Shown here: piece by piece, positions 1 to 40,658 of the stretch
How positions within the stretch are numbered: position 1 is the stretch's first letter
Layout of the letters: each line of letters opens with the position of its first letter
Assembly: GCA_937969495.1 (NCBI GenBank)
Contig: CALBVY010000023.1
Coordinates: 1 to 40,658 of the forward strand
Origin: an uncultured Verrucomicrobiales bacterium
GTDB lineage: Bacteria; Verrucomicrobiota; Verrucomicrobiia; Verrucomicrobiales; Akkermansiaceae
Direction: 5' to 3'
DNA length: 40,658 nt
The notes under the pieces: model-generated
Databases searched by the model: none
Told to the model about the DNA's origin: nothing
What the model saw: only the letters and a program-made list of their open reading frames with translations
Translations under genes and position numbers: made by a program

Positions 1-183
1 CGAACTCTCGTCCCCGATCGACTCTCGTGTCTCTCGCGTGCCCTCCAGAGGAGCGGCGGGGCGGAAACTACTCGAAATCTCACTCAGGTCAATACCTTTC
101 GATACCTTTTTTTACCTTTTTACTCAAGGGGACCTTAACTCACTCATTTCCAATAGTATAATTGTTTCTAAAAATGTTGATTT
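1..183. other. Gene-free left edge with short pyrimidine repeats
   Basis: No convincing coding frame. The first ~65 bases are GC-rich and repeat a CTCTCG core three times (about 5-10, 22-27 and 31-36). Bases ~90-125 repeat an (A/T)TACCTTT unit three times. The composition then changes to AT-rich up to the stop codon of the symporter gene. I do not recognise an RNA gene or mobile-element end here. Confidence 0.4.
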
Positions 184-2034
184 TTAGTGAATTGCAGGTG
201 GCGGTGAGGCATTTTCATCGTCAGGATTATCTGGCATCCGAATTGACTGCACCATATCTTGTACTTCTTGAGGAGGCGCAGGTGTAATTGCGCTAACAAT
301 GAAGGCTGTGGCGAAATTGATCAGCATGCCTACAGCTCCAATACCCTCAGGGGAAATACCGAAAAGGAGTGGTGTTTCTCCATCGTTTAAAAACTGGTAG
401 TAGATGATGTATCCCGCCGTGAAGGCAATGCCACTAATCATACCAAGGATAGCTCCTTGCTTATTGATACGTTTAGAGAAGATGCCCATCAGAAGCGTTG
501 GGAAAAATGACGATGCCGCTAACCCAAAAGCAAAAGCAACAGTTTTAGCAATAAATGCTGATGGTGGATTAATCCCAAACCATGCCGCGATCGCTAAAGC
601 GATAAATGAAGCCGCACGTGCATAATTGACCTCCTCTTTATCACTCAAATCAGGTTTGATGATTTTTTTCATCAAATCGTGTGAAATGGAAGTTGATAAC
701 ACCAACAGTAGTCCTGCCGCTGTTGAAAGAGCGGCGGCGATACAGCCAGCCATCAGCAGTCCTATAACCCACTTTGGTAGCCCGGCCATATGAGGATTAG
801 CCAACACCATAATATCGGCACCAAACCACAGTTCATTGGCATTGGTTTTGTCTGCCTTGTTAGCCAGAAGTCGTTCACCACTTGCACCCATAAGCTGGTC
901 TTTAGTAGCTTCGGATGAAGGATAAGCTGGTTTTTTCGAGTTCCCTGCAGGGATAAACACGCGATTATTCCCTGCCTCCTCGTGATTGGGCCCATAAAAC
1001 TGAATCACGCCATCTCCGTTTTTATCGACCCAGGCCATTTGCCCTGTTTGCTCGAAATCCTTAAACCACTCAGGCGCTTTTTTGTAGCTCGTATTATTGA
1101 GTTTCTCTACCAAGTTTACTCGTGAAAAGGCTCCAATAGTAGGGGCGGTGAGATAGATAACAGCGATAAAAGCAAGAGTCCAACAAGCAGAAAGCCGGAC
1201 AGACTTAACATTTTTTACTGTAAAAAATCTTACGATCACATGAGGCAAACCAGCCGTCCCACACATGAGAGCTAATGTGATACAGAACATATTGAGCTTA
1301 GTAAGTTTACTCTCTGTGTATTTATCAAATCCGATACTGGTGTTGATATTATTAATTTTTTCCAAAAACGGAACTGGCGTATCTCCAGCCGTATAATCAC
1401 CGATTAGTCCCAACTGAGGGATGAAATTATTGGTTAAAGCGATGGCGATAAAAATCGCAGGAATTGTGTAAGCAAATGCCATCACACAATATTGAGCTAC
1501 CTGAGTATAAGTGATCCCCTTCATACCGCCTAGTCCTGCATAGAAAAATACAATGGTAGACCCTATTAAGACGCCTTTCGTTAAGGAAATACCAAATAGC
1601 TGAGAGAACACAACGCCCACACCATTCATTTGCCCCATGATGTAGGTCATACAAATAAAGATAGCACACACCACAGCTACGCCTCGTGCTGTTTTAGAAT
1701 AATAGCGATCACCTACAAAATCAGGAACCGTTGCCTTTCCAAACTTACGTAGAAAAGGCACCATCAGAATGGTTAAAAGCACAAAGCCACCCGTCCAGCC
1801 CATGAGAAACTGAGCTCCATCGTAGCCTTTGCTCGCAATGAGACCAGCCATGGAAATAAAAGTAGCTGCGCTCATCCAATCGGCGGCCGTTGCCATGCCG
1901 TTAGCGAGGGGGGAAACACCACCACCTGCAGTATAATATTCCTTAGTAGATCCAGCTCGCGACCTAACAGCAATACCTACATAAAGTGCAAATGATATTC
2001 CGATAAAAATAAAGTTCCAAGTGTCTTGGTTCAT
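184..2034 (-). CDS. Sodium:solute symporter, VC_2705-type large subunit
   Basis: A 616-residue polytopic inner-membrane protein of the SSS (sodium/solute symporter) family, related to the acetate/cation symporter ActP. The N-terminal part has the family pattern of substrate-specificity segments (KEYYTAGG at 31-38, then ADWMSAATF at 51-59). Many hydrophobic helices follow. A long soluble insertion at about 305-412 contains an EF-hand-like loop (D337, N339, D341, then GVI), a feature I associate with the VC_2705 subfamily, which is longer than ActP. The ATG start at 2034 has no obvious ribosome-binding site. The small gene at 2065-2349 lies immediately upstream on the same strand and matches the small subunit usually paired with this subfamily, so the two are probably one operon. 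Substrate is unknown; short carboxylates such as acetate are plausible by family only. Confidence 0.9.
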
Positions 2035-2064
2035 AAACTAGAATGGTGAAAGTTAAATATGGAA

Positions 2065-2349
2065 TTACTTATCTGTTTTAGCACCGAAGCCCTCTTCATT
2101 TTCGAGGCGATTCATCATCACCATATAGGTAACGAGAAGTAGCACGAAACAGATGATCGAACCCTGTTGAGCCATCCAAAAACCAAAAGGAGCGTTACCT
2201 ACTTGAGGAAAATGAGCATCTAGCCAGTCACGAAAGAGAATCCCTGAGCCTAGACTCACAGTGAACCAAATAGCTAAAAGAACACTTACGAGGGTAATAT
2301 TTTTGCGCCAGTAACGGGCGTGATTTTGTTGGGTATTGGGATTGCTCAT
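2065..2349 (-). CDS. Sodium:solute symporter small subunit (DUF4212)
   Basis: A 94-residue protein with a short polar N-terminus, the motif HARYWRKN, then two hydrophobic segments separated by a loop ending in FWMAQQG. This is the pattern of the DUF4212 family, annotated as the small subunit of a solute:sodium symporter. It lies directly upstream of the large subunit, 30 bases away, which is the usual arrangement. The ATG at 2349 is chosen; the frame is open to a TTG at 2364 that would add five residues with no better ribosome-binding site. It acts in the inner membrane, presumably helping assembly or gating of the larger protein (inference). Confidence 0.88.
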   Translation of the reverse strand: MSNPNTQQNHARYWRKNITLVSVLLAIWFTVSLGSGILFRDWLDAHFPQVGNAPFGFWMAQQGSIICFVLLLVTYMVMMNRLENEEGFGAKTDK

Positions 2350-2464
2350 AGAAATAATATCCAACTCTTATAAAGGGCTAAAATGGGTATGCAAAGTGAG
2401 AATTTAAAAAATGATCTATACCAGCTGAGTTGACAAACGAGGCGTAGCGTGGGATCACTCCGTC

Positions 2465-3007
2465 ATGCAGACTGAAATCATTACTAACCGCGAAGTGGAT
2501 GCCGTCCAAATACCGAGCGGTGATCCCTTCACCCTACCCGCAGGCACAGCTGTCATTATTACCCAAACACTTGGGGGGTCATACACCGTAGCTACACAAT
2601 CAGGGCTAGCACGTATTTCATCAGAAGATGCCGATGCCTTAGGTATTGACCCCAATGAAAAAGCCACTACTGGAGGTGATAGCCTACCTAGTGATGCCAG
2701 CCAAGAAGATCAAGTCTGGCACCAGCTCAAGCAAGTGTTTGACCCTGAAATCCCCGTCGACATTGTCAATCTGGGGCTTGTGTATGACTGTAGCATCGAT
2801 GAAGCTGAAGGAAAAACTGCAGCCAATATCAAAATGACTTTAACTGCTCCCGGATGCGGTATGGGTCCGGTAATTGCAGCTGATGCTCAAGCTCGCGTGA
2901 TGACTGTAGATGGTATCGATGAAGCCAATGTCGATCTCGTGTGGGATCCACCATGGAATCAAGACATGATTTCCGAAGAAGGCCGGATGAAGTTAGGCAT
3001 GGTCTAA
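2465..3007 (+). CDS. sufT: SufT-like Fe-S assembly protein (MIP18/DUF59 domain)
   Basis: A 180-residue cytoplasmic protein. The C-terminal half is a MIP18/DUF59 domain: DPEIPVDIVNLGLVYD at 93-108 and the conserved cysteine in TAPGCGMGP (Cys131). The N-terminal ~65 residues (VDAVQIPSG, then TLGGSYTV) match the extra domain of SufT rather than short PaaD-like proteins. SufT members take part in maturation or delivery of iron-sulfur clusters. In many genomes sufT ends the suf operon, but no other suf gene is nearby here. It sits alone between the symporter (divergent) and rnhB (convergent). Confidence 0.88.
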   Translation: MQTEIITNREVDAVQIPSGDPFTLPAGTAVIITQTLGGSYTVATQSGLARISSEDADALGIDPNEKATTGGDSLPSDASQEDQVWHQLKQVFDPEIPVDIVNLGLVYDCSIDEAEGKTAANIKMTLTAPGCGMGPVIAADAQARVMTVDGIDEANVDLVWDPPWNQDMISEEGRMKLGMV

Positions 3008-3041
3008 CTTCCACCCTAAAAATAACGTTAATCTAAAAAAA

Positions 3042-3662
3042 TCATTCATCGATGGGTAGCAGCAGCTGCGCCACTGGAGCAAATGTGATGCGGTGAATAG
3101 GACACGGCCCATACTTCCTAAGTGCCTCCATATGCTGCCGAGTCCCATACCCTTTATGTTTCTCAAATCCATATTCAGGATAACTCTGAGCAAGTTGGAT
3201 CATTAATCTATCACGTCTAACTTTAGCGATGATACTGGCAGCTGCAATGGAAAGACTTTTTCCGTCTCCTTTGACAATACCCGCGGATGCAACAGGAAAA
3301 CCCGGCACAGCCAGTCCATCAATGAGGCAAAAATCTGGAGCTTTGCTAAGCGCCTTCACGGCCTTTCCCATGGCCGCATGGGTGGCCTTGAGAATATTAA
3401 GCTCAGCGATCTCATCCGTTTCAGAATAAGCATGTGCCCAGATAATATCATCACGAGATGTTAACTCATCATAAAGAAGCTCCCTGCGCTTCTCAGTGAG
3501 CTTTTTAGAATCGTCTAACAACTGGTGCGAGAATCCTTTTGGTAAGATTACTGCTGCCGCAGAAACTGGGCCAGCTAGGGGTCCCCGCCCCGCTTCGTCG
3601 ATCCCAGCCACCAGCGGATATCCAGCGTCTATTTTTGCACGTTCATATGTAAGGTCTGGCAT
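3042..3662 (-). CDS. rnhB: Ribonuclease HII
   Basis: A 206-residue enzyme that cleaves the RNA strand of RNA-DNA hybrids and removes single ribonucleotides from DNA. The catalytic signature AGIDEAGRGPLAGPV is at 19-33 with acidic residues D22 and E23. The motif DDSKKL is at 50-55, the third acid is D115 in LIDGLAV, and the fourth is D151 in the KVRRDRLM segment. Length is normal for RnhB. It converges with sufT and ends 34 bases from it. The start ATG at 3662 lies 10 bases downstream of the CAP-protein stop, so the two minus-strand genes may be co-transcribed. Confidence 0.95.
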   Translation of the reverse strand: MPDLTYERAKIDAGYPLVAGIDEAGRGPLAGPVSAAAVILPKGFSHQLLDDSKKLTEKRRELLYDELTSRDDIIWAHAYSETDEIAELNILKATHAAMGKAVKALSKAPDFCLIDGLAVPGFPVASAGIVKGDGKSLSIAAASIIAKVRRDRLMIQLAQSYPEYGFEKHKGYGTRQHMEALRKYGPCPIHRITFAPVAQLLLPIDE

Positions 3663-3672
3663 AAAAACTTCA

Positions 3673-4260
3673 CTACCACCCCACTGGTGTTACAGAGCGT
3701 GGAACAGCTGTATTGGTTACTCCTAATAGCATGGTAATATAAGTACTGCCACCCGCTCCCCTACTAACACCGATGCCGGTATGACTCCATGACTGCAGCA
3801 GTGTGCGGCGATGCTCTGGACTACTCATCCATGCGACACTAGCCTCTGACGCAGTATTTTCTGACGAGGTAGCCGTCGCAAGCTCAGTTACATTTTCCAC
3901 ATTAAAACGTAATTTGGCATAATACGCGCGATTATTGGAACCAAAAGTACTGGCCTTACCATTCTTAGCATTTTTACTGAGATAATTCGCCTGTTTTTGC
4001 GCCAGCTCATTGAGACCACGGTGACCACGCAGCGCCTTTTTCCCTACTTTAACACGTTCCGCATTCAATAAACTAAAGATACGCTCGCCTACGGCACGCT
4101 CACTGGCTGTAGCTTTCGAGACAGAACGATCCGTTACAGACTCATGAGAACATGATATTAACAACGAAAAAAACAAACAAGGTATTGGGATCAACTTCAA
4201 AAAATTCACATCTCTTAAATAACTAACACGGATCACTCTGTCCACCATTTTTCTAGTCAT
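3673..4260 (-). CDS. CAP/SCP-domain lipoprotein
   Basis: A secreted protein with a CAP (SCP/PR-1-like, cysteine-rich secretory protein) domain. It shows RIFSLLNAERVKVGKKALRG, then LAQKQANYLSKN, then SENTASEASVAWMSSPEHRRTLLQ and HTGIGVSRG, the normal order of CAP motifs. The histidine usually found in the second motif is not obvious. A hydrophobic stretch ending in LLISC is a lipobox, so the protein is probably lipid-anchored. The start is uncertain: ATG at 4317 and 4260 are open, but the best-formed lipoprotein signal begins at a GTG at 4209 (Lys at position 5, Cys at 20). It is divergent from the TPR lipoprotein gene. Confidence 0.8.
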   Translation of the reverse strand: MTRKMVDRVIRVSYLRDVNFLKLIPIPCLFFSLLISCSHESVTDRSVSKATASERAVGERIFSLLNAERVKVGKKALRGHRGLNELAQKQANYLSKNAKNGKASTFGSNNRAYYAKLRFNVENVTELATATSSENTASEASVAWMSSPEHRRTLLQSWSHTGIGVSRGAGGSTYITMLLGVTNTAVPRSVTPVGW

Positions 4261-4330
4261 ATCGTTTTCAGAGGTATGAATTACAGGCATTCTGCTTGGC
4301 AAACGAAATAGAGGCATCTAGTTTCCCACC

Positions 4331-5311
4331 ATGCGCATGAATGCTTCTCTCTCCTTTTCTATTTTTCAAATTAACACACTAGCCAGCATCTCCCTTGGAG
4401 CCGTCATGCTAGCTTCCTGTGGTTCTAGTGAAAGTGACATTCCTCTCGTCAACAGCTCTGGAGGAAACTCTCTATCTAAAACCTCCACAGCGGCTAACAG
4501 CTTACTAGCTCAAGGGCGAGCCTATCAAAGCGCAGGTAACACCCGCAAAGCGCTTTCTACCTATCATGCCATCAACTCCAAATACCCCAATACAGTTTCC
4601 TCTGGAGAAGCCAGCTTCGCCAAAGCACAAATCTTAGATAAGCAGAACGAGACCTTTAAGGCATTTGAGGCTTATCAAGAACTCATTGCCACCCATCAGG
4701 CCAGTCCTCACTACGGCACTGCCATCAAACGGCAGGAAACTCTTGCCCATGCAGCAGCAGATGGCGTCATTAAAAATAACTTTTTAGGGATGAAAACAAG
4801 GATCGGACCTGAGAAAATCGAAAAAATGCTCAGTCAAGTTCGTGACAATGCCCCACAGGCACCCAGTGCTGCCAAAGCTCAGTATACCATTGGCAGAGTG
4901 TGGCAACAAGAAGGCTATGCCAGTAAAGCACTAGCCGCTTATAAAAAAGTAGACCTTAATTATGGTGCTACCAAATACGCGCCAGAAGCCCTCTACCAAA
5001 CTGGTGAGATCCTCGTTATCAAGGCGGAACGAGGCAATCAGAACAAAGCCAACGTCAATCGTGCTCGTAATATTTACCAAGATCTTACACAGCGATATCC
5101 TAGTCACAAGAGAACTGCCGATGCACGTAAACGCCTTGCCATGCTAGGAGGGCAGGATATTCAACGCAGTTACGATGTTGCTGAATTCTATCGCAACAAA
5201 GGACAAACCCAATCAGCACTTTTCTACTACCGAGAAGTGCTACGCAAAACCAAAAATGGAGCTCTTCATAACCAAGCAAAACAACGCATCGCTGAGCTTG
5301 GTGGTCAATAA
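4331..5311 (+). CDS. TPR outer-membrane lipoprotein (BamD/YbgF-like)
   Basis: A 326-residue exported protein. A signal segment ends in a lipobox (MLASC, Cys30), followed by a Ser-rich linker. The rest is a chain of tetratricopeptide-type helix pairs such as LLAQGRAYQSAGNTRKALSTY, AKAQILDKQNETFKAFEAYQEL, AQYTIGRVWQQEGYASKALAAY and VAEFYRNKGQTQSALFYYREV. Spacing and content resemble the envelope TPR lipoproteins BamD and YbgF/CpoB. It is first in a plus-strand run with the LptE-like gene 39 bases downstream, which fits an outer-membrane assembly role, but I cannot tell BamD from other family members by eye. A second ATG at 4337 is equally possible. Confidence 0.82.
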   Translation: MRMNASLSFSIFQINTLASISLGAVMLASCGSSESDIPLVNSSGGNSLSKTSTAANSLLAQGRAYQSAGNTRKALSTYHAINSKYPNTVSSGEASFAKAQILDKQNETFKAFEAYQELIATHQASPHYGTAIKRQETLAHAAADGVIKNNFLGMKTRIGPEKIEKMLSQVRDNAPQAPSAAKAQYTIGRVWQQEGYASKALAAYKKVDLNYGATKYAPEALYQTGEILVIKAERGNQNKANVNRARNIYQDLTQRYPSHKRTADARKRLAMLGGQDIQRSYDVAEFYRNKGQTQSALFYYREVLRKTKNGALHNQAKQRIAELGGQ

Positions 5312-5350
5312 AGCCATTTCTTCACTGTATTTCACCCAGAGATCATCCAC

Positions 5351-5857
5351 GTGAAACTTCTCGCCATTATTCTCATCCCCCTCGTGCTAGTTTCTTGTGC
5401 TGGGTATCAAATGGGTGGTTCCAAACCTAGCCACCTAGAGCATGTAAAGACAATCACGGTGCCATTGTTTAAAAATGACACCCTCCTCATCCGAGCAGAC
5501 TCACATGCTACTAATAGCGCTGTTGACGCACTCACACGCGATGGCACCTATCGTGTAGCCACAGCATCCACCGCAGATGCCGTTCTAGAAGGCCGTATCT
5601 CCGAAGTCGACTACAGTCAGGTGAGCTCCAGCCGAACAGACACCCTCAGCTCTGAGGAACTTAGTATGCAAATCACCATTGCCTGGATTCTCAGGGACGC
5701 CAAGAATCCAAAGCTTATCCTTCAGAAAGGTCTATCACACGGCTCTACACGCTTTTTTGCCCGAGGTAATCTTCATGTAGCACGTACGAACGCATTACCG
5801 GATGCACTTCGCCGTGCTACGGAATCGATGACCACACAGCTGGCTGACGGATTCTAA
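5351..5857 (+). CDS. lptE: LptE-family LPS-assembly lipoprotein
   Basis: A 168-residue lipoprotein with a short signal peptide and lipobox LVSC (Cys16). It continues AGYQMGG, then VKTITVPLFKNDTLLIRAD, the N-terminal signature of the LptE family. LptE plugs the LptD barrel and helps place lipopolysaccharide in the outer membrane. The later part (VLEGRISEVDYSQVSSSRTD, LRDAKNPKLILQKG) also follows the family. The start is a GTG at 5351. It lies between the TPR lipoprotein gene and rsmI on the same strand with short gaps, so it is probably in one transcript. Confidence 0.85.
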   Translation: MKLLAIILIPLVLVSCAGYQMGGSKPSHLEHVKTITVPLFKNDTLLIRADSHATNSAVDALTRDGTYRVATASTADAVLEGRISEVDYSQVSSSRTDTLSSEELSMQITIAWILRDAKNPKLILQKGLSHGSTRFFARGNLHVARTNALPDALRRATESMTTQLADGF

Positions 5858-5889
5858 TTTTTTTTGTTCGCTCAGCCCATCTTACTCCC

Positions 5890-6561
5890 GTGTTTACCTT
5901 CGTCCCCACCCCTATCGGCAACCGTGGCGACATCACCTTGCGGGCACTTGAGGTACTTAAGGACGCCGACGTCATTGCCTGTGAAGACACTCGGCACTCA
6001 CGCCCTCTACTGAAGCACTTTGAAATCGATAAACCCCTGATTTCACTACACGATCATAACGAAGCACGCCGACTTCCAGAACTTATCGAAAAAGCACAAG
6101 CAGGATCAAGCATCGCAGTAATATCAGATGCGGGTATGCCACTCATTTCAGATCCAGGCTACCGTCTCATCCAGGCATGTATCGCCGAAAATGTCGATTA
6201 CACCATACTCCCTGGCCCTTCCGCCGTGCTTACAGCTCTTGCAGGCTCAGGATTCCCCTGCCACGCATTTAGCTTTGATGGCTTTCTACCAGTTAAAAAA
6301 GGCAAACGCCGCAAAGCGCTAGAGGCCGCTATCGCCTTAGAAAAAACCGCTATTTTCTTCGAGTCTCCACACCGCCTTCTATCAACACTGGAAATACTAA
6401 CAGATATTAACTCCGTATTACCCGTCTGCGTCGCCCGTGAGCTTAGTAAGAAATTCGAGACCTATCACCGAGACAGCTCCGCTGCACTCTGGAAGTATTT
6501 TCAACAGCATCCACCCAAAGGCGAAATCGTTTTACTATTAGACGGAAGCAAGACTCACTAA
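5890..6561 (+). CDS. rsmI: 16S rRNA (cytidine-1402-2'-O)-methyltransferase
   Basis: A 223-residue SAM-dependent methyltransferase of the tetrapyrrole-methylase fold that 2'-O-methylates C1402 of 16S rRNA. Family motifs in order: PTPIGNRGDITLRAL at 7-21, ADVIACEDTRHS at 29-40, ISDAGMPLISDPGYRL, LPGPSAVLTALAGSG, and FFESPHRLLSTLE. The start is a GTG at 5890. The protein lacks the C-terminal extension of longer RsmI proteins (E. coli about 286 residues), but the catalytic domain is complete. It converges with yjbQ, 8 bases away. Confidence 0.95.
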   Translation: MFTFVPTPIGNRGDITLRALEVLKDADVIACEDTRHSRPLLKHFEIDKPLISLHDHNEARRLPELIEKAQAGSSIAVISDAGMPLISDPGYRLIQACIAENVDYTILPGPSAVLTALAGSGFPCHAFSFDGFLPVKKGKRRKALEAAIALEKTAIFFESPHRLLSTLEILTDINSVLPVCVARELSKKFETYHRDSSAALWKYFQQHPPKGEIVLLLDGSKTH

Positions 6562-6569
6562 GAGCACAG

Positions 6570-6989
6570 CTACTCCCCCTGCACCACAAGGCTAATCTTA
6601 CGCGTATGTGGCGCGCGGCGATGCTCAAACAGAAAAATCCCCTGCCAAGTGCCCAGCGTCATCCCCCCACGGAGCACAGGAATCACCTCACTACTACGCG
6701 TGAGCGCCATCCGGATATGTGAGGGCATATCATCTGGCCCCTCGTAGGTGTGGATGAAGTAAGGCGTATCCTCTGGTACCAAATGGTCAAAAAAGGCCTC
6801 CAAATCCGTACGCGCGCTAGGATCTGCATTTTCCATAATCACCAGACTAGCAGAGGTATGCTGCACAAAAATAGTCACCGTCCCAGTAGCCACACCAGCA
6901 GAGGCCACCAGCCGCTTCACTTCATCGGTAATTTCGTAAGTCCCCTTACCGCTCGTGGACAGTGTAAACTCAGCGGAGTACACAGACAT
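6570..6989 (-). CDS. yjbQ: YjbQ/UPF0047 family protein
   Basis: A 139-residue cytoplasmic protein of the YjbQ (UPF0047) family. It has the conserved HTSASLVIMENADP, DDMPSHIRMAL and LGTWQGIFLFEHR segments, which form the metal/phosphate site of this small fold. Some members have been reported to have thiamine-phosphate synthase activity, but the physiological role is not settled. Its start at 6989 is 2 bases after the ppk2 stop, so the two minus-strand genes are almost certainly translated from one message. Confidence 0.92.
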   Translation of the reverse strand: MSVYSAEFTLSTSGKGTYEITDEVKRLVASAGVATGTVTIFVQHTSASLVIMENADPSARTDLEAFFDHLVPEDTPYFIHTYEGPDDMPSHIRMALTRSSEVIPVLRGGMTLGTWQGIFLFEHRRAPHTRKISLVVQGE

Positions 6990-6991
6990 GA

Positions 6992-7816
6992 TTAATCAAT
7001 GGTAATGTCCTCTGCTATCCAGTCTGATGTGGGAAACTTCATATCAAGCCCCTTGAGGGTATCAATCATGATCCGCGCAACCACCAGATTCCTATACCAT
7101 TTTCTATCCGAAGGGATGATATACCACGGTGAGTGCTCTGTACTAGTCCGCTCAATAAGATCTTCATACACCTCCATAAAGTCATCCCAGCGGGCACGAT
7201 CTTTAAGATCATCAGGATTAAATTTCCAATGCTTTGCTGGGTTATCGAGACGCGCCTGAAGCCGATCTTTTTGCTCATCTTTCGAGATGTTCAGGAAAAG
7301 CTTAACAATCGTAGTACCTTCCTCCGCCAGCATCCGCTCGAAATCAATAATATGCTGATAGCGAGGTTTCCACACCTCCTTAGGGTAGATATTCTTCACC
7401 CTCACCGCGATGATATCCTCATAGTGGCTACGGTTGAATACGACAATCTGCCCATTGCGCGGCACCTTATTATGAACGCGCCATAGGAAATCATGAGCCA
7501 GCTCGTCCTCGGATGGCTTTTTAAACGGCTCCACATGGATACCCTGAGGATCTACTTTGGAAAATACACTTTTCACAGTGCCATCTTTACCACCAGTATC
7601 CATGGCTTGAATCACCACTAGCACTCGGTGTTTACTCTCTGCATAGAGTTGATTCTGTAGTTGCTTCAGCTCATCACGGAGCTGATTAAGATATGGGACA
7701 TGATCCTCCTTCTCACCATGTTTAAAGAGGGATTTATCATTGGTATCATGATCAGAGAGCTTAAGTTTCTTCCCTGGAGTAATGTGGTATTTTTCTATCG
7801 ATCCTTGCACAGGCAT
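6992..7816 (-). CDS. ppk2: Polyphosphate:nucleotide phosphotransferase, PPK2 family
   Basis: A 274-residue P-loop kinase that uses polyphosphate to phosphorylate nucleotides. It has the PPK2 Walker A form AMDTGGKDGTVK at 71-82 and Walker B region IVVFNRSHYED at 124-134. The basic lid-like segment is QARLDNPAKHWKFNPDDLKDR. The C-terminal WYIIPSDRKWYRNLVVARI is the family end motif. Single-domain length and the ending resemble the class III/TIGR03709 group that acts on AMP and ADP; the class is my inference. It precedes yjbQ in a two-gene operon. The upstream gap (7817-8226) contains the DnaA boxes described separately. Confidence 0.93.
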   Translation of the reverse strand: MPVQGSIEKYHITPGKKLKLSDHDTNDKSLFKHGEKEDHVPYLNQLRDELKQLQNQLYAESKHRVLVVIQAMDTGGKDGTVKSVFSKVDPQGIHVEPFKKPSEDELAHDFLWRVHNKVPRNGQIVVFNRSHYEDIIAVRVKNIYPKEVWKPRYQHIIDFERMLAEEGTTIVKLFLNISKDEQKDRLQARLDNPAKHWKFNPDDLKDRARWDDFMEVYEDLIERTSTEHSPWYIIPSDRKWYRNLVVARIMIDTLKGLDMKFPTSDWIAEDITID

Positions 7817-7952
7817 AATCAGATTCTCTCAGAGCATCCGTTACCATGGCAAGGGAGAAAGCATATACTTTGAGTCATGCACCAAAAACCCCTTACTCCT
7901 GCGCTTCTGGCGCGCACTCATATCTGGGTGCACGCACTTGAAATACTCCAAG

Positions 7953-7961
7953 TTATTCACA
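7953..7961 (+). promoter_or_regulatory. DnaA box 1 (TTATTCACA)
   Basis: A perfect match to the DnaA-box consensus TTATNCACA, on the + strand, within GTTATTCACAAT. It is the first of three such boxes in 133 bases. Confidence 0.65.
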
Positions 7962-8020
7962 ATCATTATTGCCATTTAGCAAGAAATTCCTGCCTCCAAA
8001 CGGCGTATCAAAAACCCCAA

Positions 8021-8029
8021 TGTGAATAA
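8021..8029 (-). promoter_or_regulatory. DnaA box 2 (TTATTCACA on minus)
   Basis: TGTGAATAA on the + strand, a perfect reverse-orientation DnaA box. Read on the minus strand it shares GTTATTCACA with box 1 and lies 59 bases after it. Confidence 0.65.
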
Positions 8030-8076
8030 CTCAAATAGACCATGGAAGCACAACTTAAACAAAGCATTCGGGCAAT

Positions 8077-8085
8077 TGTGAATAA
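8077..8085 (-). promoter_or_regulatory. DnaA box 3 (TTATTCACA on minus)
   Basis: TGTGAATAA on the + strand, a third perfect box. On the minus strand it reads GTTATTCACAAT, a 12-base identity with box 1. The AT-rich tract begins some 50 bases to its right. Confidence 0.65.
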
Positions 8086-8226
8086 CGTAAAATAACTAAC
8101 TCTCAGTAAGCACTCCATAAATCTTACGTCCAAAGGAACCACAATTCATTCTATTAATGTAAAATAGTAAAAATTAACTCAAATTACTTACAATGAATAT
8201 AATATGATTATATTTACATTAAAAAA

Positions 8227-10227
8227 TTAATCAATAAAATCCCACACCGCTAGGAAGAATACAGCATGATCAGGATTGTTAATAACAATCGAACCATTGT
8301 GAATATCTCCCCTTTTCAGTGTTAATAACTCTTCATGGGTAAGCTTATTTTTACGCAAAATACGGAATCTACCCACCCTGCCAGAGACAGCTGGCGTAGG
8401 AAGTTTTCTATGCAACTCTAGAGCCACTCTCCCCATCGTCATCCGGACATTCAACTCCACGATGTGACGCAAGCCATAACCACCATCGGCAGTGCGAAAC
8501 ACCATGGCATCCACACCCACTGCCCCACGATACCCCGGCAGAATCTCCGGTAAGACCTCAGGGAGTCTTTGCCGATAAAATGACATCACTTCCTTCTCAC
8601 GGAATAGAAATTCGCGGAGATCCGCATCGAGATCACACCCCCACTTGGACTGTACAATAGTTCCAAGAAATCTCCCCGCAGCGTCATTTTCCATACGCGT
8701 CATACCCATCCACTTGGCAGTGGACTCACCAGTCTCCATATCTTCTCCTATTTCATAAAGTGAAGAGAAATCCACCACACGCTCCAGCCATGGCTCCACC
8801 ATCACGCCGCCGTGATTTTGAATCGTTTTCTCTAGCCACGGCATCACTTCATCCACGGACACCCCCCGCTTCACCTTCCGGTGCCCACGCCCCGCACAAG
8901 CAAACGCCGCCTTGAGCAAGACGTCACCTACTTTCAATCTCTCTATTAACTCCATCACCGCAACATCAAGATCCTTGCAAAACACCCCCACCCCCTCCGA
9001 GAGATCCAGCTGACTCTCTAGCCGGCTTCCTATTTCCTTACTGAAATATCCAGCCGGCACATTCCCACACCAGCTCCAGAGCGATGCACTCGAAACGTGT
9101 TGAGCAAATGGCTCCAGCTTTTTAGCAGCATCAGGTGACCACGCCCAAGGCCGTAGACCACCTAATTTCCTCCCTTCCAAAGCCGCCTCTGCCTCACCAC
9201 CCTCAGCGGAAAAAATCTCAGGCAGATCTAAGCCCGCATTTTTCAAATAAGCCAGATGCTCATTACCTGGCGGCTTACGCAGCAGCGCGATGTCTTCCTT
9301 TTTCGACCATGCTAAGATTAGCATTTCCAGATCCTCAGTCAGTGCCAGCTCAGATTTATTTGCCACGTGATGATGCCCTGAAGGCATCGCATGAGACTCA
9401 GCACTAGGGTTAAACCAATGCAACACTGGCGTCCTCCCTCGTGATTGCTCACAGACTTCTAAATGATTAATAAAATCCTCATCTAACCCAGCAAGCCGAC
9501 GCCCCTCAGCATTAAAAGGAGCAATCCCCTTCGCCTTCGCTGGAGCAAGCGGAAAACTCAGCGAACTCCTGTATGCTTGCCAATCAGTCTCCCCCTCGGC
9601 CTTCCATTTTCTAAACCACTTCACCCCATGACCAACATGACCAATCTCATCCTGATAGATTTTCTCCAACACCGCAGCCGTGGCGTTATCACCCACTTGA
9701 CGGAATAACACAGCGTAGTGTTTAGAAAAATCCAGATTCGCTTGCTCAAAGGTAAGATTAAGCCGCGTTACAAAGTCCATCGGCGTTTCCATAGGCGCGA
9801 TGAGTTTCCAAAAATAATCATTCACCGGAAGCTCGCCAAAGTGAATCCCGCAGTCACGCATCCGCCGCAGATACATCAGGGTATGCATCTGCTCCTCACG
9901 CATCGCTTCATAGACCCCCACCCGATACTCCCTAGGCGCATCTGGAAACTTCAGTAACACCAAAGCCATTAGCTCTGCCGCTAGAAGCTCGTGATTCGCA
10001 AGAAAATGAAGCATACGCCCCCGCTCCCCATCATCATCCAGTCGATTCACCCCTGGAAAATCAGCCTTAACTCCCTTAGCTACCATACGCAGTTCATCTG
10101 GCCTACTAGGTGCATCTGGCAGCCGAATACTTAACCTTGGCGCATCATCAGACACCACTTCAGGCGCAAGACTCAGCTTTTCTTCCAATGTAGAAGAAAA
10201 TAACAACCGCTCCGCCGCCTCACGCAT
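8227..10227 (-). CDS. DUF455 ferritin-like / ATP-grasp-like fusion protein
   Basis: A 666-residue two-part protein. Residues ~1-230 match DUF455, a ferritin-like four-helix family. The expected di-iron ligands are visible as ANHELLAAEL (E80/E85), REEQMH (E112, H115), TFEQAN (E161) and DEIGH (E194, H197). Residues ~290-666 look like an ATP-grasp fold: a pre-ATP-grasp-like start (LLRKPPGNEHLAYLKNAG), a Lys/Gly-rich nucleotide loop (LKAAFACAGRGHRKVKRG, K439), MVEPWLERVVDFS, and the metal-binding VELNVRMTMGR (E591, N593). No signal peptide; cytoplasmic. The ATG at 10227 is chosen because GGAG (minus strand, 10236-10239) sits 8 bases upstream; the ATG at 10233 would be only 2 bases from it. Domain fusion suggests oxidation and ATP-dependent ligation of one substrate. 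The function is unknown to me. Confidence 0.85.
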   Translation of the reverse strand: MREAAERLLFSSTLEEKLSLAPEVVSDDAPRLSIRLPDAPSRPDELRMVAKGVKADFPGVNRLDDDGERGRMLHFLANHELLAAELMALVLLKFPDAPREYRVGVYEAMREEQMHTLMYLRRMRDCGIHFGELPVNDYFWKLIAPMETPMDFVTRLNLTFEQANLDFSKHYAVLFRQVGDNATAAVLEKIYQDEIGHVGHGVKWFRKWKAEGETDWQAYRSSLSFPLAPAKAKGIAPFNAEGRRLAGLDEDFINHLEVCEQSRGRTPVLHWFNPSAESHAMPSGHHHVANKSELALTEDLEMLILAWSKKEDIALLRKPPGNEHLAYLKNAGLDLPEIFSAEGGEAEAALEGRKLGGLRPWAWSPDAAKKLEPFAQHVSSASLWSWCGNVPAGYFSKEIGSRLESQLDLSEGVGVFCKDLDVAVMELIERLKVGDVLLKAAFACAGRGHRKVKRGVSVDEVMPWLEKTIQNHGGVMVEPWLERVVDFSSLYEIGEDMETGESTAKWMGMTRMENDAAGRFLGTIVQSKWGCDLDADLREFLFREKEVMSFYRQRLPEVLPEILPGYRGAVGVDAMVFRTADGGYGLRHIVELNVRMTMGRVALELHRKLPTPAVSGRVGRFRILRKNKLTHEELLTLKRGDIHNGSIVINNPDHAVFFLAVWDFID

Positions 10228-10233
10228 CTGCAT

Positions 10234-10726
10234 AACTCCGAAATAAGATTCAAAACCAAAGAAGCAAGGGAAATACAGATGCTTTTACCACTTTAGCAAA
10301 GATGGCAACGATACAAAATACACCTCTACTCCCCGAGCATTTTATTTTTCCGGTCACCCACTAACTCATAACTACATGAAACAGAATGACTCAAATCACT
10401 CCCATCGATTTACCTTATTTTTTCATTGTTAGGATAGAATTTTTGTGTTTCATAGAGGCGATTATATATTTCCAATACCTAACACAATAAACCAAACAAA
10501 ATTTGAAAAATAATCACTTTTTAGAGTTCCCTATCATCTATTTTTAAATCTAAACTGTTATTTAACACATAAAAATTCTGTCCTGAAATTCGTATTACTC
10601 AGCAGCAGCATTTTTCAACTTATAGTTAGACTTTATATGCCACAGCGACAGCCAGAATCCATTGTATGACATTATTGTTTGATAAATTATTTCTCATAAA
10701 AAACAACGCCAACTTAGAATAACATA
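10234..10726. other. AT-rich divergent intergenic region
   Basis: 493 bases with no coding frame, between the divergent DUF455/ATP-grasp gene and the chemosensory kinase gene, so it must hold promoters for both. It is strongly AT-rich with many A- and T-tracts, especially 10430-10600. I see no convincing -35/-10 pair, sigma-54 site, riboswitch or DnaA box. Confidence 0.5.
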
Positions 10727-13159
10727 ATGAGCCAACCCAATACTTCAACGCCTCTCCCATCAAATAAAAAAACCTCAAAGACTATCAGTGAAAGTGACAC
10801 AGAAAAATCTCCTCCTTTGGTTCAGGACGAAGCACTTACTGCCTTACCTGGAACAGAAAAATACAGAACCCTCGTTTTATCCGGCTCTCTCTTCATTATC
10901 TTCCAGCTCATTGCGCTACTGATCATTTTCTTCGCAGCCCAATCATACGATCAGGATGCGAGGGAAGTGAATGCCGCTGGACGTCAGCGAATGCTTAGTC
11001 AGCGCCTCGCCAAATCACTCTATCAACTCCAATCACCCAACTTAACCGCTGAACAAAAAGTAACCACTATCCAAGAAGCCAAGCTATCACACCAGGTGTT
11101 TGACGAAACCCTCAGAGCATTCATAAACGGAGGAACGACCACGGGCTTTGACTGGAAATCTCAAATTGAATTACGGAAATTCAATATGAAGGGCAAACAA
11201 TCTATTCTCAATGATGCCTCAAATCTTTGGAAAGATTACAGTGATATGGTCCTAGCTGTCCTCAATGACCCAAACATTGAAACTAATAACCCTGAACTTT
11301 TTGATCAAACCATCGCATTAGCCCAGGAACGCAACCTCAAGCTTCTTGGACTTATGAACACCCTTACCGTATCACTTCAGGAGCAGGCAGAATCACGTGG
11401 TAAAACCCTTCAAATCAGCCAAACCATCCTCCTCCTTGCAGTCATTGCCAACTTTCTTTTCCTCGCTCTATTTGTGGTTAAAAAACTTAAAATGGGTGAT
11501 GCTCGAACTAGACAGTTCGCCCTGTCACTCGGTTCCAAAAACTCCGAACTTGCGTCAACCAACAAAGAATTGGGAACCATGCAAACAACACTAAGTGACT
11601 CACACAAAGAACTTCAAGGCACTTACAAAGAACTTAAAGAAGCAAGCGCGAAATCAGAGCAACGCGCTCAAGAACTTGCCATACTATCTGAGGATCTCTC
11701 GCGAGTACAGCAGGAATCAACCACCATTTTTGACTCCGTTAGCCACGGCCTCTGCCTAATCGGTAGTGATTGGAAAATAGGAAATCAGGTGAGCTCCGCG
11801 ATGTATTCCATTTTTGAAACAGACACACTTACCGGGCGTTCATTTCTTGAGCTCATGCGCCCCCACATCACAGAGAAAGACGTCACCACGCTCAAAAGCT
11901 TCTTAGACCTCCTCTTCCAGCCTAAAACAAGTAGTAAACAACTCGATAAATTTAACCCTCTCAAGAGTATCGAAGTCACACTAAATTGGGACGGGCAGTC
12001 TTTTGTTAGTAAGCATCTCGGCTTTGACTTCAAACGCATTAAAAGCGGAGATAAAATTGTTTCCGTGCTCGTCACCGTAATGGACGTAACCGAAAAGGTC
12101 GCTCTGGAAAACGAACTCAAACGCTCAGCAGAAGGCAAAGAGAGACAAGCTGAACTCGTTCTTGAAATCACTCAATCAGACCGTAAAGAACTGGATCTCT
12201 TTCTTGCTAAAACAGAAAAAGAACTTGATCAAATTAATGAAATTCTGCGCAACGCAGGAATTAGCTCAGATGGCAAAAATTACTTGGAGAACCCTCAAGA
12301 AATCCTCGAACAAGTTTTCCGGAAAATACATAACATCAAAGGCAATAGCTCTCTGCTCAACCTCACATCCATGGTAGAAAGTTGCACCAAGGTGGAAACA
12401 GAGCTCACACAGCTCCGCTCGAATAAGAAAATAACAGGTGACCGCTTCCTGTCTTCTTTAGTAGAGCTCGCCTACATGAGAGAGCTTCTCTGTGAGTATG
12501 AAGACCTCATTCACTCTCTCCTCAAAAACTTTGAAGGAGGAAAAGCTGCTACACGTAATCAAGCAGCCGCTGCTCAATCACCATGGGGTGATCTCCAGAC
12601 CCTCGTAACTAAGGTCGCTGAAACTGAAAAGAAAAAGGTTAATCTTAACCTCCTCACACTGAATACCAGCTTACTCAACACTGAACAACATGACGCCATC
12701 AAAGATGTTCTCATTCAGCTTACACGTAACTCCGTAGTCCACGGCATCGAAACCCCAGACACAAGAAAGCGTAATGGCAAATGGGAAGAAGGTAATATCC
12801 AGATCGACTCCAGCTTACTCAGCGCACAAGAAAGCCCACTACAGACATCTACCTTACAAATCAATTTCCGCGATGATGGCCAAGGCCTTGATCCAGATAC
12901 CATTGCCCAACGTGCCATTGAGATGGGGCTTATTTCACCTCAGGAAATCATGAGCTTCAATGACTCACAAAAGGTATCCCTCATTTTCAAACCTGGCTAC
13001 TCCTCCACAGACATCGCCACCGAACACTCAGGAAGAGGTTCCGGTATGGATATCGTTCGCGATAAAATCGTCAAATCCCTAGGAGGGAAAATAAGGCTAC
13101 GCTATGAAACAGGTAAACTCTTTGAACTCAAAATCATGGTCCCAGTTTCCCCTGTATAA
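10727..13159 (+). CDS. Membrane sensor kinase, PilJ-PAS-HPt-CheA-type HATPase
   Basis: An 810-residue inner-membrane signalling kinase. Order: Ser/Thr/Lys-rich cytoplasmic N-terminus; TM helix ~52-72; a periplasmic type-IV-pili-MCP/PilJ N-domain beginning NAAGRQRMLSQRLAKS (83-98); a second TM helix ~229-251; a coiled coil (~270-330); a PAS-like region (~331-456); an HPt domain with the phospho-accepting histidine in FRKIHNIKGNSSLL (H535); and a HATPase domain with CheA-like boxes LTRNSVVHGIE (N668), DDGQGLD (716-722) and GRGSGMDIVRD (769-779). It ends right after the HATPase, so it lacks the CheW-like P5 regulatory domain of true CheA, and the dimerisation segment is short. It probably phosphorylates the regulator encoded 55 bases downstream. 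First gene of a four-gene cassette. Confidence 0.9.
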   Translation: MSQPNTSTPLPSNKKTSKTISESDTEKSPPLVQDEALTALPGTEKYRTLVLSGSLFIIFQLIALLIIFFAAQSYDQDAREVNAAGRQRMLSQRLAKSLYQLQSPNLTAEQKVTTIQEAKLSHQVFDETLRAFINGGTTTGFDWKSQIELRKFNMKGKQSILNDASNLWKDYSDMVLAVLNDPNIETNNPELFDQTIALAQERNLKLLGLMNTLTVSLQEQAESRGKTLQISQTILLLAVIANFLFLALFVVKKLKMGDARTRQFALSLGSKNSELASTNKELGTMQTTLSDSHKELQGTYKELKEASAKSEQRAQELAILSEDLSRVQQESTTIFDSVSHGLCLIGSDWKIGNQVSSAMYSIFETDTLTGRSFLELMRPHITEKDVTTLKSFLDLLFQPKTSSKQLDKFNPLKSIEVTLNWDGQSFVSKHLGFDFKRIKSGDKIVSVLVTVMDVTEKVALENELKRSAEGKERQAELVLEITQSDRKELDLFLAKTEKELDQINEILRNAGISSDGKNYLENPQEILEQVFRKIHNIKGNSSLLNLTSMVESCTKVETELTQLRSNKKITGDRFLSSLVELAYMRELLCEYEDLIHSLLKNFEGGKAATRNQAAAAQSPWGDLQTLVTKVAETEKKKVNLNLLTLNTSLLNTEQHDAIKDVLIQLTRNSVVHGIETPDTRKRNGKWEEGNIQIDSSLLSAQESPLQTSTLQINFRDDGQGLDPDTIAQRAIEMGLISPQEIMSFNDSQKVSLIFKPGYSSTDIATEHSGRGSGMDIVRDKIVKSLGGKIRLRYETGKLFELKIMVPVSPV

Positions 13160-13214
13160 CTATCCGCCATCCGTCGCCCTATAACCGTAACACAAATTCA
13201 TAACATCCAAACTG

Positions 13215-13844
13215 ATGAAACTACTCATTGTTGATGACTCCGCCTTAGTCAGAAGATCAATAGAAAACGTCTACCGAGGTGCTAAGTTTACTGATATACG
13301 CACAGCCTCTGACGGACTACTCGCAGTCACGCTCTACAAAGAGTTTGCACCCGATGTAGTCACCCTAGACATCACCATGCCCTACATGGATGGTCTAGCC
13401 GCTTTATCTGAAATGCTAGAATTTAATAACCAGAGCCAGATTCTTATTATCTCCGCTCTAGCAGACCATCACACAGCTATCGAAGCGCTCAAACGTGGCG
13501 CCACTCAATTTATTTGTAAACCCTTCACCGATGAGGATCTTAAAGAAGCACTTGAAGACCTTATTTTAAGCCGTCCAAGCTCGGATAATCAGACACAGGA
13601 TAAAGAACAGAACGGCACCAATGAACGCAGTGCTAATAAACAACTGCTCGAAAAAACACGTATCGCCTCAAGTAAAGTAAAAGAAAAAATGACAACATCG
13701 CACACTGTTCACCCCGCTCCCGAGGACTACCCCTCTGGATATGTAGCACCACCTTCCATCGGACAGGTCAACGGCACTCCCATGAGCCAGCCTCAGCCTA
13801 TTCACCCCCCAAAAGGTCACCCTTCTTCCAGCATAATTTCATAA
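13215..13844 (+). CDS. CheY-like response regulator with disordered tail
   Basis: A 209-residue protein. Residues 1-117 form a receiver domain: acidic pair D7/D8 in LLIVDDSALVRR, phospho-acceptor D52 in DVVTLDITMPYMDG, S80 in IIISA, and K102 in ICKPF. Residues ~118-209 are low-complexity, rich in Ser, Gln, Asn and Pro, ending in a Pro/Ser-rich stretch, with no DNA-binding or enzyme domain. This suggests output by protein contact, as for CheY. It lies between the kinase and the CheX-like gene, 12 bases from the latter, so it is the likely substrate of both. Confidence 0.93.
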   Translation: MKLLIVDDSALVRRSIENVYRGAKFTDIRTASDGLLAVTLYKEFAPDVVTLDITMPYMDGLAALSEMLEFNNQSQILIISALADHHTAIEALKRGATQFICKPFTDEDLKEALEDLILSRPSSDNQTQDKEQNGTNERSANKQLLEKTRIASSKVKEKMTTSHTVHPAPEDYPSGYVAPPSIGQVNGTPMSQPQPIHPPKGHPSSSIIS

Positions 13845-13856
13845 CTATCAGTCATA

Positions 13857-14351
13857 ATGAACGAACGTAGAATTGACGAAGATATGGTCCGATATTTCAT
13901 CTGGGCTGTCGCTAATTATTTTTCAATCACCACATCGATTGATTCAGAAGCTGGGACTCCCTACCTGGTTGATAAACTCCAATACCTTGATTACACAGGG
14001 GTTATCGGCGTATCGGGTAATCAAAAAGGAGCCGTTTATGTCACCTTAGACACTGATCTCGTAGAATACCTTCTCGATGTTTATTACCCCAATTTAAAAT
14101 ACGCTAATGAAGCAGATCGAGAAATCATCCGCGCTGACTTAACAGGTGAAATAACAAACACCATCGCAGGAAACGTACGTAACTTCCTCGGTGAAGGTTT
14201 TCTTATTTCTGTCCCTGTTGTCTTTCGCAGCCCTGGTGAAACTATGCATTTACAAAGAGGCATCCCTGGCATCGCCTTCCCCATATCGTGGAATAACTTT
14301 AACTGTGTGTTAGTAGTTGCCTTAGAAACATCCTCACAGGAAGACAATTAA
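13857..14351 (+). CDS. CheX-like CheY-P phosphatase
   Basis: A 164-residue protein matching the CheX family (CheC/CheX/FliY fold), which dephosphorylates CheY-P. The single catalytic helix is visible as LTGEITNTIAGNVRNFLG, with the ExxN pair E98 and N101. The preceding GVIGVSGNQKGAVYVTL and the following GIAFPISWNNFNCVLVVALE fit the beta-sheet of the fold. The position just after the receiver gene suggests it resets that regulator. Confidence 0.88.
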   Translation: MNERRIDEDMVRYFIWAVANYFSITTSIDSEAGTPYLVDKLQYLDYTGVIGVSGNQKGAVYVTLDTDLVEYLLDVYYPNLKYANEADREIIRADLTGEITNTIAGNVRNFLGEGFLISVPVVFRSPGETMHLQRGIPGIAFPISWNNFNCVLVVALETSSQEDN

Positions 14352-14389
14352 TCCCTCATCGTCTATATATCGTATTCAACACTCAATTT

Positions 14390-14824
14390 ATGGAACCACC
14401 ACACACATTATTTCAATTACCTATTGAAGATCTCCTATTCAAAATCAATCCATCAAAAGCAGCGCAGTTTCATTTGATGCCCATCCATTGGCAATTATAC
14501 TCAGACCTACTTAACTGCTCTGACGATGCCAACATCTTTTGTGGTAGTAACGTTCCAGAGACTTCAAAGGAAATTTTCAATGAGCTACTCACAAGAGAAA
14601 TCATCACACAGCACCCCATCAGCTACGATCAATGGTCGCAAAATTTCGCACCATCCCAAAAACCTCTGCAAATAATACCTTTAGAAGCTGATGATCAACC
14701 TGATCCAGAAGCAAACGCAACAAGTTCATACGACTTCGTCACACAGTTAGAAGCCGATATTACTCCAGTAGTTACATCTGCAAATAGCTCCACAGAAATC
14801 GATCTCGACTTTCTCGATGCCTGA
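14390..14824 (+). CDS. Unknown acidic protein at end of chemosensory cassette
   Basis: A 144-residue protein I do not recognise. The N-terminal ~75 residues look folded: FQLPIEDLLFKINPSKAAQFHLMPIHWQLYSDLLNC, then ETSKEIFNELLTREIITQ, a pattern that could be a small winged-helix-like or DUF4388-type helical domain. The remainder is acidic and low-complexity, ending EIDLDFLDA. No signal peptide or TM helix. It follows the CheX-like gene by 38 bases in the same direction, so it is probably part of the same signalling unit. Its short acidic C-terminus could be a docking peptide (speculation). Confidence 0.75.
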   Translation: MEPPHTLFQLPIEDLLFKINPSKAAQFHLMPIHWQLYSDLLNCSDDANIFCGSNVPETSKEIFNELLTREIITQHPISYDQWSQNFAPSQKPLQIIPLEADDQPDPEANATSSYDFVTQLEADITPVVTSANSSTEIDLDFLDA

Positions 14825-14847
14825 CTTAACAGGTTACCTCACCGGCA

Positions 14848-14988
14848 CTATTGAGGACTAACATCTAATTGCTCACGAGGCCCTTGATTAAAGAACCTCG
14901 CTGCAAGCATATCCATCAGTGACTCCATCCTACGAGTAAGAGTCTCTACCTTCCAGAGCCTAAGACTCTCCTTGTTTGGGATCACCAT
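14848..14988 (-). CDS. Candidate 46-residue small protein
   Basis: A short minus-strand frame with an ATG at 14988 and a TAG at 14848-14850. The protein begins MVIPNKESLRLW, continues with a likely amphipathic helix (VETLTRRMESLMDMLAARFF) and ends QLDVSPQ. Its start is 14 bases from the divergent phosphatase ATG at 15003. It fills a 178-base gap that otherwise holds nothing. There is no clear ribosome-binding site. Coding status is uncertain; the regular hydrophobic/charged spacing is the main argument. Confidence 0.35.
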   Translation of the reverse strand: MVIPNKESLRLWKVETLTRRMESLMDMLAARFFNQGPREQLDVSPQ

Positions 14989-15002
14989 TTCAAAATATAC
15001 CA

Positions 15003-15341
15003 ATGCCCCCCTTCCGCCTTCTTTTTGTTTGCGCTAAAAATCAATGGCGTAGCCCAACCGCAGCAGCCATCTATCAAAATGATTCACGGCTTTCCGTGCA
15101 GTCAGCAGGGCTCAGCCAGCAAAGTCCTTCTGTCATCTCGGCAAAGCTCCTCGGGTGGGCAGATTTGGTATTGGTCATGGAACACGAACACACCGCTAGA
15201 ATCCGTGATCGCTTTCGAGCTAAACTTGATTTACCCGATATCATCTCGTTAGAAATCCCAGATAATTTCATCTTTATGGACGCAGAGCTAGTTCGCATAC
15301 TCAAACCCGCCGTCGAAGACATCTTGGAGAACTATTTGTAA
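15003..15341 (+). CDS. Low-molecular-weight phosphatase-like protein
   Basis: A 112-residue cytoplasmic protein with the P-loop CX5RS of low-molecular-weight protein tyrosine phosphatases: FVCAKNQWRSPTA near the N-terminus. The C-terminal SLEIPDNFIFMDAELV resembles the conserved IPD-(D/E)-(Y/F)-x-(F/Y)-MD segment of the short family members often labelled protein tyrosine phosphatase. It is shorter than classical LMW-PTP (about 150). The ATG at 15003 is used; the frame is open to a TTG at 14976 that adds nine residues. Substrate unknown. Confidence 0.82.
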   Translation: MPPFRLLFVCAKNQWRSPTAAAIYQNDSRLSVQSAGLSQQSPSVISAKLLGWADLVLVMEHEHTARIRDRFRAKLDLPDIISLEIPDNFIFMDAELVRILKPAVEDILENYL

Positions 15342-15396
15342 ATTTAAACTCTACTCCTTGCCTTTTGTTCATATGCTCCACCTTCTTTTTAAGAAA

Positions 15397-16383
15397 ATGA
15401 TGAATAAAATCGTACCCAAAGTATTTATCTCCTGCTACCTTGCTAGTCTAATCGCTGTAGCTCCTAATGTGTGTGCTCAGCCGGTGACAATATCTGACCA
15501 GAAACCAAAACCAGCTAAAAAGAACAATGGCTATCACCCCTCCGTGCCAACACCTACCATGACGAAGGTAAGATATGGAGAGCACAGACGGCATATTCTT
15601 GATTTTTGGCAAGCGCCTTCAGATAAACCTACACCTCTTGTTTTAGTCATCCACGGCGGAGGCTGGAAAGTAGGAAGTAAAGAAAGGCTTCACCGCTTTG
15701 TTGATGCCAATGCTTTGCTTGATGCTGGCATTTCGGTAATCGCTATCAACTACCGATTAACCGGACACGCAAAAGGCATCATTCCAAAACTGAAGCCTGC
15801 ACTAGAAGATGCTGCTCGAGCACTCCAATTCATCCGCAGTAAAGCCAAGGAATGGAATATCGATAAAACACGTATTGGAGCAGCTGGCGGCTCTGCTGGT
15901 GGCTGCTCAAGTCTCTGGCTAGCGTACCATGACGATCTCGCGGATCCTAAAAGCAAAGATCCAGTAGCACGTGAATCTACCCGTCTTTTCTGTGCCGCTG
16001 TCAATAGCGCACAGACCTCTCTAGATCCTCAACAGATGAGAGATTGGATTCCCAATATCAAATATGGCCCTGGCTTTTTTGGAAAAAAAGATTTCACCGA
16101 GTTCCTCGCTGACCGCGAAAGTCTTCTCCCGTGGATTACTAAGTATTCACCCTATGCGCTGGTAAGTAAGGATGATCCACCCGTTTATCTGAATTATAAG
16201 GCGGCGCCATCCATCGGTAAAAAACAAAAAGATCCCACACACAGCGCCAACTTCGGCGTCAAACTCCAAGAGCACTGTCATCAATACGGACTAGAATGTC
16301 ATTTAGTCTACCCTAAAGCAAAAAATGTAACATATGCAACGAGCACCGATTACCTCATTGCTAAACTCAAAGCGCAGGAATAG
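15397..16383 (+). CDS. Exported alpha/beta hydrolase (BD-FAE-like esterase)
   Basis: A 328-residue protein from the ATG at 15397. It has a signal peptide ending near NVCAQP and an alpha/beta hydrolase fold. The oxyanion-hole motif LVIHGGGWKVGS is at ~83-94, and the nucleophile elbow GAAGGSAGG places Ser at ~166. NYRLTG and the DAARALQFIRSKAKEWNID segment match the esterase/lipase group that includes feruloyl and acetyl-xylan esterases. The C-terminal acid and histidine are less sure; HSANFG near the end may carry the histidine. The frame is open upstream to a TTG at 15358. The product is probably periplasmic or secreted and acts on ester-decorated sugars (inference). Confidence 0.87.
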   Translation: MMNKIVPKVFISCYLASLIAVAPNVCAQPVTISDQKPKPAKKNNGYHPSVPTPTMTKVRYGEHRRHILDFWQAPSDKPTPLVLVIHGGGWKVGSKERLHRFVDANALLDAGISVIAINYRLTGHAKGIIPKLKPALEDAARALQFIRSKAKEWNIDKTRIGAAGGSAGGCSSLWLAYHDDLADPKSKDPVARESTRLFCAAVNSAQTSLDPQQMRDWIPNIKYGPGFFGKKDFTEFLADRESLLPWITKYSPYALVSKDDPPVYLNYKAAPSIGKKQKDPTHSANFGVKLQEHCHQYGLECHLVYPKAKNVTYATSTDYLIAKLKAQE

Positions 16384-16411
16384 TCGCTCTTTTTTAAATT
16401 CAGGTATTGAT

Positions 16412-16795
16412 CTAAACGCTTAGGACAACAGCATTAGCCGCAGCGTAGTGCTGAGCATGAGTAAGGCTGATTTTAATTTGAGCAATGTGATTCGCTTTAG
16501 CAAACTCCTCACCATTACCTGTTAGAAAAACTTCCGGCTCGCCACTCTCGCGGCGCCGTATCTCCATATCAAGCCATGCGAGATCTTGCCCGATACCAGT
16601 ACCCAGCGCTTTAGCAACCGCTTCTTTCGCGGCAAATCTAGCTGCATAGTGAATCTCTGGACGCTTTTGTTTTTCACAATAATCTCGTTCAGCTTGAGTA
16701 AAGACACGGTTAGCAAAACGCTCGCCAAACTCGTCCATCGAGGAAGCAATCCGCTCCACCTCAACAACATCGATCCCTATTCCAAAAATATTCAT
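16412..16795 (-). CDS. acpS: Holo-[acyl-carrier-protein] synthase
   Basis: A 127-residue phosphopantetheinyl transferase that converts apo-ACP to holo-ACP using coenzyme A. The magnesium-binding residues are visible: D9 in GIGIDVVEVERI and E58 in AARFAAKEAVAKALGTG. Length is typical. It overlaps the pdxJ stop by 4 bases (ATGA), so the two are translationally coupled, as in the pdxJ-acpS order of many bacteria. Confidence 0.96.
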   Translation of the reverse strand: MNIFGIGIDVVEVERIASSMDEFGERFANRVFTQAERDYCEKQKRPEIHYAARFAAKEAVAKALGTGIGQDLAWLDMEIRRRESGEPEVFLTGNGEEFAKANHIAQIKISLTHAQHYAAANAVVLSV

Positions 16796-17541
16796 ACCCC
16801 CGTGTATCCCTCCATCGCTGCCCGCATTTCTTGCACTGCGGCAGTTAGACCAATACGCACCGATCGAGCAATCAGTGTATGGCCAATATTTAACTCGGCC
16901 AAATGTGGCACAGTAAGAAGCTCTGGAAGGTTTTGTAAATTGATACCGTGTCCAGCATTGACCTGAAGTTTCAGCCCATTCCCCAATAATGCAGCAGCGT
17001 GCAACCGCGCCGTTTCCACCTCACGTTCAGCCCCAAAGGCGTTGGCAAAGCACCCCGTGTGTAGCTCAATCATATCCGCTTGGATACGAGCAGAGGCCTC
17101 CACCTGATTTTCATCTGGATCAATAAACATACTCACCTTGATCCCAGCATCCTGAAGGATGGATACAGTTGGCTGAAGAGAGTTAAAGAGACCGTCTACA
17201 TCCAGCCCTCCCTCCGTGGTCACTTCTTCCCGCGTCTCCGGCACCAAACACACAAAGTCTGGCTTAAGCTTTAATGCTATAGCAACCATCTCGTGAGTAT
17301 TACCCATTTCAAAGTTCAGAGGCAAAGCGATCTGCTCACGAATCTCATACGCATCTGGCTCTTGCATGTGGCGGCGATCTCCTCGCACGTGAATGGTAAT
17401 CGAGTCCGCACCACCTGCGAGCGCATCCTCAGCAGCCGCTAGCGGACTAGGCTCTGCATTGGGAGAGTCCAGCATATCTGCGTAACGCGCCTGACGCAGA
17501 GTGGCAATGTGATCGATATTAACACCTAGAAGTAAGCTCAT
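16792..17541 (-). CDS. pdxJ: Pyridoxine 5'-phosphate synthase
   Basis: A 249-residue TIM-barrel enzyme that condenses 1-deoxyxylulose 5-phosphate with 3-amino-2-oxopropyl phosphate in the DXP-dependent vitamin B6 pathway. Seen motifs: GVNIDHIATLRQARY near the N-terminus, DSITIHVRGDRRHMQ, NFEMGNTHEMVAIAL, VSMFIDPDENQVEAS, ELHTGCFANAF, NAGHGINLQNL and LNIGHTLIARSVRIGL, all characteristic of PdxJ. It is followed by acpS with a 4-base overlap. The 129 bases before its start, shared with the divergent exported-protein gene, hold the promoter. Confidence 0.97.
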   Translation of the reverse strand: MSLLLGVNIDHIATLRQARYADMLDSPNAEPSPLAAAEDALAGGADSITIHVRGDRRHMQEPDAYEIREQIALPLNFEMGNTHEMVAIALKLKPDFVCLVPETREEVTTEGGLDVDGLFNSLQPTVSILQDAGIKVSMFIDPDENQVEASARIQADMIELHTGCFANAFGAEREVETARLHAAALLGNGLKLQVNAGHGINLQNLPELLTVPHLAELNIGHTLIARSVRIGLTAAVQEMRAAMEGYTGV

Positions 17542-17670
17542 AAAATCTTGATTGGGGTAACTGCGTCTGATTGTCGTTCCTCATCCGCTTTTTCCAAGCA
17601 TGGATTAGAGAAAAGCGCATGATGGACAAATCCCATTGCAATTTTGCAGCTACGAGAGTTAGTTAGCACT

Positions 17671-18519
17671 ATGAAATTGTTGCCACGCGCTGTCGTTGTC
17701 CTGTTTGCCTTCACTTCAGGTATTTCCCCTATCACTGCTGATGAGCATGACCCTAAGATGGACAAACGCCCTTCCGTGCCTGATGACCTGATCGATGATC
17801 CCCATGTCCGAGAGGAACTAGGTGTTAATCAGTTCACCGCTCCTTCGATTAAACGTATCTTTGATGATTTAGATCAACTCGCCCCTCTCCCTGCTGATGA
17901 ACTCGTGCGCGAGGTTCCTAAGCGTATGCCTCTGGATCGCACCGATCTAGCACTGGAAATTGGCTTTCTCATCGCCGATGGCTTTATGGCCGTGCAAGGT
18001 GGGCATATGGTAAAAATAGAAATCCTTGCGAAGGATTTACAGCGCTACGGTAGAGCACTAGGTGCTGGTGACAGAGTGAACCGCCACGCCGCGAGCCTGC
18101 TGGAGAACGCTAAAAACAATCAAATCAACGCTCTCAAAGAAGAACTCACCGCCACACAGAGAGATGTGGAGACAGACTTAATCCATCTACGCGATGTCGA
18201 CCTCGCCCACCTCATCTCTCTAGGAGGCTGGCTCCGTGCCCTGGAAGTAAGCGCCCATGCCGTAGACCAAAAATTCACCGAGGAACGCGCACGCAAACTC
18301 TACCGTGCCGATATCGCCGACTACTATGAGGGTATTATCGGCTCACTTGACCCCCGTATCTCAGAGCGTGAAGACCTCAAGGAAATGCAAAAACTCCTCG
18401 CTGAAGTGCGCGACATGATGTTACTCAAGGAAGACACACAACCTGATAGAAAAACCGTTAAATCTATTGCCACCGCGTCAAAAAAACTCGCCACCCTCGC
18501 CCTAACACGTAAACGATAA
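17671..18519 (+). CDS. Unknown exported protein
   Basis: A 282-residue protein I do not recognise. The N-terminus has a signal peptide (basic start, hydrophobic core, cleavage likely near SPITADE). The mature part is mostly helical and charged, with an N-terminal acidic stretch (KRPSVPDDLIDDPHVREELG), a Leu/Pro segment (LDQLAPLPADELVREVPKR) and long helices (ENAKNNQINALKEELTATQ; SEREDLKEMQKLLAEVRDM). No cysteines and no catalytic motif are evident. The ATG at 17671 is chosen over a TTG at 17644 because it gives a proper signal peptide. It is followed by the dehydrogenase gene 13 bases downstream, so possibly co-transcribed. Confidence 0.75.
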   Translation: MKLLPRAVVVLFAFTSGISPITADEHDPKMDKRPSVPDDLIDDPHVREELGVNQFTAPSIKRIFDDLDQLAPLPADELVREVPKRMPLDRTDLALEIGFLIADGFMAVQGGHMVKIEILAKDLQRYGRALGAGDRVNRHAASLLENAKNNQINALKEELTATQRDVETDLIHLRDVDLAHLISLGGWLRALEVSAHAVDQKFTEERARKLYRADIADYYEGIIGSLDPRISEREDLKEMQKLLAEVRDMMLLKEDTQPDRKTVKSIATASKKLATLALTRKR

Positions 18520-18532
18520 ACCATCATTCAGT

Positions 18533-19378
18533 ATGTCACCTTCTCCTACAATCGCTGTCTACGGTCTTGGCATCATTGGCTCTCGCTGTGCTGATCTGTT
18601 ATCAGAGGCAGACTACACCGTGCGGACATGGAACCGGACTGCCAAGCCACGTGATGATTCATTTTCCGATCCTGGAACCACGGCATCAGGCGCACAGTTT
18701 CTTTCATTCTACCTCAAAGATGGCATCGCCCTCCGCGAGGTATTTACCGCGATCAAAACACAACTTCAGCCAGAGCAAATAGTAATGAACCACTCTACCG
18801 TCGATCTCGAAAGCACCGAGTGGCTGGCATCTCAGTGCGCTGAGATCGGGTGCAGATTTCTTGACGCCCCATTTACCGGTAGCAGGGAGGCAGCTGCTCA
18901 GGGCGCACTTGTCTACTACGTGGGAGGTGAAGTAAGTGTCTTAGACCATGTAAGATCTGTGCTTGAAGTTAGCTCTAAGGAAATCAAACACCTCGGACCA
19001 GTAGGCAGCGCCACCGTCGTAAAAATAGGCACCAACCTCATCTCCGCAAGCACCGTTCAAGCACTTGCTGAGGCTCTCGCCATCACTAAGGCACATGGCA
19101 TCACACCAGAAACCTTCACCGATGCCGTGGCTTCCAATGCTTCTGGCTCAGTCTTAGCGAGCATGAAGCTACCCGCCATGGCGGCAGGTAATTACGATAC
19201 ACATTTCTCTATGGAAAATATGCTCAAAGATAGCCAGTTTGCGCTCCAGCTCGCCTCCAAAGCAGGTTTAGACACACCTGGTATCCGCACCACATCAGAG
19301 GCCATGACAGAACAGTGTAAAAAAGGGAATGCACATCTAGATTTCTCAGCCCTCTTTAAGGCATACTCTGTGGAGTAA
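18533..19378 (+). CDS. Beta-hydroxyacid dehydrogenase (HIBADH/GLYR family)
   Basis: A 281-residue NAD(P)-dependent oxidoreductase. The Rossmann motif VYGLGIIGSRCADLL is at 9-23. The substrate-binding segment DAPFTGSREAAAQGAL is at 111-126, with the catalytic lysine at K164 in VVKIGTNLI. The middle NHSTVD replaces the usual D-x-S-T. These place it with 3-hydroxyisobutyrate dehydrogenase, tartronate semialdehyde reductase and related succinic-semialdehyde reductases. An arginine at position 34, after the second strand, would favour NADPH (inference). The exact substrate cannot be read from the sequence. Confidence 0.9.
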   Translation: MSPSPTIAVYGLGIIGSRCADLLSEADYTVRTWNRTAKPRDDSFSDPGTTASGAQFLSFYLKDGIALREVFTAIKTQLQPEQIVMNHSTVDLESTEWLASQCAEIGCRFLDAPFTGSREAAAQGALVYYVGGEVSVLDHVRSVLEVSSKEIKHLGPVGSATVVKIGTNLISASTVQALAEALAITKAHGITPETFTDAVASNASGSVLASMKLPAMAAGNYDTHFSMENMLKDSQFALQLASKAGLDTPGIRTTSEAMTEQCKKGNAHLDFSALFKAYSVE

Positions 19379-19450
19379 TATCTGAAATAACTTATATCCC
19401 AACTCCGTGATCTAGCAGATTAAAAAGTCTCACACACAATCTGAGTTAAA

Positions 19451-21007
19451 GTGTCAGATATTCTAGAGAACACTGAAATAGTGCTTATGAATCAATCAGC
19501 TAATCTCACGAAACTCAAAAAAGAAGCCAAACAGCATGGCAAACACGATCCCACTGTGTGGCTACGTCTTGCCTGGGCATATGCGGGCGATTATAACCGA
19601 ATCAAAACACGAAGCGCTACTCAGGAAGCTCTCAAGGCCGCCCAACAATCCAGCAAAGGTTCTGTTTGGATGGAAATAGGCCGTATTCAGCAGTCCATGG
19701 ACGCTAGTGATCAGGCACTCCAAGCCTATCAACAAGCGGTAAAATTCTCTCAAGGGAACCCGGATGCCATCCTCGCCCTCTCCTCTTACCATGAAAAGCT
19801 CAACCAGCTTGAACAAAGTGAGCACTGGTTAGCTCAGCTACCAGAGGAAGTAAAAACACACCCTTCAGCACTTCTCCAGCAGGCTACACTAGCACGAAGA
19901 CTCAAAGACCCGAACAAAGCAGCAAGTATTCTCAAAAAAATATGCACCCCTGAAGAACAAGCTATACCTAGAGAACTGCTCATCAACTGCTGGCATGAAT
20001 ACTTCCGTGCGCTTGATAAAATGGAAGATTACTCTGCCGCTTACCACGCACTCTGCCAATCCAAAGAATTAAACAAAGCGGGGATAGGAAAAGATAAACT
20101 GCTAGAAGTTCGTGCTCGGAAACGCGAAGGCCTTCAACGCATTATTGGAACGTTAGAACAGCTTAGTCCAGCGCTGATCGAGAAGTGGCGAGAATCCGCA
20201 AGCGCCACCCGTCAGCCATCTTTCCTCCTTGGCCACCCCCGATCAGGCACCACCTTGCTAGAAAACATCATCGATAGCCACTCAAGTATTCACTCATCCG
20301 ACGAGCGACCAACTTTCCAAGCAGAAGTTATCAACCCCATCCTCTCCGGCTTCCAGCCCCCCAAAGATGACCACGCCGCCTGCCTTGGCTTCCTAGAGCA
20401 TCTAGATACACTGCCACAGAACAAAATCTCCCATTTCCAAAAAATCTACTGGCGACAAATTGAAGCCCACATTGGCCAATCACTGAATCAAGTCACACTT
20501 CTGGATAAAAACCCCGCCATCACTGATGCCATCCCTATTATTTTGCGCATTTTCCCAGACGCTAAGTTTATCTTTGCACTCAGAGACCCTCGTGCCGTCG
20601 TCTGGAGCGCCTTCACTCTGCCAATGGTAGGCACATCCTACATTGGCTCATTTTGGTTTGATCTCGATAGTGCCGCAGAGGCTTACACCCATCTTCTAAA
20701 CACTTGGCTCACTGCCCGAGAAAAACTCACCGACTCTCAAAAAATCCAAATCCGCTACGAGGACACCCTAGAAGACTCCGTAGAACAGGGGAAAAAAGTC
20801 ATCGAATTTCTAGGCCTAACATGGGAAGAGCAACAGGCAAAATTCTATGAACACGCTCAGGATAAAGTAGTACGCTCTCCTACCTACGCAGACGTAGCCG
20901 AACCCATCTACACACGCGCAAAGGAACACTGGCGGAACTACGCTGAATTTATGGGCGATGCAGAAAAAAGACTCAACCCCATCCTCAAACAGCTGGGCTA
21001 TGAATAA
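19451..21007 (+). CDS. TPR-containing sulfotransferase
   Basis: A 518-residue protein. Residues ~30-230 are TPR-like helix pairs (VWLRLAWAYAGDYNRIKTR, VWMEIGRIQQSMDASDQALQ, ALLQQATLARRLKDPNKAAS). Residues ~255-515 are a PAPS-dependent sulfotransferase domain. The 5'-phosphosulfate loop LLGHPRSGTTLLENIIDSH starts at 259, and the 3'-phosphate site FALRDPRAVVWSAF is at 375-388. The C-terminal VRSPTYADVAEPIYTRAKEHWRNY matches the tyrosylprotein-sulfotransferase-like bacterial group, with the start of the next motif (LLDKNP) at 350. The start is a GTG at 19451; an ATG at 19487 is an alternative. No signal peptide; acceptor unknown. Confidence 0.9.
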   Translation: MSDILENTEIVLMNQSANLTKLKKEAKQHGKHDPTVWLRLAWAYAGDYNRIKTRSATQEALKAAQQSSKGSVWMEIGRIQQSMDASDQALQAYQQAVKFSQGNPDAILALSSYHEKLNQLEQSEHWLAQLPEEVKTHPSALLQQATLARRLKDPNKAASILKKICTPEEQAIPRELLINCWHEYFRALDKMEDYSAAYHALCQSKELNKAGIGKDKLLEVRARKREGLQRIIGTLEQLSPALIEKWRESASATRQPSFLLGHPRSGTTLLENIIDSHSSIHSSDERPTFQAEVINPILSGFQPPKDDHAACLGFLEHLDTLPQNKISHFQKIYWRQIEAHIGQSLNQVTLLDKNPAITDAIPIILRIFPDAKFIFALRDPRAVVWSAFTLPMVGTSYIGSFWFDLDSAAEAYTHLLNTWLTAREKLTDSQKIQIRYEDTLEDSVEQGKKVIEFLGLTWEEQQAKFYEHAQDKVVRSPTYADVAEPIYTRAKEHWRNYAEFMGDAEKRLNPILKQLGYE

Positions 21008-21029
21008 GAACAACAGAAAAAGTTAACAT

Positions 21030-21734
21030 TTACTCCCGAAATCTTTCTGGGTGAATGAGCTTCTGGTGCTGCATACGTAAGTTCTGTATCCCCTGCTCGA
21101 TCTGAGTCCAGAGCGCCTGATTATTAGCAAGCTCAGACTCCCCATACTGGCGAGAATACTGCGCCATCAATGACTTAATTTCATCTGCCTGCGGCTTTAA
21201 CTCAGGGACAAGTTCATAACGGCGCAAACGATGTAATTTACCTTCCAAACTCGCCAAACGCTGGGATGCCCTAGCAGACTCTGAGTCCTGTGCTTGACGG
21301 GACTCCATCATCTCTGACCTTTGTTTTTTAAACCACTCTCCACGCAGGCGCTTCCTCTCTTCCTCATCCTCCACAGTTTCTAACGAAGCCAAAAATTCCC
21401 TCCTCTTTTTCATGAGTGGCGCCATCTTCTCACGCTGCGCTCGCTGTTGCTCAGCCATTGCCAATCTTGCAGTGGCCGCCACATTCATAATCACCTGCTC
21501 ATCAGCCGTCTTTACTTTCATGGAGGCTTCCCCAGCAGAGTGACGCCCTCCATTTCCTCGTGAAGCGCCCTGCCCTATCGTTCTCCTCATCGGACGATTG
21601 TCAGTAAGCTCTGAGTCTTTAGCTTCAGGGTCACTCGCCCCACTAGTGAACTTGTGAACACCGTACAAAACGCCAAACACCAGCAGCACCACCCCAAAAG
21701 CAGAGAAAATAAAGCGTGTCGAAAATCCTAACAT
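21030..21734 (-). CDS. Single-pass membrane protein with charged coiled coil
   Basis: A 234-residue protein of unknown function. It starts with one TM helix (FIFSAFGVVLLVFGVLYGV). A Ser/Asp/Gly-rich linker follows, then long highly charged helices (MAEQQRAQREKMAPLMKKRR; ETVEDEEERKRLRGEW; QRLASLEGKLHRLRRYELVP), which look like coiled coil. The ATG at 21734 is chosen because it starts a well-formed membrane anchor; the frame is open to 21800. It lies 75 bases downstream of the thioredoxin/SHD1 lipoprotein gene on the same strand, so the two may work together at the envelope (inference). Confidence 0.7.
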   Translation of the reverse strand: MLGFSTRFIFSAFGVVLLVFGVLYGVHKFTSGASDPEAKDSELTDNRPMRRTIGQGASRGNGGRHSAGEASMKVKTADEQVIMNVAATARLAMAEQQRAQREKMAPLMKKRREFLASLETVEDEEERKRLRGEWFKKQRSEMMESRQAQDSESARASQRLASLEGKLHRLRRYELVPELKPQADEIKSLMAQYSRQYGESELANNQALWTQIEQGIQNLRMQHQKLIHPERFRE

Positions 21735-21809
21735 GGAAATAATCAAAACATAGCCCCCCCTCCTTAGCCAATATGAAAAACAGGAATTCGATCTCCACAA
21801 ACAAATTAC

Positions 21810-22754
21810 CTATTGCCCACGCTGCTGGTCATACTTTTGTTTTTCCTGTAACACCCATGTTTGATCAGCATCAGAAAGCTTATTAAAACTTGTGGTACCC
21901 CGTTTCCCCTCGGGATCAATCAGCGTAATATTCTCTCCAGTGAAACGATACAGTTTGGAAAAAGTTTTCCTTCCTTTTCTATTCGTCCACATCCGGTAAC
22001 CACGCTTCTCTAGCTTTTCTCTCCATGCTCCGTAGTCACTTTCAGCCTGGGTGACCGCGCCCTTGATCCGCCCCCAGTAGTAGTCTGGGTTCCCTTTTTT
22101 ATAACCTCGGTATTGATCAATCGATCTACCGTTAGGAGATAACAAAATCACTGTAGGGTGACCGTGCACCCGGTAATTCTTCTTCAGCTTCTCAATGGCT
22201 TTGCGTTTCTGAGTCCAATCATTCTCACCTGATCGACTTCCTGGGATGGCAGCATCTATTCGCACACGGACAACCTTATCAGTCGCCCAGCTATTAAACG
22301 CATCACTAGAAAATAGTTCATTATTAAGCGCCTTACAAAGCGCGCTGCGGACAGAATCAGTAAACCAAATCAGCACCGGCTTCCCTGACTCCCGAGCATA
22401 CCGCATGGCCTCTTTGTGGCTAAGGTGCCATGTGACACTCTCTGGGCTTTTCCATAATTCTTCTAATTCTCCATCAATAGCTTCATCTGGATCTTCTGGA
22501 GCCCAGACGATGTCTTCCTCTTTTGTAATGCCAATAGATGAAGATAGGCTCTGTGCCGTCGACAAGCCGTCTGAACTTAAGGAAACCCTACCACCAGCAC
22601 GCTGGTAGGCCTCAAGCCCAGTGAGAGGTTTCTCCCCACTAGCCCTAGTCTTCTGGTTACCATCTTCCATCAACCCGCCAAGCTGTGAACAAGAAACTAG
22701 AGACAAGATACTCAATGTGAGCGCTAAGCATAGATATGCTCGACTAAAATTCAT
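21810..22754 (-). CDS. Thioredoxin-fold / SHD1-domain lipoprotein
   Basis: A 314-residue exported protein. The signal peptide ends in the lipobox SLVSC (Cys22). Residues ~110-235 show a thioredoxin-like fold: SHKEAMRYARESGKPVLIWF, then SVRSALCKAL, where the usual CxxC is SxxC (S137, C140), then VRIDAAI and the cis-proline region HGHPTVILLSPNG (P200). Residues ~253-306 match SLA1 homology domain 1 (SHD1): RMWTNRKGRKTFSKLYRFTG, ITLIDPEGKRGTTSFNKLSD. SHD1 is frequent in planctomycete and verrucomicrobial secreted proteins. With one active-site cysteine it is unlikely to be a normal disulfide oxidoreductase. Confidence 0.8.
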   Translation of the reverse strand: MNFSRAYLCLALTLSILSLVSCSQLGGLMEDGNQKTRASGEKPLTGLEAYQRAGGRVSLSSDGLSTAQSLSSSIGITKEEDIVWAPEDPDEAIDGELEELWKSPESVTWHLSHKEAMRYARESGKPVLIWFTDSVRSALCKALNNELFSSDAFNSWATDKVVRVRIDAAIPGSRSGENDWTQKRKAIEKLKKNYRVHGHPTVILLSPNGRSIDQYRGYKKGNPDYYWGRIKGAVTQAESDYGAWREKLEKRGYRMWTNRKGRKTFSKLYRFTGENITLIDPEGKRGTTSFNKLSDADQTWVLQEKQKYDQQRGQ

Positions 22755-22883
22755 AGCCCATGCTTACGCCGTCATCACCACTTGGCAACTCGGAATTTCC
22801 TCCAACCATAGAAGATTTCTTCCCATAAAATAACCTATGAGCTTGGCAAAGTAAGTCACTAAGGTGTTTTATAGCTTCACATT

Positions 22884-23459
22884 ATGCATGACTCACCGGA
22901 CTCCCCCATTCACCTTGAAGGGCAGTTACTCATCTCAGATCCTTCGCTCCGTGATGGGGTTTTTCATAAATCGGTCATCTTGCTCGCAGAGCACTCCGGA
23001 GATGAGGGCGCCTATGGCTTGATTCTTAATCATCCCACTGGCCAGACGGTAGGAGATTTAATCTCTTCAGATGATTTTCAGGTATTGCGCCATATCCCTG
23101 TCCATCTCGGAGGCCCTGTGGGTCAGGAGCATCTCACTTTTGCTGCATTCTGGACCCATCAAAATCAGGAGGAGGAATCCGAGCAGACGCTCAAGTTTGC
23201 CACCCGTATTTCAGCCCAAGAGGCGATCAAACGCGCACAGCAGCCCGGCACTTTGATTCGCGCCTTTGCAGGCTACTCTGGGTGGACTGCCGGACAGCTG
23301 GAACAAGAAATCCGCAAAAACTCTTGGATTCCCATAATACCCAGCGTGAACCTCCTCGCGACACAGCATGAAAAAAACCTCTGGGTAGAAATGATGCGCG
23401 ATATTTCCCCCTATCATCAGATCTTAGCCGAGGCCCCAGATGATTTATACATGAACTAA
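22884..23459 (+). CDS. yqgE: YqgE/AlgH family protein
   Basis: A 191-residue protein with the YqgE/AlgH (DUF179) signature: GQLLISDPSLRDGVFHKSVI near the N-terminus, then EGAYGLILNHPTGQTVGDL, VHLGGPVGQEHLTF and the late motif AFAGYSGWTAGQLEQEI. Length is typical. Biochemical function is not established for the family. It is convergent with trkH (12 bases apart) and divergent from the thioredoxin/SHD1 gene. Confidence 0.94.
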   Translation: MHDSPDSPIHLEGQLLISDPSLRDGVFHKSVILLAEHSGDEGAYGLILNHPTGQTVGDLISSDDFQVLRHIPVHLGGPVGQEHLTFAAFWTHQNQEEESEQTLKFATRISAQEAIKRAQQPGTLIRAFAGYSGWTAGQLEQEIRKNSWIPIIPSVNLLATQHEKNLWVEMMRDISPYHQILAEAPDDLYMN

Positions 23460-23471
23460 GGTGAACACCCT

Positions 23472-24986
23472 TTAGTATTTTTTCCACAGCGAAGGCATAA
23501 AGAGCACCAACACAGCGTAGAGCTCTAAACGCCCTAAAATCATCAGTAAACTAAGAAAAATCTTCGTCGCTGGCAGCAGATGACCAAAATTCTCCGCTGG
23601 CCCAACAGAGCCAAAACCTGGACCAATATTAGCAAGAGTGGCAATCACGGCGCCAAAGGCACTAATCATGTCCATCCCATGTGTAACTTCTAACAAAGAA
23701 ACAACAAAGCAAGAGGCGATGAAAATAAATGCGAACAGCGCCAGAAACACGACGGTCTGCAGTCGCTCAGGCTCTCCGAGTTGATTGCCATTCACGTGCA
23801 TCCGAAACACCTGATGAGGCCGAAAAGCTCTTACAATTTCAAAGCGCGCAGTTTTTAAAAGAACCACAAATCTACTTATTTTCACCCCACCTGATGTTGA
23901 GCCTGAGCATCCACCTAGAATCATCAGTGCTGCGAGTAGAACTAACGTATCACCAGGCCAAACGGCATAATCCACCGTGCTGTATCCCGTTGTAGATAAT
24001 ATTGAGAGCACATTAAACCAGCTATGCCGGATTGCGCTGAGAAAGCCCATTGGCTCATCACCACCTATATTCGTTAGATTCCATGCAATAATCAATGATG
24101 CTACCACAAAGATAACGACAAAAAGCTTCCCCTCCTCCTCAGACAACAACCTTTTCCATCGCCTCCGCAGTACCACTACCCAGACCATAAAGCTAATGCT
24201 GCAGATGATCATAAAAATACTCAGCCATAGCTCAATCATCCAGCCATTACCCCAAGAGGAGTAATGACCAATACTCTGGTTATGCGGACTAAAGCCTCCC
24301 GTGGAAACCACGGTAAAAGCATGTGATATGGCATTATAAGGACTTAATCCAAGTGCTAACAAACCACAAATACAGATCAGAGTAATACAGAGATACATTT
24401 TCCACAACGTCAGTGCCGTATCGCGGATACGCGCAGTATGTGCTTCCCCAGTCTGAAAGGATGATTCATTGCGAAACAATGACTTTGACCCCATACCAAG
24501 ATAGGACAGCAAAGCCACAAAAAGCACGAGAATACCCATTCCTCCAAGCCACTGAGTGACAGAGCGCCACATGAGAATACCACGAGGCCAGGATTCAATA
24601 TCATTACCTGCAGTGGGGTTCGTTCCCATCACCGTTGAACCTGTGGTAGTAAAACCAGACACGGATTCAAAAAACGCATCGGCAAATTCCATGCGTGGCT
24701 GTCCCAGCATGTATGGCAAACTCCCCATCAAACCGCAAAGAATCCAACCCAGCCCCACCACCACAACTCCCTCACGGCGAGGTACGCGATCAATTTTCCC
24801 AATTCCACAGAACAAAAGCAAAGTGCCGCCAAAAGCCACAATCGCAGCAGATAAAAATAGAGCATTCCACGCTGATGCCACCTCAGTAACAGGATCCAGC
24901 CATGCAAATAAACCACAGCCTAACATCGCTAGGCTCTCCAATAAAAGTAGCGCCCCAAGAAACTTAGCAAGAATACGGAAGTTCAT
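23472..24986 (-). CDS. trkH: Trk potassium uptake protein TrkH
   Basis: A 504-residue inner-membrane potassium transporter subunit. Four pseudo-repeats of TM helix-pore loop-TM helix are visible. Their selectivity-filter loops are GFTTTGSTV (~111-119), VVSTGGFSPH, LSTTGYSTVD and ATLANIGPGFG. The GGCSGSTSGGVK segment also fits the family. It is the downstream partner of trkA, whose stop is 20 bases before the trkH start, giving a two-gene Trk system for potassium uptake and osmotic balance. The ATG at 24986 is used. Confidence 0.95.
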   Translation of the reverse strand: MNFRILAKFLGALLLLESLAMLGCGLFAWLDPVTEVASAWNALFLSAAIVAFGGTLLLFCGIGKIDRVPRREGVVVVGLGWILCGLMGSLPYMLGQPRMEFADAFFESVSGFTTTGSTVMGTNPTAGNDIESWPRGILMWRSVTQWLGGMGILVLFVALLSYLGMGSKSLFRNESSFQTGEAHTARIRDTALTLWKMYLCITLICICGLLALGLSPYNAISHAFTVVSTGGFSPHNQSIGHYSSWGNGWMIELWLSIFMIICSISFMVWVVVLRRRWKRLLSEEEGKLFVVIFVVASLIIAWNLTNIGGDEPMGFLSAIRHSWFNVLSILSTTGYSTVDYAVWPGDTLVLLAALMILGGCSGSTSGGVKISRFVVLLKTARFEIVRAFRPHQVFRMHVNGNQLGEPERLQTVVFLALFAFIFIASCFVVSLLEVTHGMDMISAFGAVIATLANIGPGFGSVGPAENFGHLLPATKIFLSLLMILGRLELYAVLVLFMPSLWKKY

Positions 24987-25006
24987 AAGCTATCTTCAGT
25001 CCTTGA

Positions 25007-26353
25007 TTAACGTACCAGTTTAAGAAACTTCTTACGCACCTTGGGAGCCACCATCGCATAGATCGTATCACCCGGCCGTAGCACATCTTCTGGCCCAGGC
25101 ACAATGGCGTGTAGTCCTCGCATCCGCGCCACTAACACACAGCCTTCCGGCCACTCTACTTCGGAAACCATATGTTCAGCAGCTATGGAGCCCGTGACTA
25201 CCTCCGTCTCAATCACCTCTCCAGCCCCCATCTTTTTCACGGTATGAAACCTATCTGATGTAAGAAATCTCTCCAGCTCACGGCGCGTGGCCTCGCGCGG
25301 ACTAATCGCGGCCAACACGCCAAAGTGACGGCCACTCGCACTAATAGCATCGGCATAATCCGCCCGGTGAATCAAGGTAAGGCAGTTTTTAGCACCAAGG
25401 TTATTGGCCTGTAGACAGGTCATCACATTATCCTCATCGCTACCGCCAGTGGATACAAAGAAATCCGCATCCCCCACCTGCTCCTCCTGAAGCTCGGCGA
25501 GCACCGTGCCATCAGTATTAATCACAGTGGTATTGGCGAGTAGTCCAGTAAGTTCCTGAGCACGTACTGGATCTCTTTCAAAAATACGGATCTTACAGTG
25601 AAAGCTTTCTAACATTTGAGCAAGGGAGAATCCATACTCCCCTCCTCCAAAGATAACCACACGTAGCATGTCCTCAGCACCGGCACCTTTCTGCAAGCGC
25701 ACGGCCAGTTTACGAAGCTTGTTAGGATCACCGAATATGGTGACCACATCTCCAGCAGCAAGAGCATCATCAGCAGAGGGCACAAAATGCTCACCGCCAC
25801 GGGTAACGGATGCCACCCTTGTGCGCTCGGGCGCTTTCAGGTCTGCTAGGCGTTTACCCACAGCATCACTTCGTTCTGCTACTCTTACCTGCTGCAGTTC
25901 TATACGCCCTCGTGCTATCTCTTCGACTAACAGAGAATCAGGATTTCTAATAAACTTGGATAATTCAATGGCGCTCAGACGCTCCGAGCTAAAAATATGA
26001 TCGATACCAAAATGACCACGGTAATCAAAAAGCCACTCTTCACGTTGAAGTCCCGGATGCACACGGGCAATCACCTTTGCCGCATTCAGTTTTTTGGCAA
26101 TCGAGGAAGCCATGATATTCACCGTGCTCACACTCGTTAGCGCTAAAAATAAATCACATTCCGCCACTCCCGCCTCTACCAATAAAGAAGCAACGGCACC
26201 ATCCCCAGTAAGAACACGGGCATCAATCTGCTGCTCAAGCTCAGACGCAATATGAGGATCATTCTCGATCACCACAATGCTGTGTGCCTCCTTTGATAAG
26301 GATACAGCAAGATGGCGCCCGATTTCCCCAGCTCCTACAATGATGATATTCAT
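25007..26353 (-). CDS. trkA: Trk potassium system NAD-binding regulator TrkA
   Basis: A 448-residue cytoplasmic regulator with two RCK units. The first Rossmann motif is MNIIIVGAGEIGRHLAVSLS at the start, followed by VVIENDP, LTGDG and NIMASSIAKKLNA. The second half repeats the pattern: VVIFGGGEYGFSLAQML, RIFERDPVRAQEL, NTDGT and a TrkA-C domain at the end (LVARMRGLHAIVPGPEDVLRPGDTIYAM). The ATG at 26353 starts exactly at the Rossmann strand; the longer open frame to 26395 is not needed. It is divergent from trxB with a 154-base shared promoter region. Confidence 0.95.
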   Translation of the reverse strand: MNIIIVGAGEIGRHLAVSLSKEAHSIVVIENDPHIASELEQQIDARVLTGDGAVASLLVEAGVAECDLFLALTSVSTVNIMASSIAKKLNAAKVIARVHPGLQREEWLFDYRGHFGIDHIFSSERLSAIELSKFIRNPDSLLVEEIARGRIELQQVRVAERSDAVGKRLADLKAPERTRVASVTRGGEHFVPSADDALAAGDVVTIFGDPNKLRKLAVRLQKGAGAEDMLRVVIFGGGEYGFSLAQMLESFHCKIRIFERDPVRAQELTGLLANTTVINTDGTVLAELQEEQVGDADFFVSTGGSDEDNVMTCLQANNLGAKNCLTLIHRADYADAISASGRHFGVLAAISPREATRRELERFLTSDRFHTVKKMGAGEVIETEVVTGSIAAEHMVSEVEWPEGCVLVARMRGLHAIVPGPEDVLRPGDTIYAMVAPKVRKKFLKLVR

Positions 26354-26507
26354 AGCTTTAGCCCAGTGGCCACGTTGCCCTTCTGCCATTATCACCTAAA
26401 AATGGCAAGAACGGATCGTGCGTAACCACGATCTGAAAATTACACAGCTTCCACTTGCCCACCCGCGCTTTAGGGGCATAATTCCAACCACTGTAACATT
26501 TAATTAT

Positions 26508-27437
26508 ATGGAAAACGTCATCATCATAGGAACCGGCCCTGCCGGATACACAGCCGCCATCTACGCAGCCCGCGCAGACCTTGCCCCACTTATCCTCACA
26601 GGCACCCAGCCAGGAGGACAGCTTACCACCACCACAGATGTGGAGAATTTCCCCGGCTTCCCCACAGGAATCACCGGTCCTGAGCTGATGACGCAGATGC
26701 AACAACAAGCAGAACGCTTCGGCACCCGTGTCGAGTTTGCCCACATTGACTCCGTGGTGAAGGAAGGCGACGGCACATTTACACTCACCGCAGGTGAAAA
26801 TACTTACCAGAGCCGCGCTGTCATTATCTGCTCTGGCGCCTCTGCCCGCTATCTCGGCCTACCAGGAGAAGAAGAACTTACCAAGGGAGGACACGGACTA
26901 ACAGCATGCGCCACCTGCGATGGTGCCTTTTACCGCGATGTCCCAGTCTGCGTAGTTGGCGGTGGTGACTCTGCCTGTGAAGAAGCCACTTTCCTGACGA
27001 AATTCGCGAGTAAGGTCTACATGATCGTACGCCGTGACGAGCTCAGAGCCTCCAAGATCATGGCCCAGCGCGCACTCAACCATGAAAAAATTGAAATCAT
27101 CTGGAACTCTGGTATCAAACAATACCTCACCAATGAAAAAGGCAATATCCGCGCTGTGGAACTCACCGATACTCAGAATGGTGATACCTCAGAACTAGAG
27201 GTTGAGGGCGTCTTTATGGCCATCGGCCACACTCCTAATAGCAGTTTTCTTAACGGTCTGGTAGAGACAGATGACAATGGTTACATTTTACAAAAACATG
27301 GCACCCGCACGAGTGTCGAAGGCATCTACGCTGCTGGAGACATTTCAGATACAGAATACCGCCAAGCCATCACCGCTGCTGGTCAAGGCTGTGCAGCCGC
27401 CATCGAGGTGGAACGCTGGCTTTCCGAACAGGAGTAA
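26508..27437 (+). CDS. trxB: Thioredoxin reductase
   Basis: A 309-residue flavoenzyme that reduces thioredoxin with NADPH. FAD motif IIIGTGPAGYTAAIYAARA is at 5-23, the redox-active CATC pair is C134/C137, the NADPH-binding motif is VVGGGDSACEEATFL, and the second FAD motif is GIYAAGDISDTEYRQAITAAGQG. Length and motif order are typical of low-molecular-weight TrxB. The ATG at 26508 begins right at the first beta strand; the upstream in-frame extension to 26418 would run into the trkA promoter region. Confidence 0.97.
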   Translation: MENVIIIGTGPAGYTAAIYAARADLAPLILTGTQPGGQLTTTTDVENFPGFPTGITGPELMTQMQQQAERFGTRVEFAHIDSVVKEGDGTFTLTAGENTYQSRAVIICSGASARYLGLPGEEELTKGGHGLTACATCDGAFYRDVPVCVVGGGDSACEEATFLTKFASKVYMIVRRDELRASKIMAQRALNHEKIEIIWNSGIKQYLTNEKGNIRAVELTDTQNGDTSELEVEGVFMAIGHTPNSSFLNGLVETDDNGYILQKHGTRTSVEGIYAAGDISDTEYRQAITAAGQGCAAAIEVERWLSEQE

Positions 27438-27467
27438 AACAAAATACCATCGCGCACCCTTATCATC

Positions 27468-28193
27468 ATGAAGCTCTCCCTCTACCTCGGTATTTCTATA
27501 CTACTCGCCCCCTGCCTGATTGCAGCGGACGAGCCTGTAGAGGGGGCCAAGCCTCTCGTAAAAAAACTAGAGAATGGTAATTATCAAATTGGAAAAATCA
27601 CCTTTAACAAAAACACCCGAAACATCACCATCCCAGCACGGACGAATATTGTTACTTCAGATTCCCTTGTTGAGTACTTACTCGTGCATTTAAATGGAGA
27701 CAAAACCCATGAAGCACTGCTCACCACCGAGGCAGACCCCACTCACATTAACATTGCGCTGAAGCTCCTTCATTACAAAGAATCTCATGAGTTATTCTAT
27801 ATCATTAATGAGGACGGATCATTGAGCGATAAGTATCAGCAAGTTCCAGAAAACATTAAAAAAGCCGCACGCTTCGAAATTTACGTTACATGGAAAGACC
27901 AGGGGAAAGCAAAAACCCGCCCAATCACCCACTGGCTACAGAACACAAGTAACCAACAAAAAATGCCAGCCACGCCTTGGATTTACAATGGTTCTTATGT
28001 GCATAATAAAAAATTTAAAGCCAAACTAACAGGCAGCATCATCACCATCATCCCTGACCCTGGAGCGCTGGCAAATTACCCAGGGGAAAACCGTGATAAC
28101 GACGAACTCTGGACGCCAATACCCAATTTGCCAACTGAACGATCTGATGTTACCATAACGCTCAAACCTTGGAAAAATAAACACAGAAAATAA
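27468..28193 (+). CDS. Exported YdjY-domain protein
   Basis: A 241-residue exported protein with a signal peptide ending near LIAADE. The core (LENGNYQIGKITFNKNTRN; VEYLLVHLNGDKTHEALLTT; ADPTHINIALKLLHY) is the YdjY domain, whose hallmark is the KTHEALL segment followed by an HxxxALxLL helix. The domain has no assigned activity. The gene is 18 bases upstream of the repeat-protein gene at 28212 and follows trxB by 30 bases, so the three could be one transcript. YdjY proteins are frequent in planctomycetes and verrucomicrobia. Confidence 0.78.
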   Translation: MKLSLYLGISILLAPCLIAADEPVEGAKPLVKKLENGNYQIGKITFNKNTRNITIPARTNIVTSDSLVEYLLVHLNGDKTHEALLTTEADPTHINIALKLLHYKESHELFYIINEDGSLSDKYQQVPENIKKAARFEIYVTWKDQGKAKTRPITHWLQNTSNQQKMPATPWIYNGSYVHNKKFKAKLTGSIITIIPDPGALANYPGENRDNDELWTPIPNLPTERSDVTITLKPWKNKHRK

Positions 28194-28211
28194 TCTGAAC
28201 CATATCACAAG

Positions 28212-29372
28212 ATGAAAACCATCAGCATCGCTCTCGTATCCAGCCTCATCAGCAACCTCTCTTTATCGGCTCAAGATCAACCCAAGCCTCATCTATCCAT
28301 CAAGCTGGAGATGAAACGCGCCATCGAACGAGGGAATTCTTATCTCAAAAGCCAACAACATACAGATGGCTACTGGGGGAAAGAAAAATACCCTGCCCTA
28401 AGCGCCCTCGCCCTCACCGCCGCAGTCCGCTCACCTTCTTTTAAAAAATCCGAATACATCACTAAAGGCTACAACTGGATTCTTAAACAACAGAAACCTG
28501 ACGGCGGAATCTACGTAGAGGGACTCGGAACCTATAACACAGCCACCTCTCTCACTGCACTCGTAGCTGCCAATGAGGCATCCTACAAACCTAACATACT
28601 CAAAGCAAGGAAGTATCTAATCGAGCTCCAAACTACAGAAGAAAACCGTGGTGAAATCGAAAAAAAACACATCGGTGGCATTGGCTACGGCGGTACCTAC
28701 AAACACTCCGACCTATCTAACACCCACCTCGCCATGGAGGCTCTTAGACTTTCTCGCCACATCGCCCAAGATGATGCTGAGGAACAACAACCAGAACTGA
28801 ACTGGGATGCAGCTATCGAGTTTGTCTCCCGCACACAGAATCTTAAGGCCACCAATCAAGAAGCGGAGATTTCCGACGATGGGTCTTTTGTTTACTACCC
28901 TGGTGCCTCCAAAGCGATGGAGAAAAATGTCAACTCTGACGGCACAGAGACACTACGCGGCTACGGCTCCATGTCCTACGCCGGCCTACTCTCTCTAATC
29001 TATGCAGACCTCGACGCTACCGATCCCCGTGTAAAAGCCGTAAAAGACTGGCTTTCTAAACACTACACCGTCAAAGAAAATCCTGGTCTTGGCACCAAGG
29101 AAGATCCAGCCCTAGGACAACAAGGTCTCTACTACTACTACCAAGCCATGGCAAAAGGTCTAGCCGCAGCGAACATTGATAAGCTAACACTCGCAAATGG
29201 TAGCCAGGTAGACTGGCGCAAAGACCTAGGCAACGCTCTACTCTCCAAGCAACGCGAAGATGGCTCATGGATTAATACTGAAAACTCACGCTGGTGGGAA
29301 AGTGACCCCATCCTCGTCACCGCGTATTCAGTATTGGCTCTCGTGCAGCTCTACGATTCTATTCCAGAGTAA
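28212..29372 (+). CDS. Exported prenyltransferase/squalene-cyclase-type repeat protein
   Basis: A 386-residue exported protein with a signal peptide cleaved near LSLSAQ. The mature part has QW-like repeats of an alpha/alpha6 barrel: SYLKSQQHTDGYWG, WILKQQKPDGGIYV, LSKQREDGSWIN, each followed by LALTA-type helices. The catalytic DxDD of squalene-hopene cyclases and the zinc site of prenyltransferases are not visible, so it is probably a binding or scaffold protein of that fold, not a cyclase. It is coupled to the YdjY gene. Many automatic annotations would call it a terpene cyclase/mutase family protein. Confidence 0.82.
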   Translation: MKTISIALVSSLISNLSLSAQDQPKPHLSIKLEMKRAIERGNSYLKSQQHTDGYWGKEKYPALSALALTAAVRSPSFKKSEYITKGYNWILKQQKPDGGIYVEGLGTYNTATSLTALVAANEASYKPNILKARKYLIELQTTEENRGEIEKKHIGGIGYGGTYKHSDLSNTHLAMEALRLSRHIAQDDAEEQQPELNWDAAIEFVSRTQNLKATNQEAEISDDGSFVYYPGASKAMEKNVNSDGTETLRGYGSMSYAGLLSLIYADLDATDPRVKAVKDWLSKHYTVKENPGLGTKEDPALGQQGLYYYYQAMAKGLAAANIDKLTLANGSQVDWRKDLGNALLSKQREDGSWINTENSRWWESDPILVTAYSVLALVQLYDSIPE

Positions 29373-29388
29373 AGTTGCCACAGCCCCC

Positions 29389-30441
29389 TTAGACCTTATC
29401 TTTCCGGTAGCCTACACGCTGATCAAGCTCTTGACGAAGCCCCTCTAATCCTTCCTCCGTATCTGCGGAAAGTGGGATGATCGTCTGCTTAGGGAAACGT
29501 TGCTGGAACATGGCTAGATTCTCTGAAGCACCTTCCAAGTCCATTTTATTGGCAATAATGAGCCACTCAAATTTTGCAAGGTCTTCGTCATACATCTTCA
29601 CCTCCGTACGAAGAGTCTGAAGATCTTCAATAGGATCACGCCCCTCGCTACCTGCCATATCAATGACAAAGAGTAGGAGCTTACAGCGCGTGATATGACG
29701 GAGGAACTCATGCCCAAGTCCACGGTTCTCATGGGCACCCTCAATCAATCCAGGAATATCAGCCACTGTGCAACGGCGATATTTAGGAAATTCAACAACA
29801 CCCACCATGGGATTTAAGGTAGTAAATGGATAATGACCTATCTTAGGGGTGGCTTGAGAAAGCTTATTTACGAGAGTAGATTTCCCTGCATTGGGGAACC
29901 CCACCATCCCAGCATCAGCAATACGGCGCAGCTCAAGATAGAACACTCCTAGATCAGCCTCTGTGCCAAGGGTATGCTCCTCTGGTGCCTGATTGGTAGA
30001 GGTCTTGTAGTGCCAGTTCCCCTTCCCTCCTTTGCCTCCCTGACACAGCACAAATTCTTCACCATACTCGGTGAGGTCTGCAATGGGCTCAAGATCAATA
30101 CCATCTCCACGCTCAAGATCAACAGCTTCTGAGACCGTCTCAGCATTACTCCGGTAAACCACCGTACCCGGCGGCACACGTCCGATTTTATCCCTGGAGC
30201 TTTTACCATGTTTCCGGTTCCCTCCTCCGTGTTCACCGTTTTTAGCAATGAGCTTAGGATCGTAGGAATAGGCTTTAAGGTTATCGACGGCAGGATCAAC
30301 CCGGAGAATGACGTTACCGCCATCTCCGCCATCACCTCCGTCTGGTCCCCCCTTAGGCTTAAACTTCTCTCTGCGAAAATGTACAACGCCATTACCGCCA
30401 TCGCCAGCTTCGGCGTAAATTCTGATGTGATCTACAAACAT
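29389..30441 (-). CDS. obgE: GTPase Obg
   Basis: A 350-residue ribosome-associated GTPase acting in late large-subunit assembly. The glycine-rich Obg domain is clear at the N-terminus (MFVDHIRIYAEAGDGGNG; GPDGGDGGDGGNVIL). The G-domain motifs follow: G1 GFPNAGKST, G3 DIPGLIEGAHENRGLG, G4 NKMD and a G5-like SADTEEGL. The ATG at 30441 begins at the conserved FVD start; the upstream in-frame extension to 30558 is not supported. It is convergent with the repeat-protein gene and divergent from rpsP (146 bases). Confidence 0.97.
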   Translation of the reverse strand: MFVDHIRIYAEAGDGGNGVVHFRREKFKPKGGPDGGDGGDGGNVILRVDPAVDNLKAYSYDPKLIAKNGEHGGGNRKHGKSSRDKIGRVPPGTVVYRSNAETVSEAVDLERGDGIDLEPIADLTEYGEEFVLCQGGKGGKGNWHYKTSTNQAPEEHTLGTEADLGVFYLELRRIADAGMVGFPNAGKSTLVNKLSQATPKIGHYPFTTLNPMVGVVEFPKYRRCTVADIPGLIEGAHENRGLGHEFLRHITRCKLLLFVIDMAGSEGRDPIEDLQTLRTEVKMYDEDLAKFEWLIIANKMDLEGASENLAMFQQRFPKQTIIPLSADTEEGLEGLRQELDQRVGYRKDKV

Positions 30442-30587
30442 GTGGAAGCGCTGTTTAGCAGTATTTTGCGGAATGGAAATGCGAAATCGAAGGAAAGCAC
30501 GATTTTTCGCTTGGCAAACTCGCTGAGATCGTACAATTTCCCGCCCCTGCCGTAGCAAACGGCTCCATTTTCCTAACTTATCAGATC

Positions 30588-30845
30588 ATGCTTACTTTAA
30601 GACTCAACCGCCAAGGCACCAAGGATCGTCCTTTTTACAAGATCGTTGCTGTGGATAGCCGCAAGCGCCGTGATGGCCGTTACATCGAGCAGATCGGCTC
30701 TTATAACCCTATGCAAGAAGGAGTAAACTACACTCTTGACGTTGCTAAAGCAGACGAGTGGATCTCTAAAGGCGCGCAACCATCAGATACGGTGCGCGAT
30801 ATCATCAAAAAGGCTCGTAAAGAGTCCATGCAGGCAGAAGCCTAA
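30588..30845 (+). CDS. rpsP: 30S ribosomal protein S16
   Basis: An 85-residue small-subunit protein with the S16 signature: [20 protein letters not shown] at the start, [20 protein letters not shown], and the C-terminal [20 protein letters not shown]. It is followed at once by a strong terminator, so it is transcribed alone or nearly so. The usual partners rimM, trmD and rplS are not next to it. Confidence 0.97.
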
Positions 30846-30885
30846 TTCATTTATTTTACTGCGATTTTTTTATTTCGTGTTTGTT

Positions 30886-30917
30886 ACACGTCAGTCCGAG
30901 GGCTGGCGTGTTTTTTT
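30886..30917 (+). terminator. Rho-independent terminator after rpsP
   Basis: An 11-base-pair stem, ACACGTCAGTC (30886-30896) pairing with GGCTGGCGTGT (30901-30911) including G-U pairs, with a tiny loop and a run of seven T (30911-30917). It lies 40 bases after the rpsP stop. It is the clearest intrinsic terminator in the window. Confidence 0.88.
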
Positions 30918-30956
30918 GTGCTCCCAACAAAAAAAGGAATCTGTGCATGAATGCCA

Positions 30957-30984
30957 TTGCACGGAGTGGTAATGTCGTTATCTT
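30957..30984 (+). promoter_or_regulatory. Possible sigma-70-type promoter for the ABC operon
   Basis: TTGCAC (30957-30962) and TATCTT (30979-30984) separated by 16 bases. Each matches four of six consensus positions. It would place transcription start about 10 bases before the ATG at 31000. Weak evidence. Confidence 0.2.
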
Positions 30985-30999
30985 ATTGCCATCTCTCTT

Positions 31000-31887
31000 A
31001 TGGAAGACACACCCGCCGTTCAAATTAATCACCTGATCAAGGAGTTCGCCTCACCTTTCAGAAAGTCAAAGGTGAAGGCTGTAGACGATGTTTCACTGAA
31101 AATTATGCCTGGTGAAGTCTATGGTCTAATCGGCCCCAATGGCTCCGGTAAGTCCACCACCATGAAAGCACTCCTTGGCTTACTTGCTCCTACATCTGGA
31201 AGTTGCTATGTGTTTGGTAAAAATTCACTTAAGACAGACTCCCGACAAGAGATTGGATTCCTCCCAGAGAATCCTTATTTTTACAAACATCTCAGCGGGG
31301 AAGAAACCCTCAAATTCTACGCACGGCTTTGTGGACTGAGAGGCAAGTTACTCAAAACCCGCATTGATGAAATGCTCGAAATGGTATCTCTCGAGGATGC
31401 TCGTAAACGCCGTATCGGCGGCTACTCAAAAGGAATGCTTCAGCGTATCGGCCTAGCACAGGCACTAATCCATGAACCAAGGCTCGTAATTCTAGATGAA
31501 CCTACTGCTGGGGTAGATCCTGTGGGATCACGTCAGATCCGAGATCTCATCGTAAGCCTCAAAAAACGTGGTGTTACCGTCTTCCTCTGCTCCCATCTAC
31601 TGGAGCAGGTGCAGGAGGTCTGTGATCATGTGGGGATTATTTTCAAAGGTAAACTGGTGAAGGAAGGCAGCCTAGAGGACCTCATCTCCATCGAAGACCA
31701 GACTGAAATCGTGGTGAGAAATGCCAGTGATAGGACACTAGCCAGAATACGTGCCGTGATTGCGGACTCAGAAAATGCAGAGTTCCTCCACATGGGGAAA
31801 CCGCGCACAACTCTTGAAAGATTATTTCTAGAAGAGGCCCGTCTTTCTGATGCAGCAGGAAATAAGAAAGGAGACAAAGATGCGTAA
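31000..31887 (+). CDS. ABC transporter ATP-binding protein (ABC-2 exporter)
   Basis: A 295-residue ATPase subunit. Walker A GPNGSGKST is at 45-53, the signature YSKGMLQR at 142-149, Walker B LVILDEPTAG at 162-171, and the switch histidine in FLCSHLL. The family is the DRA/CcmA-NatA group that partners ABC-2 type permeases. The C-terminal extension after ~215 is normal for the group. It overlaps the permease start by 8 bases. Substrate unknown. Transcribed after the rpsP terminator, so it is an independent unit. Confidence 0.95.
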   Translation: MEDTPAVQINHLIKEFASPFRKSKVKAVDDVSLKIMPGEVYGLIGPNGSGKSTTMKALLGLLAPTSGSCYVFGKNSLKTDSRQEIGFLPENPYFYKHLSGEETLKFYARLCGLRGKLLKTRIDEMLEMVSLEDARKRRIGGYSKGMLQRIGLAQALIHEPRLVILDEPTAGVDPVGSRQIRDLIVSLKKRGVTVFLCSHLLEQVQEVCDHVGIIFKGKLVKEGSLEDLISIEDQTEIVVRNASDRTLARIRAVIADSENAEFLHMGKPRTTLERLFLEEARLSDAAGNKKGDKDA

Positions 31888-32791
31888 AAACGGTATTTTT
31901 TCACCCAGTCGTATCCTAGTCATTGCTAGCCACACCTTTACCCAGCTGGTGCGGATGAAGGTATTCTATTTTCTCGCTGTCTTTGCCATGCTGATGCTTG
32001 TAGCCAGCTACTTCGAGATGCCATGGAGCCGCACTACCGAAGACAGCGCTGAGCAGGAACTCATTATCCTCAAAAGCACAGCGATGGGAGCCATGGCGAT
32101 GTTCTCTGTGCTCTTCGCCATCGCAGCCACAGCACTCCTCATCCCCAAAGACCTAGAGGACCGGACTCTGTATACCATTTTAAGTAAACCTGTCCCAAGA
32201 TTTGACTATTTGTTAGGAAAGCTCATTGGTGTGCTTCTCCTCGTAGGCTCCTCGCTACTTCTCATGGATATACTTCTGAGCTTTATTCTTCACTCACGCA
32301 CCGATGCGTTGATCACGGCTGAGATGGAACGAGGAGCTGCCCGTGGCTGGCAGCAGGAATACTTAGATTTACGGAAAGAGGAAATCTCCCAGCAAGGACT
32401 TACATGGGATCTACAGGCAGGCATAGGAGCGATCTTTTTTAAAGCCATGATTATGGCCTCCATCGCTCTTCTCATCTCCACCTTCTCTAGCTCTACACTC
32501 TTCACCATCGTGATTGCAGTAGTGATCTACTTTATTGGGCACTTCACAGCAGACGCCCGTAATTACTGGCTCCAGAATCAGGGTGCAGGGGTATCCACAC
32601 AGGTTAAACTCCTGTCACAAGGAGCCTCTCTTATCTTTCCTGACTTCCAGCTTTACAACATCATTGATGCCGCGATCGAGGGGAAAAAAATCGCTGCTAA
32701 TATTTTTCAAAGGTTAGCACTGCTGACGTTCTTTTATACTGGCATTTATAGCGTTCTAGCTTGGTTCACTTTCAGAAAAAAAGAATTTTAA
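31880..32791 (+). CDS. ABC-2 type permease
   Basis: A 303-residue membrane subunit with about six hydrophobic helices: VFYFLAVFAMLMLVASYF, AMFSVLFAIAATALLIPKDL, LIGVLLLVGSSLLLMDILL, AMIMASIALLISTFSSSTLF, IVIAVVIYFIGHFTA and LALLTFFYTGIYSVLAWF. The IPKDLEDRTLYTILSKPVPR segment after the second helix is typical of ABC-2 permeases. The ATG at 31880 is chosen because a clear AAAGGAG (31867-31873) lies 6 bases upstream, one of very few strong ribosome-binding sites here. It overlaps the ATPase gene. Confidence 0.92.
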   Translation: MRKNGIFSPSRILVIASHTFTQLVRMKVFYFLAVFAMLMLVASYFEMPWSRTTEDSAEQELIILKSTAMGAMAMFSVLFAIAATALLIPKDLEDRTLYTILSKPVPRFDYLLGKLIGVLLLVGSSLLLMDILLSFILHSRTDALITAEMERGAARGWQQEYLDLRKEEISQQGLTWDLQAGIGAIFFKAMIMASIALLISTFSSSTLFTIVIAVVIYFIGHFTADARNYWLQNQGAGVSTQVKLLSQGASLIFPDFQLYNIIDAAIEGKKIAANIFQRLALLTFFYTGIYSVLAWFTFRKKEF

Positions 32792-32815
32792 CTGGATTCA
32801 ACAATCATTTCTTCT

Positions 32816-33718
32816 GTGCGTATTTTTTCCCAAATTATTGTTATCCTCGTTGTTCTACTCGCTTTTGGAGCAGCCAAGCTCCGCTTTGAGGATCAACTGG
32901 GACGCGATATGGTCGAGCAAAAGCTCATTCAACCTCCCATGAAAGAAGGCACTAGCCTGAAGCTTGGCCAGACTAGTGCAGCCGTAGCACTAGGAGGGCT
33001 ACGCTCTCTCGTAGCTGCGGTGTGGAACTTCCGCGCCTTTCTCCACTTTGATGAGCTTGATTGGATCAAACTGGAGGAAAGTTATGAAATAATCACCTCC
33101 CTCCAGCCACAGACCACTCACTACTGGGACACTGGGGCATGGCATCTGCACACCAATGCCGCCGTTTATTACAACGAACACCAAGACCTCCCTCCATTCC
33201 GGAAAAAATCCATGCGTCAGCTGTATCACAAAAAAGGCTCAGAATTCTTAGAAGAAGGCGTTCGCCAAAATCCAGATAACTGGAGACTTCATATTGCTCT
33301 TGCACGACTTTGGAGTGATCGGCATAAAATGCCAGACTACCCACGAGCAGTAAAACACTATCAAAATACCTTAGCCTGTGAAAGTCTGCCTAAATACAAA
33401 CGTAGCCAACTCCGACGATTTACTTTTTACAACATCAGCCACATCCCCGAGCGCCGCGAAGAAGCTCTAGCCTTAGGAACCGCTCTCTTTTACGAAAGTG
33501 CCGACAATCATTTACCCAACCTCCTCTGCTCCCTCTTTGCACTCCAAAACGAATTCAACACACCCATGCTAACACGTATCCCTGATAACAAGCTTTTCCC
33601 CGATAAAACCCGACAGCACTCTTGGCTTAAAAACTACTGGGAGCGCCGCTTAGACAACACGCCTACCGCAGGTGTAGAAGCAAAAATCAAAACCCTCGAA
33701 TATTCACCCGCTTTCTAA
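32816..33718 (+). CDS. Unknown membrane-anchored TPR-like protein, third gene of ABC operon
   Basis: A 300-residue protein with an N-terminal hydrophobic anchor (QIIVILVVLLAFGAAKL). The mature part is rich in aromatic and charged residues and looks helical/TPR-like: LAAVWNFRAFLHFDELDWIKLEESYEIITSLQP (split here by the conserved-looking FDELDW), GSEFLEEGVRQNPDNWRLHI, YPRAVKHYQNTLA. The start is a GTG at 32816, 24 bases after the permease stop, so it is surely in the same transcript. I do not know the family; a periplasmic accessory of the exporter is plausible. Confidence 0.75.
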   Translation: MRIFSQIIVILVVLLAFGAAKLRFEDQLGRDMVEQKLIQPPMKEGTSLKLGQTSAAVALGGLRSLVAAVWNFRAFLHFDELDWIKLEESYEIITSLQPQTTHYWDTGAWHLHTNAAVYYNEHQDLPPFRKKSMRQLYHKKGSEFLEEGVRQNPDNWRLHIALARLWSDRHKMPDYPRAVKHYQNTLACESLPKYKRSQLRRFTFYNISHIPERREEALALGTALFYESADNHLPNLLCSLFALQNEFNTPMLTRIPDNKLFPDKTRQHSWLKNYWERRLDNTPTAGVEAKIKTLEYSPAF

Positions 33719-33812
33719 AGACTTCTTATAACATGGCTTTTTTTACTTTCCCAAAACCTCACCAGCCGTCATTGATTACTAATGCCGTCTGGCTTTCTTA
33801 CCTTTCAATCTC

Positions 33813-34538
33813 ATGAGAATTGCTATCTTCAGTGATATTCACGCTAACCTAGAAGCCCTTGGGGCCGTTCTAGCCGACGCCAAAGAGCAAAACTGCGACA
33901 ACTACATCTGCCTAGGAGACGTTGTTGGATACAATGCAGACCCATCTGCATGCCTAGACATCATCCGTGAAATGGGCTGCCCCGTTGTAAAGGGGAACCA
34001 TGATATGGACTGCGGTCATGATACCTCTTTGGAAATGATGAACCCAGTAGCCGCAGAAGCCCTCCAATGGACACGCGAGCAGCTAACCCCCGATCAACGC
34101 AAGTGGCTAGCACGGCTACGTATGGTTCGCCAAGTGCAGGACTTCAGTATAGTCCACTCCACACTCGATCAACCAACATCATGGAACTACGTTACTAACA
34201 AGTTCGATGCCATAGCAAACTTTACCTATCAGGTGTCTCCAGTCTGCTTCCATGGCCATACCCATGTACCGCGGATCTTCATCCGCGATCAGAAACAAGT
34301 CAAAGAAGCTCCAGCAGAAAGTATCCAGATCGAAGAAGGCAAAAAGTATTTTATCAATACAGGGTCAGTAGGACAGCCACGTGATGGTGACTGGCGTGCA
34401 TCTTATGCCATCTATGAGCTAACTACGCATACAATTAACTTCCGTAGAATAGAATACGATCTAGAGACCGCGCAGCAAAAAATCCTCGATGCTGGACTTC
34501 CTGAATCTCTTGCGGAGCGTATAGGCTTAGGAATGTAA
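33813..34538 (+). CDS. Metallophosphoesterase (YfcE/DUF-type calcineurin-like)
   Basis: A 241-residue phosphoesterase of the calcineurin-like superfamily. Metal ligands in order: FSDIHANLEAL (D8, H10), CLGDVVGYNADPSAC (D36), VKGNHDMDCG (N62, H63), VHSTLDQPTSW, and the late CFHGHTHVPRIF. The GDVVGYNADP wording places it with the predicted phosphodiesterases near the Ap4A-hydrolase-like and YfcE groups. No signal peptide; cytoplasmic. Substrate not predictable by eye. Confidence 0.9.
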   Translation: MRIAIFSDIHANLEALGAVLADAKEQNCDNYICLGDVVGYNADPSACLDIIREMGCPVVKGNHDMDCGHDTSLEMMNPVAAEALQWTREQLTPDQRKWLARLRMVRQVQDFSIVHSTLDQPTSWNYVTNKFDAIANFTYQVSPVCFHGHTHVPRIFIRDQKQVKEAPAESIQIEEGKKYFINTGSVGQPRDGDWRASYAIYELTTHTINFRRIEYDLETAQQKILDAGLPESLAERIGLGM

Positions 34539-34592
34539 ACGGTATCTCCTCCGCACCAATAAAACGACCTTCTGTAAGTGATTTGATACTCT

Positions 34593-35366
34593 ATGATTCC
34601 TCTAGAAGATGATCCCTGCGATGTCATTGCAAAAGCAATGAGAGGGCTCGGGCTAAACCAAGAGGAAATTGCTCAGCAAAGCCAACTAAGCACCAAACAA
34701 ATAGTTGCTGCTCTTGATGGCAATACCAACCCAGAGGTATTACATAAAATAGCCATCTGTCTTCAGCTATCCCCCCAGGCATTAATCGATCTTCCTGCCT
34801 ATCAGCCAGATACAGCTACCCCAGAAGGTTTAAAAATGATAGTCAGCTCGTTTGGTCACGCTGGAGTCAATTCCTACGTCATCATCCAGGACTCTAATGC
34901 TCTGATTATTGACACAGGTACAAATGCTACAGGAATCCTAGATTTTCTCACAGAACAGAAACTTCACCCTGCCGCGGTCCTAATCACCCATGCACATCAT
35001 GATCACACGGCTGGAATCAAATCCTTTACAGACGTCCCTATTTTATTTCCTGAAGAACTAGATCACGGCAAAAGCTATGACTTCGCAGGTATAACAATCA
35101 CCGCTCTTGATGTTAGCGGTCACGCTTCTCCTGCTAGAGCCTATTTCCATGAAGAGCTCAGCAGCCCTATCTGCATCGTCGGTGACGCCATCTTTGCAGG
35201 CTCTATAGGTGGCACTACTGGCCCAGAAAAATACCAACTAGCTAGGAAAACTCTGCGAGAAAATATTCAAACTCTCCCAGAAAATACATTACTCGCCTCT
35301 GGCCATGGCCCATTGACCACTCTAGCGATGGAAATGATAAGCAATCCTTTTATTGCGACTCAATAA
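34593..35366 (+). CDS. HTH-metallo-beta-lactamase-fold fusion protein
   Basis: A 257-residue protein. Residues ~10-60 form a Cro/XRE-like helix-turn-helix (LGLNQEEIAQQSQLSTKQIVAAL; PEVLHKIAICLQLSPQAL). Residues ~80-255 are a metallo-beta-lactamase fold of the glyoxalase II type: NSYVIIQDSNALIIDTGTN, the metal motif THAHHDHTAG (H133, H135, D137, H138), DVSGHASPARAYF (third histidine region), GDAIFAGSIGG, and LLASGHGPLTT at the end. Glyoxalase-like members hydrolyse thioesters; the fused HTH suggests either DNA binding or a structural role. Start ATG 34593. It is 54 bases after the phosphoesterase. Confidence 0.87.
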   Translation: MIPLEDDPCDVIAKAMRGLGLNQEEIAQQSQLSTKQIVAALDGNTNPEVLHKIAICLQLSPQALIDLPAYQPDTATPEGLKMIVSSFGHAGVNSYVIIQDSNALIIDTGTNATGILDFLTEQKLHPAAVLITHAHHDHTAGIKSFTDVPILFPEELDHGKSYDFAGITITALDVSGHASPARAYFHEELSSPICIVGDAIFAGSIGGTTGPEKYQLARKTLRENIQTLPENTLLASGHGPLTTLAMEMISNPFIATQ

Positions 35367-35375
35367 CTTGCCCCT

Positions 35376-35424
35376 AAACGGTGATTCTCTGATTTTCACA
35401 GCCGATTGTGACAAATCATCGTTT
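35376..35424. terminator. Nested imperfect inverted repeat, possible terminator or leader structure
   Basis: An outer 11-base stem AAACGGTGATT (35376-35386) / AATCATCGTTT (35414-35424) with one G-U pair. It encloses an inner TCACA (35396-35400) / TGTGA (35407-35411) hairpin. TATTTTC follows. It lies just after the HTH-MBL stop and 50 bases before the porin gene, so it may end the first transcript or be a leader structure of the second. Confidence 0.45.
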
Positions 35425-35476
35425 ATTTTCTATCTCCTTAAGCCCATAAAGGTTAAAATTACATAACCCCCATCTT

Positions 35477-36733
35477 ATGAGACGCATAGATATTCTACCA
35501 ACCACCTCGCTATTTTTATTAGGTCTTGGCCTTTCTAACCTTCATGCCGCAGGTTTTCAGCTAGCCGAACGCTCAGTGAAAGGTCTAGGAAGATCTTTTT
35601 CTGGAGAATCTGCCATTGCCGATGATGCCTCTGTAATCGCATCTAACCCAGCAGGCATCATTCTGCTAGATGACAACTCTATTTCGAAAGGTTTACAGTA
35701 TGTTCGCCCTAGCATCGACGTAGAGGGAATCTCGCCAGTAGGCCCAGCTCATGCATCTGGTATCGGTAAGGATGCACTGATCCCTCACTTTTATTATACC
35801 AGAAAAATCAATGAAGACTTAAGCATAGGCTTAGGAACCTTTTCATCCTTTGGACTTGCTTCAGATTACTCAGACTCCTTCGCCGCGCTCGCTGGAACAG
35901 AAACCAGCGAGATCACCACAGCAACGATTAATCCATCACTGGCCTACCGAGTGAATGAAAGCTGGACGATCGGTGCGGGGTTTAATGCCCTCTATGCACA
36001 CGGCAGACTAACAGCACGTAATACCTCCTCTGATATGGTGCCTGGCATCATAGGCGCCCGGCTTTTTGACCTTGAGGGTGATGATTGGGGATTCGGCTGG
36101 AACCTTGGTCTGCTGCACGAAGTCAGTAAGCAAACTCGTATCGGTCTCCACTACCGCTCTGCCGTTAAACTCAATATTGAGGGTGAAGCATCCGGTGATC
36201 TCGTTGCTCTCACAGGAACAAATGAGCGTGACGCCCATTTAAATGTCGAGCTACCAGATACCGTAGAGCTTAGTATTTATCATGAAATCAATGACCAATG
36301 GGCAGTCCATGGTGATGTGCTTTGGACCAACTGGAGTAAATTCAAACAGCTTGCCCCACTGGTACACCCTGCCATCGATGGCCAGTTGCTCGTTGAGGAA
36401 AATTGGGAAGACTCTTTCCGTTATGCCATCGGTGCAACTTACCAACACAACAAACAAATTACGTTTCGCTTTGGCATAGCACTTGATGAAAGCCCTGTAA
36501 GCTCAGTTGCTGATCGCACATTACGTATACCTGATGCAGATCGCCTCTGGGTTAGTATAGGTGCCACTGTACGCTTGAACGACTGCTACAATCTAGACTT
36601 CGGCTACACTCATATCTTCACCAATGATGCCGAGATAGACTTTGAATCCACAGGTGGTAATGAAGGACAATTTCGAGGCACTGCCAGCGGTGACGTCGAT
36701 TTATTTGGTATTGGTATCAGCGGCACTTTTTAA
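35477..36733 (+). CDS. OmpP1/FadL-type outer-membrane transporter
   Basis: A 418-residue outer-membrane beta-barrel. The signal peptide ends near LHAAG. The mature N-terminus GFQLAERSVKGLGRSFSGES followed by ADDASVIASNPAGI is the FadL hatch-domain signature. Alternating hydrophobic strands follow and the protein ends in aromatic Phe (GIGISGTF), as outer-membrane barrels do. The family takes up hydrophobic compounds such as long-chain fatty acids. Start ATG 35477. Monocistronic: the next gene converges. Confidence 0.92.
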   Translation: MRRIDILPTTSLFLLGLGLSNLHAAGFQLAERSVKGLGRSFSGESAIADDASVIASNPAGIILLDDNSISKGLQYVRPSIDVEGISPVGPAHASGIGKDALIPHFYYTRKINEDLSIGLGTFSSFGLASDYSDSFAALAGTETSEITTATINPSLAYRVNESWTIGAGFNALYAHGRLTARNTSSDMVPGIIGARLFDLEGDDWGFGWNLGLLHEVSKQTRIGLHYRSAVKLNIEGEASGDLVALTGTNERDAHLNVELPDTVELSIYHEINDQWAVHGDVLWTNWSKFKQLAPLVHPAIDGQLLVEENWEDSFRYAIGATYQHNKQITFRFGIALDESPVSSVADRTLRIPDADRLWVSIGATVRLNDCYNLDFGYTHIFTNDAEIDFESTGGNEGQFRGTASGDVDLFGIGISGTF

Positions 36734-36804
36734 AGGAAATCACTTTTCCTCAGCGACTTAACGATCAACATCTTTTGGGATGCTAACTATTGTTATTTTA
36801 CGCC

Positions 36805-37887
36805 TTATTTCAAAAGGTCTAGATAAACTGGCAACATAGTCCGATAAAGTGTGTTTTTCCCACCTCTCGAAAGTTGATCTGCCACTAGCTCTGAAGCATC
36901 ATCACTCGCCGCAGGAACCAAGCGATCAATTTGGTGTGCCCCGGCTTCCAGCTGCTGGTGCATGTATGCAGAGCCAACCTCTCTGGACACCCTAACCACA
37001 CAATCAGCACTCGATAGCTCCACCAGCCCTAGAGTAGCAGATGATGCGTCATATTCTACCCGCACAGTAACATCAGAGCCCTGATGAGTCTCAAAGTAGA
37101 ATCTATCTTCAGTATCAGAATTGTCTTGATCCCCACATAATCCAAGATCTCGACTCCGTTGCCAACCTGTACTTTGCACAATCCAAGCCAAAACCTGCAT
37201 CCCCGCCATGCGGTGGTCTGGATGCACAACAATACGAATCTGCTGAGTATACTCCAGAGCTTGCGCTGCAAGAGGATCATCAAATAATGCCGCCAAAGCT
37301 AAACGAGCCTGATAACTCCGCGTCCATTCAAGATCCATAGGAGCAAGCCCTACACCTTCACCTAACATTCTATTGATCTTCTGCAAAGATAACAAGGGTT
37401 CAGACCACTGAGCACTATCAAAGATAAAACGATCAATCAGACTGTAAAGACGCTCGGTAAAAATGTCTGAGAGCTCACCTTGCCACCAGAACACAAGGGG
37501 TAAATCGCTATTTAGATGAGCAAAAACAGTGTTCCGTAGCCTCCCTGTAGCTCTACCAGTTAGTTGAAAGGCAATTTGTTCACAGCAGACACTTTTACTC
37601 CCCTGACGAGATAGATGACAGTGCGCCGTAATCCATGCACGTATAGATGCATCAGAGGCATCACGATCAATACCAATGAGGATAGCACGGCAGGCATGCT
37701 CCTTCGTAATGGCCTGCACAATTTCTGAATTCTTTAAAATCGCATCATCCTCTTCTGAATAAACGGCGAGATTCATCAAGGAGGCGTTTGTACTCGCTTT
37801 ATCCTCTTCCCAGAGCAAACGAAGCTCTTGATCCACAGAGCCCACAGCCACCTCTTTACCAAGAGCTCGAGTGCATTTATCTAACAT
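36805..37887 (-). CDS. opcA: Glucose-6-phosphate dehydrogenase assembly protein OpcA
   Basis: A 360-residue protein matching OpcA, which allosterically supports glucose-6-phosphate dehydrogenase in cyanobacteria and actinobacteria. It shows RALGKEVAVGSVDQELRLLWEED near the start, ACRAILIGIDRDAS, SKSVCCEQIAFQLTGRA, the strong LPLVFWWQGEL segment, and FIFDSAQW. It is directly downstream of zwf on the same strand, the typical pairing. The ATG at 37887 is chosen; a GTG at 37899 would add four residues. Either way the gap to the zwf stop is under 50 bases. Confidence 0.9.
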   Translation of the reverse strand: MLDKCTRALGKEVAVGSVDQELRLLWEEDKASTNASLMNLAVYSEEDDAILKNSEIVQAITKEHACRAILIGIDRDASDASIRAWITAHCHLSRQGSKSVCCEQIAFQLTGRATGRLRNTVFAHLNSDLPLVFWWQGELSDIFTERLYSLIDRFIFDSAQWSEPLLSLQKINRMLGEGVGLAPMDLEWTRSYQARLALAALFDDPLAAQALEYTQQIRIVVHPDHRMAGMQVLAWIVQSTGWQRSRDLGLCGDQDNSDTEDRFYFETHQGSDVTVRVEYDASSATLGLVELSSADCVVRVSREVGSAYMHQQLEAGAHQIDRLVPAASDDASELVADQLSRGGKNTLYRTMLPVYLDLLK

Positions 37888-37936
37888 CGCTTTCAACACA
37901 GGAAATAAATATTTTGGAGGTTATAATAAGATAGAA

Positions 37937-39469
37937 TTAGAGACGGCGCCACTTATGCCCTGATTTTTTCAGTAAGTCATCAGCCTCTTTAGGCCCCCAT
38001 GTCCCAGCTACAAACTCAGCCATTGGTGGCGGCTCTTCTGAATTATGCCACGCATGCTCAATGTGATCGATGAACTTCCACGCTTCCTCTACCTCATCAC
38101 GCCGGGCAAATAATGTTGCATCACCTGCCATACAGTCTAACAAAAGACGCTCGTAAGCCTCTGGACTCCCTTTGCCAAAGCTAGTGGAATAATGAAAATC
38201 CATTTTCACCGGCTCCAGTCTCAGACTAGCACCAGGAATTTTGGAAACCATCCGCAGAGAAATACCTTCATCAGGCTGAATGCGGATGACCAACACATTT
38301 CCTCCAGGAACTCCACCAGCTAATGCATTAAACAGCACGGTGGGCGGCTCCTTGAAATGAACCGATATTTCCGTTGCCTTCTTAGGTAATTGTTTGCCCA
38401 TACGAACATAGAACGGCACCTCACTCCATCGCCATGTATCAATGAGCACCTTAAGGGCTACATAAGATTCCGTCATTGATTCTGGATCTACGCGATCTTC
38501 TTCACGATAGCCCACCACCTTTTCCCCATCTACATGCCCAGCGATATACTGACCACGCACGACATTTTCAGCCACAAGCTCTGGTGTGTCCCACTGCCTC
38601 ATGGAACGCAGCACTTTAACTTTTTCATCACGCACCCCATCAGCAGATAGATCCGTGGGAGGTTCCATGGCAACGAGGCTCAACAGCTGTAGAAGGTGAT
38701 TCTGCACCATATCACGTAGTGCTCCAGCTTTATCATAATAGCCGCCACGTCCGCCCTCCATACCAAGATTCTCGGCACAGGTGATTTGGATATGACTGAT
38801 GTAATTATTGTTCCAGAGAGGCTCAAAAATAGCGTTGGCAAACCTCAACACCATAATGTTCTGTGCGGTTTCTTTACCAAGATAATGATCAATACGGTAA
38901 GTGTCTTCCTCCTCGAACGTTCTACTCACTACCTCGTTAAGGTGCTGCGCGGTAGGCAGGTCTGTACCAAAAGGTTTTTCTACAATCACCCTCGCCCAAC
39001 ATCCTTCTTTGTTTTTGTTTAGTCCTGCCTTTTTTAAATGCTCAAGAACATCATCAAAGAATGACGGTGCTGAGGCAATGTAGAATAAACGATTCCCCTT
39101 CCCTCCACGTTCACGATCTATCTCATCGAGTCTCTCAGCAAGACGTTGATAGCCCTCTTCATCCTGAAATTCACTTTGATGATAGTGGATCGTTTGTTCA
39201 AACTCAGACCAGATCGTATCATCATGTCCGCTACGAGAAACTTTTTTATTAAGCTCTTCCAGACCTGTTCGAAACTCCTGATCAGATTTATCACGCCGGG
39301 CAAACCCAACAATCCTAACACCCGCTGGCAGAGCACCCTCTACTTGTAAGTTATAGAGTGCTGGTACTAACTTACGGTGAGTAAGGTCACCCGTAGCTCC
39401 AAAAATAACCACCGTACACGCCTCCGGACGCGAACGTGAGACAAGATCTTTGCGAAATGGATTTTTCAT
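37937..39469 (-). CDS. zwf: Glucose-6-phosphate 1-dehydrogenase
   Basis: A 510-residue enzyme that oxidises glucose 6-phosphate to 6-phosphogluconolactone, producing NADPH and opening the oxidative pentose phosphate pathway. Coenzyme motif GATGDLTHRKL is at 24-34, EKPFG at 164-168, and the active-site signature RIDHYLGKE at 192-200. Other family segments (FANAIFEPLWN; GYYDKAGALRDMVQNHLLQL) are intact. Length is typical. First gene of the zwf-opcA operon; the ATG at 39469 has no obvious ribosome-binding site. Confidence 0.98.
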   Translation of the reverse strand: MKNPFRKDLVSRSRPEACTVVIFGATGDLTHRKLVPALYNLQVEGALPAGVRIVGFARRDKSDQEFRTGLEELNKKVSRSGHDDTIWSEFEQTIHYHQSEFQDEEGYQRLAERLDEIDRERGGKGNRLFYIASAPSFFDDVLEHLKKAGLNKNKEGCWARVIVEKPFGTDLPTAQHLNEVVSRTFEEEDTYRIDHYLGKETAQNIMVLRFANAIFEPLWNNNYISHIQITCAENLGMEGGRGGYYDKAGALRDMVQNHLLQLLSLVAMEPPTDLSADGVRDEKVKVLRSMRQWDTPELVAENVVRGQYIAGHVDGEKVVGYREEDRVDPESMTESYVALKVLIDTWRWSEVPFYVRMGKQLPKKATEISVHFKEPPTVLFNALAGGVPGGNVLVIRIQPDEGISLRMVSKIPGASLRLEPVKMDFHYSTSFGKGSPEAYERLLLDCMAGDATLFARRDEVEEAWKFIDHIEHAWHNSEEPPPMAEFVAGTWGPKEADDLLKKSGHKWRRL

Positions 39470-39617
39470 AAGTCAATTCCGCCGGCACAATGTTCTACTA
39501 CCAGATTATCTAATCGGTTTTTAAATAGCGTGTGCGGCAGACATCAGAGAATAGTCATGATAGCCATGTCATCAAGCCAAACAGCTGTCAGTTTTTTCCA
39601 TCACTAAGAGAACGGCT

Positions 39618-40382
39618 CTATTGGCTCAAATCTCTAATCCATATGTTGCGAAATTCGATGGGGTCACTATGCCATTGAAAGGTAATAGGTGCCTTCGCTG
39701 GGTGTTTTCTAGGGTAGGTGGCTACCTTCTTATGGGTGGTAGGCCCATAGTATTTCTGGCGCGCGTGAACCACCACTCCATTATGAATTACCGTGATGTA
39801 CGCTGGAGTTTTCACCCCATTCTCACCGTAGATGGGAGCTTCAAAAATAATATCATAGCTCTGCCACTCACCTTGTGGAGCTGAGGCATTCACCATCGGT
39901 GGGGTCTGACCATAAAGCGCAGCCGCTTGCCCATCGGCATAAGTTTCATTGGTGTGACTCTCCATGACCTGCACCTCATATTTACCCATAAGAAAAACCC
40001 CACTATTACCACCACCTTGCCCTTTTACCTTCCGGCCAGCAGGTATTTTCCACTCCACATGAAGATGACAGCTGCCAAATGACTCTTTAGTTTTATTATT
40101 CCCCGGAGAGGCAATCATCACCCCATCCACCACTTTCCAATTAGCCGTAAAGGCATTGATCTCCTTCCCTCCAAAAAGCACTTTAGCATCTGCAGGAGGC
40201 GCTGTAGAAACACAACCTTGATTAGGCACCTTCACCGGATGAGGCCGTGACATATCATGTACGGTGTAATCACTCCACGGCTGCTTCGGAGTATTATATT
40301 TCTTCTCTACCTGCGCTGAAAGATCAGGCATGATACAGCAATTTACTACAGTAAGAAGGACTAGTTGAACGCGAATTATCAT
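39618..40382 (-). CDS. Exported DUF1080 (3-keto-disaccharide hydrolase-like) protein
   Basis: A 254-residue exported protein with a signal peptide (hydrophobic core LVLLTVVNCCIMPDLSAQ). The DUF1080 beta-sandwich is recognisable by LFGGKEINAFTANWKVVDGVMIASPG, KESFGSCHLHVEWKIPAG, GGNSGVFLMGKYEVQVMES, NASAPQGEWQSYDIIFEAP, and the ending PIEFRNIWIRDLS. This family is expanded in planctomycetes and verrucomicrobia and includes 3-keto-disaccharide hydrolases; the substrate here is not known. It lies next to an insertion-sequence end, 64 bases from the transposase stop, and on the same strand. Confidence 0.92.
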   Translation of the reverse strand: MIIRVQLVLLTVVNCCIMPDLSAQVEKKYNTPKQPWSDYTVHDMSRPHPVKVPNQGCVSTAPPADAKVLFGGKEINAFTANWKVVDGVMIASPGNNKTKESFGSCHLHVEWKIPAGRKVKGQGGGNSGVFLMGKYEVQVMESHTNETYADGQAAALYGQTPPMVNASAPQGEWQSYDIIFEAPIYGENGVKTPAYITVIHNGVVVHARQKYYGPTTHKKVATYPRKHPAKAPITFQWHSDPIEFRNIWIRDLSQ

Positions 40383-40415
40383 AGTTCATATACTATAGAT
40401 AGTTTACCCCTTTGT

Positions 40416-40440
40416 CAGGGAAAAAATTCTGCCCAATTTC
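40416..40440. repeat. Putative terminal inverted repeat of an ISAs1-type element
   Basis: A CAGGG-starting segment 7 bases beyond the transposase stop. ISAs1-family ends commonly begin CAGGG. The opposite end is outside the window, so the repeat cannot be matched and the boundary is inferred. Confidence 0.4.
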
Positions 40441-40446
40441 ACAGGG

Positions 40447-40658
40447 TCATCCAGCTAGGGAGAGGAGGTGGTTCCTGTAATCATCATCGGCCATTGCTTT
40501 CATCTGCTTCATGGGTAGAGATTTGTTAATGGTTTTATCCAATTTCAGTATGTTCTGAGCTAGTCGTCTCAACACGGCAAAATTGCGGGCTGCGTTTTTC
40601 ACCCTCACTTGTGAATGGTCTTCGCGATACAGAGTGTCTAAAACCCAGTGGCAACCAT
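40447..40658 (-). mobile_element. ISAs1-family transposase, C-terminal part (cut by window edge)
   Basis: A minus-strand frame runs from the right edge to a TGA at 40447-40449. Its 70 residues read HWVLDTLYREDHSQVR, then NAARNFAVLRRLAQNILK and a final DDDYRNHLLSLAG. This is the well-known C-terminus of ISAs1-family (IS4-related DDE) transposases, with the W-x-L-D-x-x-[FY]-R-E-D block that contains the catalytic glutamate. Upstream sequence is outside the window, so intactness cannot be judged. A probable terminal repeat lies just past the stop. Confidence 0.85.

Follow-up and report, generated by a model that had tools for sequence, protein, structure and literature searches.

A DUF455–ATP-grasp fusion protein of Verrucomicrobiota as a candidate oxidise-and-ligate enzyme

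The fusion gene and its surroundings

The window, the whole 40,658-nucleotide stretch of DNA that was analysed, carries on its minus strand an open reading frame of 668 amino acids plus stop (8227..10233) that joins a DUF455 domain to an ATP-grasp half and has relatives at 30–77% identity; all domains and residues described below lie within it on the same strand. Two start codons are candidates, M1 at 10233 and M3 at 10227. The gene called in the first-pass annotation (8227-10227) is borne out, but that span begins at M3, whereas M1 lies at 10233. We count residues from M1; since the earlier numbering started at the third codon, its values are lower by two, and its E80/E85, E112xxH115, E161, E194xxH197 and E591-L-N593 correspond to our E82/E87, E114xxH117, E163, E196xxH199 and E593-L-N595. 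The closest named record to the fusion protein comes from an Akkermansiaceae (Verrucomicrobiota) metagenome assembly (77% identity).

A PPK2 gene follows downstream on the same strand after a gap of 410 bp (7817-8226), and a divergent PilJ/Hpt/histidine-kinase gene lies upstream beyond a gap of 493 bp (10234-10726). The gene had been described as standing alone between two non-coding regions, and these gaps agree with that, with no Rfam family at gathering score in 6900-11500. Promoter-like and terminator-like sites were found and were given no weight. Common domains were found in all ten other window genes scanned.

Conservation counts given below refer to 57 aligned sequences; the window protein is one of them, and the most distant (L050) is 30% identical to it. 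They were drawn from 83 loci by removing those that share their last 250 residues with a locus already taken; proteins shorter than 200 amino acids (hence L041), other DUF455-like proteins (L052-L056 and L059) and L060-L098 were also left out of the alignment. Four of the 57 sequences are incomplete (L017, L037, L038 and L039), and the denominators omit rows that are gapped at the position concerned. An apparent triple fusion of 1127 amino acids (L106) was rejected as such: its first ~425 residues read like a wrong-strand translation and were cut before aligning.

The surroundings of the gene are not conserved. Forty-three loci entered the neighbourhood comparison, three of which lost the target gene to a longer overlapping open reading frame (L026, L120 and L121), and no neighbour family occurred in more than 4 of 40 loci; in a smaller set of 20 loci, up to six share neighbours, all of them near relatives. 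With no neighbour family recurring more widely, no pathway supports a particular substrate. A search of the flanks (up to 700 bases) for a precursor peptide gave no small-ORF family in more than 7 of the 57 loci and no convincing candidate. The three commonest families, each at five to seven loci, are upstream ones: they belong to near relatives with a common aminotransferase gene on that side and look antisense to it. Phage records held no match to the fusion, the 41 pattern matches in viral contigs included no relative of it, PADLOC returned no match that would link it to defence, and the best PHROGs hit reached only E=0.16.

A ferritin-like half and an ATP-grasp half

The N-terminal half is a DUF455 (PF04305) domain of the ferritin-like di-iron type, spanning residues 16-255 (9469..10188). 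The fusion protein scores 162.3 bits against the family profile (curated cut-off 34.3; E=2e-47), and all 21 rows of the fusion alignment A1, the window protein among them, match it. Residues 1-262, modelled alone from 22 aligned sequences (model m4ff9a1a24f88), gave a pLDDT of 85.6 and a pTM of 0.87, with four long helices at residues 68-95, 101-127, 151-179 and 183-210. Ferritin-like di-iron proteins are four-helix bundles with E, ExxH, E and ExxH on successive helices, and the model reproduces both the bundle and this order, with one invariant ligand or ligand pair on each helix and with fold matches among ferritin-like proteins.

The candidate iron ligands are E82 on helix A (9988..9990; 56/56 fusions), E114-Q-M-H117 on helix B (9883..9894; 57/57 at each ligand), E163 on helix C (9745..9747; 57/57) and E196-I-G-H199 on helix D (9637..9648; 57/57 each), every one of which is also present in all five aligned stand-alone DUF455 proteins. 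E87, five residues after E82, is likewise kept in 56/56 fusions. The four motifs noted in the first pass are thus all retained, E87 included, and since E87 is replaced by D in four of the five stand-alone proteins, in all of which E82 is kept, E82 is the likelier ligand of the two. Counted along the sequence from the helix ends of the model, E82 and E114 each lie 16 residues from the A–B turn (around residue 98), E163 and H199 each 18 residues from the C–D turn (around residue 181) and E196 15 residues from it, so that the ligands are predicted to sit at matching depths within each helix pair.

The best fold match of the N-domain is the cyanobacterial aldehyde-deformylating oxygenase 4tw3 (Z 15.4, 188 residues, rmsd 3.3), followed by toluene/o-xylene monooxygenase 1t0q (Z 14.1) and the azoxy synthase VlmB 8wvr (Z 14.0); Dps-like and bacterioferritin-like iron-storage proteins are also among the nearest folds, at Z 13-15. 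Common helical bundles score about as high as Z 13-15, so a single family cannot be picked on this basis, and the Foldseek E-values for this domain are weak (best 0.045, none at or below 0.001). The aligned length differs between the groups: aldehyde-deformylating oxygenases align to residue 262, whereas most ferritin, bacterioferritin and Dps rows end at 209-220. The 50 N-domain fold matches listed name no protein of the haem-oxygenase-like type. A match of profile A1 to an aldehyde-deformylating oxygenase (E=0.2) falls in the ligase half; we took it for a chance hit.

The C-terminal half, residues 264-668 (8230..9444), comprises pre-ATP-grasp and ATP-grasp domains, as delimited by the fold model and profile A3. 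The full-length model of the fusion has a pLDDT of 85.9 and a pTM of 0.67, a value at which the predicted relative orientation of the two domains is uncertain. Foldseek with this model found 3wvr at E=5e-14, and residues 269-668 superpose on 3wvr (Z 27.8, rmsd 3.1 over 356 residues); the model thereby settles the fold, with this half predicted to be ATP-grasp from end to end. The first-pass annotation's reading of the protein as a DUF455 ferritin-like domain fused to an ATP-grasp-like domain, which a different fold in the C-terminal half would have overturned, therefore stands, and the ORF is a genuine DUF455–ATP-grasp fusion, beyond chance.

The next matches of the C-terminal half are 3wvq (Z 27.3), 8ynd (25.2), 8yi6 (24.2), 8ynq (23.8), 7r8q (23.6) and 7r8p (21.7); after these first seven, the next fold family is that of the purine-pathway ATP-grasp enzymes, from Z 19.0. 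Both 3wvr and 3wvq are titled 'ATP grasp protein' and are presumably PGM1, the pheganomycin peptide ligase; 8ynd and 8ynq are a Streptomyces ATP-grasp peptide ligase, 8yi6 is BesA, and 7r8p and 7r8q are Staphylococcus aureus SAOUHSC_02373, which we take to be LdmS. A comparison with peptide-ligating ATP-grasp enzymes had been proposed with the original call, and it places this half closest to amino-acid or peptide ligases that carry a pre-ATP-grasp domain.

The residues expected of an ATP-grasp catalyst are in place alongside the fold. K441, in a KAxxxxGRG motif (8911..8913), is the candidate ATP-phosphate lysine (56/56 fusions; invariant in the 17 rows of A3). E480 of VEPW (8794..8796; 56/56, invariant in A3) is a candidate nucleotide-binding hinge residue, and D575 of GVDAM (8509..8511; 55/55, invariant in A3) a candidate Mg ligand. 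A further lysine, K399 (9037..9039), is kept in 56/56 fusions; A3, where stand-alone members are included, shows variation at it. The ExN metal motif, E593-L-N595 (8449..8457), had already been singled out as a plausible metal site; both E593 and N595 are kept in 55/55 fusions and are invariant in the 17 rows of A3. R597 and then M600-G601-R602 follow it, each in 55/55 fusions. The catalytic lysine, aspartate and ExN motif together with the pre-ATP-grasp and ATP-grasp fold place this half in the ATP-grasp superfamily.

Sequence profiles place the half less closely. DUF3182 (PF11379), called an unrecognised ATP-grasp family by Burroughs and others in excerpts of their paper (PMC4431377), scores 22.2 bits against the fusion protein, below its cut-off of 26, and matches 15 of the 21 rows of A1 at E<=0.1. 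In NCBIfam, no family other than LdmS (L-aspartate--L-methionine ligase, NF047900) is listed with C-half members, 5 of 17 of which match it at E<=0.1. The best of these matches reaches E=8e-8 and 31 bits, where the cut-off is 475; the window C-half has no match to LdmS at E<=0.1 and falls outside that family. PreAtp-grasp PF18604 matches two of the 17 members at E<=0.1 (best E=6e-5), the window member not among them. In sequence searches of the PDB, the C-half profile found 7r8p at E=0.0058 over about 105 positions, the ligase-half protein of Parabacteroides had no match, and the single match of the fusion protein, at E=0.95, was taken as chance.

Conservation, separate halves and distribution

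Across the 57 sequences, no candidate iron ligand or ATP-grasp catalytic residue varies. Among the 53 complete members, 54 columns are fully invariant, and mean pairwise identity is 58% in the N-half and 37% in the C-half, with the identities of the two halves correlating over pairs at r=0.90. The N-half contains many invariant polar residues besides the ligands. Between the domains lies a hinge, S264-x-G266-R267-x-P269 (9427..9444), whose four named residues are kept in 57/57 sequences; it is the least certain part of the model, with pLDDT below 50 at 263-266. The motif is absent from four aligned stand-alone ligase-half proteins of Bacteroidales, and the hinge therefore belongs to the fusion.

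Both halves are also found as independent proteins, a fact in favour of two modules that each carry out their own chemistry. Stand-alone DUF455 proteins occur in Alphaproteobacteria and others; the five that we aligned, four from Alphaproteobacteria and one from Geobacillus, are 267-377 amino acids long. A peroxiredoxin gene precedes the DUF455 gene in three of the five loci inspected (Sphingomonas, Sinorhizobium and Qipengyuania) and is missing from that place in the Geobacillus and Thioclava records. The ligase half alone was found in five plasmid-collection records of Parabacteroides, Bacteroides, Phocaeicola and Prevotella. The four examined (L060-L063) are 369-402 amino acids long and 19-21% identical to the window C-half, and where such proteins are annotated they are called 'hypothetical protein'.

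Among 58 related genomes, the window's own included, 45 have a match to the fusion protein and 13 have none. The ligase-half profile matches in 44 of the 58 and DUF455 exceeds its cut-off in 43; in the 42 genomes with both halves, the two share contig, strand and open-frame length in each case, and the three genomes with one half only have it at a contig end. DUF455-like matches in other proteins, with frames of 404-552 codons, were not counted as members; one of these proteins, encoded by G045 in addition to its fusion, exceeds the DUF455 cut-off with 42 bits, and weak ones occur in four genomes (G037, G039, G046 and G049).

A search of the phylum with the fusion protein gave matches in 19 of 288 genomes (14 of them strong) and none in the other 269; the remaining five matches cover solely the DUF455 part of different proteins. 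With the ligase-half profile, 11 of 240 genomes matched, in open frames of 648-724 codons and never with the ligase half alone. Contig-end cuts apart, no genome searched in this phylum showed the ligase half unfused. Outside it, plasmid, phage and viral records were searched; an exact-peptide-pattern scan of contigs returned 21 loci, all titled as Verrucomicrobiota, with Haloferula and Persicirhabdus among them.

The fusion is absent from one family (f4, 0 of 6 genomes) and from all 20 listed genomes of a genus in the window's own family (g3, which may be gut Akkermansia); given these many absences, the gene is widespread yet dispensable. None of the listed fusion-family matches has an internal stop. 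A correlation with aerobic lifestyle was considered and dropped as too weak: the two genomes without COX1 (G014 and G015) lack the fusion, but so do 11 COX1-positive genomes.

Proposed function and known systems

Both active sites are kept across the relatives, from which we infer that the fusion probably makes an oxidised small molecule. We propose that it is a self-contained, bifunctional oxidise-and-ligate enzyme with an amino-acid-like molecule as substrate, a proposal to which we attach middling confidence. The DUF455 four-helix bundle would bind two iron ions and activate O2, with which the N-domain would oxidise or oxygenate a small amino-acid-like substrate. ATP-grasp enzymes form an acyl phosphate from ATP and then join it to an amine. 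Correspondingly, the C-domain, whose fold is nearest to ligases of the PGM1, BesA and LdmS type, would activate a carboxylate with ATP as acyl phosphate and couple it to an amine (or similar group) within the same molecule; the product would be an oxidised amide or small peptide. Iron as the metal, activity at both sites, the amino-acid-like nature of the substrate, its sharing between the sites and the order of the steps are all presumed in this scheme.

The first pass had suggested that one substrate, such as a peptide or amine, is modified in two steps, and such a scheme would fit both the nearest ATP-grasp structures and, as far as excerpts of the papers go, published pairings of diiron oxidases with ATP-grasp ligases. 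In its most specific form, one chain would both oxidise and ATP-ligate the same amino-acid-derived molecule and pass the intermediate across the SxGRxP hinge, making a one-gene pathway; we put this forward tentatively, as possible rather than probable.

The same two activities could instead be directed at a macromolecule, the DUF455 half hydroxylating a tRNA or protein in the manner of MiaE and the ATP-grasp half adding an amino acid in the manner of RimK. A stand-alone DUF455 protein of Sinorhizobium weakly matches MiaE (E=0.0036), the absence of a conserved gene context would suit a self-contained modification, and the hinge is basic as well as invariant. Yet the fusion protein itself has no match to MiaE (PF06175) at E<=1, in a search where HMMER filters drop most weak matches, the ATP-grasp structures closest to it belong to ligases of amino acids or peptides that have a pre-ATP-grasp domain, and the Pfam scan found no added RNA- or protein-binding domain in it; we consider a macromolecular target unlikely.

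It is also rather improbable, in our judgement, that the ATP-grasp half is the sole enzyme and is gated by a DUF455 half acting as an iron/oxygen sensor or ferroxidase. Such a role would agree with the resemblance of the N-domain model to bacterioferritin and Dps-like proteins (Z 13-15) and with the peroxiredoxin gene that precedes stand-alone DUF455 in three of five loci, but it sits poorly with an N-half that is the better conserved of the two (58% versus 37%) and rich in invariant polar residues, which would be unusual for a mere regulator, and with the alignment of the aldehyde-deformylating oxygenases through to residue 262, beyond the 209-220 at which most storage-type rows end.

The best structural match, 3wvr, presumably PGM1, would suit a ribosomal-peptide pathway in which the fusion takes a PGM1-like step and the precursor is encoded nearby; we hold this very improbable, as no small ORF occurs in more than 7 of 57 loci, the commonest look antisense and the neighbours are not conserved. 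A chance fusion, an assembly artefact or one dead half can be dismissed, the fusion being found in many independent assemblies, free of internal stops and with both active sites invariant.

If the one-gene-pathway form of the proposal is right, many Verrucomicrobiota would keep a new small peptide, amide metabolite or cofactor, and a DUF455 protein would have, to our knowledge, its first function. A two-activity enzyme with no gene cluster around it would escape cluster-based genome mining, so that its product could be a missed metabolite. In the fusion, DUF455 is linked to a ligase that most resembles, in structure, enzymes forming amino-acid or peptide bonds; this opens both the DUF455 family and the uncharacterised ligase-half proteins of Bacteroidales to a concrete test. 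Literature searches of open-licence papers returned no report of a single-chain di-iron oxygenase–ATP-grasp fusion, in accord with the first-pass statement that no characterised enzyme of this architecture is known. They returned no function for DUF455 either, its mentions, in the excerpts found, being a table entry and a fold-assignment study. Both modules and the logic of pairing them are thus known, and what we did not find described is the single-chain form with an oxidase of ferritin-like fold.

Stand-alone DUF455 proteins share E82, E114, H117, E163, E196 and H199 with the fusion (5/5 aligned) but lack the ligase half. The Bacteroidales ligase halves share K441, E480, D488, D575, E593, N595, R597, W363 and the FNP start with it but have neither a DUF455 half nor the SxGRxP hinge.

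Among ligases of known structure, the C-half superposes whole on 3wvr, as expected of a PGM1-type ligase, and also on the Streptomyces peptide ligase 8ynd (Z 25.2, 337 aligned, rmsd 3.7), at 15% identity. PGM1 and the Streptomyces enzyme are not known to have an iron domain. The nearby precursor gene of a PGM1-type system was not found in the flanks of the 57 fusion loci. According to excerpts of one paper (PMC8939145), PGM1 couples a small core peptide with an amino acid. LdmS is like the C-half in structure (7r8q, Z 23.6), and its profile weakly matches 5 of 17 C-half members and leaves the window protein unmatched. It, too, is not known to have an iron domain.

Parallels to the fusion as a whole come from pathways that pair the two chemistries. 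BesA (8yi6) is like the C-half (Z 24.2, 357 aligned, rmsd 3.5) and belongs, together with the diiron oxidase BesC, to an amino-acid pathway. BesA and BesC are separate proteins of a gene cluster, and the fold of BesC is haem-oxygenase-like, not ferritin-like. In mangotoxin biosynthesis, as described in excerpts of a paper (PMC13185094), the diiron oxidase and ATP-grasp ligase proteins MboA and MboC/MboD show the same pairing as the fusion, diiron oxidation with ATP-grasp amino-acid ligation, and at least 25 clusters combine a haem-oxygenase-like diiron oxidase with an ATP-grasp ligase; predicted operons with diiron oxygenases and ATP-grasp ligases appear in excerpts of an earlier paper (PMC2922099). 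In these published pairs, as far as the excerpts describe them, the two partners are encoded by separate genes and the oxidase has another fold, whereas the Verrucomicrobiota protein unites a ferritin-like domain and an ATP-grasp ligase in a single chain.

Genes around the fusion gene

The gene encoding the fusion of a DUF455 ferritin-like half with an ATP-grasp ligase half (8227-10233, minus strand) is followed, 410 bases downstream and on the same strand, by a PPK2 polyphosphate kinase gene (6992-7816). Among the 20 fusion loci of our first neighbourhood comparison, this neighbour is common only to the nearest relative, L021. Divergent from the fusion gene lies 10727-13159, whose product of 810 aa has a PilJ sensor domain together with an Hpt and a histidine-kinase ATPase domain. 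Elsewhere in the window, the product of 28212-29372 partially matches the squalene-hopene cyclase C-terminal domain (whole-protein E=2e-9); the best stretch is 34-99, and no individual stretch passes alone.

Stand-alone relatives of the ligase half

Four uncharacterised Bacteroidales proteins of 369-402 aa (L060:5980-7185; L061:5485-6591; L062:5509-6708; L063:5512-6624) correspond to the ligase half, carry ATP-grasp motifs and start with FNPxxE/D; none of them matched Pfam at E<=0.01. In two of these records (L062 and L063), the ligase-half gene is adjoined by an AAA-family ATPase gene and then nifJ.

DUF455-like proteins outside the fusion family

Further Verrucomicrobiota proteins with a DUF455-like part are encoded at loci L052-L056, L059 and L067-L082, in frames of 445-552 codons; in the three sequences that we inspected (L052, L053 and L055), this part lies near the C-terminus. 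Stand-alone DUF455 genes of three Alphaproteobacteria (L083:4884-5708; L084:4668-5495; L086:4866-5666) are each immediately preceded by a peroxiredoxin gene, the next gene encoding an M23 peptidase in two of the three loci.
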